From Tepidiformaceae bacterium (GTDB taxonomy: Bacteria > Chloroflexota > Dehalococcoidia > Tepidiformales > Tepidiformaceae), in the NCBI GenBank assembly GCA_958295975.1, contig OY282446.1, positions 721,289 to 785,288 of the forward strand: a stretch of DNA of 64,000 nucleotides, given 5' to 3'. The position numbers were made by a program, and so were the translations under genes. The notes under the pieces are model-generated. The model was not told the DNA's origin, did not search any database, and saw only the letters and a list, made by a program, of their open reading frames with translations. This document shows, piece after piece, positions 1-64,000 of this stretch (position 1 is the stretch's first letter; each line of letters starts with the position of its first letter).

Positions 1-343
1 GGGCTCGGCCTGGAGCGAGCTGGTCACGGCCCCCTCCGGCCACTGCGTCACCGCCACCGGTCCCGCCACCGGCGACGAGCTCGCCGACTACGGCGCACTC
101 TCGGACTACGACTGCGATCTGCTCGACGCGATCCACGATGAGTACGCGGCCATGGATTGCTGGGCGCTGGCCGACGTCACGCGCGCCCTGCCCGAATGGC
201 GCGATCCGGGCGAGTCGTCCGTGCCCATCGACCCGCGCGACATCCTGCGCGACATCGGCTACACGGACAAGCTGATCGCCCAGGTCGAGGACAACGTTGG
301 GGCCATCTATTCCCTCGAACTCACCTTGAAGGGCTCCCGCTGA
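1..343 (+). CDS. Panacea/SocA-type antitoxin-like protein (C-terminal part)
   Basis: The open frame enters from the left edge (frame 2), so only the last 113 residues are seen. The visible part has a helical core (LSDYDCDLLDAIHDEYAAM, then WALADVTRALPEW) followed by PIDPRDILRDIGY. That arrangement resembles the Panacea (DUF4065, SocA-like) domain, which in known systems acts as antitoxin to varied toxins. The stop TGA overlaps the likely CTG start of the next gene, so the two are coupled. Family assignment is by pattern recognition only; the N-terminus is missing. Confidence is moderate. Confidence 0.6.
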   Translation, partial: GSAWSELVTAPSGHCVTATGPATGDELADYGALSDYDCDLLDAIHDEYAAMDCWALADVTRALPEWRDPGESSVPIDPRDILRDIGYTDKLIAQVEDNVGAIYSLELTLKGSR

Positions 344-720
344 ATCCCGGGGATACCTTCATCGATCCCGGTTTCGACCGGGGCAGGCATCTCTGGATCG
401 TGCTCAGCGTGCCCGTCACGGGGGATTTCATCGCCACCGTCAACCTGACCACGCACGACCTCACCCGTGGAGACTGCGACGAACGCTGCTTCATCCTCCG
501 GCCGGGCGATCATGCGTCCGTGCGACACGATTCCTGCGTCTACTACAAGCGGGCGCTGCTGCGCTCCCTTGCCAAAATCGGGGAAGCCGGGGAACTCCGC
601 ACGCGACGACCGCTCGGCGCGCGGCTCCTGCGCCGCATTCAGGAAGGGGCGCTGGCCACGCCAGCCACGCGAAAGGAAGTCAAGGGCGCCATCCGAGAGA
701 CGCTGTGGCGGGCGGGCTAG
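340..720 (+). CDS. PemK/MazF-like partner of the Panacea gene, putative toxin
   Basis: A protein of about 126 residues. The best start is a CTG at 340 overlapping the upstream TGA, because homologous-looking sequence begins at NPGDTFIDPGF; no ATG or GTG lies close by. The opening 'GD-x-F...RGRHLWIVLS', then a short strand and 'RPGDHASVRHDSCVYY', suggests a small beta-barrel like PemK/MazF-type proteins. By position it would be the toxin of a toxin-antitoxin pair, but no ribonuclease residues can be assigned. Its TAG stop shares the CTAG tetranucleotide with the convergent gene at 717. Confidence 0.5.
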   Translation: MNPGDTFIDPGFDRGRHLWIVLSVPVTGDFIATVNLTTHDLTRGDCDERCFILRPGDHASVRHDSCVYYKRALLRSLAKIGEAGELRTRRPLGARLLRRIQEGALATPATRKEVKGAIRETLWRAG

Positions 721-1844
721 AGGCGCGCCACGTTCGTGACAAGGTTGTAGAGGAACCAGCCGTCGTCGCCGTCCGTGCGGAAGGTCTCCGGCTTGGCGCG
801 GGCGAGGTCGCGCATGATGCCGATGCCGTCGCTGTACGGCTCGAAGGAGACGATGCGGTCGAGGCGCACGCGGAAGCGCTCGCGCGCGCCGTGGAAGTAG
901 ACGTGCCGCGTGGTCACGCCCAGCAGGCCCACGTCCGCCTTCACCGTCTCCGTGATGGAGACGGGATGGCCGCGGAAGGCGCTCTGGCGCAGGTAGAGGC
1001 CGCGCGCCACGCGCACGCTCGCGCCCGTGGAGCCGCCGTGGAACTCCCGCCGCGTCTGGAGCTGGTAGTAGTCGACGCCATCGAAGAGCCAGACCAGCTG
1101 CTCCGACTTCTGGAAGTTGAAGGGGATGGGCATGGAGTCCGGCGCGGTGCGGAAGTTCACCTCGGGCATGGTCCCCTCGCAGACGGAGCGGATGACCATG
1201 GCCTTCGCGGCCCTCGCGCGCGCCTCCCGCAGGGCCGGATCGTCGTCGGCGTCCAGCCCGAAGCGCTCGAGGTAGCGGTCGATGGCGGCCTCTTCCCCGC
1301 GCGAGAGCAGGTCGTCGTCGAGGGCGCGGTCGATGGCGTCGGCGAGCGACCCCGCCAGCAGCGCACGCCGTTCCCCCTCGGGCAGGGGCGAGGCGCGCAG
1401 CTCCGCCTCCAGCACGTCCAGCGTCTCCGCGTCCCCGGACCCGGCGGCGAGCGCGGCGTAGCGGCGCAGTCGTTCGCGGGAGGCCCCGGCCAGCCGTGCG
1501 AGCGTGCGCCCCGTCTCCCGCTCCGTGAGCGCGAAGGCCGCGCGGAAGGCATGGAGCCGGTCCTCCTCGTCGCGCGTGAGCGAGCCGTCGTCGAGGCCGC
1601 GCGCCGCCGCCTCGTTCCAGCCCTCGGCCAGCGCCGCGCGCACGTCGTCGCCGTCCACGCGCCCTTCGGCGGCGAGAGCGTTCAGGTCGAGCCGCAGGGC
1701 CTCGACGTCGAGCGCGGGGGCGAGCGCCGCGGTCGCCGCGCGCTCCGTGATGGCCACGCGGGCCGCCTCGTGGGCGCGTTCGCAGTCGCCGTGGGCGCGG
1801 CGCAGGAAGCCCGCGTCCTTGCCGCAGTGGCGGCAATTCGCCAT
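717..1844 (-). CDS. conserved zinc-ribbon protein of unknown function
   Basis: 375 residues, ATG start overlapping the Rieske stop by one base (TGATG). The N-terminus has CRHCG and a later Cys in HGDC, a probable zinc knuckle. The middle is helical with acidic turns that look loosely EF-hand-like (DDGSLTRDEED, DDDLLSRGEEA). The C-terminal half (about residues 235-375) is a beta-rich block with FNFQKSEQLVWLF, TRREFHGGSTGASVRVA and VSFEPYSDGIGI. I recall that arrangement from conserved bacterial proteins of unknown function. It is last in the Rieske/thiolase operon but need not be functionally tied to it. Confidence 0.7.
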   Translation of the reverse strand: MANCRHCGKDAGFLRRAHGDCERAHEAARVAITERAATAALAPALDVEALRLDLNALAAEGRVDGDDVRAALAEGWNEAAARGLDDGSLTRDEEDRLHAFRAAFALTERETGRTLARLAGASRERLRRYAALAAGSGDAETLDVLEAELRASPLPEGERRALLAGSLADAIDRALDDDLLSRGEEAAIDRYLERFGLDADDDPALREARARAAKAMVIRSVCEGTMPEVNFRTAPDSMPIPFNFQKSEQLVWLFDGVDYYQLQTRREFHGGSTGASVRVARGLYLRQSAFRGHPVSITETVKADVGLLGVTTRHVYFHGARERFRVRLDRIVSFEPYSDGIGIMRDLARAKPETFRTDGDDGWFLYNLVTNVARL

Positions 1845-3112
1845 CAGCCGCGCTCCAGCGGCATGGCGAGGCGGTCGGCGGCGACCTCCGCGAAGGGCGT
1901 GGCGCGGGGGGCCACCTCCGCGCCGGAGCGCACGCGGTAGGCCTCGCCGTTGCGGGCGGCGGCGGGCTCGCGCCCCTCCAGCAGCTCGCGCGCCATGCGC
2001 AGCATCATGCGCCGGAACTCGATGATGGCCACGTCCGTCGTGCCCAGGTGCTCCTTCGTGCGGTCGTAGATGCGGCCCTGGCTGTCCTGGATGCAGGCAT
2101 CCTGCTCGGAGATGCCCGCGATGCCCGTGAAGCTCGCCGCGCGCTGCGCCTCGCGGTCGATCAGGTAGTCGTTGGCGCGGTTGCGGACGGGCCGGTACTG
2201 GTCGTCCACCACCGAGTGGATGCTGGCCCTGCCGCTCCGCATGGCCTCCCGCTCCGCCTCCGTGATGGGGCGATCGGGGTTCCAGGTGTAGGTGTAGACC
2301 CAGCAGCTTTCGTCGTCGATGGGAACCCACGTCTGGCCGCTCATGTTCTGGCCGCGCTCCGCGCCGGGGGCGAGGCTGTGGTTGGGCGCGAGGAACTGCG
2401 TGATGCGCCAGTAGGCGCCGTCCGCCCCGGCGCGCCGCGCGCCGCCGACGACGAAGCCCGCCTCCGTGGGGGCCAGCGTGAAGCGCGGCGCGCCGTCCTC
2501 CTTCATGTAGCGCAGGGCCGCGGGCGCGTCCTCCGGCAGGTCCACCAGCATGTGCAGGAAGGAGAAGTGGGCGGTGTCGATGGCGCCCTCCACCGACTGC
2601 GCCCAGTTGCACTCCTGCAGCTTCTTGGAGATGTGGCGGTGGCGCTCCGGCACGAGCGCCCACTCGAAGCGGGGCAGCTCCGGCGGGGGCAGGTCGGGCG
2701 GTCCGAGGTACGCCCACAGGTAGCCGCCCCATTCACGCACGGGGTAAGCGGTGAGGCCCACCTTCTCGCGGAACTGCGACTCCGGCGGCTCGGACGGCAT
2801 GTCCACGCAGGCCCCGCGCACGTCGAACTTCCAGCCGTGGTAGACGCAGCGCAGGCCGTGCTCCTCGTTGCGCCCCCAGAACAGCTCGGCGCGGCGGTGG
2901 GGGCAGCGCCCCTCCACCAGCCCCACCTGCCCGGCGGTGTCGCGGAAGGCGACCAGCTCCTCGCCGAGCACGGTGATGCGCACGGGCGGGCAGTCGGGCG
3001 CGGGCAACTCGGAGGCCAGCAGCACGGGCGTCCAGAAGCGCCGGAAGAGCACGCCCATGGGCGTGCCCGGCCCCGTGCGCGTGAGCAGCTCGTTGTCGTG
3101 CGCGCTCAGCAT
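1844..3112 (-). CDS. Rieske non-heme iron ring-hydroxylating oxygenase, alpha subunit
   Basis: 422 residues. The Rieske [2Fe-2S] ligands are visible: C70-P-H72 and C89-V-Y-H92. The mononuclear iron site follows at residues 179-187 as D179-T-A-H182-x4-H187, preceded by the conserved Glu-rich helix. Layout and length fit the phthalate 4,5-dioxygenase/vanillate demethylase branch, which hydroxylates or demethylates aromatic or ether substrates using electrons from a separate reductase; no reductase is in the window. It belongs to a minus-strand catabolic operon but is now separated from the DUF35 and thiolase genes by a restriction-modification insert. The substrate is unknown. Confidence 0.9.
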   Translation of the reverse strand: MLSAHDNELLTRTGPGTPMGVLFRRFWTPVLLASELPAPDCPPVRITVLGEELVAFRDTAGQVGLVEGRCPHRRAELFWGRNEEHGLRCVYHGWKFDVRGACVDMPSEPPESQFREKVGLTAYPVREWGGYLWAYLGPPDLPPPELPRFEWALVPERHRHISKKLQECNWAQSVEGAIDTAHFSFLHMLVDLPEDAPAALRYMKEDGAPRFTLAPTEAGFVVGGARRAGADGAYWRITQFLAPNHSLAPGAERGQNMSGQTWVPIDDESCWVYTYTWNPDRPITEAEREAMRSGRASIHSVVDDQYRPVRNRANDYLIDREAQRAASFTGIAGISEQDACIQDSQGRIYDRTKEHLGTTDVAIIEFRRMMLRMARELLEGREPAAARNGEAYRVRSGAEVAPRATPFAEVAADRLAMPLERG

Positions 3113-3115
3113 CGC

Positions 3116-3772
3116 TTAGATCTCCTGGAAGTAAGACATCAAAAAATCCAGCACACGACGCTTCTCGTCCTCCGATGCAGACTGGACAATCGCCACCACA
3201 TTGAGCCATCCGGTTTCATCATCCCAATAGTTCTTCTTCATAACCTGATGCCTTCCGCACAACGGTTGCCACTTATCGGAGTCGGTAGGGTCAACATCAG
3301 GATCCAAAGAATGCGGTTGCTTGTGATCTGGGGTCAAGCGGACCGTTCCGCCACCAATATGGTCGAGATCACCGTCTCTCAGTCCGCAATATTGACCGTC
3401 CTGTTCCCAAGTACAGCTGTAGTGCGCTATCTCAAGAACAGAACGCCACGTAGCAGCAGTTGGGCGCACCCTTCGAGATGCAGTATCCCGCTTTTCAGCA
3501 GTAGGCATCAGATACTCACTCACGCGGAGATCGCCGCGATTCCTCCACGAGAGAATAGTGTACCCGCGATCAGTACGAAGTTCGGAGAGGCGCTGATGCC
3601 AGTTTTCGGGCTGCCTCCCGGTCTTCGGATCCGTCGCAACTTCGATGATCTGCTCCCTCGTGGCGACCTTACCGATGTTATCGAGGAAGAAGGCTTCGAT
3701 CCTAGAGCGAACAGATTTTTGTTCGTAAGGACCATTAATGATCGCATATTCCTTCGGATCAGAGTAGTCCAT
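3116..3772 (-). CDS. HNH-type type II restriction endonuclease
   Basis: 218 residues from the ATG at 3772 (a GTG at 3781 is the alternative). The N-terminal part (KVATREQIIEVA ... WHQRLSELRTDRGYTI) looks like a winged-helix DNA reader. The C-terminal half has an HNH/beta-beta-alpha-metal core: a Cys pair in CTWEQDGQYC, the LDHI strand, then LTPDHKQPHS and PLCGRHQVMKKN. It overlaps the adjacent DNA methyltransferase gene by 14 nt, the usual arrangement of a restriction-modification pair. Base composition is clearly less GC-rich than the neighbours, which indicates horizontal transfer. Recognition sequence cannot be inferred. Confidence 0.85.
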   Translation of the reverse strand: MDYSDPKEYAIINGPYEQKSVRSRIEAFFLDNIGKVATREQIIEVATDPKTGRQPENWHQRLSELRTDRGYTILSWRNRGDLRVSEYLMPTAEKRDTASRRVRPTAATWRSVLEIAHYSCTWEQDGQYCGLRDGDLDHIGGGTVRLTPDHKQPHSLDPDVDPTDSDKWQPLCGRHQVMKKNYWDDETGWLNVVAIVQSASEDEKRRVLDFLMSYFQEI

Positions 3773-4502
3773 GCTGACCACCGTCTTGCGAAGTAACCAC
3801 GTTAGTCATTCTCTGGGCGCTGATTGATAGCCAGTGATCAGACTCATCACAGAGAATAGCACGGCGCCTTAGTCGAAGACAAGCTTCACCGGTTGTTCCC
3901 GATCCACACATTGGATCAAGCACTACATCTTGTTCTATTGTTGACATCAATATGAGTGGTTCTATCACAGACAGAGGCTTCTGGGCAGGATGCCCTGTTT
4001 GCTCTTTTTTGCCCACGAACCCGATATTAAGAGGAGCTTCAATCACACTGGGAGGGCCAGGAATGAAACGCATCTTACCTGCACGTAGCCGTTCCTTTTG
4101 TTCCTTGGTCAAAAAGTGCTCGGGATACGTCTTGGCACCGTTAGCTGCAAGATGGAGACACGTGTTTTGGGCAGAACGCCAACCTCGAACGACAGAGGGG
4201 CAATTCTTGTAGTACCAAGTCAGCCAAGAAACAAGAGTATAGTTGAAAGGCATCTCGGTAATTTGGTGTGCGATAATTTCCGGAAATCCCCAGACAAACA
4301 CATGGTCCGACACTTCAGCGGCCGCGTGAATAATTTTCGTGAGCCAAGCATCGTAATCGGGCCTGTCACCCCCGACCCCTTTATTATACCAAGGGTCAAG
4401 GACGGTGGCCGTGACCTTAGTAGACATATTAGTCAAGGTATGCAGCACATCCGCTGGCTCGCGGATTTCAATCGCGGGGAACTTCTCGTCAAGCTGGTTC
4501 AA
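3759..4502 (-). CDS. beta-class site-specific DNA methyltransferase
   Basis: About 247 residues. I place the start at TTG 4502, because AGAGGAGGG lies about 10 nt upstream; an in-frame TTG at 4556 lacks a comparable ribosome site. Motif order is that of the beta class: catalytic DPWY (motif IV) near the N-terminus, then VLDPMCGSGTTGEA (motif I, AdoMet binding) near the C-terminus. Such enzymes methylate adenine N6 or cytosine N4. Together with the overlapping HNH endonuclease it forms a complete type II system. DNA here is visibly AT-richer than the flanks. Confidence 0.88.
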   Translation of the reverse strand: MNQLDEKFPAIEIREPADVLHTLTNMSTKVTATVLDPWYNKGVGGDRPDYDAWLTKIIHAAAEVSDHVFVWGFPEIIAHQITEMPFNYTLVSWLTWYYKNCPSVVRGWRSAQNTCLHLAANGAKTYPEHFLTKEQKERLRAGKMRFIPGPPSVIEAPLNIGFVGKKEQTGHPAQKPLSVIEPLILMSTIEQDVVLDPMCGSGTTGEACLRLRRRAILCDESDHWLSISAQRMTNVVTSQDGGQHGLL

Positions 4503-4560
4503 GGCTCGTTGCCCTCCTCTCTGAAGATACAGGCTTGGCTGCTTCGTCGCAAACAACCCT

Positions 4561-4614
4561 TGGGGGCAGAGTGCTACCGTGCTGCCGCTTCAACCCCCAC
4601 TCTACGCCCCCGGG
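4561..4614. other. inverted repeat at the edge of the restriction-modification insert
   Basis: Arms GGGGGCAGAGTG and CACTCTACGCCCCC can pair with a two-base bulge across a roughly 25-base loop. The repeat lies between the methyltransferase and the DUF35 gene, at the composition boundary. It may be a terminator or a scar of insertion; I cannot tell which. Confidence 0.35.
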
Positions 4615-5120
4615 TAGCGCCAGGGGCGCTCCGGCTGCTCCGCGTCCTCGTCCAGCGTCCACATGGGCAGCGACAGCCCCTCCGCCACGTCCGCGAACAC
4701 CATCCGCATACGGCTGCCGATGCCCACGCGCTCGACCAGCTCCGGCGGGGCCAGCTCGCCGTCGGGCGTGGCCAGGTTGCCCGCCACGCGCAGGGCCTCG
4801 TGCTCGCCCGGCTCGCCCTTCTGCGCGTCCAGGTCCACCAGCAGGATCAGGTAGGGCGTGCGCTCGCGGAACTGCGGCTGGATGGCCTGATGCACCTCGC
4901 CGTAGGAGTGGACCGCGCCGCGGCCCTCCACGCGCGTCCACGCGAACTCGCGGTTGCGGCACCAAGGGCAGGCCGTGCCCGGCGGATAGCGCAGCAGCCC
5001 GCAGGCCGTGCACCGCTGCAGGTGGAAATCGTGCGCCGCGCAATGCTCGAAGTAGGCGCGGTTCTCGTGGTCCACGTCGGAGACCGTGAGGCTCATGCCA
5101 CGGTAGTCGCCCTGGAGCAT
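4602..5120 (-). CDS. DUF35 zinc-ribbon/OB-fold protein, thiolase partner
   Basis: 172 residues. A four-Cys rubredoxin-like zinc ribbon (CTACG ... CPWCRN, about residues 37-56) precedes an OB-fold of the DUF35 family (GRGAVHSYGEVHQAI onward). DUF35 proteins are known partners of thiolase-like proteins in acyl-CoA and sterol side-chain metabolism, forming complexes with SCP2/lipid-transfer thiolases. It lies 3 nt downstream of such a thiolase here, so a complex is likely. The start at 5120 gives MLQGDYRG; an internal ATG eight residues on is possible. Confidence 0.9.
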   Translation of the reverse strand: MLQGDYRGMSLTVSDVDHENRAYFEHCAAHDFHLQRCTACGLLRYPPGTACPWCRNREFAWTRVEGRGAVHSYGEVHQAIQPQFRERTPYLILLVDLDAQKGEPGEHEALRVAGNLATPDGELAPPELVERVGIGSRMRMVFADVAEGLSLPMWTLDEDAEQPERPWRYPGA

Positions 5121-5123
5121 CGC

Positions 5124-6380
5124 CTACCCCCTCCGCATCACGAGCGACGAGCCCGTGCCCGGCATGGCCCAGCCCAGGTTCATGGACACGTTGGCGTCGC
5201 GCACCTGGCGGCAGCCGCCCTCGGAGTAATCGTACGTATGCAGGCGATGGCCGCGGCCGTCCAGCGGGCAGGAGTCATCCACCTCGCCGCGCAGCTGGCG
5301 CACGTTCTCGATGATCATGTTCATGCCGTGCGTGTAGCCCTCGCAGAGGTGGCCGCCGCTGGTGTTGTTGGGGCGCTCCCCGCCCAGCCGCATGACGCCG
5401 CTGCTCACGTAGTCGCCGCCCTCGCCCTTCGCGCAGAAGCCGTAATCCTCCAGCTGCAGCATGGTGGTGAAAGTGAAGGCGTCGTAGGCTCCCGTGAGGT
5501 CGATGTCCTCCGGCCCCACGCCCGCGTTCGGCCAGATGATGTCGCGGATGTAGCGCCCGGCCACGGTGGAGATGGGGCCGTGCTGGAAGTGCATGTCGCT
5601 GCGCGGCTTGCACACGCGCCCGGCCACTCCCAGCACGCGCGGCGAACGGTGGCGGTAGTCCCCCGCGCGCTCCGCCCGCGTCACGATCAGGGCCGTGGCG
5701 TTGTCCGTCTCCACGCAGCAGTCCAGCAGGCGCAGGGGCTTCACGATCATGCGGCTGTTGAGCACGTCGTCCACCGTCACGCGCTGGCGGTAGTAGGCCT
5801 TCGGATTGTTGGAGGCGTGCTCGCTGTGGATCACCTTCACCATGGCCAGCTGCTCCGGCGTGGTGCCGTAGTCGTACATGTGGCGCATGAAGCTGGGGCT
5901 GAAGTTCTGGCCCGCGCTGAACCAGCCGTAGGGCGTCGTGTGCAGGGCGTCGCCCGCCACGGGCGCGCGCGCCCGCGCCCCCGTGCCCCCGATGCGGACC
6001 TGCGAATAGCCGTTCATCGAGCGGAAGATGGCGACGGCGTTGCACATGCCCGCCTCGATGGCGCCCATGGCCAGCCCGACGAGCGCCTCGCTGCTCGACC
6101 CGCCGCCGTACACGTCCATGTAGAAGTTGAGGCGCAGGCCGAGGTCGCCCGCGATCATGGGCGAGGGCGTGGAGTCGTTGTTGGAGTAGGACATCATGCC
6201 GTCGAGCTCGGCGGCGGGGATGCCCGCGTCCTCCATGGCGTTCTTCACGGCCCACGTGCCGAGCGCGCGCGTGCTCAGGTTGGAGCCGCGCGTGTAGGTG
6301 GTCTCGCCCACGCCGACGATGGCGTAGCGGTCGCGCAGGTACCTGGGGGCGGTCGCGTCGGCGTCGGCGGCGGGAGTCAT
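5124..6380 (-). CDS. thiolase-like (SCP-X/lipid-transfer type) protein
   Basis: 418 residues with thiolase-superfamily layout: VGVGETTYTRGS at the N-terminus, AGIPAAELDGMM, and a C-terminal GGHLCEGYTHG block carrying the His-Cys pair of the second active-site loop. The position of the nucleophilic Cys of canonical thiolases is occupied by serines (VYGGGSSSEALVG), as in many non-canonical lipid-transfer thiolases. It may therefore act with the DUF35 partner as a retro-aldolase/lyase or binding protein rather than a true 3-ketoacyl-CoA thiolase. It belongs to the same operon as the methylmalonyl-CoA mutase and Rieske oxygenase. Confidence 0.85.
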   Translation of the reverse strand: MTPAADADATAPRYLRDRYAIVGVGETTYTRGSNLSTRALGTWAVKNAMEDAGIPAAELDGMMSYSNNDSTPSPMIAGDLGLRLNFYMDVYGGGSSSEALVGLAMGAIEAGMCNAVAIFRSMNGYSQVRIGGTGARARAPVAGDALHTTPYGWFSAGQNFSPSFMRHMYDYGTTPEQLAMVKVIHSEHASNNPKAYYRQRVTVDDVLNSRMIVKPLRLLDCCVETDNATALIVTRAERAGDYRHRSPRVLGVAGRVCKPRSDMHFQHGPISTVAGRYIRDIIWPNAGVGPEDIDLTGAYDAFTFTTMLQLEDYGFCAKGEGGDYVSSGVMRLGGERPNNTSGGHLCEGYTHGMNMIIENVRQLRGEVDDSCPLDGRGHRLHTYDYSEGGCRQVRDANVSMNLGWAMPGTGSSLVMRRG

Positions 6381-6428
6381 GGCCTCTCCGTTCGCCCGCA
6401 GTCTACAGGAGCAGGATCCCCCGCGTGG

Positions 6429-6569
6429 TCAGGCGATTTTGCGAAGGTCGTCCAACCGATAGCCCGTGCCGCCCGTCTGGAAATACCGGAAGCCCGCGAG
6501 GGCCAGCGCGATGCCAACCCCATCCGCACGGAGCGCCTTCGCCACCGCCTGCCGCTTCGCCTCGTTCAT
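6429..6569 (-). CDS. 46-residue protein of unknown function
   Basis: A small gene with a strong ribosome site: AGGAGG lies 8 nt before the ATG at 6569 (an earlier ATG at 6575 is too close to it). The product starts MNEAKRQAVAKALRADGVGI and continues through FRYFQTGGTGYRLDDL. It has one amphipathic helix and no cysteines. It lies 34 nt after the mutase stop and 48 nt before the thiolase start, so it is co-transcribed. I do not recognise the family; the ribosome site and clean frame make it likely real. Confidence 0.6.
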   Translation of the reverse strand: MNEAKRQAVAKALRADGVGIALALAGFRYFQTGGTGYRLDDLRKIA

Positions 6570-6603
6570 TGCCATTTCCTCCTGTGGTGAGAGGCTTAGC
6601 CCC

Positions 6604-8283
<1,680 letters not shown>

Positions 8284-8378
8284 GGCCCGCTCCTCTCCGG
8301 TATCCAGCAGGGAGTGTCCCCATCTTACCGAACCGCGCGCGCTGGATCGCCAGCGGCCCGCGGCGCTACCCTCCGGCG

Positions 8379-8969
8379 GTGCCCACGCCCGCCCGCGAGC
8401 GCCTGTTCCGCGAGGTCGCCGAGCGCCGCCAGCGGGGCGCGGTCGTGCTTGAGGACATCCACGATCCGCACAACGCCGCCGCCGTCTTCCGCACCTGCGA
8501 CGCCCTCGGCTTCCAGCGCGTCTGCCTCGTGTTCGAGCGGGAGGAGCCGTTCGACCCGCGCGGCACGGGCAAGCTCAGCTCCTCCGCCACCAACAAGTGG
8601 CTCGACTTCGACGTGCACGACTCCATCGCCGGGTGTCTCGCGGACCTGCGCCGCGACGGCTGCGAGATCATCGCCACCGTGGCCGGGGGCGGGGCCGAGG
8701 GCCTCTTCGACGCCGACCTCACGGCGCCACGCCTGGCCGTCCTGCTGGGCAACGAGCAGCGCGGCCTGTCGGAGGAGGCGCTGGCGCTCGCCGACCGCCG
8801 TCTCACCATCCCCATGGCGGGCATGGTGCGCAGCCTCAACCTCTCCGTGGCCGCGGCGCTCGTCCTCTACGAGGTCACGCGCCAGCGCCGCGCCGCGGGC
8901 ATGGAGCGCTACCGCCTCCCGGCGACGGAACGCGACGCCCTCGCCCGCCGCCTCGCCGACCGCTCCTGA
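8379..8969 (+). CDS. trmH: TrmH/SpoU-family RNA 2'-O-ribose methyltransferase
   Basis: 196 residues from a GTG start. All three SPOUT motifs are present: [18 protein letters not shown] (motif 1, with the catalytic Arg), [14 protein letters not shown] (motif 2) and [18 protein letters not shown] (motif 3). Length and motif spelling fit TrmH, which methylates the ribose of G18 in tRNA, though an rRNA target cannot be excluded. Divergent from the mutase gene and convergent with the alcohol dehydrogenase. Confidence 0.88.
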
Positions 8970-9002
8970 CTCCATCCACTTCCATCCATTCGCCACTCAG
9001 CA

Positions 9003-9050
9003 CCGCGCAGCGGCGCGCTCTCCTTCGCCCTCAGCCGCGCGCCAGCGCGG
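9003..9050. terminator. hairpin between convergent trmH and alcohol dehydrogenase genes
   Basis: Arms CCGCGC...GCGCGC and GCGCGC...GCGCGG pair as two 6-bp segments around an 18-nt loop. No T-tract follows, so this could be a bidirectional or Rho-assisted terminator. The stretch also reads as an imperfect direct repeat of about 32 bp (CTCAGC...GCGCTCTCCT, twice). Confidence 0.4.
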
Positions 9051-9060
9051 CGCTCTCCTC

Positions 9061-10074
9061 TCAGGGCTCGATCAGCACCTTGATCTGGCGGCGGTCCCCG
9101 TCCAGCAGGGCGAAGGCGTCGGCGATGCCGTCCAGCGGGGCCGTGTGCGTGTGCAGGGGACGCACGGCGATGCGCCCGCCCGCGATCAGGTCGGCGGCCA
9201 TGGCGAACTCCGCGTGCGCGTAGGCCACGGAGGCGACCACCGTCACCTCCTTCGACAGCCACGTTCCCGGAATGATGGTGGCCGGATCGGTGGCGAGGCC
9301 CACGAGCGTGACCGCCCCGCCGCGCCGCACGAGGTCCACCGCCTGCTGGATGGTGGGCGGGATGCCCGCGCATTCGAACACGACGTCGGGGCCGAGCCCG
9401 CCGGTTTCGTCCAGCGCGAGCGCGGCCACGTCGGCGGCGCGCGGATCGAGCGCGCGGTCCGCGCCCAGTGCCAGCGCCAGCGCCGCGCGTTCGGGCACGG
9501 GCTCGACCACGAGCACGCGCCCGGCTCCGGCGGCCTTCGCGCACTGCAGGGCGAGCAGGCCGATGGGCCCCGCGCCCAGCACCAGCACGCTGTCGCCGAG
9601 GCGGATGTCCGTGCGCCGCGTGGCGTGCAGCGCCACCGTGAGCGGCTCGACCATGGCCGCCTCCAGGTCGTCGAGCGCGTCGGGCGCGGGCGTGAGCCGT
9701 CGCGCGTCCGCGAGGATGGCCGGGGCGAAGCCGCCGTGGGGCGTGGTCATCAGGCTGGCCAGCTGGTTGGGGCAATCGCGCGCGTAGCCGGCGCGGCAGG
9801 CGGCGCAGGCCCCGCAGGCGGGGGCGATGCCGCCGATCACGCGGTCGCCCTCGCGCACGCTGGCCACGCCCGCCCCCACCGCCGCCACCACGCCCGTCCA
9901 CTCGTGCCCGCAGACCGCCGGGTTGGAGAGCGCGCCCGACTGCCAGGCGTGCAGGTCGGTGCCGCAGACGCCGCAGTAGCGGATGCGCACGACGGCCTCG
10001 CCGTCGCCCGGCGCGGGCTCCGCGAATTCGAGCAGCTCGACGGTCTCGCGGGCGGTGATCAGGGCGGCCTGCAT
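9061..10074 (-). CDS. zinc-dependent medium-chain alcohol dehydrogenase
   Basis: 337 residues. Catalytic zinc ligands appear in CGVCGTDLHAW and GHEWTG. The structural zinc lobe has four cysteines with normal spacing (C-x2-C-x2-C-x7-C in CGACAACRAGYARDC). The Rossmann dinucleotide motif is VLVLGAGPIGLLAL. It is probably an NAD(P)-dependent dehydrogenase of the threonine/sorbitol/butanediol dehydrogenase group; substrate unknown. It is divergent from the EamA transporter; an imperfect inverted repeat (GAAAC ... GTTTC) lies between them near 10100-10130. Confidence 0.9.
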   Translation of the reverse strand: MQAALITARETVELLEFAEPAPGDGEAVVRIRYCGVCGTDLHAWQSGALSNPAVCGHEWTGVVAAVGAGVASVREGDRVIGGIAPACGACAACRAGYARDCPNQLASLMTTPHGGFAPAILADARRLTPAPDALDDLEAAMVEPLTVALHATRRTDIRLGDSVLVLGAGPIGLLALQCAKAAGAGRVLVVEPVPERAALALALGADRALDPRAADVAALALDETGGLGPDVVFECAGIPPTIQQAVDLVRRGGAVTLVGLATDPATIIPGTWLSKEVTVVASVAYAHAEFAMAADLIAGGRIAVRPLHTHTAPLDGIADAFALLDGDRRQIKVLIEP

Positions 10075-10229
10075 GGGCGCAGTTTACCTTCTCTGAACCC
10101 GCCGCGAAACAGGCCCCCGATTTCGTTTCGGCAGCCCATTGCCCGTAGGGATCGGGGGGCCGCACGCTCAATCCGGCGCGTTTCCCGCGCGCCCATCCCC
10201 GTCGGGCCATGCCCGCCCAGGAGGACCCC

Positions 10230-10283
10230 ATGTCCAGGATTTTCATGATCCGCCGCCGTTGCATCCCGGCCACCGAACCGTGA
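10230..10283 (+). CDS. 17-residue leader ORF coupled to the transporter
   Basis: The frame ATG...TGA encodes MSRIFMIRRRCIPATEP. AGGAGG sits 5 nt upstream of the ATG, the best ribosome site in this region. The TGA stop overlaps the GTG start of the EamA transporter (GTGA), while the transporter has no ribosome site of its own. That suggests the leader drives transporter translation by coupling. Whether the peptide has a sensing role is unknown. Confidence 0.5.
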   Translation: MSRIFMIRRRCIPATEP

Positions 10284-11182
10284 GCGCGGGCGTTCTCGCG
10301 GCGGTCGGCACGGCCGCCATCTGGGCCGCGGCCAGCACGCTGCTGGCGTCGTCCGCCTCGCGCGTCGACGTCATCTCCGTGAGCGCCATGCGCGCCCTGT
10401 GGGCCGCCCTGCTGCTGCTTCCGATCGTCCCCATCCTCGCCTTCTCCGGCGGCTTCGAGGGCGTCACCCTCATCGTCGTCGTGGGGGCCGTCGGCTCCGC
10501 CCTCGTGGGCATGGCCTTCGGCGACACCGTCTACGTGGCCGCCCTCCACGCCCTCGGGCTGGTGCGCGGCTTCACCATCAGCCTCGGGCTGTTCATCTTC
10601 CTCACCTACGTCCTCGGCGTGGTGCTGCTGGGGGAATCCGTCACCGCCGCCACGGCCATCGGCTCCGTCCTCATCCTCGCGGGCGTCTACCTCGTCGCCC
10701 TGCGGGGCCGGAAGTGCGCGCCGCCCGACGGCGTGACGGAGGCGCTCAGCCGGCGCGCCCTCGTGCGCGGGATCGCGCTCGTGACCCTCACCGCCCTGGC
10801 CTGGGCGGTGGCCACCGTCTGGCTGGGCGCGGCCACCCACGGCCACGATCCCGTGGCCGTGGGCGTCGTGCGGCTGCCGTTCACGGCGGCGCTGCTGTTC
10901 TGCGTGGCCTCCGCCATGCCGCGCTCCAGCCTCCACCTGCGCAGCATTTCGCGGTGGGACCACGGCGCCCTGCTCGTCGCGGGCCTCGCCGGAACGGGCC
11001 TCGCCAGCCTGCTCTTCGTCTACGCCGTGCAGGAGGCGGGCGCGGGCCGGGCCGCCGTGGGCACGGCCCTCTCGCCGCTCTTCGCGGTCATGCTGGGCGC
11101 GCTCTTCCTCGGCGAGCGCCTCAGCCGCTGGGTGCTGGCGGGCGGGGCCGCGGCCGTCGCCGGCATCGTCCTCATCGCCTGA
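10280..11182 (+). CDS. EamA/DMT-family transporter
   Basis: 300 residues from the GTG at 10280. Ten hydrophobic segments in two EamA halves can be seen, each beginning with an Ala/Trp-rich helix (AAIWAAASTLL; ALAWAVATVWLG) and ending with a conserved LGE motif (LLGESVTAATAIG; FLGERLSRWVLAG). Such drug/metabolite transporters export amino acids, nucleobases or other small solutes; the substrate is unknown. The start is chosen because upstream in-frame sequence is not hydrophobic and a leader ORF ends exactly there. Confidence 0.85.
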   Translation: MSAGVLAAVGTAAIWAAASTLLASSASRVDVISVSAMRALWAALLLLPIVPILAFSGGFEGVTLIVVVGAVGSALVGMAFGDTVYVAALHALGLVRGFTISLGLFIFLTYVLGVVLLGESVTAATAIGSVLILAGVYLVALRGRKCAPPDGVTEALSRRALVRGIALVTLTALAWAVATVWLGAATHGHDPVAVGVVRLPFTAALLFCVASAMPRSSLHLRSISRWDHGALLVAGLAGTGLASLLFVYAVQEAGAGRAAVGTALSPLFAVMLGALFLGERLSRWVLAGGAAAVAGIVLIA

Positions 11183-11229
11183 ACGAAAGGAGGGCATCCA
11201 CGCCATGAATTGACGCGACGGGGACGCGG

Positions 11230-11250
11230 GCGGGGCTTCACCGGCCCCGC
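11230..11250. terminator. hairpin at the EamA / P1-peptidase convergence
   Basis: GCGGGGC and GCCCCGC form a perfect 7-bp stem with a 7-nt loop that contains the stop codon of the minus-strand peptidase gene. It follows the transporter gene by about 50 nt. No T-run is present. Confidence 0.4.
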
Positions 11251-12251
11251 TCGCGCCATTCGCGGGCCGAGGGGATGCCCGCCAGACCCTCGGCCCGCTC
11301 GACGCCGTCGGCGATGGCGCGCCCGACCGCGCGCGCGGCCATGAGGCCGAGCAGCGTGAGGTCGCGGTCGCCGACGGGGAGCTCGCCGGTGGTCAGGGCG
11401 AAGGCCACGTCGCCATCGCCGAGGGCGTGGGCGGGAACGATGGCGCGGGCGAGGCCGTCGTGGGCCTGCACGGCGAGGCGCTGGACGCCTTCGTGGCCGA
11501 TGGCGGCGTTGGCGGCGACGCACACGAGGGTCGTGCCCGCGCGCAACTCGTCCGCGCCCTCGCCGCATTCGGCGCGCGCGACGGCGGCGGCCTCGGGCGT
11601 CCGCATCTCGCCGGGGCGGTCGCCGCGCGGTCCCGCCAGCAGCGCGCCGGTGTCGGGATCGAGCACGGCCCCGATGGCGTTGACGGCGGCCAGCGCGCCG
11701 ACGACGAGGCCGCGCGGTCCGGCGAGGCTGGCCGTGCCGAGGCCGCCCTTGAGGGCGCGCTCCGCGCCGGGCAGCTTGGCCACGGTCGCGCCCGCGCCCG
11801 CGCCCACGGACCCCCGCGCGACGGCCCCGCCGCTGGCGCGGGCGGCGGCGCGCTCGCCCTCGTCGGGGCCGGGGAAGGCGTTGCGGCCAACGCCGAGGTC
11901 GAGCAGGGCCGCGCCCGCGACGACGGGGACGGGGCCGGAGCGGGTCTCGACGCCGGTTCCGCGGGCGGCGAGCCAGCGCGCCACGCCCGCGGTGGCCGCC
12001 AGCCCGAAGGCGGAGCCGCCCGCGAACACGACGGCGTGGCAGCGGCGCACGAGGTTTCCGGCGGCGAGCGCGTCCGTTTCGTGCGTGGCGGGCGCGCCCC
12101 CGCGCACGTCCACCGCCGCCGCCTCGCACGTCTCGCAGAGGATGACGGTGCAGCCGGTGGCCGCGCGGCGCGAGGTCCAGTGGCCGACGCGCACGCCGCG
12201 CACGTCCGTGATGGCGTCGCGGGGGCCGGGGACGAGCGGCGGGACGCTCAC
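11238..12251 (-). CDS. P1/S58-family (DmpA-like) peptidase
   Basis: 337 residues from GTG 12251, which overlaps the upstream gene's TGA by 4 nt. It follows the L-aminopeptidase/D-esterase pattern: early GVRVGHWTSR, central GSAFGLAATAGVARWL, then GTTLVCVAANA where the self-cleavage and nucleophile site lies, followed by QAHDGLARAI and GDGDVAFALTTG. These enzymes are made as one chain and autoprocess into two subunits. The nucleophile here appears to be Thr/Ser in GTT. The peptide substrate is unknown. Confidence 0.85.
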   Translation of the reverse strand: MSVPPLVPGPRDAITDVRGVRVGHWTSRRAATGCTVILCETCEAAAVDVRGGAPATHETDALAAGNLVRRCHAVVFAGGSAFGLAATAGVARWLAARGTGVETRSGPVPVVAGAALLDLGVGRNAFPGPDEGERAAARASGGAVARGSVGAGAGATVAKLPGAERALKGGLGTASLAGPRGLVVGALAAVNAIGAVLDPDTGALLAGPRGDRPGEMRTPEAAAVARAECGEGADELRAGTTLVCVAANAAIGHEGVQRLAVQAHDGLARAIVPAHALGDGDVAFALTTGELPVGDRDLTLLGLMAARAVGRAIADGVERAEGLAGIPSAREWRERGR

Positions 12252-12880
12252 GCCGGGGGCTCCGGTGGGCGGCGCGCGCGCAGGTAGGCGGCGAGGAAAC
12301 CGCGCGCGACGGAACACAGATCGGCGATCAGGTCGGCGATGGCGACGGTGGCGTTCTCGCCCGCGGCCAGCCGCACGCTGACGCGCTCGCCCGCCGCGTT
12401 CGCGCCCGTGGCCACGACGGCGTCGCCGGACACGGGCAGGATGAGGGCGTCGGGAGCGGCGCGGGCGGCGATGAGGTCGGGCAGCCATTCGGGCGCGGGC
12501 AGCCCGCGCAGGAGGACCGCGCTCTCGAGGGCGGACTCGTCGAGGGCCAGCCGGCGCAGCAGCCCCTCGGGTTCGGCGGTGGCGGCGAGCTGGGCCAGCG
12601 CGATCCAGCCGTCCGCGCCGGGCAGGGGGCCGCGCAGACGCTCGGCCACGGGCAGGCGGCGGTCGTCGAGCGCCCCGACCACGGCGGCGAGGCGCAGCGC
12701 CGCCTCCACCAGCTGCTCGGCGAGCAGGGCGACGAGGGCGGGGCGCTCGCGCGGGGGGCAGAAGGCGAGCGCGCGCAGGGCCATGTCGGCGGCCACCTGG
12801 GGCTTGCGCAGGACGGAGCCTTCGTACTCGGCGAGGAAGGCGGCCTCGGTCAGTCCGGCGGGCCAGCGCGCTTCGGGCAC
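12248..12880 (-). CDS. hypothetical protein
   Basis: 210 residues, Ala/Leu-rich and mostly helical, no signal peptide, membrane segment or recognised motif. It is coupled to the downstream P1 peptidase (4-nt overlap) and starts 9 nt after the mutM stop, so the three form one minus-strand unit. The C-terminus is basic-proline-rich. I do not recognise the family. Confidence 0.65.
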   Translation of the reverse strand: MPEARWPAGLTEAAFLAEYEGSVLRKPQVAADMALRALAFCPPRERPALVALLAEQLVEAALRLAAVVGALDDRRLPVAERLRGPLPGADGWIALAQLAATAEPEGLLRRLALDESALESAVLLRGLPAPEWLPDLIAARAAPDALILPVSGDAVVATGANAAGERVSVRLAAGENATVAIADLIADLCSVARGFLAAYLRARRPPEPPA

Positions 12881-12889
12881 GGCGCCATC

Positions 12890-13735
12890 CTACGCGCGGG
12901 CGGCGCGGCGGCGCGGCTTCGGCTGGCAGCGGGGGCACCAGTGCGTGCCGCGCCCGCCGACCACGGCCCGCGCGATCTCCGCGCCGCAGGCGTAGCAGGG
13001 CTTGCCGTGGCGGCGGAAGACCTGCACGTACTCGTGCTGGCGTCCGGGGTCGCCCTGGCCGTCCACGTAGTCGCTGAAGCTGGCGCCGCGGTTCTCGATG
13101 CCGTGCTCCAGCACCTCGCGGCAGGCGTCGCGGAGGCGCGCGGCGGCGGCGCGGGAGACCTCGCCCGCGGGCGTGTCGGGGCGGATGCGGGCGGCGAAGA
13201 GGGCCTCGTCCACGTAGATGTTGCCGAGCCCGGCGACGCGGCGCTGGTCGAGCAGGACGGCCTTCACGGGGGCCGTACGCCCGGCCAGCAGGGCGCGCAG
13301 GAAGGCGGGCGTGAAGGCGGCGTCGAGCGGCTCCGGCCCGAGCTTGCCCACCACCTCGGCGGGGTCGTCCACGACCGCCCAGGTGCCGAACTTGCGCATG
13401 TCGCTCCAGCGCAGGTGATGGCCGTCGTCGAGGGCGATGCGGGCGCGCTCGTGGGCGAGGGCGGGGGCGGCGGCGGCGCGGTGCACGAGGCGGCCCGTCA
13501 TGCGCAGGTGGACGACGAGCGCGCGCCCGTCGTCGAGGCCGAAGAGGAGGTACTTGCCGCGCCGTCCGAGGGAGACGAAGCGCCGCCCCGTGAGCGCCGC
13601 CCGCAGCGCCTCGATAGGCATGTCCGCGAGCAGGTCGATGGCGTCGGGGGCGACCTCGACGGCGGCGATGGCGCGGCCCGTGACGAGCGGTTCGAGGTCG
13701 CGCCGGATGGTTTCGACTTCGGGCAGTTCGGGCAC
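12890..13735 (-). CDS. mutM: formamidopyrimidine-DNA glycosylase
   Basis: 281 residues. The mature N-terminus PELPEVETIRRDLEPL carries the catalytic Pro and Glu. The helix-two-turn-helix region includes GLGNIYVDEALFAARI, and the C-terminal zinc finger is CYACG ... CPRCQ. It removes oxidised purines (8-oxoG, FaPy) with an associated AP-lyase activity in base-excision repair. It is divergent from ruvA, with about 55 nt between them. Confidence 0.96.
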   Translation of the reverse strand: MPELPEVETIRRDLEPLVTGRAIAAVEVAPDAIDLLADMPIEALRAALTGRRFVSLGRRGKYLLFGLDDGRALVVHLRMTGRLVHRAAAAPALAHERARIALDDGHHLRWSDMRKFGTWAVVDDPAEVVGKLGPEPLDAAFTPAFLRALLAGRTAPVKAVLLDQRRVAGLGNIYVDEALFAARIRPDTPAGEVSRAAAARLRDACREVLEHGIENRGASFSDYVDGQGDPGRQHEYVQVFRRHGKPCYACGAEIARAVVGGRGTHWCPRCQPKPRRRAARA

Positions 13736-13790
13736 GGGGCCAGCCTACGCGCGCCCCGGCGCGGCGTCGCGGTGGCGTACGATGCGGGGC

Positions 13791-14450
13791 GTGATCACGC
13801 ATCTGGCGGGGCGGCTGGCGCACGCGGACGTGGGCGGCCTGAGCGTCGAGGTCGACGTGGGCGGCGTGCGCTACGAGGTGCTCGTGCCCGCCTTCCTGTG
13901 GCCGGACGTGCAGGCGGCGCTGGACGCCGCGCCGGAGGAGGGGCCGCCGCCGGAGATCGGGCTGCACGTGCTCTATCACGTCACCGCGAACGCGCCCGTG
14001 CCCCTGCTGGTGGGCTTCCTGCGGCGTCCGGAGCGCGATTTCTTCCGCAAGTTCACGAGCGTGGAGGGGATGGGCCCGGCGAAGGCGGCGCGCGCCATGA
14101 CCCTCTCCGTGAGCACGATCGCGCGGGCCGTCGAACAGGAGGACCGCGCCACGCTGACGCAGCTGCCGGGCATCGGGCCGCGCATCGCCGACAAGATCAT
14201 CGCCTCGCTGCGGGGGAAGGTGGTGGCGGAGGCGGCGCTGCGGGACGGGGCCCTCGACCGCCCCGTCGATCTGGCGGAACTGGGGCGCGACCGCGTGGCG
14301 CTGGACGCGGCGGAGGCGATCACGGCGCTGGGCTACGCGCGCGCGGAGGCGCGGCGCTGGGTGGAGGAGGCGCTGGCGACCTCGCCCGATCTGGAGACGG
14401 TGGAGGAGCTGACGCTGGCGGTGCTGCGCGCGCGCGGCGGTGGCGGTTAA
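13791..14450 (+). CDS. ruvA: Holliday junction branch-migration protein RuvA
   Basis: 219 residues from GTG 13791, which gives the usual opening (M)ITHLAGRL; an ATG three codons earlier is possible. Domain I is the OB-fold. Domain II has the two helix-hairpin-helix motifs FTSVEGMGPAKAARAM and LTQLPGIGPRIADKII, which bind DNA backbone. Domain III is the C-terminal UBA-like part (DAAEAITALGYARAEA) that contacts RuvB. No ruvB or ruvC lies alongside. Confidence 0.95.
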   Translation: MITHLAGRLAHADVGGLSVEVDVGGVRYEVLVPAFLWPDVQAALDAAPEEGPPPEIGLHVLYHVTANAPVPLLVGFLRRPERDFFRKFTSVEGMGPAKAARAMTLSVSTIARAVEQEDRATLTQLPGIGPRIADKIIASLRGKVVAEAALRDGALDRPVDLAELGRDRVALDAAEAITALGYARAEARRWVEEALATSPDLETVEELTLAVLRARGGGG

Positions 14451-14504
14451 GGCGGAGGCGCGGGCCATTTGCGCGGAAGGGCCGCCGTCCGCGACGATCA
14501 CTCC

Positions 14505-15548
14505 GTGACGCATCCTTCCGACGAACCCGGCTCCGGCCCCGCGCCCGACGCGGCGGCCATGCCCGAAGCGGTCCCCACGCCCGAACCGGTTGTCGCGCCC
14601 GAAGCGGAAGCGCCGCCCGCGCCCGCGTTCCCCGCTCCGCCCGCACCGCCCGTGCGGGGGCGCGCGCGACCGCCGCTGTGGCCCTACTTCCTGACGCCCG
14701 CGGCGGTGCTGCTGGGGGCGGCGGCGATCGTGCTGGCCATCGTGCTGACGGACGGCGGCGATTCCGATCCGGCCACGCCGCCCATGTCGCCCGCCGCGCC
14801 GGTCGCCACGGCCACGGCCATCGCCACGCCGGTCGCCACGGCCACGACCGCCGCCACGCCGGAGGCCACGGCCACGCCGCGACCGACCGCCACGCCCGAG
14901 CCCACGGCGCCGCCGCAGGAGACGTCGGCGCTGCTGGCCGCGTTCGACCGGTACGCGAACACGCTCGCGCTCGACGTGGCGCGGTTCCGCGAATGCTCCC
15001 TCGATCCGAACACGCGCGGGGTCGTGAACAGCCAGCTCGGGCAGGGCGTGGCGCTCGGCGTGAACGGCACGCCCACCTTCTTCGTGAACAACAAGCGCAT
15101 CGTGGGGGCGCTGCCCGCGAGCGTCTTCCTGGAGATCATCGACGCCGAGCTGGGCGAGAACCCGCCCGAGACGCTGGACGCCTACTCGCCGGCCATCCAG
15201 CAGCTGGCCGCGGTGAATCCCCCGCGCTTCGTCATTGAGGCCGCGCGCCCCGACCCGCGCGGCGCGGCCATCAAGGGCAATCCCGACGCCCCCGTCGTCA
15301 TCGTGGAGTACAGCGATTTCCAGTGCCCCTTCTGCCAGCGCTGGTTCGCGGACGTGCTGCCGGAGCTGGAGGGGCGCATCGGCGACGAGCTGGCGCTGGC
15401 GTTCGCGCACTTCCCGCTCACGCAGATTCACCCGAACGCGGAGGCGGCGCACGCGGCGGCGGAGTGCGCGGGCGAGCAGGGCAAGTTCTGGGAGATGCAC
15501 GACCTGCTGTTCGAGCGGCAGTGGGAGTGGGAGCGGCTGCGGAACTGA
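14505..15548 (+). CDS. membrane-anchored DsbA-like thioredoxin-fold protein with permuted halves
   Basis: 347 residues from GTG 14505 (an upstream TTG at 14469 is possible). Residues 1-60 are Pro/Ala-rich, 61-84 form one membrane helix, and 85-140 are a Thr/Pro/Ala linker. The fold then appears in reversed order. Residues about 143-217 match the C-terminal half of a DsbA/BdbD domain, with LDVARFRECSLD and the cis-Pro loop NGTPTFF at P190. Residues 258-347 match the N-terminal half, with CPFC at 274-277, HFPLTQIHPNA and WEMHDLLFERQWEW, and then stop. A normal DsbA runs the other way. It should act outside the membrane in thiol-disulfide exchange if the permuted fold closes. Confidence 0.85.
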   Translation: MTHPSDEPGSGPAPDAAAMPEAVPTPEPVVAPEAEAPPAPAFPAPPAPPVRGRARPPLWPYFLTPAAVLLGAAAIVLAIVLTDGGDSDPATPPMSPAAPVATATAIATPVATATTAATPEATATPRPTATPEPTAPPQETSALLAAFDRYANTLALDVARFRECSLDPNTRGVVNSQLGQGVALGVNGTPTFFVNNKRIVGALPASVFLEIIDAELGENPPETLDAYSPAIQQLAAVNPPRFVIEAARPDPRGAAIKGNPDAPVVIVEYSDFQCPFCQRWFADVLPELEGRIGDELALAFAHFPLTQIHPNAEAAHAAAECAGEQGKFWEMHDLLFERQWEWERLRN

Positions 15549-15559
15549 GCGGCGCAGCT

Positions 15560-15970
15560 TCAGCGCCCCTCCGCGAGCCGCGCGAGGATGTGGCGCACGA
15601 CCCGCCCCGTGCGGTCGTGTCCGGCGCTGCAGTGCACGAGCACGGGCGCGGGCAGGCGCCGGAACGCTTCCCAGGCTTCATCCAGCCGGGCTTTGGTGAA
15701 GGGCGTGGCGAGGCCGTCGCGGGCGGGGACGTGGGCGACCGCGAACCCGGCGGCGCGGTAGCGGGCGAGCAGCCCATCGGGCAGGGCGCGGTCGTAGAGC
15801 GGCAGCTGGTCGTCGCCGAGCAGGCAGATGATGGAGCGCACGCCCGCCGCCCGCGCCTCGGCGATCCAGCGCTCGACGGCGTCCGGCGGGACCGTTCCCT
15901 CCGCGCCGGGGGCGTAGCCGGGGCGCGCGCTCACGGCCAGCCTGCCCGCGAGCGCCCAGGCGACGGTCAC
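15560..15970 (-). CDS. CX5R protein tyrosine/dual-specificity phosphatase
   Basis: 136 residues from GTG 15970, overlapping the upstream stop by 4 nt. The signature loop VHCSAGHDRTGRVV (catalytic Cys and Arg, CX5R) is near the C-terminus, and the general-acid loop region is probably HVPARDG. Length and order fit small dual-specificity/tyrosine phosphatases. Substrate unknown. It is coupled to a BtrH-like gene, which suggests the two act together. Confidence 0.88.
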   Translation of the reverse strand: MTVAWALAGRLAVSARPGYAPGAEGTVPPDAVERWIAEARAAGVRSIICLLGDDQLPLYDRALPDGLLARYRAAGFAVAHVPARDGLATPFTKARLDEAWEAFRRLPAPVLVHCSAGHDRTGRVVRHILARLAEGR

Positions 15971-16917
15971 GCCAGCGGGGCGAGCGCGGCGGCGATGGCC
16001 TCCGCGGCGCGCCGTTCGCAGGCGGCGGCGCGGCGGAGGGCGGCGGCGGCGGCCTCGCGCAGCCCCGGATTGGCCACGTTGCCGTGGCCGCCCGCGGGGA
16101 AGGGGAAGAGGGTGAGCAGGGGCGAGAGCGTGTGCGTGAGGTCGCGCACGGCGCGCTCCGCCTCGCCGAGGGGGGCGGCGAGGTCGGGGAAGCCCGCCGC
16201 GAGGTCGCGCAGGAAGGCGGCGCCGTCGAGGCGGGCGGCCTGCAGCACGGCCAGCGTGTAGGCGTTGCCCGCGCGGTCCACCTCGTCCGGGCCCGCGAAG
16301 GCGTCCGCCCAGGCGTCGAGGGCGGCGGTACCGCGGGCGGGCGGGCCCTCGCCGCCATCCATCATCTCCAGCGCCGTGCGCAGGGCGTCCGCGACCGCCG
16401 TTTCGGGATCGGGATCGGCGGGGCCGAGGGGCGCGAACAGCTCGACGACGCCGAGCGGGGGCCAGTCGCTCCAGGGGGCGAACGGCCCCAGTTCGCCGGA
16501 GACGACGGAGTCCACGAGGAAGCCGCCGCGGTCGGGGTCGCAGCCGTGGACGATGGCGAATTCGCGCACCTGCGGGCCGAAGGCGATGAGGGGGCGTCCG
16601 GCGTCGAGCCGCTCGCGGGCCCAGGCGATGGCCCCGGCGCGCACGGCCTCCAGCTCCGCGCCGCGCGCGCGCCGCCCGAAGCGCTCCCACGCGAGGCCGG
16701 TGCGGGCGTAGCGTTCGACCATGGCGGCCCAGTCGAGGTCGTGCGGGCCGCTGGGCAGGGCGGCGACGCCGCCCTCGCGGGCGAGGCAGAGGTGCCAGGC
16801 GTGGCCCGTGAGGCCCATGACCGCATGCCGCGGCAGGGGCATGCCCGCGGCGGCGAGGACGCCTTCGAGCGCGCCCGCGGCGGTGGTCCAGTTGGGTCGC
16901 AGCACGGGTCGGTCCAC
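15967..16917 (-). CDS. BtrH-like (C39-fold) protein
   Basis: 316 residues from GTG 16917, chosen because GGAG lies 8 nt upstream; an ATG at 16983 has its GGAAGG too close. The N-terminal half (NWTTAAGALEGVL ... MGLTGHAWHLCLA ... DRGGFLVDSVV) resembles the cysteine-protease-like fold of butirosin biosynthesis protein H, which acts as an acyl carrier or transferase. The usual Cys at the first helix seems replaced by Thr, so catalysis is doubtful. The C-terminal half is helical. Coupled to the phosphatase downstream. Confidence 0.55.
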   Translation of the reverse strand: MDRPVLRPNWTTAAGALEGVLAAAGMPLPRHAVMGLTGHAWHLCLAREGGVAALPSGPHDLDWAAMVERYARTGLAWERFGRRARGAELEAVRAGAIAWARERLDAGRPLIAFGPQVREFAIVHGCDPDRGGFLVDSVVSGELGPFAPWSDWPPLGVVELFAPLGPADPDPETAVADALRTALEMMDGGEGPPARGTAALDAWADAFAGPDEVDRAGNAYTLAVLQAARLDGAAFLRDLAAGFPDLAAPLGEAERAVRDLTHTLSPLLTLFPFPAGGHGNVANPGLREAAAAALRRAAACERRAAEAIAAALAPLA

Positions 16918-17023
16918 GGTGATCGCTCCGCCCCGCGCGGGTCCGGCGGGACGGTGCGCGGGCGCCCCGTAGAATAGCGCCATCGCCTTCCGGGGGTTCC
17001 GGGGCGAGAGAGGCGGCCAAACG

Positions 17024-18298
17024 ATGGCGGTGACCTGGCAGACGAGCACGCTTCCCCACGGGCTGCGGGTGGTGACCACGCCCGTGCCCACCACGCAGGC
17101 CGCCGCCGTGAGCCTCTTCGTGGGGGCGGGCTCGCGTTCCGAGCCGCAGCGGCTGAACGGCATCACCCATTTCCTCGAGCACATGATCTTCAAGGGCACG
17201 GAGCGGCGTCCGCGCGCCACCATGATCGCCGAGGAGATCGAGGGCGCGGGCGGCACCCTGAACGCCTACACGAACAAGGAGTTCACCTGCTACTGGAACG
17301 TGACGCCCTACGACCGCCTGGAGACGGCCATCGACATCACGGCGGACATGCTGCTGCATTCGACGCTGGCGCAGGAGGAGATCGACCGCGAGCGCACGGT
17401 GGTGCAGCAGGAGCTGAAGCGGAACCACGACAACCCGGGCAGCTGGACGAGCCGCCTGCTGGGCGTGGCCGTCTACGGCGAGCAGCCCTGCGGCTGGGAC
17501 GTGGGCGGCAGCGTGGAGCTGGTGGAGGCGATGGAGCGGCCCGATTTCGTGAGCCACATGGGCGACTGGTACCTGGGGCCGAACATGGTGCTCTCCGTGG
17601 CGGGCAACTGCACGCACGAGCAGGTGCTGGAGCTGGCGGAGCCGCGCTTCGCGGAGGTGGCGGGCGGCGCCGTGCCCGCCGTGACCCCCTACGACGCCGC
17701 GATCGCGGGGCCGCGCGTGAGCGTCGATTCGCGCGACATCGACCAGTGCAGCGTGATGCTGGGGATGCCGCTGTTCGGGCGCGACGATCCGCGCCGCTAC
17801 GCCCTGCGCCTGCTCAACGACGTGCTGGGGTCGGGCATGTCCTCGCGGCTCTTCACGGAGGTGCGCGAGCGGCGCGGCCTCGCCTACTCCGTGCACTCCG
17901 GCTACGGCTACCTGGCCGACGCCGGAGTGTTCACCATCGCCGCCGGCGTGGAGCGCGACAAGCTGGGCGAAACCATCGGCGTCTGCCTCGACGAGATCGG
18001 GCGGCTGGCCGACGAGCCCGTGCCCGAAGACGAGCTGCGGCGGGCCAAGGACCACGCCATCGGGCGCTTCCGGCTCTCGCTGGAGACGGCCTTCTCGCTG
18101 GGCCAGCGGCACGGCGAGCAGCTGCTGGCGCGGGGCGAAATCGAGACGATCGACGAGTTCGCGGCGCGGCTGGAGGCGGTGGACGCGGGCCAGATTCGCG
18201 CGGTCGCGCAGGACGTGTTCGTGAACGAGCGGCTGCACTGCGCCGCCGTCGGCCCGTCTCTCGACGAGGACGAGATCGCGAACGCGCTGGACCGGTAG
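17024..18298 (+). CDS. M16-family zinc metallopeptidase (processing-peptidase-like)
   Basis: 424 residues. The inverted zinc motif HxxEH is at H49-F-L-E52-H53, and the distal Glu is near residue 130 in QQELKRNHDN. The C-terminal half has the inactive-domain pattern SVMLGMPLFGRDDPRRYAL and SSRLFTEVRERRGLAYSVHSGY. This is the PqqL/YmxG/mitochondrial-processing-peptidase-beta type that degrades or trims peptides. GAGAGG precedes the ATG. Divergent from the BtrH-like gene. Confidence 0.93.
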   Translation: MAVTWQTSTLPHGLRVVTTPVPTTQAAAVSLFVGAGSRSEPQRLNGITHFLEHMIFKGTERRPRATMIAEEIEGAGGTLNAYTNKEFTCYWNVTPYDRLETAIDITADMLLHSTLAQEEIDRERTVVQQELKRNHDNPGSWTSRLLGVAVYGEQPCGWDVGGSVELVEAMERPDFVSHMGDWYLGPNMVLSVAGNCTHEQVLELAEPRFAEVAGGAVPAVTPYDAAIAGPRVSVDSRDIDQCSVMLGMPLFGRDDPRRYALRLLNDVLGSGMSSRLFTEVRERRGLAYSVHSGYGYLADAGVFTIAAGVERDKLGETIGVCLDEIGRLADEPVPEDELRRAKDHAIGRFRLSLETAFSLGQRHGEQLLARGEIETIDEFAARLEAVDAGQIRAVAQDVFVNERLHCAAVGPSLDEDEIANALDR

Positions 18299-18429
18299 GC
18301 GCGCGGCGGGGGCGCGTATAGTCGCGGGCGATGCCCCAGCGGCGGGGAGCTGGCGCGCGAGCCCTCGGTCACGAACAAGCGCTGGGCGGGCTAGTCGCGC
18401 GCGGGGACGGGGCGGCGTAGGATGGCGGT

Positions 18430-18822
18430 ATGCCGGTGGCGTTCGACACGCTCAAGGCGGCCAGGCGGCTGCAGGACGAAGCGGGCTTCAGCGAGAAGCA
18501 GGCTGGCGTCCTCGTCTCCACGCTCTCGGAGGGCGTCGGGGAGAATCTGGCGACGAAGGCCGACATGGCGGCCGAATTCCGCGCCGTCCGCACCGAGATG
18601 CACGCCATCGACGAGCGCACGCAGGCCGAATTCCGCGCCGTCCGCGCCGAGATGCAGGCCATCGACGAGCGCACGCAGGCCGGGTTCGCGGCCATCCGCG
18701 CCGAGGGCAACGCGCGCGAGCAGCGCCTGCGGGTCTACATGGGGGGGATGATTGCCAGCGCAACCGTGGTCGTCCTCGCCTCCATCGGGATCGTTACGAC
18801 GATCATCCTGACGTCGGGCTAG
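18430..18822 (+). CDS. coiled-coil protein with C-terminal membrane helix
   Basis: 130 residues. After FDTLKAARRLQDEAGFSEKQA, a helical block resembles the DUF1640/CCDC90 coiled-coil type. Two near-identical 16-residue heptad-like repeats follow (EFRAVRTEMHAIDERTQ and EFRAVRAEMQAIDERTQ), with a third partial copy. The C-terminus is one membrane helix (ASATVVVLASIGIVTTIIL). Likely a membrane-tethered oligomer of unknown role. Its TAG stop overlaps the convergent purL stop within CTAG. Confidence 0.75.
   Translation: MPVAFDTLKAARRLQDEAGFSEKQAGVLVSTLSEGVGENLATKADMAAEFRAVRTEMHAIDERTQAEFRAVRAEMQAIDERTQAGFAAIRAEGNAREQRLRVYMGGMIASATVVVLASIGIVTTIILTSG
18571..18690 (+). repeat. 48-bp tandem repeat inside the coiled-coil gene
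   Basis: The unit beginning GCCGAATTCCGCGCCGTCCG recurs at a 48-bp spacing (about 18571 and 18619), with a diverged third copy from 18667. It encodes the 16-residue heptad repeats. Confidence 0.7.
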
Positions 18823-21029
18823 AGGCCGAGGCCCGATTCCCAGGCGGCGCGCAGAACGGCGAGGTCCGCGTCGATGGGGCCGAAGCGCAGCACGGGCTCG
18901 TCCACCGTCAGGCCGAGACGCGTGAGGGGCACGCCCACGTCCGCCGCGAGCGCCGTCAGCCGTTCGCCCGCGTCGGGGGGCGCGCTGACGACGATGCGGC
19001 CCTGCGCCTCGCCGAAGAGGGCGGCGTCGAGGCGTCCCTCGACCGCCGCCTCGCCCGCGAAGCCGGTTTCGCCGAGCAGGCAGCATTCCGCCAGGGCGAC
19101 GGCGAGGCCGCCGTCGGCGCAGTCGTGGGCGCTGAGGAGGAGGCCCGCGTCGTTGGCGGCGAGCGTGAGCTCGTGGAGGCGCGCCTCGGCGGCGAGGTCG
19201 ACGACGGGCGTGCCCAGCACGGCCCCGTGCGCGGCCTCCAGGTACTCGCTGCCGGCGAGGGTGCCCGCGGGCTGCGCGACCGTGCCGCCGAGGAGCCAGA
19301 CGTCCGCGCCCGCGCGCGTGAAGGCCGCGCCCAGCCGCGCGCTCGCGTCCTCCAGCAGGCCCAGCATGCCGATGACGGGCGTGGGCGCGACGGGCTCGCC
19401 GCCGCTCTCGTTGTAGAGGCTGACGTTGCCGCTGACGACGGGGACGCCGAAGGCCTCGCAGGCGGCGGCGATGCCGTCGATGGCGTCGGCGAGGGAGGCG
19501 TAGACCTCGGGGTTTTCGGGCGCGCCGAAGTTGAGGCAGTCGGTCACGGCCAGCGGCCGCGCGCCCGTGCAGACGACGTTGCGGGCGGCCTCGGCCACGG
19601 CGATGGCCCCGCCGTTGCGCGCGTCGAGGGCGCAGTAGCGCCCGTTGCCGTCGGTGGCGAGGGCGAGCCCGGCGTTCGCGCCGGGAACGCGCACGACGGC
19701 GGCGTCGCCGCCCGGCGGCACGACGGTGCCCGCGAGCACCTGATGGTCGTACTGGCGGAAGACCTCGCGCTTGCTGGCGAGGTTGGGGCGCGCGAGCAGC
19801 GTCGCCAGCGCCTCCGCGGCGGCTTCGGGGGGCAGGTCGGGGAAGGCGCCGGGGTTGGCCTGGGCGCGGGCGACGGCATCGGGGCCGCGCCGCCCCTCGC
19901 GCACGTAGGCGGGCGCATCGACGGCCAGGGCCACGGGCACGCGCGCCACCTCGACGCCGCCCTCGCGCAGCACCACCTCGCCGCCGACGGTGACCTCGCC
20001 GATGGCGACGCAGGGCGCTTCCCAGCGGGCGAAGAGCGCGGCCACGTCGGCGGCGCGTTCGCGGCGGGCGACGATCAACATGCGCTCCTGGCTTTCGGAG
20101 AGCATGACCTCGTAGGGGGTCATGCCCGCCTCGCGGCGGGGCACGCGGTCGAGGTCGAGCACGGCGCCCGCGCCCGAACGCGCGCAGCATTCGAGCACGG
20201 CGCTGGTGAGGCCCGCCGCGCCGAGGTCCTGCAGGCCCGCGATCCAGTCGCGGCGTTCGGAGCAGAGTTCGTGGCAGGCCTCCATGAGCAGCTTTTCGAG
20301 GAAGGGGTTGCCGACCTGCACGGCGGGGCGCATCTCGCCGAAGCGCGCCTCGGGGTCGGTGCGGCTGGCGAGGCCGCTGGCCCCGTGGATGCCGTCGCGG
20401 CCCGTGTCCGCGCCCGCCAGCAGGAGCACGTTGCCCGCGCCGCCCGCGGTGGCGCTGACGATGCCGTCGGCGCGCACGACGCCCACGCACATGGCGTTGA
20501 CGAGGGGGTTGCCGCCGTAGGAGCGGTCGAAGGCGACCTCGCCGCCCACGGTGGGGATGCCGAGGCAGTTGCCGTAGCCGCCGATGCCGCCGACCACGCC
20601 CTCGAGGAGGTAGCGGTTGTTGGCCTCGTCGAGGGGGCCGAAGCGGAGCGAATCGAGCAGCGCCACGGGCCACGCGCCCATGGCCACGATGTCGCGCACG
20701 ATGCCGCCCACGCCCGTGGCCGCGCCCTGGTAGGGCTCGATGGCGGAGGGGTGGTTGTGCGACTCGATCTTCATGACGGCGGCCCAGCCCCCGCCGATGT
20801 CGATGGCCCCGGCGTTCTCCTCGCCCGCGCGCGTGAGCACGCGCTCACCCGCGGAGGGCAGGCGGCGGAGCAGGGGGCGGCTGTTCTTGTAGCCGCAGTG
20901 TTCGCTCCAGAGGGAGCCGAACATGCCCAGCTCGACGGCGTTGGGCTCGCGTCCGAGGCGCGCCACGAGCGTTTCGTACTCGTCGCGGCTGAGGGCGACG
21001 GCGTCGAGCGCCTCCTGCTCCACGGGCAC
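18819..21029 (-). CDS. purL: phosphoribosylformylglycinamidine synthase subunit PurL
   Basis: 736 residues, the length of the small-type PurL. Motifs: MFGSLWSEHCGYKNSRP near the N-terminus, IESHNHPSAIEPYQGAATG (substrate and Mg-ATP), and GLQDLGAAGLTSA. It makes FGAM in purine synthesis and needs PurQ (present at 23475) and PurS, which I do not see in the window. Convergent overlap with the coiled-coil gene. Confidence 0.96.
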   Translation of the reverse strand: MPVEQEALDAVALSRDEYETLVARLGREPNAVELGMFGSLWSEHCGYKNSRPLLRRLPSAGERVLTRAGEENAGAIDIGGGWAAVMKIESHNHPSAIEPYQGAATGVGGIVRDIVAMGAWPVALLDSLRFGPLDEANNRYLLEGVVGGIGGYGNCLGIPTVGGEVAFDRSYGGNPLVNAMCVGVVRADGIVSATAGGAGNVLLLAGADTGRDGIHGASGLASRTDPEARFGEMRPAVQVGNPFLEKLLMEACHELCSERRDWIAGLQDLGAAGLTSAVLECCARSGAGAVLDLDRVPRREAGMTPYEVMLSESQERMLIVARRERAADVAALFARWEAPCVAIGEVTVGGEVVLREGGVEVARVPVALAVDAPAYVREGRRGPDAVARAQANPGAFPDLPPEAAAEALATLLARPNLASKREVFRQYDHQVLAGTVVPPGGDAAVVRVPGANAGLALATDGNGRYCALDARNGGAIAVAEAARNVVCTGARPLAVTDCLNFGAPENPEVYASLADAIDGIAAACEAFGVPVVSGNVSLYNESGGEPVAPTPVIGMLGLLEDASARLGAAFTRAGADVWLLGGTVAQPAGTLAGSEYLEAAHGAVLGTPVVDLAAEARLHELTLAANDAGLLLSAHDCADGGLAVALAECCLLGETGFAGEAAVEGRLDAALFGEAQGRIVVSAPPDAGERLTALAADVGVPLTRLGLTVDEPVLRFGPIDADLAVLRAAWESGLGL

Positions 21030-21038
21030 GGGGGCAGT

Positions 21039-21521
21039 CTACGGGCGATCGCCCGCGTGCGCCGCGCGGGGGACGTGCACGACGCGCGTGCCCGCGACCT
21101 TGTCCCAGAGGCACTGGCGATCCTTGTCCCAGAGGCACCAGAGGGCGGCGATCACCCAGGCGAAGCCGAAGGTGACGGCCGTGCTCAGCCAGAGGCCGAC
21201 GCCCTTGAGGGCGACCTCGCGCAGGAGCATGTGCCCGAGGCCCGCGACGCTCCCGTCCGCGCGCACGACGTAGAGGCCGAGGAGCTGCTTGCCCGGCGTC
21301 TGGCCGCGCGGGGCGACGCGCAGCAGCCACAGGAGCCAGACGGCCACGGCCACGGCGGGGGCGATGAGCATTCCCTCGGCGGCGCCGTCCATGACGGGGA
21401 AGAGGATGAGGACGGCGATCACCCAGACGGCGGTGAGCAGCGCGGCCTCGATGGCCCAGCCGCCGAGACGGCGCGCGTGGCTGGCGAGGTTGACGGGCGG
21501 GGGCGGAGACGCGACGGCCAT
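21039..21521 (-). CDS. RDD-family membrane protein (copy 1)
   Basis: 160 residues with four hydrophobic segments. The RDD signature region reads RVAPRGQTPGKQLLGLYVVR, with the central basic-gly motif and the following LREVALKG helix. It ends with the array-specific LWDKVAGTRVV. It lacks the C-terminal SHOCT domain of copies 2 and 3. RDD proteins are small membrane proteins, some with Na+/H+ antiport activity; role here unknown. It lies 9 nt after the purL start side, within a three-copy cluster. Confidence 0.82.
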   Translation of the reverse strand: MAVASPPPPVNLASHARRLGGWAIEAALLTAVWVIAVLILFPVMDGAAEGMLIAPAVAVAVWLLWLLRVAPRGQTPGKQLLGLYVVRADGSVAGLGHMLLREVALKGVGLWLSTAVTFGFAWVIAALWCLWDKDRQCLWDKVAGTRVVHVPRAAHAGDRP

Positions 21522-21576
21522 GCCTCCAGTGTAGGCGGCTGGCGCCGCGGCGCGCCTTGACCGCGCGTTTCCCCGG

Positions 21577-22248
21577 CTACAGGCGCTCCAGTTCGCGCTG
21601 GCGGCGCTCCTCGTACTCGGCGTCGGTGAGGAGGCCGCGCTGGTGGAGGTCGGCCAGCGTGTCCAGGTGCCCGACGGCCCCGGCGGTGGCGATGGCCACG
21701 GAAGCGCCGTCCACGACGACGGGGCCGCCGGAGGCGACGACGCCATCCGGATCGTGAACAACGAGCGTGCCCGCGGCCTTGTCCCAGAGGCACTGGCGGC
21801 GCGCGTCCCAGGCGCACCAGAGGGCGGCCACGATCAGGGCCAGGCCGGGGATCCAGCTACCGGCGGCATCGCCGACGGTCGCCGACAGCGCCCAGCCGAG
21901 CGCGCTGAACGAGAGGGTCTTGAGCGCGATCTCGCGCACGAACATCCAGCGCCAGCCGGCCACGAAGCCGTCGACGCGGATGACGCGCAGGCGCAACAGC
22001 CACTTCGCGGGGGACTGTCCGCGCCCCGTCGTGAGGCGGAACCAGAGCACCCCGACGAGGATGAACATCCCCGGAGACAGCGCCGTCACCCCGACGACGT
22101 TGTCCCCGGAGAACACGCCCCTCGGGGAGTACAGGAGCAGGGCGGGCACGGACGACACGGCGGCGGCCACGATATCGAGGATGTGCCCGGCGAAGCGCCG
22201 CTTGCGGCTGGCGAGCGCGACGGTGGGGGCCTGCTCCGCGACGGCCAT
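21577..22248 (-). CDS. RDD-family membrane protein with SHOCT tail (copy 2)
   Basis: 223 residues. The RDD core is TGRGQSPAKWLLRLRVIRVDG, then VREIALKTL and ALWCAWDARRQCLWDKAAGT. The tail is a short SHOCT helix pair (LADLHQRGLLTDAEYEERRQ), a ~30-residue oligomerisation motif. Four to five membrane segments. Clearly a paralogue of the genes either side; the last 60 bp are nearly identical to those of copy 3. Confidence 0.82.
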   Translation of the reverse strand: MAVAEQAPTVALASRKRRFAGHILDIVAAAVSSVPALLLYSPRGVFSGDNVVGVTALSPGMFILVGVLWFRLTTGRGQSPAKWLLRLRVIRVDGFVAGWRWMFVREIALKTLSFSALGWALSATVGDAAGSWIPGLALIVAALWCAWDARRQCLWDKAAGTLVVHDPDGVVASGGPVVVDGASVAIATAGAVGHLDTLADLHQRGLLTDAEYEERRQRELERL

Positions 22249-22326
22249 GACTGGCGCTGCCTACAGGCGCTCCAGTTCGCGCTGGCGGCGCTCCTCGTAC
22301 TCGGCATCGGTGAGGAGGCCGCGGTC
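21577..22326 (-). repeat. near-identical 3' ends of RDD copies 2 and 3
   Basis: The segments at 21578-21640 and 22261-22325, encoding the SHOCT tail RGLLTDAEYEERRQRELERL, differ at only one or two positions. This shows recent duplication or gene conversion, since the rest of the two genes has diverged. Confidence 0.75.
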
Positions 22327-22833
22327 GCGCATCTCGGCGAGCGTGCGCAGGTTCTCGGCGGCGTCCGTGGCCTCGGTGCGGACGGCGGGCGCGGCGCCGG
22401 ATGCGCCCGCAAGCGCGCCCGCCGGGTCGAAGACGACGAGCGTGCGCAGCGCCTTGTCCCAGAGGCACTGGCGGTTCGCGTCCCACACGCACCAGAGGGC
22501 GCAGGCGGCGAAGAGGAAGACCGCTATCCAGCCGAGGCCGGAGACGCTGGCGTCGAGGTTGTAGGTGAGCAGGCCGAAGGCGATGCTCTTGATGGCGATC
22601 TCGCGCAGGAGCATCCAGCCGTAGGAGGCGAGCTGGCCGTCCTCGCGCACGACGCGCAGCTTGAGGATCTGCTTGCCGGGCGTCTGGCCGCGCCCGGCGA
22701 TGATGAGGAACCAGATGAGCCAGCCGATGATGAGCGTGAAGATAGAGAGCAGGACGTCGAGGATGAATCCGGCGAAGCGGCGGCCCTGCGTGGCGAGTTC
22801 GCCCGTGGCGGGAGCGGCGGCGGCGTGGGTCAT
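22261..22833 (-). CDS. RDD-family membrane protein with SHOCT tail (copy 3)
   Basis: 190 residues. The RDD core is AGRGQTPGKQILKLRVVRED, then LREIAIKSI and ALWCVWDANRQCLWDKALRT. The SHOCT tail is LAEMRDRGLLTDAEYEERRQ. Twelve nt separate it from copy 2, and its 5' end lies 4 nt after the DUF4389 stop, so all belong to one transcript. Function unknown beyond membrane location. Confidence 0.82.
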   Translation of the reverse strand: MTHAAAAPATGELATQGRRFAGFILDVLLSIFTLIIGWLIWFLIIAGRGQTPGKQILKLRVVREDGQLASYGWMLLREIAIKSIAFGLLTYNLDASVSGLGWIAVFLFAACALWCVWDANRQCLWDKALRTLVVFDPAGALAGASGAAPAVRTEATDAAENLRTLAEMRDRGLLTDAEYEERRQRELERL

Positions 22834-22837
22834 GGCG

Positions 22838-23422
22838 CTAGCGGAAGCTGAAGGGCGGGTAATCGTCCACCAGCAGGTTGAAGTAGGCGGAGGCTCGGGC
22901 GGTCCAGACGTTGTAGCCCGCGAGGAAGGCGTGGAGGCCGTCGGGGACGCGGCCCAGCGCGATCGCGACCAGCCACGTCACGATTTCCACCAGCACGACG
23001 AGGATGCCGACGACGGCGAGCGCGATGATGTGCGGGAGGGCGAGGATGATGCGGACGAGGGCGGTGAGGCGGTTGCGGCCCGTGGTCTGCCGGGCCACGG
23101 AGAGGCGCACGGGGTAGCCGCTCTCCTCGCCGACGGAGAAGGGCGGGTAGGCGCCGGTGAGGAGGCTGGTGTAGGCGTTCACGCGCACCTGCCAGCGGAG
23201 CAGGCCGATGGCGAAGCCGAGCAGACCGGCGGGAAAGCGGCCCGTGATCACGATCACGATCCAGGACAGCACGCCCACGATCTCCTGCACGATGCCGAGG
23301 AAGTACCAGACGATCACGTGGGGGATCACGAGGATGACCCGCAGGAGGACGGCGAGGCGGTTCTGGGGGACCGCCGGATCGACCTCCAGCTGGACGGGGT
23401 AGCTGGCGTTCATGGCCGTCAT
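22838..23422 (-). CDS. DUF4389 membrane protein
   Basis: 194 residues from ATG 23422 (GGGAGG lies 6 nt upstream; ATG 23413 is an alternative). Two repeated halves each contain YPV, a membrane hairpin, and a closing AY...YPPFS (AYPPFSVGEESGYPVRL; DDYPPFSFR). This is the double DUF4389 layout, a membrane family of unknown function. Co-directional with the RDD triplet. Confidence 0.85.
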   Translation of the reverse strand: MTAMNASYPVQLEVDPAVPQNRLAVLLRVILVIPHVIVWYFLGIVQEIVGVLSWIVIVITGRFPAGLLGFAIGLLRWQVRVNAYTSLLTGAYPPFSVGEESGYPVRLSVARQTTGRNRLTALVRIILALPHIIALAVVGILVVLVEIVTWLVAIALGRVPDGLHAFLAGYNVWTARASAYFNLLVDDYPPFSFR

Positions 23423-23474
23423 GCGGCGCCTCCCTGGGCCGGGCGTCTGTGCGCGCCCCGCGCCGTGCGCGCGA

Positions 23475-24176
23475 TCAGGCCGCGACCTCCGCCGCGGCCT
23501 CGATCACGGATTGCCAGATGCGGTTGCCGTCCACGCCGCCGACGATGTGCTCGGCGGCGCGTTCGGGATGGGGCATGAGGCCGACGACGTTGCCGGCCTC
23601 GTTGCGGACGCCCGCGACGTTGCGGGCGGAACCGTTGGGGTTGGCGGCGGGCGCGGGCTGGCCGCGTTCGTCGCAGTAGCGGAAGAGCACGCGGCCCGCG
23701 CGTTCGAGCGCGTCGAGCGTGTCGGGGCCGGCCTGGTACGAGCCCTCGCCGTGGCTGATGGGGATGCGCAGGACCTCGCCCGGGGCGATGCCCGCGGTCC
23801 ACGGGGAGCCGCCGCCCTCGACGCGCAGGTGGGTCCATTCGCAGCGGAAGCGCAGGCCGCGGTTCCGCATGAGCGCGCCGGGCAGGAGGCCGCTCTCGCA
23901 GAGAACCTGGAAGCCGTTGCAGATGCCGATGACGGGCATGCCGGCGGCGGCGGCGCGGCCCACGGCCTCCATGACGGGGGAGAAGCGGGCGATGGCGCCG
24001 CAGCGCAGGTAGTCGCCGTAGGAGAAGCCGCCGGGCAGGACGACGGCGTCGAAGCCGGCGAGCGAGGTTTCGCGGTGCCAGACGATGTCGGCGCGCTGGC
24101 CGAGCACGTCGACGAGCGCGTGGCGGCAGTCGCGGTCGCTCCAGGTGCCGGGGAAACGCACGACGGCGAAGCGCAT
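23475..24176 (-). CDS. purQ: phosphoribosylformylglycinamidine synthase glutaminase subunit PurQ
   Basis: 233 residues. Class I glutamine amidotransferase: oxyanion-hole strand VLPGGFSYGDYLRCGAIARF, nucleophile in IGICNGFQVLCE, and His-Glu in LMPHPERAAEH. It supplies ammonia to PurL. purL is on the same strand 2.4 kb away, with four membrane-protein genes in between, and purS is absent from the window. Confidence 0.96.
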   Translation of the reverse strand: MRFAVVRFPGTWSDRDCRHALVDVLGQRADIVWHRETSLAGFDAVVLPGGFSYGDYLRCGAIARFSPVMEAVGRAAAAGMPVIGICNGFQVLCESGLLPGALMRNRGLRFRCEWTHLRVEGGGSPWTAGIAPGEVLRIPISHGEGSYQAGPDTLDALERAGRVLFRYCDERGQPAPAANPNGSARNVAGVRNEAGNVVGLMPHPERAAEHIVGGVDGNRIWQSVIEAAAEVAA

Positions 24177-24218
24177 GGCGGGGACATTCTAGCAGGCCGC
24201 GGGGCAGTCCGGCGGGCT

Positions 24219-26339
24219 TCAGGGGAGATCGGCTTCGTCGGGGGCGTCGGGGTATTCGATGCGGGGGTGGTAGACGGCGCGCAGGGTGCCGCGGAAGCTG
24301 GCGGCCACCTCGCGCAGGTCGCGCAGGGTGATGTCGCAGTCGTCCAGCTGACCCTCGGCCAGTCGCTCCTCGAAGACGCCGTCGACGAGCCCGTCGATCT
24401 CCTCGTGCGTGCGGGGCTGGCTGGCGCGCACGAGGGCCTCGCAGGAATCGGCGAGCATGACGATGGCGTGCTCCTTCTCGCGGGGGCGGGGGCCGGGGTA
24501 GCGGAAGGCCTCGGCATCGGCGGCGCCCTGTTCGAGGGCCTTGTGGTAGAAGAAGGTGACGAGGCGCGTGCCGTGGTGCTGGGGGATGAAGTCGCGCACG
24601 ATGGCGGGCAGGCGGTGGCGGCGCGCCAGTTCGAGGCCGCTGGCGACGTGGCCGTGGATGATGGCGGCGCTCTGCGCGGGGGCGAGGGCGTCGTGGGGGC
24701 TGACGCCGCGGTCGAGGTTGTTCTCGATGAAGTACTCGGGCTGCTTCAGCTTGCCGATGTCGTGGTAGAGGGCGCCCGCGCGCACGAGCAGGGCGTCGGC
24801 CCCGATGCGGTTGGCGGCGCGCTCCGCGAGGGCTCCGACCAGCATGCTGTGGTGGTAGGTGCCGGGGGCCTGCTCCTGCAGTTCGCCCAGCAGGGGGTGT
24901 CCGGCCTGCGCGAGCTCCATGATCTGCATGCGCGTGGTCACGCGCAGGGCGAGGGAGAGGAGCACGTGCAGGGCGAGGCCGAGGATGGCGGCGCCCGCGC
25001 CCGCGGCCCCCGCCGCCGCCGCGATCCAGGCGAGGCTGACGCTGGCGCGCTGCTCGGTGAGCAGCCAGAAGGCGAGGAGCACGCAGCCGGTGGCGGCGGC
25101 CACGGCCAGCCCGGCGACGGCGAAGCGTCCGAGGCGCTCGGTGCGCTGCATGGCCGCCGCGCCCGCCAGCCCGCCCGCGGCGTAGGCGATGACCAGTTCG
25201 AGCGGTTCGAGCACGCTGCTGAAGGCCGCGCCCGCGAGGTCGGGCGCGGTGGCCGCGATGAAGCCCGCGTAGAGCGCCACCGCCACCGCCACGATGGCCC
25301 CGAAGCGGGGGGCGGAGACGGAGGAGACGACGACGGCGGCGGCGGCCACGGGCAGGGCGTAGGGGAAGAAGCGCGCGTCGGCGTCGGGCAGGAGCGCGGG
25401 CAGGGCGAGGCGCACCGCCGCGAGCGTGCCCAGCACGGCGATGAGGACCAGGAGGGCGCGGCGCTCGGCGGGGCGGCCAAAGGGCTGCAGGCGGTAGAGG
25501 TAGACGCCCAGGGCGGCGCCGAGCGCGGCCCCCATGAGCATGGCCGCGCCCAGATCGAAGACGTCGAAGCCCTGGCGGATGGCGCCGCTGGCGCGCAGGG
25601 CCTCGATCAGGGCGGCGTCGAGGGGCTGGCCCTCCGCCGCGATCAGCTCGCCCGCGGCGTGGGTCACGACGACCGCCGCGGCGGCGGCGCGGGCGGCCTC
25701 GCGGCGCGCCGCCGTCTCCGCCTCGTCGATGCCGACGGTGGGCGCGACGAAGGCGTCGAGCAGCTCGCGCAGGGCGCCCTCGCCGTTGCGGAAGGAGGGC
25801 ACCTCGCCCACGAGCAGGTAGGCCTCGATGCGGTTGCGCGCGTCCTGCGCGCGCAGGGGCGAGCTGAGGAGCGCCTCCACGCCGTCGCGCGCGGCCACGC
25901 GCAGGGACTCCAGTTCGGCGGCGTCGAGCGAGAGCAGGGTGGAGCGGATGGCCTGTCCGAGGTCCGCGCCGCCGGGCAGTTCGCCCAGCGCCCGCAGCCG
26001 CTCCCCGGCGGAGAGGTCGGCGCGCAGGCGCAGGCGCGCGACCTCGCGGAAGAGGAGCGCGAGCCGCTCGAGCTGCTGGCCCGGTATCTCCTCCAGCGCG
26101 ACCTCGACGGGCTCGACGGCCTCCGCCGCCGCGCGCCGCGCCGCCTCCGTGAGCGCCGCGGAGACGAATTCGCCCGCGCGCACGGCGATGAAGTCGCGGG
26201 GGGCGAGCGCGCCCTCGTCGGGCTCGCTCTCGCCCGGCAGGAGGGGGGCGGCCAGCACGATGGCGCCGATGGCGATGAGCGCGCCGAAGATGGCCGCGCC
26301 CCTGCGCGTGACGACGGGATCGGGACGGCGGCGCAACAT
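24219..26339 (-). CDS. 7TM-HD domain phosphohydrolase (PgpH-like c-di-AMP phosphodiesterase)
   Basis: 706 residues. One N-terminal membrane helix (GAAIFGALIAIGAIVLAAPLL) is followed by an extracytoplasmic helical region, seven membrane segments (about residues 260-470), and a cytoplasmic HD domain with YHHSMLVGALAE, LYHDIGKLKQPEYF, IIHGHV and IPQHHGTRL. This is the 7TMR-HDED/PgpH layout, known to hydrolyse cyclic di-AMP in Firmicutes. Start chosen at MLRRRPDP, just before the first helix. It neighbours yqeY and rpsU, a common grouping, with an esterase gene inserted in between. Confidence 0.9.
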   Translation of the reverse strand: MLRRRPDPVVTRRGAAIFGALIAIGAIVLAAPLLPGESEPDEGALAPRDFIAVRAGEFVSAALTEAARRAAAEAVEPVEVALEEIPGQQLERLALLFREVARLRLRADLSAGERLRALGELPGGADLGQAIRSTLLSLDAAELESLRVAARDGVEALLSSPLRAQDARNRIEAYLLVGEVPSFRNGEGALRELLDAFVAPTVGIDEAETAARREAARAAAAAVVVTHAAGELIAAEGQPLDAALIEALRASGAIRQGFDVFDLGAAMLMGAALGAALGVYLYRLQPFGRPAERRALLVLIAVLGTLAAVRLALPALLPDADARFFPYALPVAAAAVVVSSVSAPRFGAIVAVAVALYAGFIAATAPDLAGAAFSSVLEPLELVIAYAAGGLAGAAAMQRTERLGRFAVAGLAVAAATGCVLLAFWLLTEQRASVSLAWIAAAAGAAGAGAAILGLALHVLLSLALRVTTRMQIMELAQAGHPLLGELQEQAPGTYHHSMLVGALAERAANRIGADALLVRAGALYHDIGKLKQPEYFIENNLDRGVSPHDALAPAQSAAIIHGHVASGLELARRHRLPAIVRDFIPQHHGTRLVTFFYHKALEQGAADAEAFRYPGPRPREKEHAIVMLADSCEALVRASQPRTHEEIDGLVDGVFEERLAEGQLDDCDITLRDLREVAASFRGTLRAVYHPRIEYPDAPDEADLP

Positions 26340-26429
26340 GAAGGCGTTCCCGCCGATGATAGCAGAGCGCCGCGCGGCCCCCGCACGCGCGTATCGTGCG
26401 GGCGGCGGGCGTTCCCGCGGAGGCGCGAC

Positions 26430-27578
26430 ATGGCGGACATCAACGGGCGCGTGACGGCGGCGCTGGAGGAGCTGATCGCCAGCGGCGCGGAGAGCGGGCT
26501 GCAGGTGGCCGCCTGGCATCGCGGCGAGCAGGTGGTGGACGCCTGGGCGGGGCTGGCCGACGCGGAGACGGGCCGCCCCGTGGACGGGGACACGCTCTTC
26601 ACCTCCTTCTCCTGCACGAAGGGGGTGACGGCCACGGCCATCCACCTGCTGGTCGAGCGGGGGGCGCTGGCCTACGACGAGCCGGTGGCGGCGCACTGGC
26701 CGGAGTTCGCGCAGCGGGGCAAGCAGGGCGTCACCATCCGGCACGCCCTCACGCATCGCGCGGGCGTGCCGCAGATGCCGGAGGGAGTGACGCCCGCGCT
26801 GATGGCGGACTGGGAGTACATGTGCGGGGCCATCGCCGCGCTGGAGCCGCTCTGGGAGCCGGGCGCGCGCACGGGCTACCACGCCTACACCTTCGGCTGG
26901 ATTCTGGGGGAAGTGGCGCGGCGCGCGGACGGGCGCTCCATCAACCGCTTCACGCAGGAGGAGATTTGCGGGCCGCTGGGGCTGGACGGCATCCACCTGG
27001 GCGTGACGGGGGCGGACGAGGCGCGCGTGGCGCGGCTGGTGGACGGCCCGCGCGCGGACGCGCCGCCCCCGCCGCCGGACGCGCTCATCCTGCGCGCCAT
27101 CCCGCCCGCCGTGGGCATTCTGGCGGCGCCCTACAACGAGCCGGCGGTGCGGCGCGCGGCCCTGCCCGCCCACGGGGGGCTGCTGAACGCGCGCTCGCTG
27201 GCGCGCCTCTACGCGGCGCTGGGGAACGGGGGCGAGCTGGACGGCGTGCGCCTGCTGCCGGAGGAGCGCGTGCGCACGGCCACGCGCCAGCAGACGGACG
27301 ACGTCGACCTCGTCATCCAGCAGCCGGTGCGGAAGGCGCTGGGCTACCTCCAGAGCGGCCCCATTTCGGCCATGGGCCCGCGCGCGAGCGCCTTCGGCCA
27401 CCCGGGCGCGGGCGGCGCCATCGGCTTCGCCGACCCGGAGCGCGAGTTCGCCTTCGCCCTCACGAAGAGCTCGCTGGTGGCGGGGTCGGAGCCGGGCACG
27501 AGCGCGGCGGAGGTGGTCGGCGCGCTGGTGCGGCGCGAGCTGGGCTTCCCCGACGAGGAGGGCGCGGGCGCTAGCTGA
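26430..27578 (+). CDS. serine beta-lactamase-fold esterase (family VIII carboxylesterase-like)
   Basis: 382 residues. The catalytic SxxK is FTSFSCTKGVTA, and the second motif Tyr is in TGYHAYTFGW. Late in the chain AFGHPGAGG replaces the KTG box of beta-lactamases with HPGAGG, typical of EstB-like esterases. No signal peptide, so cytoplasmic. GCGGAGG precedes the ATG. Its 3' end overlaps the convergent yqeY by 8 nt. Confidence 0.9.
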   Translation: MADINGRVTAALEELIASGAESGLQVAAWHRGEQVVDAWAGLADAETGRPVDGDTLFTSFSCTKGVTATAIHLLVERGALAYDEPVAAHWPEFAQRGKQGVTIRHALTHRAGVPQMPEGVTPALMADWEYMCGAIAALEPLWEPGARTGYHAYTFGWILGEVARRADGRSINRFTQEEICGPLGLDGIHLGVTGADEARVARLVDGPRADAPPPPPDALILRAIPPAVGILAAPYNEPAVRRAALPAHGGLLNARSLARLYAALGNGGELDGVRLLPEERVRTATRQQTDDVDLVIQQPVRKALGYLQSGPISAMGPRASAFGHPGAGGAIGFADPEREFAFALTKSSLVAGSEPGTSAAEVVGALVRRELGFPDEEGAGAS

Positions 27579-28017
27579 GCAGCTCGCGCACGATGCCGCT
27601 GATCTCACGGCCATCGGCGCGCCCGCGGAAGCGCTCGACGAGCGCGGGCATGACCTTGCCCAGGTCGCGCGGCCCGGAGGCTCCGGCGTCGGCGATGGCG
27701 GCGCGCGCGGCCTCCACCAGCTCCTCGCGGCCCGCCGGTTCGGGCAGGTAGCCGCGGAGCGCGCGCAGCTCCAGCTCCTCGCGCTCGACGAGGTCGTCGC
27801 GCCCGCCGCGGCGGAATTCGGCGATGCTCTCGCGGCGCTGCTTCACCTGCCGCTGGACGACGGCGAGGACGGCGCCCTCGTCGAGTTCGCCGCGGGCCTC
27901 GATCTCGGCGTTGCGGATAGCCGCGGAGAGCAGGCGCAGGGCGGACTTGCGCGGCTCGTCGCGCGCGCGCATGGCATCGCGCAGGTCGCCCGCGATGCGC
28001 TCGCGCAGGGCCGCCAT
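27571..28017 (-). CDS. yqeY: GatB/YqeY domain protein
   Basis: 148 residues, the normal size. It opens with ALRERIAGDLRDAMRARDEPRKSALRLL and ends with GKVMPALVERFRGRADGREISGIV, the YqeY pattern related to the tail of GatB, thought to bind tRNA-like RNA. It directly follows rpsU, as in many bacteria. Confidence 0.93.
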   Translation of the reverse strand: MAALRERIAGDLRDAMRARDEPRKSALRLLSAAIRNAEIEARGELDEGAVLAVVQRQVKQRRESIAEFRRGGRDDLVEREELELRALRGYLPEPAGREELVEAARAAIADAGASGPRDLGKVMPALVERFRGRADGREISGIVRELLS

Positions 28018-28024
28018 GGGCGAG

Positions 28025-28240
28025 CTAGCGCCCGGAGCGGGCGCGCGCCTCGGCGCGGAGCTGCTTCTTGCGCAGCTTGCGGAGGCGCGCGGCCTCCTTC
28101 TTCTTGCGCTTCACGCTGGGCTTTTCGTAGTGCTGACGCTTGCGCGTCTCGGAGAGGATGCCGTCCTGCTGCACGCGCTTGTTGAAGCGCTTGAGCGCGG
28201 ACTCAAAGGCCTCGTCCTCGCCAACAATGATTTCAGCCAC
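28025..28240 (-). CDS. rpsU: 30S ribosomal protein S21
   Basis: 71 residues from GTG 28240. (M)[18 protein letters not shown] followed by Arg/Lys-rich helices ([24 protein letters not shown]) is typical S21, which helps mRNA base-pairing on the 30S subunit. It lies 7 nt upstream of yqeY. Confidence 0.96.
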
Positions 28241-28297
28241 GCCGCCGGTTCACCGCCCTTCGGCTCGGAATGGTCCGCCGTTCGCGGACAGCGGCGC

Positions 28298-28780
28298 TCA
28301 CGGTACCACCGACTGGCCGCGGGGGGAAGCGGCGGCGCGCACGCGCGCGTCCAACCGCCGCAGGCGCTCCTCCACCCAGACGCCCGGTCGCTCGGCGAGG
28401 ATGCCCGGGGCCTCGAGGTTGTAGCGGTCCTGTCTGGCGCGCAGGGCGCGCGCGGCCTCGGCGAAGGCGCGGCGGCGTTCGGCGATGCGCGGGGCGAGGG
28501 CGCGCCAGCCTCCATCGCCGGCGGCGCGCCGCACGAGGGCCGCGTGCTCGCGCTCGATGTCGTCCAGCCGCGCGGCGTCGCGCTCGATGTCGCGGGCCAG
28601 TTCGAGCCACTCCGGCAGGGCGTTGGCGTTGGCGAGCACATGGTGGGCGAGGCGCAGGTCCCCGGCCAGCCGTCCGGCATCGCGCGGGGGAAGGGGACGG
28701 CCCTCGCCCGCCAAACCCTTGAAGGCGCCCTCCTCCATGGCCCCGAGGATGCGCCGCTCGACGAGCCGCTCGAACCTCAC
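28298..28780 (-). CDS. DUF1992 (DnaJ-homologue subfamily C member 28-like) protein
   Basis: 160 residues from GTG 28780, overlapping the upstream stop by 4 nt. The conserved block (V)RFERLVERRILGAMEEGAF...GEGRPL then ANALPEWLELARDIERD is the DUF1992 domain found in DNAJC28-like proteins. The rest is an Arg-rich helix. Function unknown. Coupled to the sigma-4/winged-helix regulator gene. Confidence 0.85.
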   Translation of the reverse strand: MRFERLVERRILGAMEEGAFKGLAGEGRPLPPRDAGRLAGDLRLAHHVLANANALPEWLELARDIERDAARLDDIEREHAALVRRAAGDGGWRALAPRIAERRRAFAEAARALRARQDRYNLEAPGILAERPGVWVEERLRRLDARVRAAASPRGQSVVP

Positions 28781-30348
28781 GCGGGGGCGACGGCGTCGAG
28801 GGCGGCGAGCACGGCGTCTTCCCCGCGCGCGCGCAGGGTCTCGCGCACGGCGGCGGGCTCCACGCGCAGGGCGGCGGCGAGGGCGTCCAGCGGACGGTCC
28901 CCCGCGTCCGCGCCGAGGGTGAGGCGCAGCCGTTCGGCGCCCGCGGATTCGGCGGGCACGCGCGTGGCGGCGACCGCGCCGCGGGGGGCGTCGAAGTCGA
29001 GGGCGAGGCGGTCGCCGAGCCGCGCGCCGGTCTCCGTGGCGAAGGCCTTGACGCTGCCGATGTTGGGGCCGCTGGGGGAGGCCATGCGCCAGCTGATGCG
29101 GACGCGCGCGCCCGCCTCCGACTCGAACAGCCGCTCCCCGCCGGGCCCCACGCCGAGCGCGGCGGCCACGGGGGCGGGCACCATGCGCCCGGAGCCCCGC
29201 AGCGTGTCGCGGATGACGTCGAGCAGGAAGCGGAGGCGGTCGGGGGAGGGGCGGTAGACGCCGGGGACGGTGAGGGCGTCGGGGAGGGCGAGCTCGACGG
29301 GCTCGCCGGAGCGCAGACGGACGCGCCCCCGGTCCACCACGAAGCGGGGGGCGTTGGCGTAGGCGCGCACCGAGCTTTCGGCCACGGAGAAGCGGTCCGT
29401 GACGTCGATGATGATGTCGAGCATGGAGACCTCGCCGCCGCCGCGGGCGATGATCTCCGCGATCTCGTCGGAGATGCCGCGGTACTCCCGCACGCCCCAG
29501 GCGCGCAGGGCGAAGACGGAGCGGTCGGTGCGGACGAAGCGGCGGTCCTCGGTGAGGCGGTTGCGGAAGCCGCGGCGGGAGCGCGGCTCGTCGATGAGGC
29601 GGAAGATTTCGTCGTCGCTGGCGGGGCGGCCCAGCCAGCGCAGGATGACCTCGGCCTTGTCCGTGAGGCTGGGCGGCCAGGGGAGGAAGGTTTCGCCGAA
29701 GCGCTTCATGCCCTCCGGCGTTTCGTCGAGGAGGGCGGTGACGACGGGCGAGGAGACGGAGGCGGTGGCGAGGGTGGCGCGGGCGTCGCGCAGCGCCAGC
29801 CTGCCCGTGGAGGCGGCCCGTTCGCGCAGGATTTCCAGCAGGGCGTCGGGCGTGACGCCCGCGCGCAGGGCCCAGCCCTCGCCCGCCGCGTCGACCCGCT
29901 TCACGGCCAGGTTGAAGCCCGCGGCCCAGACCGCCGTGCGCCAGAGTTCGGCGCGGGCCTCGGCGGTCAGCCCCAGCCCGGGCGCGTCCAAGGCCGCCAG
30001 CTCGGGCACCTCGGCCAGCCCCGACAGGGGGAAGGCCACGCCGAGGCGGTCGGGCAGCGCGGCGGCCAGTTCGCGGGCGGCGGGATCGTCCTCGAGCTGG
30101 CGGCGCACGCGGCGCTCCGTGCGGCGCTGCAGCTGGCGCACGCGCTCGCGGGTGACGCCGTAGACGCGCCCGATGGCCTCGAGCGTGAGGGGCCCATCGG
30201 ACGGCAGCGGCGACGGCTGGCCGCGCGCGTCGCGGGGCAGGTGGAGGGTGCGGACCGCGAAGATGTGGCGGTCGCGCCGTTCCAGCTGGTCCAGCACGGC
30301 GCTGATGGCGCGGGAGGCCTGGGGCGTCACGGCTGCACAGCGTTGCAC
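28777..30348 (-). CDS. sigma-region-4-like HTH plus winged-helix regulator
   Basis: 523 residues from GTG 30348 (an internal GTG six codons on is possible). Residues about 15-85 match sigma-70 region 4: RDRHIFAVRTLHL, then LTLEAIGRVYGVTRERVRQLQ. Several winged-helix units follow; residues about 270-350 hold two in tandem with EDRRFVRTDRSVFALRAWG and NAPRFVVDRGRVRLR, the HARE-HTH pattern. Region 2 is absent, so it is not a complete sigma factor. It probably binds DNA as a regulator or as part of a defence/DNA-modification-sensing protein; target unknown. Confidence 0.7.
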   Translation of the reverse strand: MQRCAAVTPQASRAISAVLDQLERRDRHIFAVRTLHLPRDARGQPSPLPSDGPLTLEAIGRVYGVTRERVRQLQRRTERRVRRQLEDDPAARELAAALPDRLGVAFPLSGLAEVPELAALDAPGLGLTAEARAELWRTAVWAAGFNLAVKRVDAAGEGWALRAGVTPDALLEILRERAASTGRLALRDARATLATASVSSPVVTALLDETPEGMKRFGETFLPWPPSLTDKAEVILRWLGRPASDDEIFRLIDEPRSRRGFRNRLTEDRRFVRTDRSVFALRAWGVREYRGISDEIAEIIARGGGEVSMLDIIIDVTDRFSVAESSVRAYANAPRFVVDRGRVRLRSGEPVELALPDALTVPGVYRPSPDRLRFLLDVIRDTLRGSGRMVPAPVAAALGVGPGGERLFESEAGARVRISWRMASPSGPNIGSVKAFATETGARLGDRLALDFDAPRGAVAATRVPAESAGAERLRLTLGADAGDRPLDALAAALRVEPAAVRETLRARGEDAVLAALDAVAPA

Positions 30349-30395
30349 AGAACGCGCGGTGGGTCAACGGACGCGCGTCCCGTCCGCGGGCGGGG

Positions 30396-30539
30396 TCAGT
30401 CGGCGGAGGGGAGCACCTTGGGCTGCATGAGCTCCATGTCGCGCTCATCGACCCTGAGGTCGCAGTCGCCCGCCTTGAGGACCAGCACCTCGATGCCGGT
30501 CTCCTCGTCCTTGTACCGCTTGCCCATCTGCACGGCCAT
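30396..30539 (-). CDS. 47-residue cysteine-poor sibling of the zinc-ribbon protein
   Basis: ATG 30539 with AGGAGG 8 nt upstream. The product MAVQMGKRYKDEETGIEVLV... aligns residue for residue with the neighbour at 30559: GKRY, then a hydrophobic strand, K/RxG, and a final ...ELMQPK versus ...ELKQK. All zinc-ribbon cysteines are replaced (CPKCG becomes DEETG, CG becomes VD), leaving one Cys in GDCDL. So it is a paralogue that has probably lost metal binding. Function unknown. Confidence 0.65.
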   Translation of the reverse strand: MAVQMGKRYKDEETGIEVLVLKAGDCDLRVDERDMELMQPKVLPSAD

Positions 30540-30558
30540 GGGAAGGTTCCTCCTCGCG

Positions 30559-30681
30559 CTACTTCTGCTTCAGTTCGAGGGGCGTGTCGCCGCAACGGAG
30601 TTCGCCCTCGCCGCCCCTCGTGACGATGAACTCGGCGCCGCATTTCGGGCAGAGGTAGCGCTTTCCCGTCTGTGCCGCCAT
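30559..30681 (-). CDS. 40-residue desulforedoxin-like zinc-ribbon protein
   Basis: ATG 30681 with AGGAGG 8 nt upstream. The product MAAQTGKRYLCPKCGAEFIV... contains CPKCG and one later Cys in ELRCGD, giving three clear metal-binding cysteines of a rubredoxin/desulforedoxin-like knuckle. It is first gene after a promoter at 30723-30752 and is followed 19 nt later by its cysteine-poor sibling. Possibly a redox or zinc-binding protein. Confidence 0.7.
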   Translation of the reverse strand: MAAQTGKRYLCPKCGAEFIVTRGGEGELRCGDTPLELKQK

Positions 30682-30722
30682 CGGCGTTTCCTCCTGCGGT
30701 GGTGGGCCGTCCGTTGGCCCTG

Positions 30723-30752
30723 ATCGTAGCCGCGCCCCCGCGGGAGCGTCAA
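30723..30752 (-). promoter_or_regulatory. sigma-70-type promoter for the small zinc-ribbon pair
   Basis: Read on the minus strand: TTGACG at 30752-30747, 18-nt spacer, TACGAT at 30728-30723. The expected start site is about 30716, roughly 35 nt before the ATG at 30681. Confidence 0.6.
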
Positions 30753-30762
30753 CGAACGCGCG

Positions 30763-32700
30763 CTACTCCTCTTCGACGACGAAGACGACGGCGAGCATGT
30801 CGGCGTGGTAGTCGCAGGTGATGCGGAACTCGCCGGGGGCGTCGAAGGTGAAGGTGCGCACGGTTCCGGCCTGTTCGAGGTCCTCGCCCACCTGCTCGCC
30901 GTCGATGGTGACGGTGTGCAGGCCCTCGACGTTTTCGAATTCGACGGCGGTTCCGGCGAGCACCTTGACGCCCGCGCGGTTGGGGGTTCCGGCCTCGCCG
31001 TCGGCGACGACGGTCCAGTCGTTGGCGTTGGCCAGGATGACGACGTCGGCGGAGACGGCGTCCGGCTCGTCGATCTCGATGGGGCCGCTGCCGATGCCCG
31101 GGAGGGTCTGGAAGGCGCTGGTGGTGAGGGTGTGCTCGACGCAGGCGGTGCCGGGGTTGATCTGGTCGGGCGGGGCCGCGCCCCAGGCGTCGTCGGGGAA
31201 GCGCAGCGTCTTGCCCACGGGCAGGACGGCGTCGGCGGCCACGCCGTTGGCCTCGCCGAGGGTGGCCGCGGTCACGTTGCCGAAGCCGGAGGCGACCTCG
31301 GCGAGGGTGGCGGCGCGCACCACGTAGGCATCGACGGGCGGCAGGGAGATCCAGACCTCGGTGGAGAGCGACCCGACGGCGGTTCCGGCGAGGCCGTTGA
31401 CGTCGAGCAGGGCGGCCACGTCCACGCCGTGGGCGGCGGCGATGGAGGCGAAGGTGTCGCCGAACTGGACGGCGTAGCGCAGGCCCGGGCGCAGGGCCAG
31501 CGCCTGGCCCTCGGCGAGCACGGCGTCCTCGGCGAGGGCGTTGTCCGCGGCCAGCACGGCCACGGGCAGGTCGGTCAGCCCGATCACGGCGCCGCCGCCG
31601 TCCTCGGCCAGCACGGGCAGCAGGTGCGTCTCGGCCACGTCCGCGATGCGCTCGCCCGCGCTCGCCACGTAGATGGCGCCGGACGGCAGCAGGAGCCTGC
31701 GCGCGCCGCCGATCTCGCGGTCGCCCGCGACGTCGCCGACGACCGCGAGCAGGTCGGGGTTGCGGGCGCGGATGTCGTCCGCGCGCACGCCGTGGCGTTC
31801 GGCGATGGCGTCGAGCGTGTCGCCCGCGCGCACGAGCAGGGTGGCGTCGGGCGGCAGGCGCAGCGTGCGGCCGGGCAGCAGGCCGGTGGCGCGGGGGTCG
31901 CCGTCGGGGTTGAGCGCGAGGCGGTCGTCGTCGCCGTCGTAGGGGAGGTAGAAGGCGCCGTCGCCGTCGAAGGCGTGGGCGATGCCGTTGAGCTCGGCGA
32001 TGATGACGGCCCCGACGGAGAGGCGCGCGGCCAGCTTGCGGGGGGTGTCGTTGGCCTCGGCCTTCGTCGTGCGCCCGTCGGGGAGGCGCACGACGCGGCT
32101 CCTGGGGATGGCGTCGTCCATGGAGGCGAAGCCGTTGAGGGCGGCCACCTCGCGCCCGCCCACGCCGTGGGCGTCGGCGATGAGGCCGAGGGTATCGCCC
32201 GTGACGGAGGCGTTCGATTCGTGGTTGAGGTTGTGGGCGAATTCGACGGCGGCCAGCCAGCCGTGGTTGGTGGGGTTGCCGTTGGCGTCGTAGGCGTCCT
32301 CCTCGAGGGGGGCGGTGAGGAGGCGCACGAGGTGGCCGATCTGGTTGGCGGTGAGGCTGCCGCCTTTGGAATCGAGCCAGGCGGGCATGAGCGTGCCCGC
32401 GCGCCCGCATTCGAGCGTGCGGCGGATGAGCTCCTGGTTCTGGCTGAGGACGAGCGGCTCCTGATCGCGGAAGGAGGGCTTGTTGAGCGTGAGGCCGACG
32501 CCGCCCTCGCCGCGGATGCCGTGGCAGGTGCGGCAGTTGTTGGCGTAGAGGAGGGCGCCGCGCTCGATGGACTCGTTCTCGAAGAAGTCGGCCTGGCGCT
32601 GGGCGCGGATGGGCAGGTCGATGGCGGTGTAGGCGGCGCAGCCCGCGACCGTGACGAACATGAGGACGACGACGAGGAAGACCTGCCGCTGCGTGTTCAC
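30763..32700 (-). CDS. cytochrome c - LysM - cupredoxin fusion protein
   Basis: 645 residues from GTG 32700 (GGAGG 5 nt upstream). The N-terminal hydrophobic stretch ends in a lipobox-like VAGC (C21). Residues 45-130 are a monohaem cytochrome c: C56-R-T-C59-H60 and axial Met in TLMP (M105). Residues about 150-520 hold several LysM-like repeats, clearest in RAGDTLDAIAERHGVRADDI and QFGDTFASIAAAHGVDVAAL. Residues about 545-645 form a cupredoxin with type-1 copper ligands H595, C629, H632 and M635 (CDYHADM, amicyanin-type C-x2-H-x2-M). It is last in the cytochrome b/Rieske operon. It probably takes electrons from the complex and passes them on through copper, while LysM binds the cell wall. The fusion is unusual. 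Confidence 0.85.
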   Translation of the reverse strand: MNTQRQVFLVVVLMFVTVAGCAAYTAIDLPIRAQRQADFFENESIERGALLYANNCRTCHGIRGEGGVGLTLNKPSFRDQEPLVLSQNQELIRRTLECGRAGTLMPAWLDSKGGSLTANQIGHLVRLLTAPLEEDAYDANGNPTNHGWLAAVEFAHNLNHESNASVTGDTLGLIADAHGVGGREVAALNGFASMDDAIPRSRVVRLPDGRTTKAEANDTPRKLAARLSVGAVIIAELNGIAHAFDGDGAFYLPYDGDDDRLALNPDGDPRATGLLPGRTLRLPPDATLLVRAGDTLDAIAERHGVRADDIRARNPDLLAVVGDVAGDREIGGARRLLLPSGAIYVASAGERIADVAETHLLPVLAEDGGGAVIGLTDLPVAVLAADNALAEDAVLAEGQALALRPGLRYAVQFGDTFASIAAAHGVDVAALLDVNGLAGTAVGSLSTEVWISLPPVDAYVVRAATLAEVASGFGNVTAATLGEANGVAADAVLPVGKTLRFPDDAWGAAPPDQINPGTACVEHTLTTSAFQTLPGIGSGPIEIDEPDAVSADVVILANANDWTVVADGEAGTPNRAGVKVLAGTAVEFENVEGLHTVTIDGEQVGEDLEQAGTVRTFTFDAPGEFRITCDYHADMLAVVFVVEEE

Positions 32701-32718
32701 CGAGTCCTCCGCCGACCG

Positions 32719-33312
32719 CTAGCCGCCATAGGGGATCGCCCGCAGGGGATTGGGCGGGTTCCCGCCGAGCGTGATGGCGCGCGTGTTGACCGTGACGGAG
32801 CCGTCGGAGTTCTCGGTCACGAGGAAGGTGTCCATGGGGCGGGGGGCGGGGCCGAAGACGCGCACGCCCGCGCGGGAGTAGGTGGAGCCGTGGCAGGGGC
32901 AGCGGAACCAGCCGACGATGCCGGGGAAGGCCACGGCGGCGCCGTCGAAGTCGCCGCGCCAAGGCACGGTGCAGCCGAGGTGGGGGCACTTCCAGTAGAG
33001 GGCGACGAGGCCGCCCGCGCCGCCCTGACCGAGCACGTCGCCCTCGGCGCCGTCGAGGTTGACCAGCCAGAACTTGCCCTCGGTGATGCGCACGGGCTCG
33101 GCCCCGGGCTCGGGGATCTGGATTTTGGGGACGGTGACGGGGCGGCCGAAGCCGGAGGGGCTGCGCAGGTTGAAGAAGCCGAGGAAGGCGGCGCTGAGGG
33201 CGCCGGTGAAGAGGGTGAGGCCAGCGAAGGCGCTCACGCGCATGAAGGAGCGGCGCGACACCTTGCGCGCCTCCACCTGGCGGGCCTGCTCTATTCGCCG
33301 CGCTTGCGCCAT
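32719..33312 (-). CDS. Rieske iron-sulfur subunit of menaquinol oxidoreductase
   Basis: 197 residues. Twin-arginine N-terminus (SRRSFMRVSAFAGLTLF) with one membrane helix. The [2Fe-2S] ligands are CPHLGC and CPCHGS, including the disulfide cysteines. It is 7 nt downstream of the subunit IV gene and 18 nt upstream of the cytochrome/cupredoxin gene. It carries electrons from quinol at the outer face. The length and ligand set fit QcrA/PetC-type proteins. Confidence 0.93.
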   Translation of the reverse strand: MAQARRIEQARQVEARKVSRRSFMRVSAFAGLTLFTGALSAAFLGFFNLRSPSGFGRPVTVPKIQIPEPGAEPVRITEGKFWLVNLDGAEGDVLGQGGAGGLVALYWKCPHLGCTVPWRGDFDGAAVAFPGIVGWFRCPCHGSTYSRAGVRVFGPAPRPMDTFLVTENSDGSVTVNTRAITLGGNPPNPLRAIPYGG

Positions 33313-33319
33313 CGCCCTC

Positions 33320-34210
33320 TCACTCCTGTCCGGGGATGCCTTCGAGCGTGCGCAGGTCCCAGGGCCAGATGAGGTCCTGGCCGGGGCCGCGGAAGGCGGT
33401 GCCGATGATGGTGAGCATGAGGAACACGCCCACGAAGCCGCTCATGAGGGTGATCAGGGCGTCGCGCCGCGAGAGCACCCAGCCGATGCGCCAGAGGGCG
33501 TAGACGAGCAGGCAGGTGAGGCCCACCATGAAGCCCGCGGGGATGCCGATGTCCACGAGCAGGGTGGGCAGGTCGATCTTCTGGAAGGTGGTGACGCCCG
33601 CGCCCGGGCCTTCATCCAGGATCTTGAGGTTGAACCAGAGGTAGGGGATGGAGCTGGCCCAGTCGGGCCAGGGCACGACGGAGGGGTCCTTGAGGGCGGC
33701 GGAGCGTTCGAGGAAGGCGAGCTGGCCGCCGCCGGAGATGCCGAACCAGTCCTTCAGCCAGAGGGCCACCTTGCCGGAGTTCCAGAGGATGAGGGCGAGC
33801 GTGCCGAAGAAGCCCACGATGAAGGAGACGACGGTGTTGCGGATGGAGTTGGCGTCGGCGAACCAGCGGCCCTGGCCCGCGGTGGACTGGTCGAAGTAGG
33901 GGAAGGCGCCGAGCAGGATGAGCCACACGGTGGGCACGATGATGCCCGCGAGGGCGGGGTTCATGTGGAGCAGCAGCTCCTGCAGGTTGAGCAGGTACCA
34001 GGGGGCCTTGGCCGGGTCGTTGGTGACGTTGGCGTTGGCCTCGTCGAGGAGGGGGGCGTTCATGGCGAAGGAGAGGAAGAAGAGGGCGACGGTGAAGAGC
34101 AGGGCGGAGACGAACTCGACGAAGACGAGGTCGGGCCAGACGAGCACCTCCTCGTCGCGGGCGCGCGGCGTGGGGCGCAGGGCGGGGCGGGCGACGACGA
34201 CGGCGGCCAT
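33320..34210 (-). CDS. cytochrome b subunit IV-like protein (PetD/QcrC-like)
   Basis: 296 residues. The block PWYLLNLQELLLHMNPALAG corresponds to the quinol-site region of subunit IV (PEWY-like loop region), followed by helices F-G. Extra hydrophobic segments at the C-terminal end (about residues 205-275) make it longer than plant PetD (about 160). It forms the second half of a split cytochrome b together with the upstream b6-like subunit. Confidence 0.88.
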   Translation of the reverse strand: MAAVVVARPALRPTPRARDEEVLVWPDLVFVEFVSALLFTVALFFLSFAMNAPLLDEANANVTNDPAKAPWYLLNLQELLLHMNPALAGIIVPTVWLILLGAFPYFDQSTAGQGRWFADANSIRNTVVSFIVGFFGTLALILWNSGKVALWLKDWFGISGGGQLAFLERSAALKDPSVVPWPDWASSIPYLWFNLKILDEGPGAGVTTFQKIDLPTLLVDIGIPAGFMVGLTCLLVYALWRIGWVLSRRDALITLMSGFVGVFLMLTIIGTAFRGPGQDLIWPWDLRTLEGIPGQE

Positions 34211-34231
34211 GGCTCAGCTCATCACCATGCG

Positions 34232-34984
34232 CTACAGGGGCCGCGCCAGGCCGCCGTCGCGCCGGATGCGCCAGAAGTGGACGGCCATGAAGATGGCGGC
34301 CAGCAGGGGCAGGCCGATGACGTGCAGGGTGTAGAAGCGGATGAGGGCGTCGGGGCCGACCTCGAAGCCGCCCAGCAGCCAGAACTTCGTCTTGGGGCCG
34401 AGCACGGGGGCGGAGCCCGCGATGTTGGTGCCCACCGTGATGGCCCAGAAGGCCAGCTGGTCCCAGGGCAGCAGGTAGCCCGTGAAGCTGAGCAGGAAGG
34501 TGAGCACCAGCAGGACGACGCCGACCACCCAGTTGAATTCGCGCGGGGGCTTGTAGGCCCCGGTGTAGAAGACGCGCAGCATGTGCAGGAAGACGAGGAT
34601 GACCATGGCGTGGGCCATCCAGCGGTGCATGTTGCGCATGAGCTGGCCGAACTGGACGTTCGTCTGGATGTTCTGGATGTCGAGGTAGGCGCGGTCCACG
34701 CTGGGCACGTAGTAGAACATGAGCAGGATGCCGGTGACGGTGAGCCCCAGGAACATGAAGAAGGTGAGGCCGCCGAGGCAGTAGGTGTGCGTGATCTTGA
34801 CGTGCGTGCGGTGGATGCGCGTGGGGTGCAGGTGGAGGAAGACGTTGGTGGCGACCACCAGCATCTGGTTGCGGGGCGTGTTGGGATAGCCCGTGCGGAA
34901 GATCGAGCGCCACAGGTAGTTGTGGAAGAGCTTGTCGTAGATGCGGTCGCCGAGGGTCGGCTGGGCGGGCTGCTCGAGGGCCAT
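34232..34984 (-). CDS. b6-type cytochrome b with heme c_i cysteine
   Basis: 250 residues from ATG 34984; GGGAG lies 10 nt upstream inside the end of the small membrane ORF. Four helices. Bis-His heme ligands occur in two helices: [18 protein letters not shown] (H...H 14 apart) and [19 protein letters not shown] (15 apart), the b6-type spacing. C69 in [14 protein letters not shown] aligns with the b6 cysteine that covalently holds heme c_i (c_n). So this is the N-terminal half of a b6f/menaquinol-type complex rather than a full-length mitochondrial-type cytochrome b. Confidence 0.93.
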
Positions 34985-34988
34985 GGCG

Positions 34989-35087
34989 CTAGCGCTCCCA
35001 CCACTTGCCGATGAGCACCATCGCGCCCAGCCCCAGGAAGATGGTGATGAAGACGAAAACCAGCTCGAGGAACTCGCCAACTTCCAC
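34989..35087 (-). CDS. 32-residue single-helix membrane protein at the head of the b6/Rieske operon
   Basis: The frame (M)[19 protein letters not shown]... ends in GKWWER, with one clear membrane helix. Start is GTG 35087; an in-frame GTG at 35099 is possible but its GGAG is too close. It is the first gene after a strong promoter and ends 4 nt before the b6 start. Size and layout recall the PetG/L/M/N-type single-helix subunits of cytochrome b6f, though no homology to any one of them can be claimed. Confidence 0.6.
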
Positions 35088-35164
35088 TTGCCCGCGCACG
35101 CTCCGTTTCGGTCTGCCGGGCGGCCGCTGGCCCCCGGCGCGTTTGTGAATCCCGACGCAAGCGC

Positions 35165-35193
35165 GTTATACCGCCCCCGCCGCAGGCGGTCAA
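35165..35193 (-). promoter_or_regulatory. sigma-70-type promoter of the b6/Rieske operon
   Basis: On the minus strand: TTGACC at 35193-35188, 17-nt spacer, TATAAC at 35170-35165, ten of twelve matches to consensus. The -35 overlaps the stop of the upstream glycosyltransferase gene. The expected start site is about 35158. Confidence 0.75.
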
Positions 35194-35936
35194 ACGCGCG
35201 CCGCCGGGCGGGACCGCCCGAAGCGCATGCGCAGCAGCCCGCGCACGTCCTCGAGGGCGGTGCTGAGGATGCGGACCTTCGTGTCGGGGTCCTCGATCCA
35301 GCGCACGGGCAGCTCGCGGATGCGGAGGCCGCGGCGGTGGGCGAGGACGAGCAGCTCCGTGTCGAAGAACCACATGCCGTTCTCGATGGCGGGGGCCACG
35401 GCCTCGACGGCGCGGCGGCTGAGCGCCTTGAAGCCGCACTGCGCGTCGCTGATGCGCAGGCGCGGGAAGAAGGCGCGGATGAGCAGGACGTAGCCGCGCG
35501 AGGTGATCTCGCGCTTCAGGGAGCGCTCCGTGCGCGAGCGGCGGTGGAGGCGCGAGCCGATGGCCACGTCGCAGGTTCCGTCCGCCACCATGGCGATCAG
35601 CTCAGGCAGGTGGGCGAGGTCGGTGCTGAGGTCGACGTCCATGTAGGAGACGATGGCGGCGTCGCTGGCGAGCCAGGCCTCGCGCAGGGCGCGCCCGCGG
35701 CCCTTGACCGGCAGCACGAGGGCGCTCACCGGATCGTGTTCGGCGTCGAGGGCGCGGGCGAGCTCGGACGTGCCGTCGTCGGAGCCGTTGTCGGCGATGA
35801 CGAGCCGCCAGTCGTAGCGGGGTTCCGCGGCGAAGCAGGCGAGGGCGCGCTCGACGCTGTCGCGCAGGACGGTCACTTCGTTGTAGCAGGGAATGACGAC
35901 GTCGACGCGCGGGCGGGCGGGGGGCGGCTCCGTCAC
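35190..35936 (-). CDS. GT2-family glycosyltransferase (dolichyl-phosphate sugar synthase-like)
   Basis: 248 residues from a GTG start. GT-A fold: [30 protein letters not shown], and the metal-binding DxD in [10 protein letters not shown]. The C-terminal [17 protein letters not shown] and [20 protein letters not shown] fit polyprenyl/dolichyl-phosphate mannose or glucose synthases. No membrane helices. It would make lipid-linked sugars for cell-envelope glycosylation, possibly feeding the GT-C proteins at the right end of the window. Confidence 0.88.
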
Positions 35937-35957
35937 GGCGGGCCCACGGCGGCGCGG

Positions 35958-36215
35958 CTAGCGCGGGCGCAGGGCGGCCAGGCGGCGCTTGGCGCGATCC
36001 GCCCGCGCGGTGGGGATGGCGCCCTTGCGCGCGGCGCGGTCGAGCACGGAGTAGGCGCGGTCGAGGGCCTCGCCGTAGCGATCGCCGTCGCCGCCCGCGG
36101 CGGCCTCGCGCACGGCGCGCACGGCGCCGCGCGATTCCGAGCGCGCGGCGCGGTTGCGGGCGCGCCGCCTGAGCGACTGGCGCCAGCGCTTCAGCGCCGA
36201 GCGGGTGTTGGCCAT
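35958..36215 (-). CDS. rpsT: 30S ribosomal protein S20
   Basis: 85 residues: MANTRSALKRWRQSLRRRAR then an Arg/Ala-rich helix bundle ending KGAIPTARADRAKRRLAAL, as in S20. AGGAGG lies 10 nt upstream of ATG 36215. It precedes the GT2 gene on the same strand and is divergent from rho. Confidence 0.9.
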   Translation of the reverse strand: MANTRSALKRWRQSLRRRARNRAARSESRGAVRAVREAAAGGDGDRYGEALDRAYSVLDRAARKGAIPTARADRAKRRLAALRPR

Positions 36216-36512
36216 CGGGTTCCGCCCTCCTGTGGGGAGCATGGTAGGGCCGCGGGCGGCTGCGCGCAAAGGGGGGCCGCGGGGGCGCTTGCCCCTTGCG
36301 CGCGGCGGACGTACTCTTTGGGGGCGCTGGAACGACGGAGCCCGGCTTCCCGCCGAAGCGCTCGCCAGCCACACCTCAACGTTCGAGGTTCCCACTTTCA
36401 GTCCCGCATCGTTCGAGCGCCGCTCGCCGCGGGCGTCAGGATCGCCGCCATCGCACGCGCACCGGAATCCCCCGCCGCCGAGAAGGCCGCCGCCCGCGAG
36501 GACGGGGCCGCC
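36216..36512. other. intergenic region between rpsT and rho
   Basis: A 297-bp gap. It must contain the promoters for rpsT (left) and rho (right). An open frame runs through it into rho without a good upstream start. The only structure seen is the inverted repeat ACCTC...GAGGT around AACGTTC at 36373-36389. No convincing -35/-10 pair was found for rho. Confidence 0.4.
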
Positions 36513-37787
36513 GTGTCGACGCTCAACATCACCGAGCTGGAGGGCTCCACGCGGGGCGATTTGATCCGCATCGCGCGCGAGCTGGGGGTGGACAACGCCT
36601 CCACGCTGCGCAAGCGCGACCTCATCTTCCGGCTGCTGCAGACGCAGGCGGAGCGCCGGGGGAACCTCTTCTCGGGGGGCTTCCTCGAGGTTTCGGACGA
36701 CGGCAACTACGGCTTCCTGCGCGGGGAGACGATGCTGCCGGGGCCGCACGACATCTACGTGGCGCAGTCGCAGCTGCGGCGCTTCGCGCTGCGTCCGGGC
36801 GACTACGTGACGGGGCAGATCCGCCCGCCGCGCGACAACGAGAAGTACTACGGGCTGCAGAAGGCGGAGGCGGTGAACGGGCTCGACCCGGAGGCGGCCA
36901 AGCGGCGGCCCTTCTTCGAGAACCTGACCGCCGTCTTCCCCAACGAGCAGCTGCGGCTGGAGACGACGCCGGAGAACCTGACGCACCGCCTGATCGACCT
37001 GATCGCGCCCATCGGGCGGGGGCAGCGGGCGCTGATCGTGTCGCCGCCCAAGGCGGGCAAGACGATGCTGCTGCAGAACATCGCCAACGGCGTCACCAGC
37101 AACCACCCGGACGTGCACCTGATGGTGGTGCTCATCGGGGAGCGCCCGGAGGAAGTGACGGACATGCGCCGCAGCGTGCGCGGCGAGGTGATGAGCAGCA
37201 CCTTCGACGAGCCTGTGGAGGACCACACGCGCGTGGCCGAGATGGCCTTCGAGCGGGCGCGGCGGCTGGTGGAGGGGGGGCAGGACGTGGTCGTGCTCAT
37301 GGATTCGATCACGCGCGCCACGCGCGCCTACAACCTGGCCCTGCCGCCGAGCGGGCGCACGCTCACGGGCGGCGTCGATCCGATCGCGCTCTATCCGCCC
37401 AAGCGGCTCTTCGGGGCCGCGCGCAAGTGCGAGGAGGGCGGCTCGCTGACCGTCATCGCCACCTGCCTGGTCGATACCGGCAGCCGCATGGACGAGGTGA
37501 TCTTCGAGGAGTTCAAGGGCACGGGGAACATGGAGCTGCGGCTGGACCGCAAGCTGTCCGAGCGCCGCTTCTACCCGGCCATCGACATCCAGGCGAGTTC
37601 GACGCGGCGCGAGGAGCTGCTGCTGGACGAGGCCACGCTCAAGGGCGTGTGGCTGGTGCGGCGCATGACGGCCATGATCGCGCAGAACGCGCCCAACGCG
37701 AACGAGGCGGCGGAGCGGCTGCTGGAGCGGCTGGGGCGCGCGGAGACGAACGCCGAGTTCCTCGCCAGCCTGCGGACCGAGGTCTGA
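36513..37787 (+). CDS. rho: transcription termination factor Rho
   Basis: 424 residues from GTG 36513 (GAGGA 10 nt upstream). N-terminal helix-turn ([20 protein letters not shown]), the OB-fold RNA-binding site ([20 protein letters not shown]), Walker A SPPKAGKT and Walker [10 protein letters not shown]. The Q/R-loop region and secondary RNA-binding [17 protein letters not shown] are present. Hexameric RNA helicase that ends transcription. The window's shortage of T-tailed hairpins fits heavy use of Rho. Confidence 0.97.
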
Positions 37788-37860
37788 GCCGCCGCTTGCG
37801 CGGGACGCGCGGCGCCGCGAGACTTATGTGCCCTTGCGGACAGCCCCTCCGAACGAAGCC

Positions 37861-39108
37861 ATGTCCATGAACGCGAACGAAGCGGCCACCAGCTCCGCGA
37901 ACGCGGGCCCGACGGCGGCCTACGGCGGCGACGGGCGGGAACGTCCGGCCGCGCGCTCGCACGCCCACGGACACGTGGGGATGCGCGCGGCGCTGCACCT
38001 GCTGATGGTGGCGCTGGCCGCGCTCGGCGCGCTGGCGGCGGCGAGCCTGACGGGCGAGGAGGCGGCGCCGTTCGTGACCTCCGTGCCGCCCGCGCCGCTC
38101 TCCGGCGTGCGCGCCATCGAACGCGCGGCCGAGGCCCTCCTGCGGCCGGGCGGGGGGCTGGGGACGGAGGAATCGCCGCTGCGCTCGGCCCCGTCCGCGC
38201 GGGCGGTGGGGGGGGACGACGGCCTGCGCCTCACGGAGAACATCAGCCCGGAGTCGTCGCTGAGCGCGGGCACGGTGTTCGCGGCCAGCGGCGGCGGGGC
38301 GCTGGCCGACCTGATCGACCCGCTCCTGCCGCACGCCTACCACACCACCCGCGCGGGGGACACGATCGCGGGGCTGGCCGCCAGCTACGGGATCCTCGAG
38401 GAGACGATCCTCGACAACAACCTCGAGGCGCACGACGACCATCTGGATGAGGGGCAGGTGCTCCTCATCCCGCTGCAGGACGGCATCCTGCATTCGGTGG
38501 CGCAGGGCGAGACGCTCTCCTCCATCGTCGAGCAGTACGACAACATCGACGCGGACACGATCACGGAATTCCGCCCGAACAACCTGTTCGACGGGCGGGA
38601 GCTGGCGGCGGGGACGTACGTGCTGCTGCCGGGCGCGGAGCGCAAGCCGCCCCCCCCGCCGCCGGTGGTGGAGGGCAACGGCAACTGGTACGGCCCGCCG
38701 CCGCCCACGGACAGCACGTTCGGGCTGCCGCTGGCGGGCTGGAACGCGATCACGGACACCTTCGGCACCTACCGCGGCGAGGGCCGCATCCACGAGGGCA
38801 TCGACCTCGGCCTGTGGGGCTACTGGAAGTCGCCCATCTTCGCCAGCTGCTCCGGCACCGTGACGCGCGTGGAGTGGTGGAACTACAGCTACGGCTACCA
38901 CGTGATCGTCGATTGCGGCGACGGCTGGGAGACGCTCTACGCCCACTTCAGCGACATCTCCGTGGTCTGGGGCCAGTGGGTGGAGCAGGGCGAGGTGCTC
39001 GGCATCTCCGGCTCGACGGGCTTCAGCACGGGCGAGCACCTGCACTTCGAGATCCGCCACGGGGGCGTGCCCCACGACCCGGCGCAGTACATCGACTTCT
39101 CCCCGTAA
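37861..39108 (+). CDS. LysM-containing M23 endopeptidase
   Basis: 415 residues from ATG 37861 (GTG 37828 possible). A membrane helix or signal lies near residues 41-65 (HLLMVALAALGALAAASL). Two LysM domains follow (RAGDTIAGLAASYGILEETI; AQGETLSSIVEQYDNIDADT), then a Pro run and the LytM/M23 domain: HEGIDLG (zinc His/Asp), LYAHFS and GEHLHFEIRHGG. It is expected to cut peptidoglycan cross-links outside the membrane. Convergent with the sortase gene (11 nt apart). Confidence 0.92.
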   Translation: MSMNANEAATSSANAGPTAAYGGDGRERPAARSHAHGHVGMRAALHLLMVALAALGALAAASLTGEEAAPFVTSVPPAPLSGVRAIERAAEALLRPGGGLGTEESPLRSAPSARAVGGDDGLRLTENISPESSLSAGTVFAASGGGALADLIDPLLPHAYHTTRAGDTIAGLAASYGILEETILDNNLEAHDDHLDEGQVLLIPLQDGILHSVAQGETLSSIVEQYDNIDADTITEFRPNNLFDGRELAAGTYVLLPGAERKPPPPPPVVEGNGNWYGPPPPTDSTFGLPLAGWNAITDTFGTYRGEGRIHEGIDLGLWGYWKSPIFASCSGTVTRVEWWNYSYGYHVIVDCGDGWETLYAHFSDISVVWGQWVEQGEVLGISGSTGFSTGEHLHFEIRHGGVPHDPAQYIDFSP

Positions 39109-39119
39109 CGGGGCGAGGC

Positions 39120-39884
39120 TCAGGGAACGTTGGCGGCGGCCATGTCCGAGGGGCGGTCCACGCGCCGGGCGATGACGATGTCGCGGTGCAGGTAGTCGCC
39201 CGAGCCGCGCGCCGAGGTGGCCACGAATTCGCCGCCGCAGGTGATGAGCGTGATCCACTCCTCGTCGGCGGGGCGCAGCAGCTCGGGATCCTCGGCCCGG
39301 TCCGCGTGGATGAGGTCGCGCATGGGCACGTCGTCCTTCAGGTAGCGCTGCTGGAAGAAGACCTCGTAGACGTACTCGCGCCCGTCGTCCATGACCAGCA
39401 CGATCTCGTCGCCGTCGTTCAGTTCCGTGAGCGCGAAGAACGGCCCCCGGATGTCGGGCCAGTAGTCCTTGTGGGCGGAGTAGATGGTGTCGCCGTCGAT
39501 GCCGGGCTTGCCGTACCTGTGGTACCAGGCGACGTTGTGCGGGTCGTCGGGCACGTCGAGCTCGTTGCGCTCGCGGTTGATGCCGACGCGCTCGATGGCG
39601 GCGTCCACCTCGAGCGCGGGGATGCGCATGGCCACCAGCTCGCCGTCGTAGGGCTCGGGCGTGGGCGTCGGTTCGGGGGACGCCGCCACCGTGGCGGTGG
39701 CGCGGGGCGTGGCCGTGGCGGACGAGGCCGCCGCCGCGACGACCGCGGCCTGCGTCTCCGCGGGGGCCTGCGTGGCGGTCGCGACCGGTTCCACCGACAC
39801 CTCGGCGCCGCCGCCGCAGGCCGCGACGAGCAGCATGAGCGCCGCCAGAAGAAACGCAATCGGGGTGAAACGCAATCCGTGCAC
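39120..39884 (-). CDS. lipoprotein-anchored sortase-family transpeptidase
   Basis: 254 residues from GTG 39884 (GGAG 7 nt upstream); an ATG at 39956 would give a longer, less likely N-terminus. The signal peptide ends in a lipobox (LVAAC), then a Ala/Thr/Pro linker to about residue 80. The sortase barrel has catalytic His in YSAHKDYW, Cys in LITCGGEF and Arg in DIVIARR. Class D/E-like. It may anchor surface proteins; the neighbouring Thr-Pro protein lacks an obvious LPxTG. Confidence 0.9.
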   Translation of the reverse strand: MHGLRFTPIAFLLAALMLLVAACGGGAEVSVEPVATATQAPAETQAAVVAAAASSATATPRATATVAASPEPTPTPEPYDGELVAMRIPALEVDAAIERVGINRERNELDVPDDPHNVAWYHRYGKPGIDGDTIYSAHKDYWPDIRGPFFALTELNDGDEIVLVMDDGREYVYEVFFQQRYLKDDVPMRDLIHADRAEDPELLRPADEEWITLITCGGEFVATSARGSGDYLHRDIVIARRVDRPSDMAAANVP

Positions 39885-39969
39885 GATCCTGCTCCGTGCC
39901 CGCCGTAAACCAGTATCGGGGAAAACGCCGGTAGCGTCCACCGCACGGGCCCACACGCGCGCGGGCGTC

Positions 39970-40965
39970 TTAACCCCCGCCGATCACGGGCCCGTCGCCG
40001 GGCGGCGGGGCCGGAGGCGGAGGCCGCTGCGGCGACGGCGCGCGGGGCGGCGCGGCCCGGGGCTGGCGCGAGGGCGCTCCGCCGAGCGGCCCGCCGGGGG
40101 GCGGACGCTCTCCGGAGCGCGCGAGCCACGAGAACACGGCGATGCCGACGGCGGCGAGGCCCGCGATGACGGCCAGCACGATGATGGCGACGGGCGCTCC
40201 GCCGCCGTCGTCCGCGGGCGGGACCGGCGTCGCGGTCGGCGTGGGCGTCAGAGTTGGGGTTGGCGTCGGGGTGGGAGTCGGCGTGGGCGTGGGCGTCGGC
40301 TCCGGCGTGGCCGCTTGCGTCGGTTCCGGCGTGGGAGTGGGCGTCGGGGTTGGGGTTGGCGTGGGCGTCTCCGTTGGCGTGGCCGTGGGTTCCGGCGTGG
40401 CCGTCGCCGTGGCCGTGGGTTCCGGCGTGGCAGTGGCCGTGGCCGTCGGAGTTGGCGTGGGCGTGGGCGTGGGCGTGGGCGTGGGCGTAGCCGTCGGGGT
40501 CGGCGTCGGCGTCGGGGTAGGGGTGGGCGTTGGGGTAGGCGTGGGCGTCTCCGTGACCAGCGTGAGGTTGAGGGTGGTGGGGCTGCCACCAGACCGCCAC
40601 GTTCCCGTCTCGGCGGCCTCGCGGTCGCCGACGACGAAGCGCACCTCGTCGCCGGCGGTGCCGCAGCCCTCGCGCTGGCTCGCGGCCACGACCAGGACAA
40701 ACCACTGGGTGGGGCCGCCATTCGCGCGCGAGGTCACGCCGGGCTCCTGCGAGCACAACAGGCCGTTGACGTAGGCGTAGACCGCGAGCCCCCCGGGGAC
40801 CGGGCCATCGGGCGCGGAGACCGTGCCGATGAAGGCGGACGGCACTGCGGGCTGCGCCCCGGCCGGGGGGGCGGCGGGCAGGAGCGCCAGCCCCGCCGCG
40901 CAGGCGAGCGCGAGGGCCAGCGCGAAGGGGGGCACGGGCGCCCGTCGCCGCATCCGTTCGCGCAT
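39970..40965 (-). CDS. secreted Thr-Pro-repeat surface protein with C-terminal membrane helix
   Basis: 331 residues from ATG 40965 (GTG 40980 or ATG 40953 possible). N-terminal signal peptide ([23 protein letters not shown]), then a ~100-residue beta-type domain ([21 protein letters not shown] ... TTLNLTLV) with three cysteines. A low-complexity TPTPTP/ATPEP stalk of about 110 residues follows, then one membrane helix ([22 protein letters not shown]) and a Pro/Arg-rich cytoplasmic tail. A cell-surface stalk protein; binding partner unknown. Confidence 0.75.
40220..40555 (-). repeat. Thr-Pro coding microsatellite
   Basis: About 330 bp of 6-bp and 12-bp units (GGCGTGGGCGTG-like on the plus strand) encoding alternating Thr-Pro with interspersed Ala and Glu. 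Copy number is expected to vary by slippage. Confidence 0.8.
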
Positions 40966-41011
40966 GGGGAAAGTGTACACCAGCGTAGGCGCATGCGCCC
41001 GAACGCACGGG

Positions 41012-41338
41012 TCAGTTCGGGGAGAGGGCGAGCGTGGGCGGGGTGAGCGCGAACTGCATCTCGACGGAGAACTCCTCGAGCTGGTCGCTCCAGCGGGCCC
41101 ACATGGCGCGCGCGCTGGCGGCCTCGGCGCTGCCGAAGGACTGCTGCATGGCGTTCACGTCGCGGAAGCGGTAGACGCCGAGGAGGACGCCGCCGCGCGT
41201 CTGGCCCCAGTGCACGGAGGCCACGCCGGGGATTTTGGCCACCTCGCGCAGGTGCTCGCGGCGGAACCAGTCGACGAAGGGCTGGCGCTCCCCGCGCACG
41301 CGCGCGCGCAACAGGATGAAGGGCTCCTCGCCTCTCAC
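41012..41338 (-). CDS. EthD/Dabb-like small ferredoxin-fold protein
   Basis: 108 residues from GTG 41338, overlapping the kinase stop by 4 nt. The pattern [11 protein letters not shown]...[26 protein letters not shown] fits an alpha+beta-barrel (EthD/Dabb) monomer, with the HLxEV region and a hydrophobic strand GVLLGVYRF. Such proteins act as dimers in aromatic or ether metabolism or as stress proteins; role here unknown. Confidence 0.6.
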
Positions 41339-41841
41339 GCGCCCTCCCGGCAGAGCGCCTCGGCCAGGGCGAGGCTGGGGTCGAGGGGCCAGCGCGAATC
41401 CACGTGGATGCAAGGATACGCGAACGGCTCCTCGCGCCCGCGCATGCGCTCGTAGACGGCCACGTCCGCCTCGGAGACGCCCGCGCGGGGGGCGGAGAGG
41501 CGCTGACGCAGGACGGCGTCGGGGGCGGTGAGGCGCACGGCCACGAGGCGCGCGCCGGAGCGGCGGGCCAGCTGGACGAAGCCGCGGCGGTCGCGGGCGC
41601 GCAGGTTGGTGGCGTCCACGACCACGTGGCGGCCCTCGGCGAGGGCGGCGGCGGCGCGTTCGCGCACGGCGGCGAAGACGCGTGCGTGTTCGTCGCGCGT
41701 GTAGCGGCGTTCGCGGGGGAAGAGTTCGCGGCGCACGCGGTCGCTTTCGAGCAGGCGCGCGCGCAGGCGCGGCGCGAGCGCAGCGGCGAAGGTGGTCTTG
41801 CCCGAGGCGGGCAGGCCGCTGAGGAGGACGAGGGCGGTCAA
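41335..41841 (-). CDS. P-loop kinase (zeta-toxin/polynucleotide-kinase-like)
   Basis: 168 residues from TTG 41841 (GGAGG 10 nt upstream). Walker A GLPASGKT at the N-terminus, then LLESDRVRRELFP, VVVDATNLRARDRRGFVQLA (substrate/Walker B-like) and a LID-like RQRLSAPRAG. It fits the AAA_33 family of small kinases acting on nucleic acid ends, aminoglycosides or sugars. Coupled to the EthD-like gene. Confidence 0.8.
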   Translation of the reverse strand: MTALVLLSGLPASGKTTFAAALAPRLRARLLESDRVRRELFPRERRYTRDEHARVFAAVRERAAAALAEGRHVVVDATNLRARDRRGFVQLARRSGARLVAVRLTAPDAVLRQRLSAPRAGVSEADVAVYERMRGREEPFAYPCIHVDSRWPLDPSLALAEALCREGA

Positions 41842-41910
41842 TTGCGGGTAGCCTCCGGTCGTGCTACCTTCGCGCACGAAGACAGGTAAAGGAAGTCGAA
41901 CGAAGCAAGC

Positions 41911-42177
41911 TTGCTGGCCCAGGAAACGAAAGAAACCCTGATCCGGGAGTACGCCCGGCACGAAGGCGATACCGGATCCCCGGAAGTGCAGGTGGCGCTC
42001 CTGACGGAGCGCATCGCGTATCTGACCGGGCATCTGCAGAGGCACCGGCACGATTATCACACGCGCCGCGGGCTGCTGAAGCTCGTGGGACAGCGCCGCC
42101 GGCTGCTGCGCTATCTGAACAAGCGGGACGTGAACCGGTACCGCGCGCTCATCGGGCGCCTGGGGCTGCGCCGCTAG
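41911..42177 (+). CDS. rpsO: 30S ribosomal protein S15
   Basis: 88 residues from TTG 41911. [34 protein letters not shown] and [25 protein letters not shown] are the S15 signature. It is followed 116 nt later by pnp, the classic rpsO-pnp pair. Confidence 0.96.
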
Positions 42178-42202
42178 CCCGATTCGTTTCCCCGGCGCGG
42201 GC

Positions 42203-42222
42203 GCGGGCTCAGGGGAGCCCGC
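42203..42222 (+). terminator. hairpin in the rpsO-pnp intergenic region
   Basis: GCGGGCTC and GAGCCCGC form a perfect 8-bp stem around AGGG. A second palindrome (GCGGCCC C GGGCCGC) is at 42263-42277. They may attenuate read-through or serve as RNA-processing sites, as occurs between rpsO and pnp in E. coli; that role here is inference. Confidence 0.45.
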
Positions 42223-42293
42223 CGCAACGGCCCGCCGGGCGCTCCCCGAACCCGCCGAATTCGCGGCCCCGGGCCGCAAGAGAGAGTGTGTAC

Positions 42294-44933
42294 ATGGCCA
42301 TCGAATCCGAATCCCCCATCCGCACCCACGAAGTGGAGATCGGGGGCAAGCCCCTGCTCATCCAGTACGGGGCGCTGGCGGGGCTGGCCAACGGGGCCGT
42401 CACCGTGCGCCAGGGCGACACCATCGTGCTGGTCACGGCCTGCATGGCGGACCCGCGCGAGGGCATCGATTTCTTCCCCCTCACGGTCGATTACGAAGAG
42501 CGGCTCTACGCCGTGGGCAAGATCCCGGGCGGGTTCCCGCGGCGCGAGGGGCGGCCCTCCTCCGACGGCATCCTGGCCATGCGGCTGACGGACCGCTCGC
42601 TCCGCCCGCTCTTCCCCAGGGGCTTCCGCAACGAGGTGCAGATCGTGGCGACGACGCTGTCGTCGGACCGCGAGCACCAGCCGGACACGCTCATCACGGT
42701 GGGCGCGAGCGCGGCCCTGAGCATCAGCGACATCCCCTTCAACGGGCCCGTGAGCAGCGTGCGCGTGGCGCGCGTGAACGGCGAGCTGGTCGTGAACCCG
42801 ACCTTCGCGGAGGCAGAGGCGGGCGACCTGGACCTGATCGTGGCGGGCACGAAGGACGCCGTGATGATGGTGGAGGCGGGGGCCTCGGAGGCGCCCGAGG
42901 AGGCCGTGATCGAGGCCATGGAGCTGGCCATGGAGGCGAACGCCGCCATCAATGGCCTGATCGAGGAGATGGCGGCGGAGGCCGCCCCCGAAAAGAAGGC
43001 GTACACGCCCGCGACGGGGAACGAGGAGGCCGAGGAGGCCGTGCGCGAGGCGCTGGCGGGGGCGCTGGACGAGGTGGTGGAGAACGCCGCCAGCGAACGC
43101 AGCGAGGCCAACCGCCAGCTGCGGCGCGAGCTGACGGAACGGTTCGGGGAGCGCTTCCAGCCGCGCGAGGTGGGCGACGGGCTGTACGCGGTGATCAAGC
43201 AGGCGATGCGGGCGCGCATCCTGGACGAGGACCGTCGCGCGGACGGGCGCGCGTCCACGGAGATTCGCCCGCTCGACATCCACGCGGGCACGCTGCCGCG
43301 CACGCACGGGTCGGGGCTGTTCAAGCGGGGCGAGACGCAGGTGCTGACGATCGCCACGCTGGGCGGGCTGAACATGGCGCAGAAGCTGGACACGCTCTCG
43401 CCGGACGAGTCGAAGCGCTACATGCACCACTACAACTTCCCGCCCTATTCGGTGGGCGAGGCGCGGCCCATGCGCGGCGCGGGGCGGCGCGAGATCGGGC
43501 ACGGGGCGCTGGCCGAGCGCGCGCTCCTGCCCGTCATTCCGCCGGAGACGGAGTTCCCCTACGCCCTGCGGCTGGTGAGCGAGGTGCTCTCCTCCAACGG
43601 CTCCACGTCGATGGCCAGCGTGTGCGGCAGCACGCTCGCGCTGATGGACGCGGGCGTGCCCATCGCCGCGCCCGTGGCGGGCATCGCCATGGGCCTGATC
43701 ATGGGGGAGGACGGCGAGTACGCCGTGCTCACGGACATCGCCGGGCAGGAAGACTTCATGGGCGACATGGACTTCAAGGTGGCGGGCACGGCGGCGGGCA
43801 TCACCGCCCTGCAGATGGACATCAAGATCGGCGGCGTCTCGCGGGAGCTGCTGGAATCGGCGCTGGAGCAGGCGCGGGAGGCGCGCCTCTTCCTGCTGGA
43901 GCGCATGGCGGAGGTGATCGGGAAGCCGCGCGCGGCCGTCTCCGAACACGCCCCCAAGGTCTCCATCATCAAGATCGACCAGGAGCAGATCGGCACGGTG
44001 ATCGGGCCGGGCGGGCGCGTCATCCGCAAGATCCAGGAGGATTCGGGCGGGGCCAACGTGGACATCCAGGAGGACGGCACGATCTTCGTCTCCGCCGTGG
44101 AGGCGGCGACGGCGGACGCGGCCATCCGCATGATCGAGGGGCTGACGAAGGAGATCCGCGTGGGCGAGACCTACACCGGCCCCGTCACGCGCATCCTCAA
44201 CTTCGGCGCCTTCGTCGAGATTCTGCCGGGCAAGGACGGCCTCGTGCACATCTCCGAGCTGAGCGAGGACCGCCTCGACCGCGTGGAGGACGCCGTCTCC
44301 GTGGGCGACGAGCTGACGGTGACGGTGACCGAGATCGACTCGCTGGGGCGCGTGAACCTGAGCGCCCGCAGCGGGCGCGTGGGCGCGGCCCCCGAAGGCG
44401 GCGAACGCCCGCGCGAGCGCGAGCGCGAACGTCCGCGGGGGCGTGAGCGGGAACGCGAACGGGAACGCCCGCGCGATCGTGACCGCGACCGCGACCGGGG
44501 ACGCGAGCGGGGGGAGCGTGAGCGCCCGCGCGATCGCGGCCCCGCCGCCGCCCGCCCCGAACGCCCCGAACGCCCCGAACGCCCGCGCCGCCCCGTGCGC
44601 GAGCCGGAGGACGACCTGGACGAGGCCCCCATCGGGGCCAGCGCCGACGGCGACTACGAGGACGCGACGGACGGCGGCGACGACGGGGCGCGGGCGGACG
44701 AGCGCGGGGACGACGCGCCGCGGCGGCGCAGGCGGCGGCGCTCCCCCCGTGGCGGCGGCGAGGAAGCCCCCCGCCAGCCCGTGCAGCGCGAAATCGGCGG
44801 GGCCGCGGGACGGCGGGGCGGCGCGAGCCGCGGCTGGACGCGCCGCAGCGCCCCGAGCGACGGCGGGCTGCCCCCCGCTCCCCCGCCCCCGCCCCGCCGC
44901 GGGCTCGGCGGTGGCGGCGACTACGAGGACTAG
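42294..44933 (+). CDS. pnp: polyribonucleotide nucleotidyltransferase with long Arg-rich tail
   Basis: 879 residues from ATG 42294 (a GTG two codons earlier is possible). Two RNase PH domains (about 12-140 and 310-545), a KH domain (IGTVIGPGGRVIRKIQ, about 565) and an S1 domain (GETYTGPVTRILNFGAFVEI, about 625-695). PNPases usually end near 700-720. Here ~170 extra residues follow, full of RERERPRD, PERPERP and an acidic-then-RRRRRRRSPRGGGEE stretch. This disordered tail probably binds RNA or helps form a degradosome. Convergent with glnA. Confidence 0.96.
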   Translation: MAIESESPIRTHEVEIGGKPLLIQYGALAGLANGAVTVRQGDTIVLVTACMADPREGIDFFPLTVDYEERLYAVGKIPGGFPRREGRPSSDGILAMRLTDRSLRPLFPRGFRNEVQIVATTLSSDREHQPDTLITVGASAALSISDIPFNGPVSSVRVARVNGELVVNPTFAEAEAGDLDLIVAGTKDAVMMVEAGASEAPEEAVIEAMELAMEANAAINGLIEEMAAEAAPEKKAYTPATGNEEAEEAVREALAGALDEVVENAASERSEANRQLRRELTERFGERFQPREVGDGLYAVIKQAMRARILDEDRRADGRASTEIRPLDIHAGTLPRTHGSGLFKRGETQVLTIATLGGLNMAQKLDTLSPDESKRYMHHYNFPPYSVGEARPMRGAGRREIGHGALAERALLPVIPPETEFPYALRLVSEVLSSNGSTSMASVCGSTLALMDAGVPIAAPVAGIAMGLIMGEDGEYAVLTDIAGQEDFMGDMDFKVAGTAAGITALQMDIKIGGVSRELLESALEQAREARLFLLERMAEVIGKPRAAVSEHAPKVSIIKIDQEQIGTVIGPGGRVIRKIQEDSGGANVDIQEDGTIFVSAVEAATADAAIRMIEGLTKEIRVGETYTGPVTRILNFGAFVEILPGKDGLVHISELSEDRLDRVEDAVSVGDELTVTVTEIDSLGRVNLSARSGRVGAAPEGGERPRERERERPRGRERERERERPRDRDRDRDRGRERGERERPRDRGPAAARPERPERPERPRRPVREPEDDLDEAPIGASADGDYEDATDGGDDGARADERGDDAPRRRRRRRSPRGGGEEAPRQPVQREIGGAAGRRGGASRGWTRRSAPSDGGLPPAPPPPPRRGLGGGGDYED

Positions 44934-44943
44934 CGCCGGGCGT

Positions 44944-44976
44944 CATGGCCGCCTCCCCGCGCGGGGGGCGGCCATG
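44944..44976. terminator. bidirectional terminator between pnp and glnA
   Basis: CATGGCCGCC(T)CCCC and GGGGGGCGGCCATG form a stem of about 14 bp with one bulged base and a short GCGC loop. It sits in the 53-bp gap between two convergent genes. Confidence 0.65.
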
Positions 44977-44987
44977 GCGGCTTCGGC

Positions 44988-46310
44988 CTAGAGGCGGGGC
45001 AGGTACTCCGCCAGCTCGAAGTCGGAGACGTGGCGCTGGTAGCGCTCCCACTCGACGCGCTTGCTCTCCAGCAGCGTCTCGAAGACGTGGTCGCCGAGGG
45101 CGGCGCGCACGAGGGCGGACGCGGACGCGGCCTCGATGGCCTCGCCCAGCGTGCCCGGCAGGGTGGCGATGCCGCGGGCGGCGCGCTCCCCGTCCGTCAT
45201 CTCGAACACGTTCTCCTCGACGGGCGGCGGCAGGGGGCGCTCGCGCTCGATGCCGTCGAGGCCCGCGGCCAGCATGACGGCGAAGGCGAAGTAGGGGTTG
45301 CAGGCGGGATCGGGGGAGCGGTACTCGACGCGCGTGTGCGTCTCGTCGCCGGGGGAGTACTGGGGGATGCGCACGAGGTCGCTGCGGTTGCGCCGCCCCC
45401 AGCTGAGGTAGACGGGGGCGTCGAAGCCGGGGCGCAGGCGCTTGTAGCTGTTCACCCACTGGTTGGTGACGAGCGTGAGGGCGCGGGCGTGTTCCAGCAG
45501 CCCCGCCACGTAGCCCCTGGCGAGGGCGCTCAGGTGGTACTCGGCGGCGGCGTCGAAGAAGACGTTGCGCTCGCCCGCGAAGAGCGACTGGTGGACGTGC
45601 ATGCCGCTGCCGTCCTGGTCGGGGAGGGGCTTGGGCATGAAGGAGGCGTAGACGCCGTTGGCGGCGGCGATCTCCTTGACCACGGCGCGGTAGGTCATGG
45701 CGTTGTCGGCCATGGTGAGGGCGTCGGTGTAGCGCAGGGCGATCTCGTGCTGGCCGTGGGCGACCTCGTGGTGGCTGGATTCGACCTCGATGCCCATGGC
45801 GCTGAGCGTGAGCACGGTGTCGCGGCGCAGGTCGGAGCCCTCGTCCGCGATCTGGTCGAAGTAGCCGCCGCGGTCGAGGGGCTCGGCGGCGCGGTCGTCG
45901 CGGAAGTAGAAGTACTCCAGCTCGGGGCTGACGTAGAAGGTGTAGCCGAGGGCGCGGGCGCGTTCGAGCTGGCGGCGGAGGACGCCGCGGGGGTCGCCCG
46001 CGAAGGGCTGGCCGTCGGGCAGGTGGATGTCGCAGAACATGCGGGCCACGCCCTGTTCGCGGGGGCGCCAGGGGACCAGCTGGAAGGTGGCCGGATCGGG
46101 GCGCGCGAGCATGTCCGACTCGTGGATGCGGGCGAAGCCCTCGATGCTGGAGCCGTCGAAGCCCATGCCCTCGTCGAGCGCCTTCTCCAGTTCGCCGACG
46201 GTGATCTGCAGGCTCTTGAGGGTGCCCGTGATGTCGGTGAACCAGAGGCGCACGAATTTGACGTCGTGTTCGCGGCACGCGGAGATGACGTAGCTGGCCG
46301 GTTCGCTCAT
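44988..46310 (-). CDS. glnA: glutamine synthetase type I
   Basis: 440 residues, the short GSI-alpha length. FVRLWFTDITGTLKS and DGMGFDGSSIEGFA-type opening, PELEYFYF metal ligand region, QHEIALRY, GSGMHVHQSLF (ATP and ammonium site) and NPYFAFAVMLAAGLDGI. It assimilates ammonium into glutamine. The adenylylation Tyr region of GSI-beta is not evident. A GTAAC-N6-GTAAC box lies 49-64 nt upstream, suggesting nitrogen control. Confidence 0.96.
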   Translation of the reverse strand: MSEPASYVISACREHDVKFVRLWFTDITGTLKSLQITVGELEKALDEGMGFDGSSIEGFARIHESDMLARPDPATFQLVPWRPREQGVARMFCDIHLPDGQPFAGDPRGVLRRQLERARALGYTFYVSPELEYFYFRDDRAAEPLDRGGYFDQIADEGSDLRRDTVLTLSAMGIEVESSHHEVAHGQHEIALRYTDALTMADNAMTYRAVVKEIAAANGVYASFMPKPLPDQDGSGMHVHQSLFAGERNVFFDAAAEYHLSALARGYVAGLLEHARALTLVTNQWVNSYKRLRPGFDAPVYLSWGRRNRSDLVRIPQYSPGDETHTRVEYRSPDPACNPYFAFAVMLAAGLDGIERERPLPPPVEENVFEMTDGERAARGIATLPGTLGEAIEAASASALVRAALGDHVFETLLESKRVEWERYQRHVSDFELAEYLPRL

Positions 46311-46358
46311 GGTCCCGCCCCGCGGCCTGGCGCCGCGCGCCCAGCGTAGGCGGGCGAT

Positions 46359-46374
46359 GTTACGGGCCGGTTAC
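46359..46374 (-). promoter_or_regulatory. GlnR-like box upstream of glnA
   Basis: Minus-strand sequence GTAAC-CGGCCC-GTAAC matches the actinobacterial GlnR pattern GTnAC-n6-GnAAC exactly. The 11-bp repeat spacing also suits OmpR-family dimers. It overlaps the stop codon of the upstream MBL gene. A regulator is not in the window. Confidence 0.4.
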
Positions 46375-47045
46375 GGGGCTTCCCCGGCGGCCTCGCGGCG
46401 CTGGCGGAGCCAGTCGCGCACGAAGGGGTTGTGCTCCCGCTCGAAGGCGATGGTGGTCTCCTCCATGTGGCCGGGCAGGACGATCGTGTCGTCGGGCAGG
46501 GAGAGGAGCCCGCCGGTGATGCTGCGCATCTCGCGGTCGAAGTCGCCGCCGGGCAGGTCGGTGCGCCCGATGGAGCCGCGGAAGAGCGTGTCGCCGCTGA
46601 AGAGGAGGCCCTCGGCGTAGTAGCTGAGGCTGCCGGGGGTGTGGCCGGGGGTGGCGATGGCGCGCAGCTTGAGGCCCGCCACCTCCACCTCGTCGCCGTC
46701 CGTCACGAAGGCGTCGGGGTCGGGCGGGCCCTCGCCGTCGCCGACGCCGAAGCCGCGCCAGCCGGTGCGGAGCAGGCCGAGGTCGTCCGCGTGGAGCAGG
46801 AATTGCGCGCCGGTGGCCTCGCGCACGCCGCGCACGCCTAGAATGTGGTCCACGTGCGCGTGCGAGTTCGCGATCGCCTTGATGGTCACGCCCATGTCGC
46901 GGGCGAGGGCGAGCACTTCGTCGGGCTGGTCGCCGGGGTCGATGCAGACGGCCTCGCCGGTGCGGCGGTTGCCCACGACCCAGCAGTTTTCGGCGAAGAC
47001 GCCGACGACGATGCCGCGCACCATGATTTCGTTAGCCACATCCAT
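46371..47045 (-). CDS. metallo-beta-lactamase-fold hydrolase (glyoxalase II-like)
   Basis: 224 residues. Zinc ligands H62-x-H64-x-D66-H67 (SHAHVDH), then H in TPGHTPGS, D in FSGDTLF and H in LPGHMEET, the full binuclear site. It fits the YcbL/glyoxalase II-type thioesterase group; substrate unknown. Divergent from the TSUP gene and directly upstream of glnA on the same strand. Confidence 0.92.
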   Translation of the reverse strand: MDVANEIMVRGIVVGVFAENCWVVGNRRTGEAVCIDPGDQPDEVLALARDMGVTIKAIANSHAHVDHILGVRGVREATGAQFLLHADDLGLLRTGWRGFGVGDGEGPPDPDAFVTDGDEVEVAGLKLRAIATPGHTPGSLSYYAEGLLFSGDTLFRGSIGRTDLPGGDFDREMRSITGGLLSLPDDTIVLPGHMEETTIAFEREHNPFVRDWLRQRREAAGEAP

Positions 47046-47095
47046 GTTCCTACCTTCGGCGCGCGCGGCGGCCCCGTCAACCGGCGGGGCGGCGC

Positions 47096-47824
47096 GTGAG
47101 CGCGGGCGATCTGGCGCTGGCGGCGGGATGCGCGGCGCTGGCCGCGCTGCCCATGAACGTGACCGGCTTCGGCTTCGGGCTGGTGCTCGCGCCTCTGCTG
47201 CTGATCGTGCTCGAGCCGGGCGACGTGGTGGTGGCGGTGAACGCGCTGGCGATGTTCACGGCGGCGAACGTGGCCTGGCGCTGGCGGACGCGCATCGCGT
47301 GGTCCACGGCGCGGCCCCTGTTCCTCTCGGCGCTGGCGGGGATGCCGGTGGGGCTGGCGCTGCTGCTGGTGGCGAACGCGCGCGTGCTGGAGGCGCTGAT
47401 CGGGGTGGCGGTGCTGGGCGGCACGGTGGCGCTCGCGCGCGGCTTCCGCGTCGGCGGGGGCGCGACGATGGCGCTGGCGGCGGGCACGCTGAGCGGGATG
47501 CTCCGCACCAGTACGAGCGCGGCGGGGCCGCCCGTCATCATCTACCTGCAGGGCCGCGGGCTGCCGCCGGAGACGTTCCGCGCGACGGGGTCGTGCTACG
47601 TGGCGGCCACGAGCCTGGTGGCGGTGGCGCTCTTCGCGGGCACGGGGCGGTTCAGCGCGGATGCGGGCCTGACCGTGCTGGCGGGGCTGCCCGGGCTGAT
47701 CGCGGGGAGCTTCGCCGGGGCCCTGCTGGCCCGGCGCGTGGACGCGACGTGGTTCCGCCGCGTCGTGACGGCGCTGCTGCTGGCGAGCGCCGTGAGCGTG
47801 CTCGTGGCCGCCATCGCGGGCTGA
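47096..47824 (+). CDS. TSUP (TauE/SafE) family membrane transporter
   Basis: 242 residues from GTG 47096, seven to eight membrane segments. The first half has AALPMNVTGFGFGLVLAPLLL and the second GGGATMALAAGTLSGMLRTSTSAAGPPVIIYLQ, the conserved repeated pattern of this family. Members move sulfite, sulfoacetate or other organosulfur/organic anions; substrate unknown. Confidence 0.88.
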   Translation: MSAGDLALAAGCAALAALPMNVTGFGFGLVLAPLLLIVLEPGDVVVAVNALAMFTAANVAWRWRTRIAWSTARPLFLSALAGMPVGLALLLVANARVLEALIGVAVLGGTVALARGFRVGGGATMALAAGTLSGMLRTSTSAAGPPVIIYLQGRGLPPETFRATGSCYVAATSLVAVALFAGTGRFSADAGLTVLAGLPGLIAGSFAGALLARRVDATWFRRVVTALLLASAVSVLVAAIAG

Positions 47825-47835
47825 GGCGCGGCGGC

Positions 47836-48444
47836 TCAGTCGCTGCTGAAGGGGAGTTCAGCGGACTCCACGCGGCGGCCCTGGCTCTGGTGGACGCGGG
47901 CGATGGCCTCGGGCTCGGACTCGTGCACGGTGGTGGTCTTCTGGCCGCGGGTCATGGCGATGACGCCCGTGCGCGAGAGTTCGCGGATGCCGTAGGGCTC
48001 GCACATGCGGATGAGGCCGTTGATCTTGTCCGCGTCGCCCACCGCCTGCAGCACGAGCGAGCCGGTGGCCATGTCCACCACGTCGGCGCGGAAGACGCCC
48101 GCGATTTCGAGCAGCTCGTGGCGGTTGACGTTGTTGCAGCGCACCTTGAGCAGGGCCAGCTCGCGCTCGACCGCGTCCTCGCTGGTGAGGTCGTTGACCT
48201 TGACCACGTCGACGAGCTTGTAGAGCTGCTTCTGCACCTGTTCGACGGGCGCGCCCGCGCCGTCGACGATGATGGTCATGCGGCTGAGGCCGGCGAATTC
48301 GCTGTGGCCGACGGCGAGGGATTCGATGTTGAAGCCGCGGCGGCGGAAGAGCCCGGCCACACGCTGCAGGACGCCGGGCTTGTCCTCGACGATGGCGACG
48401 ACGGTGTGGCGGCGGGGGCGCGCGCCGTTGGCGTTCAGGCTCAT
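47836..48444 (-). CDS. ilvN: acetolactate synthase regulatory (small) subunit
   Basis: 202 residues. N-terminal ACT domain (HTVVAIVEDKPGVLQRVAGLFRR then GFNIESLAVGHSE) and a C-terminal regulatory half beginning HELLEIAGVFRADVVD. It confers valine feedback control on IlvB. Its ATG overlaps the ilvB stop by 4 nt. Confidence 0.96.
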   Translation of the reverse strand: MSLNANGARPRRHTVVAIVEDKPGVLQRVAGLFRRRGFNIESLAVGHSEFAGLSRMTIIVDGAGAPVEQVQKQLYKLVDVVKVNDLTSEDAVERELALLKVRCNNVNRHELLEIAGVFRADVVDMATGSLVLQAVGDADKINGLIRMCEPYGIRELSRTGVIAMTRGQKTTTVHESEPEAIARVHQSQGRRVESAELPFSSD

Positions 48445-50132
48445 CGGGCCAGCTCCTTCGCGGGCGCCTCGATGGTCTCGGCGAGGGAGGCCCCGGCGGG
48501 CACCATGGGCCACACGTTCTCCTCCTGATCGACGTGGAAGTCGATGAGGATGGGGCCGTCCGTGGCGCGGGCCTCGCGGATGGCGGGGAGCACCTCGGCG
48601 CGGGTCTCGACGCGCAGGGCGGGGATGCCGTAGGCGGCGGCGAGGGCGCGGAAATCGGGCTGCGTGACGGCCACGGAGACGAAGTTCTCGTCGTAGAAGA
48701 GCTCCTGCCACTGGCGCACCATGCCGAGGTAGCCATTGTTCATGATGGCGATGCGCACGGGCAGGCGCTCGTCCACGCAGACGGCCAGCTCCTGCATGGT
48801 CATCTGGAAGCCGGCGTCGCCGCAGATGGCCCAGACCTCGGCGTCGGGGACGGCGATCTGGGCGCCGATGGCGGCGGGCAGCTCGAAGCCCATGGTGCCG
48901 AGGCCGCCGGAGGAGATGAGCTTGCGCGGGCTGTCGTAGAAGTAGTGCTGCCCGGCCCACATCTGGTGCTGGCCGACGCCCGTGGCGAGCACGGCGCGGC
49001 CCTCCGTTTCCTCGTAGAGGGCGCGGATGATCTGCTGCGGGATGAGGCGGCGCGTCTCGCGGATTTCGAGGCTGGGGTGCTCCTCGCGCACGCCGTCGAT
49101 CCAGCGCAGCCAGGGCGAGCGGTCGCGCGCCTCGAGGCGCTCGGCGAGGTCGGGCAGGACGCGCTTCACGTCGCCCACCACGGGCACGGCGGTGGGCAGG
49201 TTCTTGCCGATCTCGGCGGGGTCGATGTCGATGTGGACGATGGTGGCGCCGGGGTTGAAATCGCTGAAACGGCCCATGGCGCGGTCGTCGAAGCGCATGC
49301 CGATGCCCACGACCACGTCGGCCTCGTCGGCGGCCATGTTGGCGTGGTACATGCCGTGCATGCCGAGGAAGCCGTAGCTGAGGGGGTGGGTTTCGGGGAA
49401 GCCGCCGATGCCGAGGAAGGTGGTGATGACGGGGATGTCCGCCTTCTCCGCCAGGGCCACGAGCTCGTCCGTGGCCTCGCCCCAGACGACGCCGTGGCCG
49501 GCGATGACGATGGGGCGCTCGGCGGCGTTGATGGCCTCGGCGGCGCGGCGGATCATGCCCGCGTGGCCCCTCGTGGTGGGGCGGTAGCCGCGCAGGCTGA
49601 GCTCATCGGGCCACTCGAATTCGGCCTCCTCCTGGAACACGTCCTTGGGGATGTCGACGTGGACGGGGCCGGGGCGGCCGGTGCGGGCGATGTGGAAGGC
49701 CTCGCGCACGGCCATGGCGATGTTCTCCGCGCGCATGACGAGGTAGTTGTGCTTGGTGATGGGCTGCGTGATGCCGGTGATGTCCGCTTCCTGGAAGCCG
49801 TCCTTGCCGAGCAGGGTGCGGGCCACGTTGCCGGTGATGGCGACCATGGGGGTGGAATCGAGGAAGGAGGTGGCGATGCCGGTGACGAGGTTGGTGGCGC
49901 CGGGCCCGCTGGTGGCGAGGCAGACGCCGGTGCGCCCGGAGGCGCGGGCGAAGCCGTCGGCCATGTGGGCGGCGCCCTGTTCGTGGCGCACGAGCACGTG
50001 GCGGATGGCGGGGAACTGGGGAAGCGTGTCGTAGAGGGGCAGCACCACGCCGCCGGGGTAGCCGAAGATGGTGTCGGCGCCTTCCCGCTGGAGGCACTCC
50101 AGCAGGATCTGCGATCCCGTCATGCGAACCAT
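48441..50132 (-). CDS. ilvB: acetolactate synthase catalytic (large) subunit
   Basis: 563 residues from ATG 50132 (GAAGGA 8 nt upstream). Catalytic Glu in LVRHEQGAAHMADG, the FAD/substrate region, and the ThDP-Mg motif GDAGFQMTMQEL...IAIMNNGYLGM. It makes acetolactate or acetohydroxybutyrate in branched-chain amino acid synthesis. No ilvC follows; the operon here is only ilvBN. Confidence 0.97.
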   Translation of the reverse strand: MVRMTGSQILLECLQREGADTIFGYPGGVVLPLYDTLPQFPAIRHVLVRHEQGAAHMADGFARASGRTGVCLATSGPGATNLVTGIATSFLDSTPMVAITGNVARTLLGKDGFQEADITGITQPITKHNYLVMRAENIAMAVREAFHIARTGRPGPVHVDIPKDVFQEEAEFEWPDELSLRGYRPTTRGHAGMIRRAAEAINAAERPIVIAGHGVVWGEATDELVALAEKADIPVITTFLGIGGFPETHPLSYGFLGMHGMYHANMAADEADVVVGIGMRFDDRAMGRFSDFNPGATIVHIDIDPAEIGKNLPTAVPVVGDVKRVLPDLAERLEARDRSPWLRWIDGVREEHPSLEIRETRRLIPQQIIRALYEETEGRAVLATGVGQHQMWAGQHYFYDSPRKLISSGGLGTMGFELPAAIGAQIAVPDAEVWAICGDAGFQMTMQELAVCVDERLPVRIAIMNNGYLGMVRQWQELFYDENFVSVAVTQPDFRALAAAYGIPALRVETRAEVLPAIREARATDGPILIDFHVDQEENVWPMVPAGASLAETIEAPAKELAR

Positions 50133-50330
50133 GGGGCGAGTCCTTCCAACGGCTCCAGAGTGACCGGCCGGGCCCCGGTGGGGGCTGGCCGGCGCCTGTC
50201 GCGCCATGCGGTCGCGACGGCCCGGGAAGCGGCGGGGGCGCCGCGGCGCGGGCGTTCCGGCGGGCGGAGGCGCGGCCGGTAAGCCGCGGTCCCTCCAGTG
50301 AGCCGCCTCCAGCATAGGCGGCCGTCGCGC
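50133..50330 (-). other. ilvB leader region
   Basis: 198 bp between the LRR gene stop and ilvB. It contains TATGCT (50309 area) and, just after, GGAGGGACCGCGG, which matches the T-box core GGnACCGCG. No specifier stem can be drawn because the LRR coding sequence begins immediately upstream. Otherwise nothing recognisable. Confidence 0.35.
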
Positions 50331-52394
50331 TTAGGGGGAAGGGGTGGGCGAGGGCGGCGGGACGCCGTCGCAGTAGGAGATGCCCATCCGGCGGGCGCTG
50401 TGGTCTCCGGCTGGCCGCAGGGAGACCGGCATACAGCCGGTGAGGTCGTTGCCGTGCACGCGCAGGCGCAGGTCCGGCTCATTCAGGTTTCCCAGCTCCG
50501 GCGGGATCGAACCTGTCAGCTGATTACCATTAAGCCGCAGAAGCCGCAGGTTGGCCAGGTTCCCCAGTTCGGGCGGGATCGGCCCCTCCAGCTGATTCCT
50601 TTCCAGATTAAGGACGCCGAGGTTCACGAGGTTCCCCAGTTCGGGTGGGATCGGACCTTCGAGCTGATTCCCTCCCAGACTAAGGACGCCGAGGTTCACG
50701 AAGTTCCCCAGTTCGGGTGGGATCGGACCTTCAAGGTCATTGTCGTTCAACCACAACAGGCTGAGGGACGTTAAGTCCGCCAGCGCGGGCGGGATCACGC
50801 CTGCCAGCTGGTTGTGCGAAAGGTCCAGGCTCCGCAGGCTTGCGAGGGTTCCCGGCACGAGCGGGATCGAACCGGTCAACTGGTTGAACGCGATGTCCAG
50901 CACTTCCAGGTCGGCGAGGTTCTCCAACTCCGGCGGGATCGTCCCCGACAGATCATTTCCCCGCAGGTTCAGGGTCTTCAGGCCGGTGAGGTGCCCCAGT
51001 TCGGGCGGGAGCTCGCCGTCAAGCCCACGCTCGCGCAATTCGAGGGCGGTCACGCGCCCGTCCGAGACCGTGACGCCATCCCAGGATGCGAGGGGGATGT
51101 GCTGGCTCCAGTTCAGGGAAGCGCTCCCCGTGAGCGTGTCACGCAGATCGCGGAGCGTTCGGCAATCGGACGCGAGGGGAGTAGCGCCTCGTTGGGGAAT
51201 GTGCAGTCCGAAAGCGCACGTTGACACATCCCCCAGACCAAAATTGTCAAGATCAAGGCTCAGCACACCCGGCGGAAGTTCCGGATCGAGCATGTTCACA
51301 TGCAGGTAGAGGGTCCGCAGACGACTCAGGTTCCCCAACTCCGGCGGGATGGCGCCCGCCAGCCCATTGAAGGAGAGATCCAGCGTCCGCAGCTCCGTCA
51401 GGTTCCCCAGCTCCGGCGGGATGGCGCCCGCCAGCCCGTTGCCGGAAAGGTTCAGCGTCCGCAGGCTTGCGAGCCGCATCCAGTGAGGCGGGACGGCCCC
51501 GGCGATCTGGTTGTTTGAAAGGTCCAGCATCCGCAGGTTCGACAGCTCCGCCAGTTCCGGCGGGGCGACGCCCGTGAGTCCGTTGCCGGAGAGGTCCAGC
51601 GTGCGCAGGTTCGACAGCGCTGCCAGTCCTGACGGGATGGCGCCCGTGAGCCCGTTGCCGGAAAGGTCCAGCGTCCACAGGTTCGACAGCTCCGCCAGTT
51701 CCGGCGGGATGGCGCCCGTCAACCCGTTGCCGGAAAGGTCCAGCGTCCACAGGTTCGACAGCTCCGCCAGTTCCGGCGGGATGGCGCCCGTCAACCCGTT
51801 GCCGGAAAGGTCCAGCGTCTGCAGGTCCGTCAATTGCGCCAGCCACCGGGGGAGCGACTCCTCCAGCATGTTGTCGGAGAGGTCCAGATGCGTCAGGCCG
51901 ATCAGGCTCGCCAGATCCGGAGGGAGCGATCCCGTGAAGCGATTGCCGGAAAGGTCCAGGGACGTCAGGCGCTCCATCTGCCCGAGCGCGGGCGGGATCG
52001 TTCCCGAAAGGCCGCGATCCGACAGGTCGAGCGCGATCACGCGCCCGTGTACGCCCGCGACCGTCACCCCGTTCCAGTCCTGGATGGGGAGGTTGGGGTC
52101 CCAGTTGCGCGTTCCCGCACCGTCGAGCGCGTCCCTCACCGCCAGCAGCGCCGCCTGATCGCGGGCGAGGCCGTCCCCGAATTCCTCCGCGGGCACGGGC
52201 GTGGCAGCAGGCGGGGGCGCGGGCGCGGGAATCGAATCGGAGGACGACCCCAGGTTCACGACCACGAGCGCCAGGGCCACGACAGCCGTGATCGCTCCCA
52301 CGACGAGCGGCCCGCGCATCGCCGGGGGAACGCGGCGGGCGAGGGTGACGGCGCGCCCGGCCCCCAGCCGCGCGCGCCAGCGCGCTCCGCTCAC
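50331..52394 (-). CDS. membrane-anchored leucine-rich-repeat protein (plant-type LRRs)
   Basis: 687 residues from GTG 52394, overlapping the phosphohexomutase stop by 4 nt. One membrane helix (PLVVGAITAVVALALVVVNL, about 29-48), a Pro/Ala linker, then two LRR arrays. Each begins with a cap like plant LRRNT (ALLAVRDALDGAGTRNWDPN ... DWNGVTV; LRDLRDTLTGSASLNW ... SWDGVTV). The 24-residue repeats have the plant-specific pattern LxxLxLSGNxLTGxIPPEL. About 11 are in the first array and 7 in the second, with Cys pairs closing each. Likely an external binding protein. The gene sits between a phosphohexomutase and ilvB. Confidence 0.88.
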   Translation of the reverse strand: MSGARWRARLGAGRAVTLARRVPPAMRGPLVVGAITAVVALALVVVNLGSSSDSIPAPAPPPAATPVPAEEFGDGLARDQAALLAVRDALDGAGTRNWDPNLPIQDWNGVTVAGVHGRVIALDLSDRGLSGTIPPALGQMERLTSLDLSGNRFTGSLPPDLASLIGLTHLDLSDNMLEESLPRWLAQLTDLQTLDLSGNGLTGAIPPELAELSNLWTLDLSGNGLTGAIPPELAELSNLWTLDLSGNGLTGAIPSGLAALSNLRTLDLSGNGLTGVAPPELAELSNLRMLDLSNNQIAGAVPPHWMRLASLRTLNLSGNGLAGAIPPELGNLTELRTLDLSFNGLAGAIPPELGNLSRLRTLYLHVNMLDPELPPGVLSLDLDNFGLGDVSTCAFGLHIPQRGATPLASDCRTLRDLRDTLTGSASLNWSQHIPLASWDGVTVSDGRVTALELRERGLDGELPPELGHLTGLKTLNLRGNDLSGTIPPELENLADLEVLDIAFNQLTGSIPLVPGTLASLRSLDLSHNQLAGVIPPALADLTSLSLLWLNDNDLEGPIPPELGNFVNLGVLSLGGNQLEGPIPPELGNLVNLGVLNLERNQLEGPIPPELGNLANLRLLRLNGNQLTGSIPPELGNLNEPDLRLRVHGNDLTGCMPVSLRPAGDHSARRMGISYCDGVPPPSPTPSP
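51577..51810 (-). repeat. 72-bp tandem repeats in the LRR gene
   Basis: Units beginning CCGTTGCCGGAAAGGTCCAG (plus strand) repeat at 72-bp spacing. The two copies at about 51652-51723 and 51724-51795 are practically identical, showing very recent expansion of the 24-residue LRR. Confidence 0.8.
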
Positions 52395-53848
52395 GGGCGG
52401 GCGCTCCCGGCGGGGGCGGGGGCGAGGGCGGCGAGGGCGAGGGCGCGTGCGGCGGCCATGACGGGCGCGATCTTCGCTTCGTCACGCAGTTCGGCGTAGA
52501 CGCGGAGCAGGGGCTCCGTGCCGGAGAGGCGGAAGAGCAGCCAGCCGTCCTTGAAGAGGAAGCGCCAGCCGTCGGTCGTATCGACGCCGGTGACGGGCAG
52601 GCCCGCGAATTCGCGCGGGGAGGCGGCGTCGAGGGCGGCCCCCGCGGCGGCATTCGCGCCGGGGGCGAGCTCGAGGTCGAGGCGCCGGTAGAAGTGGGGG
52701 CCGGTGAGGGCGAAGACATCGTCCAGCAGCTCGCGCGGGCCCTTGCCGCCGAGGGCCATGGCGTCGAGCAGGAGGAGGGCGGCGAGGATGCCGTCGCGTT
52801 CGGGCAGGTGGCCGCGGAAGCCGTAGCCGCCGCTCTCCTCGCCGCCGACGAGGGCGTCCGCGCGCAGCATGGCGGGGCCGATGTGCTTGAAGCCCACGGG
52901 CGTCTCTATGCAGGGCTGGCCGTGGCGTTCGGCGAGGAGGCGGACCATGGCCGTGGCCGTGATCGACTTGACCACCGCGCCGCGCAGCCCGCGCGCGTCC
53001 AGCAGATAGTGGACGAGGAGGGCGAAGACGCGCATCTGGTCCACGTAGGCGCCGCCGCCATCGACGAGGCCCACGCGGTCGGCGTCGCCGTCGTTGGCCA
53101 CGCCCGCGTCGAAGCCGCCGCCCGCCACGAGCGCGAGCAGGGCGTCGAGGTTGGCGGCGATGGGTTCGGGGGCGTGCAGGCCGGGGAAGAGGGGATTGCG
53201 TTCGGCGTGAATCTCCTCGACGCGCGTGGCCCCGCCGTCGAGCAGCGCGGGCAGCAGGCCCGCGCCCGCGCCGTACATGGGATCGACGGCGACGCGCAGC
53301 CCGGCGGAGCGGATGCGGGGAAGGTCGACCTGCCGCGCGAGGCCGTCGAGGTAGCCCGCGACGGGATCGAAGCGCGCGATGGCGTCGGAATCGGCGGGGG
53401 CGAGGCGCACGCGCGCGGGGTCGGCGAGGATGGCGGGCACGCGCGCCTCGATGTCCGCCACGATTTCGGGGCTGGCGCTGCCGCCGTAGTGGGGCTTCAC
53501 CTTGATCCCGTTCCAGCGGAAGGGGTTGTGGCTGCTGGTGACGATGAGGCCGCCCGCCGCGCCCGTCTCCACGATGCGGTAGCTGAGCGCGGGCGTGGGC
53601 GCGGGGCGGTCGGCCAGCTGCACGGCGAAGCCCGCGCCCGCCAGCACGCGCGCCACGGCGAGGGCGAATTCGTCGGAGAGGAAGCGCGTGTCGTAGCCGA
53701 CGACGAGGTGGCGGCCGCGCCCGCCGGCGGCGGCGAAGTGCTCGGCCGCGGCGCGGGCGCAGGCGCGCACGTTGGCGAAGGTGAACTCCTCGCCCATGAG
53801 GGCGCGCCAGCCGTCGGTGCCGAAGCGGACGGGGTTCGCGTTGGCCAC
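52391..53848 (-). CDS. phosphoglucomutase/phosphomannomutase-family enzyme
   Basis: 485 residues from GTG 53848. (M)ANANPVRFGTDGWRALMGEE, the phosphoserine loop VTSSHNPFRWNGIKVK, metal loop GVANDGDADRVGLVD, sugar loop GGEESGGYGF and phosphate-binding RLSGTEPLLRVY. All four active-site loops are intact. It interconverts hexose 1- and 6-phosphates. Next to a sugar nucleotidyltransferase, which suggests supply of an activated sugar. Confidence 0.93.
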   Translation of the reverse strand: MANANPVRFGTDGWRALMGEEFTFANVRACARAAAEHFAAAGGRGRHLVVGYDTRFLSDEFALAVARVLAGAGFAVQLADRPAPTPALSYRIVETGAAGGLIVTSSHNPFRWNGIKVKPHYGGSASPEIVADIEARVPAILADPARVRLAPADSDAIARFDPVAGYLDGLARQVDLPRIRSAGLRVAVDPMYGAGAGLLPALLDGGATRVEEIHAERNPLFPGLHAPEPIAANLDALLALVAGGGFDAGVANDGDADRVGLVDGGGAYVDQMRVFALLVHYLLDARGLRGAVVKSITATAMVRLLAERHGQPCIETPVGFKHIGPAMLRADALVGGEESGGYGFRGHLPERDGILAALLLLDAMALGGKGPRELLDDVFALTGPHFYRRLDLELAPGANAAAGAALDAASPREFAGLPVTGVDTTDGWRFLFKDGWLLFRLSGTEPLLRVYAELRDEAKIAPVMAAARALALAALAPAPAGSARP

Positions 53849-53850
53849 CG

Positions 53851-54849
53851 TCAGGCTCGCCCGCCGGGCTGGAGGACGGCGCCGGGGTCGAGGCGCGCGC
53901 CCGCGGCCACGGAGGCGCCGCGTCCCAGCACGGCGCCGCGCACGACCGCGCCCGCGCCGATCGTCACGCCGTCGGCGAGCACGGAGTCGCTGACGCTGGC
54001 GCCGCTCTCCACGCGCACATCCTCCCACAGAATCGAGCGCGCGGCGCAGGCGCGACCGACGACGGAGCGCGCGCCGACGGCGGATTCCTCGAGAGTCGCG
54101 CCTTCGTCGATGGCGGCGTCCGCGGCCACGAGCGGGCCGCCCGCGCGCCGCGCGAGGGCGCGGGAGAGCGCAAGGTAGCGGGCGGGCGTACCGAGGTCGG
54201 CCCAGGGGCCCTCGAAGCGGTAGCCCAGCACGTTGGAGCCCTTGCCCACGAGCGAGGGGAAGAGGGTTTCCTCCACGCGCACGGGGCCGGGCGGGATCTC
54301 GTCGACGAGGCCGGGCTCGAACACCCACACGCCCGCGTTCACGAGGTCGCCGGGGGCGTCGCCGGGGGGCGGCTTCTCGACGAAGCCGGTGACGCGCGAG
54401 GCGGCGTCCACGACGGCCACGCCGAAGGCGGAGGGGTCGGGCACGGCGCACAGGGCGAGCGTGAGGCGGGCCCCGGCGCGCGCGTGGGCGTCGAGCGCGG
54501 CGGGGAGGTCGAAGTCGGCGTGGATGTCGCCGTTGAGCACGAGGAAACGCCCGGCCACGTCCGCGGCGCGCACGGCGTGGCGGATGGCGCCGCCCGATTC
54601 GAGCCGCTCGCGCTCGCGCACGTGCGCCACGGCGAGGGGGCCGCGCAGCCCCTCGGGGCAGGCCTCCGCCAGGTCGTCCTGATGCTGGCCGAGGGCGAGG
54701 ATGGCGCGCTCCACGCCGGAACGGGCGAGCCAGTCGAGCAGGTGGTCGATGGCGGGGCGGTTGGCCACGGGGATGAGGCTCTTGTGGCGCGTGAGCGTGA
54801 GGGGGCGCAGGCGCGCTCCCCGCCCGCCGACGAGGATGATGGCGTCCAT
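53851..54849 (-). CDS. NDP-sugar nucleotidyltransferase (mannose-1-phosphate guanylyltransferase-like)
   Basis: 332 residues. N-terminal nucleotidyltransferase domain (MDAIILVGGRGARLRPLT, RHKSLIPVANRPAIDHLL, NGDIHADFD) and a C-terminal left-handed beta-helix (EDVRVESGASVSDSVLADG ... IGAGAVVRGAVLGRGASV). This is the eukaryotic/archaeal-like GMPP layout. The product is GDP-mannose or another NDP-hexose. Two nt separate it from the mutase. Confidence 0.9.
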   Translation of the reverse strand: MDAIILVGGRGARLRPLTLTRHKSLIPVANRPAIDHLLDWLARSGVERAILALGQHQDDLAEACPEGLRGPLAVAHVRERERLESGGAIRHAVRAADVAGRFLVLNGDIHADFDLPAALDAHARAGARLTLALCAVPDPSAFGVAVVDAASRVTGFVEKPPPGDAPGDLVNAGVWVFEPGLVDEIPPGPVRVEETLFPSLVGKGSNVLGYRFEGPWADLGTPARYLALSRALARRAGGPLVAADAAIDEGATLEESAVGARSVVGRACAARSILWEDVRVESGASVSDSVLADGVTIGAGAVVRGAVLGRGASVAAGARLDPGAVLQPGGRA

Positions 54850-54857
54850 CGGCGACG

Positions 54858-59681
<4,824 letters not shown>

Positions 59682-59727
59682 GCGGGAATCCTATGCGCTG
59701 GAGCCATCATGGGACGAGGCGGCGCGC

Positions 59728-62046
59728 TCACTCCCCGTCGGGGATGGCGAACTCCGTCTCCCAGATGGCGCCCGTCCCGTCGTACTGGCCCGTGCGGATG
59801 CGGGCGATGGGGTAGTCGGGCAGGTGCGCCACCGCCACGCAGTTCCCGTCGACGATCACTCCGTGCGTCGCGAAGGCGAAGTCGAGGTTGTCGAAGCCGT
59901 ACTCCCGGCGAGGCGCGGGCAGGTCATCCGGATCGACCGGATCGATGTGCAGGAAGAAGGATGCGGCGGCGTCATCCGCGGAGCACCCGTCCCGCAGGTA
60001 CGTGAGCGCGCGTCCGTCGCGGTAGACGCTGAAGACGGAGCGGGCCAGCGGCTCGCTCGCCAGCGCCTCGCGCCGCGCGCGCGCAAGGTCGGACACTGTG
60101 GGAGCGGTGACCCCGCCGTCGGGCGTGAACTCCACTTCCCAGTGGACGCCGGCGTCGCTGAGCTGGCCCGTGCGGATGCTGGCGATGGGGTAGGCCGGCA
60201 GGCGCGCGGTGGCCACGCAGTTCCCGTCGATGCGGGCCCCGAAGGGGAAGTCCCGGTTGTCGAAGCCGTGCACGGCGCGGCCGGGGGGCAGGTCGCTGGC
60301 GTCGACGGGCCGGACGTGCAGGAAGAAGCGCGTCCCGATGTCCTCCGCCGGGCAGCCGTCCCGGAGGTACGTCAGCTCGCTCCCGTCGCGATGGATGTGG
60401 TAGGTGGAGCGGACCAGCGGCTCGCCGCCGGCCAGCGCCCGCCGCCGAAACGAGCCGAACCATTCCACGGGATCAATCATGCAGCGGAGTGTGGTGGCGT
60501 AGACGCGGACGACGTAGGAGACGGGCGCGGGCGGGGCGGGAGCGGAGCATCCCTCGCCGTGGAGCGCATAAAAATTGCGCTCGCCGGAGCGGAAGTCCCG
60601 CGTCTCGACGATCCGCTCCCGCTCGTCCGCCGGGAGAATCTCCCGGTGCCGCCGCAGGAAACCGGACGAGAGGAAGAGGTCTCCGGACGGGTGGTCGCGG
60701 ACGATGTCGTGGAGAATCTGCTGCTCGGCCAGCCTCCAGTAGTTCATGGTCCAGGAGGCGTTCAGCCGCTCCGGCGTGGTTCTGTCCACGAGGACGGTGA
60801 AATAGCTGTCCTCGTGCGGATGGATGCGGACCATGGAGACGACCGTCACGGCGATGGCCGCGCCCGCCAGCGCATACGCCCCCACCCGCAACCAGCGCCC
60901 GCGAAGGGACGACACCAGCCACCGCAGCCCGAAGACGGCCAGCAGGAGCAACGGCGCATACAGGAAGTACAGCTGCCGCCAGCCTGTGTAGATGTTGCTC
61001 CCGAGGACGACGATGGCCACGACCATTGCCACGGGCAGGGCGATCAACAGCAGGCCGAACCGCAGCGGGCCGTCGCGGAGGATGTCGCGCGAGCGACGGA
61101 CTCCGCGCCACGCCAGCGCGACGGCCCCGCCCAACGCCAGCAGCAGCACGGCGGGCGGCGTCGTGATCCCCACCCACACGGGCACGTAGTCGAACGGCGG
61201 CCCGTCCGGGGAGTACAGCCATTCGCCCCGGAACAGGTTGGACGACTCGTTTGGATGAGCGCCAAGCACCTCGACCAGCTCCGCGGCACGCCCGACGGGG
61301 TCGGTCCAGAGCGCGGGCAAGGAGGCGTAGTACGTGAGGATGGCGATCAGCGCGAACGCTCCCCCCGTCAGCAGGGCGCGCCCACGCTCCTCGCGGCTGC
61401 GCGCGAGCGCCGCGTCCAGCCCCCGCAGGGCGAGCACGGCGGCGAAGAGCGCTATCCCCATGACGCGGAGGTTGACGAGCAGGCCGATGCCCACCCCGCA
61501 CAGCAGGAAGGCGGCCAGCGTGTCCCTCCGGAAGGCCCGATGGACGAGGTACAGCGAGATCATGAACATGACGAGGGTGGGGATGTCCTTCGAATTGAAG
61601 AACGAGTGCGCGTAGAGGCGCGGATGCAGCAGGAACAGGACCATGGCGATGAGCGCCAGCGCCCTGCTGTTGAACAGGCGCAGAACGAGCAGATAGCAGA
61701 AAACGCCGCCCGCCAGGAAGAACAGATACGTGAGGATGTGTCTGCCGGGAATGATGTCCCGGCTGTCCTCCAGCCCGGGGATGCGTTCGGTGAGGAGGAC
61801 GAGCGGCGCCTCAAAGACCGCGCCATAGTAGCGATTAGAGGGCTTTCTCAGCTGGTCGAAGGCGCGCTCGCCGTCCCCCGCAAGGTAGTCGAGCGCCGCT
61901 TCGCCGATGGGGCGCTGGGCCACGATGTCGAGCCCCACGCCGTAGTCGTCGAGCACGAGCGCGCCCGCCAGCAGGAAGGATGCGACCACGGCCAGGAAGG
62001 GCCAGTGGGCGGCGCCCAGCCGCCGGAGCGAAGACGCGGCGATCAC
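59728..62046 (-). CDS. GT-C-like membrane glycosyltransferase with two C-terminal modules (copy 2)
   Basis: 772 residues, closely similar to copy 1 along its whole length, from LVLDDYGVGLDIVAQRP near the N-terminus to two C-terminal modules. Differences cluster in the first loop (a shorter GDGERAFDQLRKP region where copy 1 has a Gly/Glu-rich insert) and in loop NESSNLFRGEW. Its start lies 216 bp from the end of copy 3, with gene remnants between. Same inferred role as copy 1. Confidence 0.75.
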   Translation of the reverse strand: MIAASSLRRLGAAHWPFLAVVASFLLAGALVLDDYGVGLDIVAQRPIGEAALDYLAGDGERAFDQLRKPSNRYYGAVFEAPLVLLTERIPGLEDSRDIIPGRHILTYLFFLAGGVFCYLLVLRLFNSRALALIAMVLFLLHPRLYAHSFFNSKDIPTLVMFMISLYLVHRAFRRDTLAAFLLCGVGIGLLVNLRVMGIALFAAVLALRGLDAALARSREERGRALLTGGAFALIAILTYYASLPALWTDPVGRAAELVEVLGAHPNESSNLFRGEWLYSPDGPPFDYVPVWVGITTPPAVLLLALGGAVALAWRGVRRSRDILRDGPLRFGLLLIALPVAMVVAIVVLGSNIYTGWRQLYFLYAPLLLLAVFGLRWLVSSLRGRWLRVGAYALAGAAIAVTVVSMVRIHPHEDSYFTVLVDRTTPERLNASWTMNYWRLAEQQILHDIVRDHPSGDLFLSSGFLRRHREILPADERERIVETRDFRSGERNFYALHGEGCSAPAPPAPVSYVVRVYATTLRCMIDPVEWFGSFRRRALAGGEPLVRSTYHIHRDGSELTYLRDGCPAEDIGTRFFLHVRPVDASDLPPGRAVHGFDNRDFPFGARIDGNCVATARLPAYPIASIRTGQLSDAGVHWEVEFTPDGGVTAPTVSDLARARREALASEPLARSVFSVYRDGRALTYLRDGCSADDAAASFFLHIDPVDPDDLPAPRREYGFDNLDFAFATHGVIVDGNCVAVAHLPDYPIARIRTGQYDGTGAIWETEFAIPDGE

Positions 62047-62262
62047 GCGGGGATTCTATGGTCCGGAGCCATCCCGGGGCGGGGCGGAGCGCGGTTCGAG
62101 CGCGAAGGCCTCCGCCAGCAGCTCGCAGGAGCGCAGGCGGGCGGCGAAGTCGTGCGTTCGCCCAGGCCGATCCGTACGTGGCCAACGGCCTCGTGCGCGA
62201 CTGGCGCGTGCGCGAGTGGACGGTCGTGATCGGCGGCGATTAGTCCGGCGGGAGCCCCACGC
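62047..62262. other. intergenic scar between tandem copies 2 and 3
   Basis: 216 bp. The plus strand holds a truncated YciI-like C-terminus (annotated separately). The minus strand holds an unidentified frame, HDFAARLRSCELLAEAFALE, ending at TAG 62056. Both look like remnants of genes cut when the array formed. Confidence 0.45.
62151..62243 (+). pseudogene. truncated YciI-family C-terminal fragment
   Basis: The frame ...RAFAQADPYVANGLVRDWRV..., ending EWTVVIGGD and TAG, matches the C-terminus of YciI-like proteins (ADPY...GLV, then W-V). The N-terminal two thirds is missing and no start codon is in a sensible place. Likely a fossil of a gene removed by duplication or deletion in the array. 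Confidence 0.6.
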
Positions 62263-64000
62263 TCACTCCCCGTCCGGGATGGCGAACTCCACCGCCCAGA
62301 TGGCGCCCGTCTCGTCGTACTGGCCCGTGCGCACGCTGGCGATGGGGTAGGCGGGCAGGCGCGCGACCGCGATGCAGTTCCCGTCGATGCGGGCTCCGCT
62401 CCGTGCCAGGGTGAAGTCGAGGTTCTCGAAGCCGTGCACCCGGCGATGGGCGGGCAGGTCTTCGGCATCGACCGGCTCGACGTGGAGGAAGAAGCGCGCG
62501 ACGGCGTCCTCCGCGGAGCACTCCTCCCGCAAGTACGTCAGCGTGCGTCCGTCGCGGTAGACGTCGAAGACGGAGCGGGCCAGCGGCTCGCCCGCCAGCG
62601 CCTCGCGCCGCGCGCGCGCAAGATCGGACCACGCAAGGTCGGACACGGAGGGGGCGATGACCCGCCAGTCGGACGTGAACTCCACTTCCCAGCGCTGGCC
62701 GCTCTCGTCGAACTGGCCCGTGCGGATGCTGGCGATGGGGTAGTCCGGCAGGCGCGCGGTGGCCACGCAGTTCCCATCAATGCGGGCATCGAGGGAGAAA
62801 TTCCGGTTGTCGAAGCCGTGCTCCGCGCGGCCGGGGGGCAGGTCGCTGGCGTCGACGGGTCTGACGTGCAGGAAGAAGCGCCTCCTGATGTCCTCCGCCG
62901 GGCAGCCGTCCCGGAGGTACGTCAGCGCGCTCCCGTCGCGGTGGATGTGGTAGGTGGAGCGAACCAGCGGCTCGCCGCCAGCCAGCGCCGCCCGCCGGAG
63001 GCCGCCGAAATACGCCACCGGATCGACGAAGCAATCGAGCGTGGTGGCATAAATGCGGCTGACGTAGGCGCCGTCCGGGAGGGGAGCGGGGCAGGGTTGG
63101 CCGCCGCGAAGCTCGTAGAAGTTGCGCTCCCCGGAACGGAAGTCGCGCGTGTTGATGACCCGCTTGCGGTCATCCGCGTGGAGCAGCCAGCGGCTCAGCA
63201 CGTGCCGGAGCGCAACAAAAAGCGTCCGGAATGGTCCCCGGCGATGGCGCCCAGAACGCCCCGGTCGGACTGCCCCGAGTAATTCAGGTCGTAGCGGGAG
63301 GCCAGCCGCTCCGGCGTGGTTCTGTCCACGAGGACGTTGAAGTAGTTGTCTTGGTACGGGTGGACGCGGACCATGGAGACGACCGTCACGGCGATGGCCG
63401 CGCCCGCCAGCGCATACGCCCCCGCGCGCATCCATCGTCCGCGCGCGCCCGCCAGTTGGTGAAGCCCCGCGACCGCGAGCAGGAGCAGGGGCGCATACAG
63501 GAAGTACAGGTGCCGCCAGCCGTTGTAGACGTTGCTCTCCAGCACGACGACGGCCACGACTGTGGCCACGGTCGTGGCGATCAGCAGCAGGCCGAACCGC
63601 GACGGACCGTTGCGGAGCACGGCGCGCGGGCGGCGCAGTCCGCGCCACGCCAACGCCACTGCCCCGGCCAGTGCCAGCAGGAGTACGGCGGGCGGCGTCG
63701 TGATTCCCACCCAGACGGGCACGTAGTCGAACGGAGGCCCGTCCGGGGCGTACAGCCATTCGCCCCGAAACAGGTTGTAGCCCGTCCAGGGGTGAGAGCT
63801 GAGCGTCCCGACCAGCTCCATGAAGCGCCCCACCGGGTCGGTCCAGAGCACGGGCAACGCGGCGTAGTACGTGAGGATGGCGGTCAGCGCGAACGCTCCC
63901 CCCGTCAGCAGGGCGCGCCCGCGCTCCTCCCGGCTGCGTGCGAACGCCGCGTCCAGCGCGCACAGGACGAGTACGGCGGCGAAGAGCGCTATCGCCATGA
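62263..64000 (-). pseudogene. GT-C-like glycosyltransferase copy 3, frameshifted and truncated by the window edge
   Basis: The 3' part (frame from 62263) carries both C-terminal modules; the 5' part (frame ending at TGA 63195) carries the last membrane helices, starting at MAIALFAAVLVLCALDAA, which is mid-protein in copies 1 and 2. The two frames join at five T (minus strand) at 63221-63217. Adding one T restores GRF-FVALRHVLSRWLLHADDRKRV, which aligns without a gap to GDLFLSFNSLQRYREILPAD of copy 1. So the copy has a one-base deletion: a pseudogene, phase variant, or sequencing error. The true N-terminus is outside the window. Confidence 0.75.

Follow-up and report, generated by a model that had tools for sequence, protein, structure and literature searches.

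In the usual picture of a respiratory chain, complex III and the oxidase are linked by a small mobile carrier, and the locus analyzed here raises the question of how electrons would leave a cytochrome bc complex whose operon encodes heme c and blue copper in one chain. The window, i.e. the whole stretch of 64,000 nucleotides from a Tepidiformaceae genome that was analyzed, contains a complete open reading frame with a GTG start whose product joins a cytochrome c domain, LysM repeats and a blue-copper domain (Table 1). This single polypeptide was found exactly as the initial annotation had described it, and its placing of the gene last in an operon, after b6-type cytochrome b, subunit IV and the Rieske protein, was borne out by Pfam and by the gene order. 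The gaps in the operon are about 7-21 bp and the fusion gene lies tight behind the Rieske gene; the cytochrome b6-type gene probably starts later than at the listed TTG (35080), and many relatives have 250 aa. The Rfam search of the window gave no match. The fusion gene stands where the cytochrome subunit is ordinarily encoded in a bc operon, and its build is unusual.

Table 1. Features of the cytochrome bc operon and of the fusion protein (window positions, strand in brackets).
Feature	Position	Size or residues	Remarks
Fusion gene	30763..32700 (-)	645 aa	Anchor, cytochrome c, six LysM-like repeats and cupredoxin; fourth gene of the cytochrome bc operon
Anchor or lipoprotein signal	32581..32700 (-)	1-40	VAGC21; assigned from sequence
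Class I cytochrome c domain	32311..32580 (-)	41-130	C56, C59, H60, axial M105; extra invariant C98
Six LysM-like units	31198..32217 (-)	162-501	162-206, 211-283, 286-338, 342-403, 407-453, 458-501
C520	31141..31143 (-)	520	Invariant cysteine directly before the cupredoxin; proposed disulfide partner of C98
Cupredoxin	30766..31068 (-)	545-645	Predicted type-1 copper ligands H595, C629, H632, M635
Rieske iron-sulfur protein	32719..33312 (-)	197 aa	PF00355, E 5.8e-7
Subunit IV-like (PetD)	33320..34210 (-)	296 aa	PF00032, 17.6 bits, below the cut-off of 20.7; conserved position
Cytochrome b6-type subunit	34232..34984 (-)	250 aa	PF00033, E 1.7e-48; ExtP-like, 299.8 bits, over the cut-off of 290

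The first 40 residues of the fusion protein are hydrophobic and lipobox-like, and the VAGC21 cysteine is kept in 25/25 readable family sequences; since most sister families do not have this cysteine, a plain membrane anchor is equally possible. In the Pfam search of all 645 residues, Cytochrome_CBB3 (PF13442, E 5.8e-7), Cytochrom_C (PF00034, E 2.7e-5) and LysM (E 3.3e-25, 88.2 bits vs a cut-off of 20.9, four stretches) passed the cut-offs, and Cupredoxin_1 (E 0.27) stayed under its own. The N-terminal part is a membrane-anchored c-type heme domain with CXXCH, invariant in 26 sequences, and a distal Met (M105, 25/26). Its fold search returned mostly cytochromes c with a best Z of only 4.5, and the domain was modelled poorly without heme, so that the cytochrome c assignment rests on sequence. 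LysM domains were found at E <= 0.01 in 26/26 family sequences, and the predicted model has six beta-alpha-alpha-beta units, which agrees with the four Pfam stretches; the unit boundaries are our own reading. The weak Pfam assignment of the copper domain was settled by the predicted structure: AlphaFold2 with 26 sequences gave residues 545-645 at a pLDDT of about 90, and this model aligned with plastocyanin (1bxu, Z 11.3, 1.8 A, 81 residues aligned) and amicyanin (Z 9.8), further structural matches, Foldseek included, comprising among others 6hbe and 2dv6. H595, C629 and H632 are each present in 26/26 sequences and M635 in 25/26 (Gln in one), with a C-x2-H-x2-M spacing, as in the ligand loop of amicyanin. 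Judged from the model, which has the cupredoxin beta-sandwich with its His, Cys, His and axial Met, the C-terminal domain is a plastocyanin/amicyanin-like cupredoxin with a predicted type-1 copper. The CXXCH with its Met ligand, the LysM-like repeats in mid-chain, the complete copper ligand set and the cupredoxin folding of the C-terminal region, as proposed initially, all agree with these results. A CuA domain was considered and rejected: weak CuA sequence matches exist, but the domain has one ligand cysteine only, and the second cysteine of the binuclear C-x3-C motif is absent.

Among 60 relatives, the nearest kin of the genome fall in one family, whose loci include the cultured Tepidiforma flava together with many Dehalococcoidia metagenome genomes; from these kin the organism is placed in Tepidiformaceae, class Dehalococcoidia. 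Relatives of the fusion were present in 34/35 Tepidiformaceae genomes, several of them complete; the one genome without a relative is 81% complete. Where contig ends permit, nearly all of the relatives are single open frames of full length, and the order cytochrome b, subunit IV, Rieske, fusion gene was found in every family locus with readable flanks. Class-wide relatives likewise stand behind petB-petD-Rieske. In the survey of 245 Dehalococcoidia genomes, 99 had a match at E 1e-12 or better, which outside the family covers only about the first 110-230 residues; the search of plasmid records gave no relative. Of the 61 out-of-family proteins that we read, six were repeats, and the set held 45 distinct carriers of C98: the terminal module is a cupredoxin (one or two) in 31 and a second cytochrome c in 8, and the other 6 have no such module or a short tail. 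The fourth bc-complex subunit keeps its cytochrome c across Dehalococcoidia while the terminal module varies, and heme and copper in one chain are common across the class. The initial annotation had regarded the heme-c partner and the cupredoxin as normally separate proteins; they are indeed fused here, but the fusion is common in the class and only the LysM insert, found in 1/40 sequences scanned across the class (the window's own), is special to the family Tepidiformaceae.

In the tree of the bc complex, built from cytochrome b, subunit IV and Rieske (727 columns) with the trait-bearing fusion gene left out, the terminal state (copper, heme or none) changes at least 5 times, a rough count by a quick method with long branches present, and LysM arises once, as one clade (100). 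That copper and heme replace one another at a single position points to a shared electron-carrying role of the terminal domain and is our strongest argument for it. In another Dehalococcoidia lineage (L087:6001-8274, L088, L089, L091, L092, L154), roughly 430-510 residues of a different repeat (LRLGSELVRV...VERG) occupy the insert position and are followed by a sulfocyanin-like domain.

The variable insert lies between two extra cysteines, C98 and C520, neither of which changes within the family. Outside it, the first cysteine lies in a CGR..MP motif adjoining the heme Met ligand in 51/61 proteins read (45 after repeats were removed), and every member with C98 has a second extra cysteine, at any linker length and even without a terminal domain; it immediately precedes the terminal module or, if there is none, lies close to the end, at a spacing of about 65 to about 510 residues from the first. 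The diheme RGR/TGR relatives have no C98 and no matching partner site, bar an isolated cysteine close to the end of one 228-aa frame. From this pattern in the sequences we infer that a C98-C520 disulfide may close the variable insert as a loop. The co-occurrence counts once, because the pair is a single gain on the bc-complex tree, and VKOR, which was looked for in the genome and not found but is present in some relatives, gives no support for disulfide formation. One clade without a terminal carrier (L036, L142, L149, L160, L161, L166) keeps the second extra cysteine near the C-terminus.

When PF13442 and PF00034 were each searched in the 2.4-Mb single-contig genome, no match besides the fusion protein was obtained. 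Small separate cytochromes c were looked for and not found in 8 family genomes, where the only other cytochrome c match lies in a frame of 784-918 aa; in the Tepidiforma-like G020, we read this frame as a large membrane protein, similar to CopC/CopD, that ends in a cytochrome c. The lack of a detectable separate cytochrome c fits a carrier built into the complex, and tethered transfer is proposed because no cytochrome c other than the fusion was detected in the genome. One oxidase cluster was found, with COX2 (CuA motif, no fused heme), COX1, COX3 and a 397-aa membrane cupredoxin protein.

We therefore propose, with somewhat more confidence than doubt, that the fusion protein would serve as fourth subunit in a quinol-oxidising complex of the cytochrome b6 type and would bear the complex's own terminal electron carrier. 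Quinol would be oxidised at cytochrome b, and one electron would pass to the Rieske cluster and on to the membrane-anchored heme c. The heme would reduce the blue-copper domain at the C-terminus of its own chain, and this domain would supply CuA of the aa3-type oxidase, either directly or through one short step. The LysM insert between the heme and copper domains would dock to peptidoglycan and keep the complex or its arm at the wall, and the C98-C520 disulfide would staple the insert loop and so keep the copper domain next to the heme. A relay of this kind is likely, and the electrons probably reach the oxygen-reducing enzyme over this tether and not by a free-floating cytochrome c. The fullest form of the idea is a tentative one, namely that complex III is pinned to peptidoglycan by its own carrier, in which the disulfide-closed LysM loop keeps the heme next to the blue copper at the wall; the lineage would have no separate cytochrome c, while its sister lineages swap copper and heme freely.

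The part of the LysM repeats in this proposal has to be weighed against a simpler role, in which the relay is right but the repeats are a mere spacer that sets the reach of a swinging copper domain and do not bind the wall. In sister families the stretch between the two extra cysteines is filled by unrelated linkers that reach about 510 residues, one example being the repeat-rich insert of L087. The length of the LysM insert varies, and the mean majority fraction of LysM units 3-5 (0.30-0.49) is low against that of the cytochrome (0.77). On the other hand, units 1, 2 and 6 are better conserved (0.53-0.60), LysM is recognisable in all 26 family members scanned, another LysM protein of the window is an M23 cell-wall peptidase, and the family includes a cultured group with proven peptidoglycan. 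Tepidiforma is the one cultured group of the class with such proof, together with a periplasm of about 40 nm and a positive oxidase reaction; the main text of the same paper makes no mention of cytochromes (PMC10284905). Tethering to the wall is possible because peptidoglycan has been proven in these strains and the genome holds peptidoglycan synthesis genes (three Mur ligases). Wall docking is, nevertheless, not needed for function, because peptidoglycan-making relatives in other families have no LysM. We regard the docking of the insert to peptidoglycan as putative, and the spacer role as possible but rather doubtful.

A second alternative concerns the last step, and it bears on the wall-tethered relay in place of a soluble carrier that the initial annotation had proposed. 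Of that claim, heme and blue copper in one chain with a bc complex hold, and a separate cytochrome c is missing from the genome, but other cupredoxins are not: besides the 397-aa protein, a 117-aa cupredoxin with a lipoprotein-like signal is encoded elsewhere. The fused cupredoxin might hand its electrons to either of these two, which would then feed CuA; both have His and Cys-x2-His-Met type motifs, and small cupredoxins are found repeatedly in the genus. Neither gene belongs to the bc operon, however, and the fused domain has a full ligand set and a place that cytochrome c takes in sister families, so that we judge a later carrier to be on the unlikely side, although the 397-aa protein is a possible oxidase-side partner of the relay. 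This membrane protein (L125:6553-7743, minus strand; genome 1964552-1965742) has its cupredoxin at the C-terminus and is the fourth gene of the aa3 oxidase cluster.

A role of the copper domain in storing, delivering or sensing copper, e.g. in loading CuA, without a respiratory electron role, is improbable. Copper-site assembly factors are often near oxidases, and both the Pfam score under the cut-off and the weak matches to CuA domains would agree with copper handling, but the complete type-1 ligand set with an amicyanin-like loop, the plastocyanin fold and the replacement of the domain by cytochrome c in sister lineages argue against it. The chance that the gene is a chimera or an assembly join of neighbouring genes, as the initial annotation had considered, or a frameshift, any of which the unusual domain order might suggest, is practically nil, because the independent assemblies of the 34/35 family genomes, complete genomes and a named isolate included, share an identical domain order, with the same gene order at readable loci.

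The built-in carrier proposed here resembles several known systems in part. QcrC of actinobacterial bc1-aa3 supercomplexes is a built-in second carrier in a bc complex that replaces soluble cytochrome c, and it was a weak database match to the locus; QcrC has two hemes c, whereas the fusion has one CXXCH, with LysM repeats separating it from a second centre of blue copper. A minority of Dehalococcoidia are like QcrC, with a second heme in the place of the copper domain. In the SoxM-type bc/oxidase supercomplex of Sulfolobus, which has a Rieske/cytochrome b chain, the cupredoxin sulfocyanin is the carrier to CuA, and some of the sister proteins likewise end in a sulfocyanin-like domain; the Sulfolobus sulfocyanin is, unlike the fusion, a separate subunit without a fused cytochrome c. 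The b6, subunit IV and Rieske genes, and plastocyanin as the nearest fold of the copper domain, recall cytochrome b6f and plastocyanin, but plastocyanin is soluble and cytochrome f has another fold, while the fusion holds both centres in one chain and its cytochrome c is of class I. Three-domain copper nitrite reductases with a tethered cytochrome c or cupredoxin also fuse a redox partner to its acceptor (PMC13324648, PMC6400189), and the copper-domain matches 6hbe and 2dv6 are a further point of likeness, but they are enzymes with a type-2 copper site, and the fusion has no catalytic domain and lies in a bc operon. The C1-C2-NirS fusions of Chloroflexi (PMC8756737), from the same phylum, likewise join cytochrome c and copper domains; unlike the fusion, they are nitrite reductases without LysM and outside a bc operon. 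The literature searched, which did not take in most subscription papers, contained no description of the fusion architecture, and this is weak evidence of novelty.

It seems that in much of Dehalococcoidia complex III has acquired a fused carrier in which heme and copper were exchanged repeatedly in the same slot, a natural experiment on the requirements of a terminal carrier. In one family, LysM repeats threaded through the carrier would tie respiration physically to the wall. The relay idea is testable because cultured, oxidase-positive Tepidiforma strains exist (PMC10284905).

Other open reading frames were also observed in the window. The LysM and peptidase M23 protein at 37828-39108 (+) is secreted and likely a cell-wall hydrolase. 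Further, a 523-aa protein (28777-30348, -) has sigma-70 region 4 at its N-terminus as the only assigned part of its length. Two tandem ORFs of 40 and 47 aa (30559-30681 and 30396-30539, both -) share the same start (MA.Q.GKRY); the first resembles a desulforedoxin cysteine ribbon (PF06397, E 1.5e-4, narrowly below the cut-off), and the second is apparently a copy of it in which most of the cysteines are gone.
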